Of a stretch of 8,016 nt of DNA, positions 1 through 8,016 are shown in pieces. Below the pieces are notes generated by a model that was not told the DNA's origin, made no database searches, and saw only the letters and a list, made by a program, of their open reading frames with translations. The DNA comes from an uncultured Verrucomicrobiota bacterium (GTDB lineage Bacteria > Verrucomicrobiota > Verrucomicrobiae > Verrucomicrobiales > DEV007): positions 1 through 8,016 of the forward strand of contig CACJBM010000074.1 in the NCBI GenBank assembly GCA_902591645.1. The letters run 5' to 3'. The position numbers and the translations under genes are program-made. Every line of letters begins with the position of its first letter. Position 1 is the stretch's first letter.

Positions 1-1446
1 GGTCAAACTAATGAGAGAGCCATTTATGTAGATGGAGCTCTATCCAACAGTGAGAGTGACGGTCCAATATTTAATACACATGAAACAGACACGAACGGAA
101 CTGTGCTGCCAATCATACTCGGGAACCAAAACGAAAATAACGGAACAAGAGTAGATAATCTTTCTGCGAATCTTAGTATTGCCAAAGTAAAAATCCATGA
201 CCTGCCCCTGACCCTAGAAGAAGTTCAGCAAAGCTATGATCAAGACATGGAAAAATTTGGCAAAGGTGGCCCCGTAATCATTTCATTCGAATCCTCCTCA
301 TCTAGAGTCGAACCAGAAGAAACAGTCATACTAACTTGGGAAATCGATGGCGCCGAAACAATCTCCATAGACAATGGAATTGGAGACGTGACAAACGAAG
401 ATGAATTCGAGGTCAACCCAGATGAAACTACAACTTACACAATAACCGCGTCAAATGATGAAGGACTCACGAAGAAATCATCACTGACTATCTTCGTTTT
501 AGATAGCGGGGCCCTCATAGACATAGATCTCACCAACGCAGAATTAGGTCCACTCCCAACTATTATAAATAACGGATCTCTCAGCGGTGATTTTGAAGCC
601 GAATTTGACATTCCAAATGTAGAAAACATCGATGGGGTAAATGCTGTTACTCTTGATGGATTTAATGACTGGTACGTAGGGCCAGATTCAACTCCTCTGA
701 CTGGTGACGCTGACAGATCAGTCGAAGCTTGGGTATGGAACCCCTCAGTACCGGCAGAAGAAACCATAATCGCTTGGGGCAGAAGAGGCGGTCCCGATGC
801 CACGAACTGGTCAATGCTATATGGAAATCATGGGACATGGGGAGCTCTAGGAGGTTGGGGCGGTTCAGCCGACATGCCATTCCAAGCAGGAGGAGGCGCA
901 CCTTCGATCAATGAGTGGCACCATCTCGTTCTCACTTATGATGGTCAAAGCAACGAAAGAGCGATTTACGTTGATGGCGTATTATCCAACTCAGAAAATG
1001 ACGGACCAACATTCAACACCCATGAGACCGACACTAATGGAACACCACTGCCAATCGTAATAGGAAACCAGAACGAAAATAATGGAACAAGAGTAGACAA
1101 TCTTTCTGCGGAACTTAGCATAGCCAAACTTAAAGTTCATGACTACTCACTCACGCTCGACGAAGTCCAGGAAAGTTTTGACACATCGAGAGCAACTTTC
1201 GGTAAAGGAGGCCCAAGAATTTCCTCTTTCCTAGCCTCAGCGAACCCCATAAACGAAAACGACACAGTCACACTCACTTGGGACATTGCAGGAGCTGAAT
1301 CAATTAGCATCGACAACGAAATTGGTGACGTCACGGATCTCGATGAGATTGAAATTCAACCAGATGAAACAACAAGCTATACGATAACAGCGACTGATTC
1401 AGAAGGCGTATCACAAGAAAAAGAAATAACTATCTACATCATCGGC
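1..1446 (+). repeat. Tandem LamG-A + Ig-like module (one partial and one full copy, 942-bp period)
   Basis: The module at 1-504 (partial, cut by the window edge) recurs at about 508-1446. Aligned anchors are GAG-AGA-GCC at 13 and GAA-AGA-GCG at 955, an offset of 942 bp or 314 residues. Shared protein landmarks include ERAIYVDG, FNTHETDTNGT, GNQNENNGTRVDNLSA, FGKGGP and, in the Ig-like part, IDN-IGDVT followed by PDETT-YTITA. Synonymous differences are frequent, so this is an old or diverging duplication, not a fresh one. Further copies may lie to the left of the window. Confidence 0.88.
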
Positions 1447-3408
1447 AAAGCTAACCTAATCCATCAATGGACATTTGATGAAAATGGTGGGGCCGGAACA
1501 ACGCTCATAGACTCTATCGGAGGCGCTGACGGAACCATAGTGGACCAAGGACCCAATGACGGAACCGTATCTGACGGACAAGTCACACTGAGCGGCGGCG
1601 GTAAAAATGAGTCTGACTATGTCAGGTTCCCTTCAAATCTAGTAAGCGGACTCTCAAACATGAGTATTGAGACATGGTCAACTCAGCACTCTTCTCAGAA
1701 CTGGTCCAGAGTCTTTAGTGTCGGGTCTTCAACCAGCAATGTAATACACATGTCATTTTCAAGAGGAACTAACATCAACCAGAATGAACTGCGATGGAAC
1801 TCAGGAGCAAACATAACGTTACAGGATTTTGGCGGCGCACCACCTAACCCAATTGACGAACAAGTTCACTGGGTCCTGACCGTTAATGATGTTGGAGGCC
1901 CTAACGGCGAAACTCAAATCACCATATTCAAGAACGGAGAAGAAGTGCGTAACGGAACCACTACTAACGATCTTTCAGGACTTGATGATTCTGATTTTTT
2001 TCTCGGACGTTCTCAGTGGGGCGACAGTACCGCGAACGCATCATGGGATGAATTCCGAATCTACGACGGACTGCTCACTTCGGAACAAATTAAGAGTAAC
2101 ACTGAATCCGGACCTTCACTTTCAGTCGATTCTGACGGTGACGGCATTTCCGACTCGATAGAAGATCGGTACGACTTCCTCGATGCTGAAGATCCAAACG
2201 ATGCTGGCCTGGACCAGGACGATGACGGTCTTACCAACTTGCAGGAAGTAGATTTAGGTAGCGATCTGGAAGAACAAGACACTGACAATGATGGCATTAT
2301 CGATGGCGAAGAGGTCGCAGCAAAGACTTCTCCAACTGATGCGGACACTGACAATGATCAACTCAATGACGGGGAAGAAATCATAGCTGGAACTGATCCC
2401 CTCGACCCAGACACTGATGGTGACAAAATTTCAGACGGGATTGAAGTTGAAAACAATTCGGATCCACTTGATCCGACAAGCTTGCCTAAGCCGAAGCTAC
2501 CAGAGCTCATACACAGATGGGCATTTGACGAAACAGGAGGATCAGGGACAATACTTATAGACTCCGTCGGAGGCGCGCATGGCATCATTGAAGATTCAGG
2601 AACCAACGACGGATCCGTGGCAGATGGAAAAGTTACCCTCTCGGGAGGAGGCAAAGCCGACTCAGACTTTGTTAGATTGCCTGCAAATTTAGTGAGCACC
2701 CTACAAAGCGCTACTATAGAAACTTGGTCCACTCAGCACGCCTCACAAAACTGGTCCAGAGTCTTCTCCGTAGGTTCATCCTCAAGCAACGTAATGCACA
2801 TGTCATTTACAAGAGGAACCAACATCAACCAAAATGAACTGCGCTGGAACGCACAAACAAACATGACCCTTCAAGACTTTGGCGGCGCACCACCTAACCC
2901 AATTGACGAACAAGTGCACTGGGTAGTGACTATAGATGACACGGGCGGACCAGCAGGTGAAACTAACATCGTTATCTACAAGAACGGTGACGAAGTCAGG
3001 ACAGGAAACACTACAAATGATCTATCAGGATTGACTGACACAGATTTCTTCCTTGGAAGATCGCAATGGAATGACAGCACAGCTAATGCATCGTGGGACG
3101 ATTTTCGAATCTATGACGGAGCCATGGACCCTATAGCCGTTAAGTTCAGCAACGCACAAGGACCTGACACGGCACCTGGCCAGATTCCATTTGAGATCAC
3201 TAATATTACTTATTATGCAGATTCTCAAACTGCAGACGTAACTTGGAATTCAAAACCTGGTATAAATTATATCATATGGGTCTCAGAGGACGGACAAGAT
3301 TGGGCAGACGTGGACGACGCTTTCGAGTCTGAAGGCGACACAACTACATACACAGACATTGAAGCCACTTCCCGGCGACTATTAATTAGAATTGAAGTCT
3401 CTGAATAA
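1..3408 (+). CDS. Giant modular LamG / Ig-like / TSP3-repeat exoprotein, C-terminal part (5' end outside window)
   Basis: The frame is open from base 1 and ends at TAA 3406-3408; the ATG at 103 is internal, because bases 1-102 already encode LamG sequence that is repeated downstream. Domains by nucleotide: end of LamG copy A1 (1-270), Ig-like 1 (271-504), LamG A2 (508-1212), Ig-like 2 (1213-1446), LamG type B1 (1456-2115), five TSP3-like calcium-binding repeats (2128-2475), LamG B2 (2506-3165), and a C-terminal beta-rich domain (about 3181-3408) of a kind common at the ends of verrucomicrobial exoproteins. About 1135 residues are visible, with no cysteine and many Asp, Asn, Gly, Ser and Thr residues, as expected for a secreted or surface protein. 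LamG domains are concanavalin A-like folds that bind glycans or proteins, so a role in adhesion or polysaccharide binding is inferred, not shown. No enzyme motif and no PEP-CTERM or LPXTG anchor was seen at the C-terminus. It converges with the ebo operon, with 6 bp between stop codons. Confidence 0.9.
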   Translation, partial: GQTNERAIYVDGALSNSESDGPIFNTHETDTNGTVLPIILGNQNENNGTRVDNLSANLSIAKVKIHDLPLTLEEVQQSYDQDMEKFGKGGPVIISFESSSSRVEPEETVILTWEIDGAETISIDNGIGDVTNEDEFEVNPDETTTYTITASNDEGLTKKSSLTIFVLDSGALIDIDLTNAELGPLPTIINNGSLSGDFEAEFDIPNVENIDGVNAVTLDGFNDWYVGPDSTPLTGDADRSVEAWVWNPSVPAEETIIAWGRRGGPDATNWSMLYGNHGTWGALGGWGGSADMPFQAGGGAPSINEWHHLVLTYDGQSNERAIYVDGVLSNSENDGPTFNTHETDTNGTPLPIVIGNQNENNGTRVDNLSAELSIAKLKVHDYSLTLDEVQESFDTSRATFGKGGPRISSFLASANPINENDTVTLTWDIAGAESISIDNEIGDVTDLDEIEIQPDETTSYTITATDSEGVSQEKEITIYIIGKANLIHQWTFDENGGAGTTLIDSIGGADGTIVDQGPNDGTVSDGQVTLSGGGKNESDYVRFPSNLVSGLSNMSIETWSTQHSSQNWSRVFSVGSSTSNVIHMSFSRGTNINQNELRWNSGANITLQDFGGAPPNPIDEQVHWVLTVNDVGGPNGETQITIFKNGEEVRNGTTTNDLSGLDDSDFFLGRSQWGDSTANASWDEFRIYDGLLTSEQIKSNTESGPSLSVDSDGDGISDSIEDRYDFLDAEDPNDAGLDQDDDGLTNLQEVDLGSDLEEQDTDNDGIIDGEEVAAKTSPTDADTDNDQLNDGEEIIAGTDPLDPDTDGDKISDGIEVENNSDPLDPTSLPKPKLPELIHRWAFDETGGSGTILIDSVGGAHGIIEDSGTNDGSVADGKVTLSGGGKADSDFVRLPANLVSTLQSATIETWSTQHASQNWSRVFSVGSSSSNVMHMSFTRGTNINQNELRWNAQTNMTLQDFGGAPPNPIDEQVHWVVTIDDTGGPAGETNIVIYKNGDEVRTGNTTNDLSGLTDTDFFLGRSQWNDSTANASWDDFRIYDGAMDPIAVKFSNAQGPDTAPGQIPFEITNITYYADSQTADVTWNSKPGINYIIWVSEDGQDWADVDDAFESEGDTTTYTDIEATSRRLLIRIEVSE
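1456..2115 (+). repeat. LamG type-B domain, copy 1 (220 codons)
   Basis: This copy begins at LIHQWTFDE and ends at a Gly-Pro just before the TSP3 region. It aligns without length change to 2506-3165. Shared landmarks are TLSGGGK, IETWSTQH, NWSRVFSVGSS, RGTNINQNELRWN, DFGGAPPNPIDEQVHWV, FFLGRSQW and FRIYDG. The pattern fits the concanavalin A-like LamG_3 family, whose usual role is carbohydrate or protein binding. It differs from the A-type LamG earlier in the same protein. Confidence 0.87.
2128..2475 (+). repeat. Thrombospondin type-3-like calcium-binding repeats
   Basis: There are five Asp-rich units with the D-x-D-x-D-G pattern of TSP3 repeats. The first starts at 2128 (DSDGDGISD). The other four start at 2212, 2278, 2344 and 2410, at an exact 66-bp (22-residue) period, each ending in a turn such as TDPLDP. 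TSP3 repeats bind calcium and stiffen extracellular linkers. Units 4 and 5 carry Gln or Lys where the consensus has Gly (DTDNDQL, DTDGDKI). The array sits exactly between the two type-B LamG domains and probably acts as a calcium-dependent spacer. Confidence 0.88.
2506..3165 (+). repeat. LamG type-B domain, copy 2 (220 codons)
   Basis: This is the second copy of the domain at 1456-2115, offset by 1050 bp and of identical length. A run of 38 nucleotides (2878-2915) is identical to 1828-1865, inside the segment encoding FGGAPPNPIDEQV. The rest of the copy carries scattered synonymous and conservative changes. It follows a short Pro/Lys/Leu-rich linker (about 2482-2505) and precedes the C-terminal domain. 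Confidence 0.87.
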
Positions 3409-3414
3409 GGACCA

Positions 3415-4617
3415 CTACTTGCAATGAGCTGCTACCCTAGCCTTCAACTCATCAATAGATTCTAAAACCTCAGCTTCATCCATTTCATTTAGCTCTATTT
3501 TGCGTCCAATTTCAGGCACAAAAGTGATAGTCAACTTACCCCCAAGGTGCTCTCTAAATTCTTCGAGTCCATGCAAAATAACGGATCTCCCCCCCTCTGC
3601 TCTGTGCAGGTCTGAATCATAGATATCAAATCCGACAGCCTCTATCAAAGACAGGGCCCGCTCACAATCTTCAGAGGACATTAGCCCTATCCTTTTGGAA
3701 TAAATTAGATCGACTGCCATGCCAATAGCAACGGCCTCACCATGTCCTATACGAAAAGCACTGATTTGCTCGAGCTTGTGAGCGACCCAATGCCCATAGT
3801 CAAGGGGACGAGCTGAGCCCAATTCATAAGGGTCTCCCGAAGTGGCAATATGATCAACGTGCTCTTCAGCGCTACGCCTTATGATTCTTTCAAGCGCATC
3901 ATCATTCAACTCGTTGAGCTGAGATGAGCACTGTTCAATTTTCTCATAAAAGTCCCTACTCCTGACCATTGCCACTTTGATCGCCTCAATGATCCCTGCC
4001 CTCTTAGATCTTTCATCAAGTGTCTGTAAAAAAGAAAAATCATTAATAACTGCATAAGGAACAGCAAATGTTCCAACCCAATTCTTCTTACCGAAGAAAT
4101 TAACTCCATTCTTCACTCCGACACCACCATCGCCCTGACTCAGGCTAGTCGTTGGAATTCGTATCATTCGAACGCCCCGATGAGCAGTAGATGCAGCAAA
4201 ACCCACAAGGTCCAAAAAAGCACCACCACCAATGGCCATCACAAATGAATGCCGGTCAATTGAGTTTTCACTGATCGATCTCCAGATCTCAGGGACTAAT
4301 GACCAATCATTCTTACATGGCTCACCTCCAGGCAACACGATAGGAGATTCAACCAGTTCAAGCTCACCGTCTCGGCCACTGAACCATGAACTGATGTCAC
4401 GCAATAAGTTCTGATTACCCCCCACAACTCCACCATCAACAAATGCAATGACGCGGTGCGGAAAATCACCATCTGACCTAGCAATGACATCAGCAAGTAC
4501 AGAGTTTTCAGGAGAAAAAAGGTTCCTTGTAAACTCTATCCTATGGGCAAGTTCAAGATGAATGGGTCGCTCAATCATTAGTTCTGTGAAATTTTCGCAG
4601 AACAAGAACCTAAGCAC
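3415..4617 (-). CDS. eboD: EboD, 3-dehydroquinate-synthase-like sugar phosphate cyclase
   Basis: This is a 400-residue protein of the sugar phosphate cyclase family (NAD and divalent metal dependent) and the last gene of the ebo cluster. Visible motifs: the NAD-binding stretch AIGGGAFLDLVGF (128-140), PTT (155-157), KNGVNFFGKKN (169-179) matching the substrate-binding K-x-x-V-N segment, E211, R270, the pair H276/H280 in DYGHWVAHKLE, and H292 in GHGEAV. E211, H276 and H292 correspond to the three metal ligands of AroB, so the protein looks catalytically complete. GHWVAH replaces the usual AroB GHTFGHA, which fits the EboD branch and not a housekeeping AroB. The real substrate of EboD is unknown. 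The longest start is GTG at 4617; ATG at 4578 (residue 14) gives an N-terminus closer to what I expect for the family, and neither has a Shine-Dalgarno. The gene lies 60 bp after eboC and ends 6 bp from the convergent LamG gene. Confidence 0.9.
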   Translation of the reverse strand: MLRFLFCENFTELMIERPIHLELAHRIEFTRNLFSPENSVLADVIARSDGDFPHRVIAFVDGGVVGGNQNLLRDISSWFSGRDGELELVESPIVLPGGEPCKNDWSLVPEIWRSISENSIDRHSFVMAIGGGAFLDLVGFAASTAHRGVRMIRIPTTSLSQGDGGVGVKNGVNFFGKKNWVGTFAVPYAVINDFSFLQTLDERSKRAGIIEAIKVAMVRSRDFYEKIEQCSSQLNELNDDALERIIRRSAEEHVDHIATSGDPYELGSARPLDYGHWVAHKLEQISAFRIGHGEAVAIGMAVDLIYSKRIGLMSSEDCERALSLIEAVGFDIYDSDLHRAEGGRSVILHGLEEFREHLGGKLTITFVPEIGRKIELNEMDEAEVLESIDELKARVAAHCK

Positions 4618-4646
4618 TTTTGAGTAATTAATCCAGTCACAGCATG

Positions 4647-4658
4647 ATCCTTAAGGAT
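4647..4658. repeat. Perfect 12-bp palindrome between eboC and eboD
   Basis: ATCCTTAAGGAT is its own reverse complement and lies in the 60-bp gap between the eboC stop (4678) and the eboD GTG (4617), about 30 bp upstream of that start. It has no loop, so a stable RNA hairpin is unlikely; a dyad protein-binding site is possible. A 12-bp palindrome can also arise by chance in AT-rich sequence, so no function is claimed. Confidence 0.4.
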
Positions 4659-4677
4659 TAAATATATTCAATATCGC

Positions 4678-5541
4678 TCAAGTACCTGAGACCTTGGCCT
4701 GGAACCAGATAACAAGAGGCAAGAGAGGAACAAAGAAGAGTCCATACAAGCCCAAGTGAGAAGAAAGCGCAAAAGCATCAATCAGAACCATCCCTGCTAT
4801 CAAATATGAAACTGCCCTACCCACTCGCCCATCATCACTCCCTTTAATGATGCAGAGACAATAGATCGTCCAGGAGAGCCAAAGAGAACCTGCGACTACT
4901 GATCCAATTAAATGGAATTGCAATGAATTAAAACTCAGATAGACAGGAACAATGACCGGGCACAACAAAAAGATAAAACCATAGATCTTCACTTCCCTAT
5001 CAGTCGCCTCCCCCCTAGCAACGACGGTGATCCCGGCAGTATACAAGCCAAGACAAACGCACCATGCAAAAACGCTGTGCGGTATATTATCCGAAACTGC
5101 CGAAGCGCATGAAAGATAGAGAATGGACCGGCAGGCTCCCATAATATAAACCGAATGGGACCAGCGTTTGTGAAAAAAGTTGTATGCAATAATCACGATG
5201 CTCAATGCCAGAACGAAAAGCAATTGCGCACCTCCAAGAATCATAATCGTCAATCCAGACACCATAAATATCAGAGTAAGAATGACTGCTAAACGTTTTG
5301 ATACAATTCCCGATGGAATTGGCCTATCAGGTCGGAACTCATTATCAAATGCAACATCAAAAACATCATTCATGACCATTCCACCTGAATAAAATAATGC
5401 CGCTCCAAGTACCAGTACTAATAAATTGAATTCTCCAAGAGCCGCGCCTGCTATTAACCATGATCCAACACAATTAGAAAGGACCGTAGGCAAATTAGAT
5501 ATCCTGCACAAATCCAATATACCTTTGGTTTTATTGTCCAT
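4678..5541 (-). CDS. eboC: EboC, UbiA-like polytopic membrane protein
   Basis: This 287-residue, strongly hydrophobic protein has about eight to nine predicted membrane segments in the inner membrane. It belongs to the UbiA prenyltransferase superfamily. The first Asp-rich motif N-D-x-x-D-x-x-x-D is intact at 58-66 and is followed by RPDRPIPSG (70-78), the classic UbiA sequence. A further conserved element is MGACRSILYL (134-143). The second Asp-rich motif of true UbiA enzymes is replaced by a sparser acidic stretch around ARGEATDREVKIYG (175-188; E178, D181, E183). It may therefore transfer a prenyl-like group to a transported precursor or act mainly in trafficking; the ebo literature has not settled the reaction. 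The ATG at 5541 lies only 6 bp after the eboE stop, which suggests translational coupling, and there is no Shine-Dalgarno. A housekeeping UbiA or MenA is unlikely given the neighbours. Confidence 0.9.
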   Translation of the reverse strand: MDNKTKGILDLCRISNLPTVLSNCVGSWLIAGAALGEFNLLVLVLGAALFYSGGMVMNDVFDVAFDNEFRPDRPIPSGIVSKRLAVILTLIFMVSGLTIMILGGAQLLFVLALSIVIIAYNFFHKRWSHSVYIMGACRSILYLSCASAVSDNIPHSVFAWCVCLGLYTAGITVVARGEATDREVKIYGFIFLLCPVIVPVYLSFNSLQFHLIGSVVAGSLWLSWTIYCLCIIKGSDDGRVGRAVSYLIAGMVLIDAFALSSHLGLYGLFFVPLLPLVIWFQAKVSGT

Positions 5542-5547
5542 TTATAT

Positions 5548-6720
5548 TTAAACGAGTCCGACCCGCTTTAACCCATCTAGGGTCCATTGATATTCTTTGA
5601 CCAATTGCTCAACAACATCTCCTGACTGCATTTCTTCTGGCAACACTTCCCAAGTATAAGTTTCCATTTCAAGGTGCTGGCAGAGCGAAGGGTCATCCTT
5701 CAAAAGGTCAAGAACGTCCTCAATGTGGTCCCTAGTGTCATTAAATTGACTGCCAGGACTGCTGTGCAGCGGTATATGAAAATGAACTCTCCACTCCTCA
5801 TCATCACACTCACCTGCGCTCATGGCATACTCTAAAGCATCAGGCAAGTCTCTGTACCTTTGCAGCGATCCGTCCTTTGCCTTTGCCACTACCTGATGCA
5901 AATAAACATCGTCCTCAAATCCTTTGAGGGTTTTTAAGTTTTGTGGTGCAGGTGACAATCTCAATGCTGAGCTTAAGTGCAGCTTACTTATTCTAATGTT
6001 CTTTTCTTTTAGTGCGCCAAACGCATCGACTGCAGATTCAAATTCAATTGCAAGATGACAAGTATCATAATTGACACCAAGGACAGAATCATAAAAACCT
6101 CCCTTAGCCGACCGGAACCTATCAAAGAAATCAACAGTCTCAGCTGTGCTTTCAAACCAACCCAAAGGCTCAGGCTCTAAGCCAAGATGCAAATCCATCC
6201 CAGTCTGTTCGACTAAACTCGCGATGTGGTCTCCGCACTGAGCAATATTATCAACAATAAGGTCACCCTGAACTCCATCATCACTAATGAACTCCTTAAA
6301 AGAACCAGGCAATGTGCTGACACTCCCGGCAATTCCAGGAGGCAATAACTTGACCAGTATATCAAAGAGAAGATTCGTATAATCGACTCTACTCTGATGG
6401 GTCCAATCAGGCCGATAAACCTGCTCCTTAACACGAGCACCATGGAACTGCCCATACGGGAATCCATTTATGGTAAAAACATAACAATTGTTCTTCTCGA
6501 GCCAAGCCTTGAAATCTTTAAGATTATCAGTCCTCGAATCATTAAGCTCAAGGGCCGCCGAATGGCCCAATCGTAAGCCGATAGCATAGGGCAGATCAGG
6601 ACAAACTTCAGCCCTTACCCTCAAAGTGTAATCCTCTAATGTCTTAAAGGTCTCATCCCATCCCTCGCCCCGATGAATATTGGTACAATAGGCAAGATGA
6701 ATACCTTCATTTAGTTCCAT
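5548..6720 (-). CDS. eboE: EboE, xylose-isomerase-like TIM-barrel metabolite traffic protein
   Basis: This 390-residue cytosolic-type protein has no signal peptide. Signature motifs of EboE are clear: HLAYCTNIHRGEGWDE (8-23), IGLRLGHSAA (47-56), VFTINGFPYGQFHG (81-94), VYRPDWT (101-107) and GSVSTLPGS (132-140). The barrel carries candidate metal ligands in the order usual for the AP-endonuclease-2 / xylose-isomerase-like fold: E182 and E184 in LEPEP, D219 and H222 in NYDTCHLAIEFE, H248, H313/H315 in VHFHIP, and E351/E353 in HLEMETYTW. It probably isomerises or epimerises a polar, sugar-like intermediate, but no substrate has been established for the family. The start at ATG 6720 leads directly into the conserved N-terminus. 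The gene lies 41 bp after eboB and 6 bp before eboC. Finding it between eboB and eboC departs from the canonical order, where it follows eboD. Confidence 0.93.
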   Translation of the reverse strand: MELNEGIHLAYCTNIHRGEGWDETFKTLEDYTLRVRAEVCPDLPYAIGLRLGHSAALELNDSRTDNLKDFKAWLEKNNCYVFTINGFPYGQFHGARVKEQVYRPDWTHQSRVDYTNLLFDILVKLLPPGIAGSVSTLPGSFKEFISDDGVQGDLIVDNIAQCGDHIASLVEQTGMDLHLGLEPEPLGWFESTAETVDFFDRFRSAKGGFYDSVLGVNYDTCHLAIEFESAVDAFGALKEKNIRISKLHLSSALRLSPAPQNLKTLKGFEDDVYLHQVVAKAKDGSLQRYRDLPDALEYAMSAGECDDEEWRVHFHIPLHSSPGSQFNDTRDHIEDVLDLLKDDPSLCQHLEMETYTWEVLPEEMQSGDVVEQLVKEYQWTLDGLKRVGLV

Positions 6721-6761
6721 TGGATTTAATAGTTTTAAATGAAGATCAGCACCATTGCACC

Positions 6762-7568
6762 TTAAGACAACTTAAACTTAGGATTTTGGCCCATGAATTG
6801 AGCAGGATTTAGATAGACGACTTTATCAATAAATGAATCATCATAGCCTCTCCTCTTCATCTCAAGAGCAGCTTTAGGAACTGACAGAGGATCACTGACA
6901 CCCCAATCACAAGCGCTGTTCATCCAAACCCTCTCGTGCCCATACAATTCAAGCATGTCCACTGCCCGGTTCGGGGTAACTTTAGATTCGGGATAAAGCG
7001 TCATTCCTGCCCAGAACCCCTTATCGATAACCAACGGCGCAGTGTGCTCCTCGACATGATCAATTATGACCTTCGACGGATCGACACTAGAATGATTAGA
7101 CAATGCATCAACGATAAGCTTAGTGCCCTTCAACTTATCCTCGAGGTGTGGAGTGTGGACGAGAATCATCTGATCATGATCAACGGCAAGTTGAATGTGT
7201 TCTTCAAGAATCTGCAGCTCATTACGAGTATTTTTATTTAGACCAATTTCACCGATACCAAGAACATTATCACAATCAATGAAATCAGGGATAATTGATA
7301 TGACTTCACGAGCAAGCCCAACATCCTCAGACTCTTTTGGATTAATGCAAAGCCAGCAATAATGGTCTATACAAAACTTTGCAGCCCGTTTCGGTTCGTA
7401 CTCAGTTATCTGACGAAAATAATCATAAAAACCCTGCGACGAGGCCCTATCAAATCCGGCCCAGAAAGCAGGCTCATTGACTGCCTTACAGCCGGCGCAG
7501 GCAAGTGCCATATAGTCGTCCGTAGTTCTACTCACCATGTGAGCATGTGGTTCAATGTATCGCATCAC
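6762..7568 (-). CDS. eboB: EboB, TatD-family metal-dependent hydrolase
   Basis: This 268-residue amidohydrolase-type TIM barrel is about the usual TatD length. Metal-site residues are all visible: H8-x-H10 in EPHAHMVSRTTDDY, E107 in IGEIGLNKN, H138 in LVHTPH, H171 in IIDHVEEHT, and D221 in NSACDWGVSDPL. The N-terminal HMVSRTTDDY and NEPAFWAG (31-38) separate it from DNA-repair-type TatD and fit the EboB branch. It probably hydrolyses a phosphoester or amide in the compound handled by the cluster; this is inference from the superfamily. The first two codons are GTG (7568) and ATG (7565); the ATG is at least as likely. It starts 11 bp after the stop of the 90-residue gene, without a Shine-Dalgarno, and is followed by eboE after 41 bp. 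Confidence 0.91.
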   Translation of the reverse strand: MMRYIEPHAHMVSRTTDDYMALACAGCKAVNEPAFWAGFDRASSQGFYDYFRQITEYEPKRAAKFCIDHYCWLCINPKESEDVGLAREVISIIPDFIDCDNVLGIGEIGLNKNTRNELQILEEHIQLAVDHDQMILVHTPHLEDKLKGTKLIVDALSNHSSVDPSKVIIDHVEEHTAPLVIDKGFWAGMTLYPESKVTPNRAVDMLELYGHERVWMNSACDWGVSDPLSVPKAALEMKRRGYDDSFIDKVVYLNPAQFMGQNPKFKLS

Positions 7569-7579
7569 TTAATAATTAT

Positions 7580-7852
7580 TTATTGTTCTGGAGATGGCGC
7601 ACCAAATGCCCCTTGTATCGTTGATTCACTTACAGGTTCAGCCGATTGATCACTCAATAGATTAAGGACTCGAGCAGCCCTGCCTGGCTCAGCACTGAGA
7701 AGCTCCGGCAAAGCCTCCTTAAGAGCCGCCACCCTATAATCATCTGACTGCTCATGTCTATCAATACGATCAAGGAAAGCAGCAATATCAATGAGTTTGA
7801 TTCGGGCATCCATGAAACCCAAATCGACGAGGTTAGTTTTTTTCTCTGACAC
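7580..7852 (-). CDS. Small unrecognised protein at the head of the ebo cluster
   Basis: This encodes a 90-residue protein starting at GTG 7852, or 77 residues from ATG 7813 (residue 14); the latter begins MDARIKLIDIAAFLDRID. An in-frame stop at 7865-7867 rules out an earlier start. The core (about 14-70) is rich in Ala, Leu, Asp, Glu and Arg and reads as two or three amphipathic helices, LIDIAAFLDRIDRH then VAALKEALPELLSAEP and AARVLNLLSD. The tail (71-90) is probably disordered. There is no signal peptide, membrane segment, cysteine or known catalytic motif. I do not recognise the family. It holds the place of eboA in canonical clusters, yet is much shorter than EboA proteins and I see no EboA-like motif. 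The 11-bp gap to eboB and shared strand argue that it is a real operon member, perhaps a small partner protein. It starts 40 bp after the stop of the right-edge partial gene. Confidence 0.78.
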   Translation of the reverse strand: MSEKKTNLVDLGFMDARIKLIDIAAFLDRIDRHEQSDDYRVAALKEALPELLSAEPGRAARVLNLLSDQSAEPVSESTIQGAFGAPSPEQ

Positions 7853-7892
7853 GATACAATTATTTTATAATTAATTTCCCTGCAAGACTACC

Positions 7893-8016
7893 CTATTTTG
7901 AGTTCTTTTTTAAAGTCATTAGATACTCAACTAAATCGACAAGATCATCTTTGGTCATAGCAGAGACTAAACCGGATGGCATTAATGATACTCCGAGAGG
8001 AACCCTCGATTCGACT
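7893..8016 (-). CDS. C-terminal 40 residues of a probable PVC-type haem-binding / cytochrome c domain protein (5' end outside window)
   Basis: On the minus strand the frame is open from the right edge to TAG at 7895-7893. The 40 visible residues contain PLGVSLMPSGLVSAMTKDD followed by LVDLVEYLMTLKK. This S-x-M-P-x-G-L then helix D-L-V-x-Y-L-x-x-L pattern is typical of the end of haem-binding c-type cytochrome domains in planctomycete and verrucomicrobial proteins, where the Met is the candidate axial ligand and the final helix packs on the haem. The CXXCH haem-attachment site would lie outside the window and cannot be confirmed. The gap of 40 bp to the small-protein gene is AT-rich and shows no clear hairpin, so read-through into the ebo genes is possible. 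Confidence 0.65.
   Translation of the reverse strand, partial: VESRVPLGVSLMPSGLVSAMTKDDLVDLVEYLMTLKKNSK

Follow-up and report, generated by a model that had tools for sequence, protein, structure and literature searches.

A probable eboG-type ebo operon in the usual gene order of Verrucomicrobiota

Described ebo clusters

Ebo genes are widespread, though little understood. The order eboA-B-C-D-E-F, with EboA and no EboG, is found in operons of Bacteroidetes, Cyanobacteria and eustigmatophyte plastids, and the portion of PMC5133447 drawn on here reports it only for Bacteroidetes, Cyanobacteria, Leptospira and algal plastids. That same portion already describes other gene orders, as well as clusters that have lost or scattered some of their members. 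It also gives eboG as an alternative to eboA: in the eboG-type operon of Deinococcus, Truepera and Herpetosiphon the small EboG takes the place of EboA. The role in periplasmic transport that is proposed for the ebo genes derives from the scytonemin-making Nostoc, the satellite ebo cluster of Nostoc punctiforme serving a pigment pathway (PMC6282210, in the part used).

The locus described here lies in an 8,016-nucleotide stretch of DNA (the window). Its enzymes are homologous by family to those of the N. punctiforme cluster, and it shares homologues of EboB, EboC, EboD and EboE with the ABCDEF operon, from which it differs in order and in having EboG and no EboA. With a probability of roughly 0.8, this is an ebo operon of the eboG type, G-B-E-C-D, in the usual verrucomicrobial order and ordinary for its phylum.

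Gene order and neighbours

Five minus-strand genes occupy positions 3415-7852 (Table 1), separated, from eboG to eboD, by 11, 41, 6 and 60 nt. The sequence-only reading, which placed EboB, EboE, EboC and EboD on one strand with short gaps in a probable verrucomicrobial genome, is borne out on both counts, the EboE protein matching that of an Akkermansiaceae bacterium at 97%. For eboD a start at 4578 is likelier than one at 4617, because the matching methionine is the first start codon in a relative (G044). All five genes are under purifying selection, since dN/dS lies between 0.02 and 0.14 for each (window versus relative G047). Inspection by eye of the sequence 5' of eboG in four genomes revealed no convincing promoter.

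Table 1. Features of the window (L001 is the ebo locus of a near relative)
Feature	Position	Strand	Length (aa)	Remarks
eboG	7580..7852	-	90	GTG start; predicted small helical protein; homology to Deinococcus EboG
eboB, G-type	6762..7568	-	268	metal-dependent hydrolase, TatD-like superfamily; identity to Deinococcus EboB
eboE	5548..6720	-	390	xylose-isomerase-like TIM barrel; NF035939 TIM_EboE
eboC	4678..5541	-	287	UbiA-like membrane prenyltransferase; Pfam UbiA, NCBIfam EboC best match
eboD	3415..4617	-	400	sugar-phosphate cyclase, DHQ-synthase superfamily; NF004852
cytochrome-c gene, 3' end, partial	7893..8016	-		matches C-terminus of L001:7728-8828; Pfam Cytochrom_C
large LamG/TSP3-repeat protein, 5' end open	1..3408	+		Pfam Laminin_G_3, TSP3_bac

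The cytochrome-c gene ends 40 nt upstream of eboG, and a homologue stands upstream of eboG in nine related genomes. Whereas the Nostoc cluster is tied to pigment synthesis, the window's relatives have cytochrome and Rieske-type genes upstream of the ebo cluster. The LamG/TSP3 gene is convergent with the operon and outside it; a similar gene also lies 3' of eboD in three near relatives (L001, L003 and L004). A seemingly conserved neighbour group of 30 members (cluster 4) was dropped as an artefact, since its 14 located members overlie EboE, EboB or EboG on the opposite strand.

The sequence-only reading had further taken eboE to have moved and the cluster to be rearranged relative to A-B-C-D-E-F. 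This is not supported: the order G-B-E-C-D-F fits all 48 verrucomicrobial loci that contain at least two ebo genes (all six genes are present in 12), the block G-B-E-C recurs in Deinococcus, and A-B-C-D-E-F is itself reported from a few groups only, other orders having been published (PMC5133447, same portion). In the remaining 32 of the 80 loci only eboE is seen, and these are uninformative on order. The count took in genes within 6.5 kb of eboE, so that EboD-like matches 8-10 kb off and on the opposite strand in L059, L067 and L069 fall beyond it. Loci with E alone can be explained in part by unlinked A-B pairs, for members of the family of 74 genomes considered below, and perhaps by short contigs for others. 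On a Deinococcus plasmid the order is D-G-B-E-C-F; it has the block G-B-E-C in common with the window, and both EboB proteins fall outside the A-type clade, but eboD stands first there and after eboC here. Unlike the eboG-type operon with eboF at its end, neither the window nor the ebo clusters of the near relatives L001-L004 contain EboF. In all four of these relatives EboF is located outside the operon, and eboF is probably elsewhere in the window's genome.

Probably exchangeable EboA-EboB and EboG-EboB pairs

The small first gene is very probably eboG, to judge from its homologies. Its product has no NCBIfam or Pfam match, and a search with EboG matches 194 of 200 candidate protein clusters at E<=0.01. 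It is 40% identical over 84 residues to the product of the small gene 5' of Deinococcus eboB (E 1e-9 in a search of only 21 proteins), and hhalign aligns the two with a probability of 98.6; the Deinococcus gene is called EboG from its position and from the text of PMC5133447, in the portion used. An AlphaFold2 model of EboG consists of three helices (pLDDT 80.4, pTM 0.60). Its fold yields 44 weak matches in the PDB, none at E<=0.001, and the EboG profile gives nine matches to solved structures at E<=1, the best at 0.18. A D-x-R-x-x-A-L-x-x-A-L-P-x-L-like stretch is common to EboA and EboG.

EboA is absent from the window and, by NF035938, from genomes G001-G004; a search for EboA proteins yielded only three. 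The idea that EboG is a divergent EboA was rejected, the likeness of the profiles not being significant (hhalign probability 0.7, E 0.081). Among 74 genomes of one family, eboA (EboA over cut-off) is present in 45 and a strong EboG in 17, with both in a single genome, G051, so that the two nearly exclude each other (Fisher P 1.4e-7, a value that ignores kinship and is not taken as a probability). Each partner goes with its own type of EboB: where EboB is found at 66-96% identity, EboG adjoins it in 18 of 18 stretches, and where it is found at 41-46%, EboA is present in 41 of 45. EboG also directly precedes EboB in seven further genomes of the phylum.

In the EboB tree a branch supported at 100 sets the A-type proteins apart, and the window's EboB is placed among the G-type rows; the split between the G-type and a third type has a support of only 62. 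The rpoB tree requires two A/G changes, and a single eboG clade is rejected on rpoB (p 2.4e-9) and on EboE (p 0.0098). (These trees are of a quick kind; G051 and unlabelled genomes are left out of the label counts, and the EboE tree, which joins long branches of other phyla, is used within the phylum only.) A-B and G-B can quite probably be thought of as exchangeable two-gene modules on a common E-C-D-F core, since EboA and EboG are each tied to a particular type of EboB and neither the EboE tree nor the RpoB tree is compatible with the eboG state having arisen once. It is somewhat improbable that no swap occurred and that an ancestor held both A-B and G-B, lineages each losing one. Such coexistence is seen in G051, which holds both pairs, and in G011, G013 and G015, which hold the A-B pair together with a third pair, but A and a strong G occur together in just that one of 74 genomes, for which mixed bins could account.

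A possible pathway

In the pathway proposed here, EboD would cyclise a heptulose phosphate to a cyclitol, and EboC, in the membrane, would attach a prenyl chain to this cyclitol or to a different ring. The molecule would be finished by EboB and EboE, the former a hydrolase that depends on zinc and has EboG as a small subunit dedicated to it, the latter a TIM-barrel isomerase or epimerase, and EboF would work on a phosphate ester. What results would be a carrier bound to the membrane or a prenylated metabolite; that it is a prenylated cyclitol is a tentative proposal, given somewhat less than an even chance, and a carrier or transport role in the window's organism is doubtful.

It is likewise unlikely that the cluster is a precursor exporter of the kind proposed for Nostoc scytonemin, in which a lipid carrier would move an aromatic precursor to the periplasm. 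Deletion phenotypes in Nostoc speak for such a function (PMC6282210, part used). Against it, neither the window nor the genes scanned around the clusters of relatives show a pathway for an aromatic compound. The earlier observation that pigment or other biosynthetic genes are lacking next to the cluster holds, as far as genes can be recognised, for the window, for five L001 genes and for ten genes of L294 and L292, and no scytonemin genes are recognised in the same set. Moreover, EboE is present in 62 of the 74 family genomes (EboB in 64, EboC in 62, EboD in 64 and EboF in 62, with all five in 50), and E and B are never on one contig in A-type genomes (0 of 40). (In these counts EboB of the third type is the only one in G020, G022 and G040, and G020 is among the 50.) A general metabolite suits these findings better than one pigment, because ebo genes occur in most genomes of the family and E and B are unlinked in the A-type.

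A candidate EboB metal site and a third EboG-EboB pair

Candidate metal ligands of EboB (HxH, E, H, H, D) are kept in all 13 aligned rows. The third-type EboG-EboB pair stands beside genes for COG0523, ThrRS, CysRS, PyrC or a Fur-family protein in six of eight loci, against none of 104 control loci (L001-L086 and L101-L118, partly overlapping one another); the markers are absent also from L283-L289 and L292-L294. Queries for the markers were derived from L119, L120, L122 and L123, and the only loci independent of them are L281 (Fur only), L282 (ThrRS, CysRS and two CobW at 34%), and L121/L290 and L124 (none). The palindrome TGAGAAYNNRTTCTCA lies upstream of the third-type pair in three genomes, and none of the other loci fetched contains it, its pattern having been defined after the sites were seen; it is absent from four of the seven third-type loci with upstream sequence (G011, G020, G022 and G317).

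In two of the three genomes with the palindrome a Fur-family gene, which exceeds the PF01475 cut-off, lies divergently, and the Fur-family gene of L281 is FUR in a Pfam scan. Models for PerR, Irr, Fur and Zur all score low, and Fur or PerR, instead of Zur, may be the regulator. Ordinary ThrRS carries an N-terminal TGS domain. Three ThrRS scanned near the third pair have no Pfam match to it, which fits second copies of the enzyme and is no proof of them. The setting resembles that of Zur/COG0523 islands which hold zinc-enzyme paralogues (PMC2770081), in that the pair lies beside COG0523, CysRS, ThrRS or PyrC. EboB is outside the nine families listed in the portion of PMC2770081 used, and the likeness concerns relatives and not the window.

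These neighbours and the palindrome in three genomes point indirectly to zinc as the metal of EboB and to EboG as its partner protein. A physical EboG-EboB complex is likely, and the use of zinc by EboB is favoured a little less strongly. The fuller proposal has a slightly better than even chance. In it EboA or EboG is the dedicated subunit of EboB, the pair is an enzyme module exchanged whole on a constant E-C-D-F pathway, and EboB is a zinc enzyme, because some verrucomicrobial genomes would carry a spare EboG-EboB pair in islands for metal limitation, beside ThrRS, CysRS or PyrC genes and in part with a Fur-family operator. That the third pair is unrelated to metal limitation and lies near tRNA synthetases and a CobW GTPase by chance is quite unlikely: two of eight loci lack markers (on contigs of 7.3 and 3.3 kb) and the palindrome is missing from the four genomes named, but the contrast of marker counts with other loci, and the confinement of the palindrome to three genomes, two with the Fur-family gene, stand against it.

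Family assignments

The window locus is almost certainly an ebo cluster. EboE exceeds the cut-off of 250 for NF035939 (430.5 bits), its Pfam AP_endonuc_2 match is under cut-off, and no protein of solved structure is related to it at E<=0.1. EboD scores 506.4 bits with NF004852/PRK06203 (cut-off 333) and 216.4 with AroB TIGR01357, under the cut-off of 305; EboD from three annotated ebo operons shows the identical pattern. At least 13 of its 16 solved relatives are named DHQ synthase or AROM, and the substrate specificity of EboD is not derivable from database matches. EboC has NF035940 as its best NCBIfam match, under cut-off (115.7 bits against 250), as are reference EboC proteins of Deinococcus (106.9) and Azospirillum (89.1), that of Aureibacter being over (342.5). 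It is 27% identical to Aureibacter EboC (BLASTP), matches Pfam UbiA at 68.2 bits and contains the DxxDxxxD motif as NDVFDVAFD; the assignment fits by gene position and UbiA family. EboB matches NCBIfam TatD only weakly (23.2 bits, cut-off 206) and Pfam TatD_DNase at 28.9 bits, barely above the cut-off of 27, a Pfam match published for EboB generally. BLASTP gives it 57% identity to the EboB of Deinococcus and 43% to that of Aureibacter, and its one solved relative is the uncharacterised AF_1765. On these comparisons EboB is TatD-like, yet no true TatD.

The ebo identity of B, E, C and D given in the sequence-only reading is upheld by the EboE and NF004852 scores and the EboB identity to Deinococcus. 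The NCBIfam search that it proposed succeeds outright for EboE, gives EboC as best match short of its cut-off and fails to name EboB, and by the model scores the matches are not confined to housekeeping TatD, AroB and UbiA. The gene set is beyond chance: that these are housekeeping genes (for TatD DNase, AroB, UbiA or MenA, and a sugar isomerase) lying together by chance, as the Pfam TatD, AP_endonuc_2 and UbiA matches might hint, is very improbable, being refuted by the EboE equivalog and AroB scores, and also opposed by the single gene order in all informative loci and the equal set in annotated ebo operons.

Significance

The window cluster is a further example of a known ebo type, ordinary for its phylum. 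In one family the ebo gene set is largely unlinked (50 of 74 assemblies have E, B, C, D and F), and a search by clustering alone would miss it. The window's relatives make the roles of EboA, EboG and EboB directly testable. If true, a module of EboB and its partner, working with zinc, would for the first time open the least understood of the ebo proteins to biochemistry.

Genes of the cluster

The sequence-only reading recognised an ebo cluster in the window, and the cluster is real: family models, reference EboD controls and an EboB identity of 57% to the Deinococcus protein all point the same way. The 390-residue protein is EboE, well above the curated NCBIfam cut-off. EboC is the top NCBIfam model for the 287-residue protein, with a score below its cut-off; this cut-off looks tuned to Bacteroidetes-type EboC, because the operon EboC proteins of Deinococcus and Azospirillum also miss it and that of Aureibacter passes. 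The 400-residue protein exceeds the PRK06203 cut-off and falls below that of AroB, a pattern repeated by three reference EboD proteins. TatD models give the 268-residue protein 23.2 bits against 206 needed (NCBIfam) and 28.9 against a cut-off of 27 (Pfam); judged on sequence, it is hardly a TatD. All five genes have dN/dS of 0.02-0.14 relative to the related genome G047.

The 90-residue protein has no match in NCBIfam or Pfam, and 194 of 200 candidate protein clusters of a large database match it (E≤0.01). Over 84 residues it shares 40% identity with the small ORF that immediately precedes eboB in an ebo operon on a Deinococcus plasmid, of order D-G-B-E-C-F (E 1e-9 in a search among 21 proteins; hhalign probability 98.6%). 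Because of this homology, and because Yurchenko et al. (2016, PMC5133447) describe eboG as a small gene standing in for eboA, with Deinococcus among its carriers, the window gene is called eboG here. The predicted EboG model has three helices (pLDDT 80.4, pTM 0.60), and a PDB search with it returned no similar fold at E≤0.001.

Coordinates of the ebo genes, their neighbours and the palindrome sites (L-numbers are fetched loci)
Sequence	Positions	Feature
Window	1-3408	large LamG/TSP3-repeat protein whose internal blocks resemble one another; gene convergent with eboD, from which 6 nt separate it
Window	3415-7852	eboG, eboB, eboE, eboC, eboD; minus strand; 90, 268, 390, 287, 400 aa; gaps 11, 41, 6, 60 nt
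Window	7893-8016	end of cytochrome-c gene, 40 nt upstream of eboG, co-directional
L002	9050-9945	eboB split over two frames
L082	1064-4124	long hypothetical gene, then 'ferritin-like protein' gene
L086	2072-5090	long hypothetical gene, then 'ferritin-like protein' gene
L085	4614-12235	ebo genes of Gemmatirosa plasmid
L294	6113-17748	cytochrome-c to Rieske series before ebo
L120	3589-4657	third-type pair
L120	4725-4740, 4771-4786	TGAGAAYNNRTTCTCA
L122	4071-5138	third-type pair
L122	5188-5203	TGAGAAYNNRTTCTCA
L281		third-type pair
L281	8946-8961, 8991-9006	TGAGAAYNNRTTCTCA
L282		third-type pair
L282	11526-11759	second EboG-like ORF
L119, L121, L123, L124		third-type loci

Gene order and neighbours

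The order was at first taken to be rearranged, which the related loci do not support. A scan of genome contigs for EboE yielded at least 584 confirmed stretches; among the best 80, that is, the nearest loci, all those named to a group are Verrucomicrobia. Counting ebo genes at most 6.5 kb from eboE, the order G-B-E-C-D-F fits 48 of the 48 loci with two or more ebo genes (12 complete; G-B-E-C-D 5, G-B-E-C 11, G-B-E 4, E-C-D-F 3, E-C-D 2, E-C 9, B-E-C 1, G-B-E-C-F 1); the other 32 of the 80, with E alone, are uninformative. Since every informative locus fits, the window's order is, to judge from these loci, the usual one for the phylum, and the cluster is ordinary there. Orders other than ABCDEF are already published (PMC5133447); the main text there contains no instance of 'verrucomicrobi'. 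In L001-L004, the four nearest loci, the cluster reads G-B-E-C-D and lacks F, and eboF lies elsewhere in all four genomes; in G001 it is on the same contig about 31 kb before eboG, with genes for ribosomal protein L19 and pyruvate kinase downstream. On the Gemmatirosa plasmid, eboG, eboB, eboF and an eboC-like match share one strand, eboE is opposite, and a DUF7133 gene adjoins.

A cytochrome-c homologue lies upstream of the cluster in nine of 17 genomes with strong EboG (G001, G047, G044, G038, G039, G002, G004, G003, G046). G068 has a DUF7133 gene instead; in the remaining seven neither gene was found upstream (for G070, within 2.2 kb). Farther upstream, G044 has a CcsA-like gene and genes for ResB, cytochrome b and a Rieske protein, and in some members of the window's clade ebo directly follows a cytochrome-c, DUF7133, CcsA-like, ResB, cytochrome b, Rieske series. 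The paired hypothetical and 'ferritin-like protein' genes ahead of ebo occur on Aureibacter and Mycetohabitans plasmids, from two phyla, and are likened by position and annotation.

Proposed mechanism

Drawing on protein families (PMC5133447, PMC9235831, PMC6282210), EboD would convert a heptulose phosphate to a cyclitol, EboC would act in the membrane to prenylate a ring compound, EboB with EboG would carry out a hydrolysis and EboE an isomerisation, and EboF would cleave a phosphate ester. In PMC9235831, in vitro farnesylation of quinolines is described for a homologue of EboC; among the proposed steps, that of EboC is the one for which these papers gave an in vitro result, in other organisms.

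A separate EboG-EboB pair

Besides EboB proteins accompanied by EboA (A-type) or EboG (G-type), a third type forms a separate EboG-EboB pair, found at eight loci (six genomes of the family of G001, two from a draw of 387 phylum genomes). Its EboB is 48-50% identical to that of the window. Seven of the eight loci have a short EboG-like ORF immediately before it; the eighth is cut by a contig end. Nearby are genes for a COG0523/CobW GTPase (4/8), ThrRS (3/8), CysRS (3/8), PyrC (1/8) and a Fur-family regulator (2/8). At least one such marker occurs at six of the eight loci, the other two being short contigs, and at none of 104 other, partly overlapping loci (queries came from L119, L120, L122 and L123). 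Pfam backs the FUR, CobW, ThrRS and CysRS identities, as does NCBIfam. Haas et al. (2009, PMC2770081) name nine families of zinc enzymes that have Zur-regulated paralogues, PyrC, CysRS and ThrRS among them; TatD does not occur in their text.

The palindrome TGAGAAYNNRTTCTCA, its pattern written after the sites were seen, stands at five sites just upstream of the EboG-like gene in G015, G040 and G363; in G015 and G363 it separates this gene from a divergent Fur-family gene. G011, G020, G022 and G317 lack it at this position (the G013 contig has no upstream sequence). Other fetched loci contain no exact copy, and 1.95 Mb of them contain four scattered places with at most two mismatches. It is a probable Fur-family operator.

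Six candidate metal ligands of EboB (HxH, E, H, H, D), whose roles we take from the amidohydrolase superfamily, are identical across all three types in the alignment. Because of the marker neighbours, the palindrome and these shared ligands, the third-type pair may be read, by analogy, as a spare copy of a zinc enzyme. G317 and G363 have an ordinary EboB and EboE as well. G040 has the pair, with E, C, D, F and EboA all unmatched, and is either an incomplete assembly or a case of a stand-alone pair. The second EboG-like ORF of L282 (34.8 bits) lies between CysRS and CobW of the same island, without an adjoining EboB.

EboA-EboB and EboG-EboB within one family

Among the 74 genomes of the family, EboE is matched in 62 (60 above cut-off), EboB in 64, EboD in 64 (62 above cut-off), EboF in 62 and EboC in 62, and all five together in 50; rpoB is found in only 68, so some assemblies are incomplete. 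EboA exceeds its cut-off in 45 and EboG is strong in 17 and weak in six. EboA and strong EboG coincide in G051 only (P 1.4e-7, kinship ignored). This 8.3-Mb assembly (L111, L117, L164) holds one A-B and two G-B pairs; the two kinds may truly coexist there, or the bin may be mixed. G020, G026, G042 and G058 have EboE with neither EboA nor EboG over threshold.

Each partner goes with its own EboB. EboG adjoins EboB in 18 of 18 stretches at 66-96% identity, and EboA is present in 41 of 45 at 41-46%, the exceptions being G018, where the contig ends, G058, whose EboA is partial, and G073 and G074, with EboA on separate contigs. Seven more phylum genomes, drawn for another reason, have EboB at 52-71%; plain tblastn finds EboG in one, and a profile detects an EboG-like ORF immediately ahead of EboB in each of the seven (E 1e-13 to 1e-30). 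Of the G-type genomes, 10 of 16 have EboB and EboE on one contig; of the A-type genomes, 0 of 40 do.

In the EboB tree, a branch with support 100 separates the A-type proteins, together with the A-type EboB of Proteobacteria and Bacteroidetes, from the rest; G-type and third type are separated with support of only 62. The rpoB tree requires two A/G state changes, both forced by well supported branches: G023 and G030 carry a G-B pair and lie deep within an A-type group, where their EboE is also placed. Both rpoB (p 2.4e-9) and EboE (p 0.0098; 56 labelled rows each) reject a tree that joins all eboG genomes in one clade. Because of this pairing and these trees, A-B and G-B each appear to form a two-gene unit that is added to a shared core. 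The split of EboB according to A or G was noted in 2016 (PMC5133447); we found no description of A/G exchange within one family in the openly licensed literature. The value of the window's cluster lies in what its relatives reveal about the A/G-B pair.
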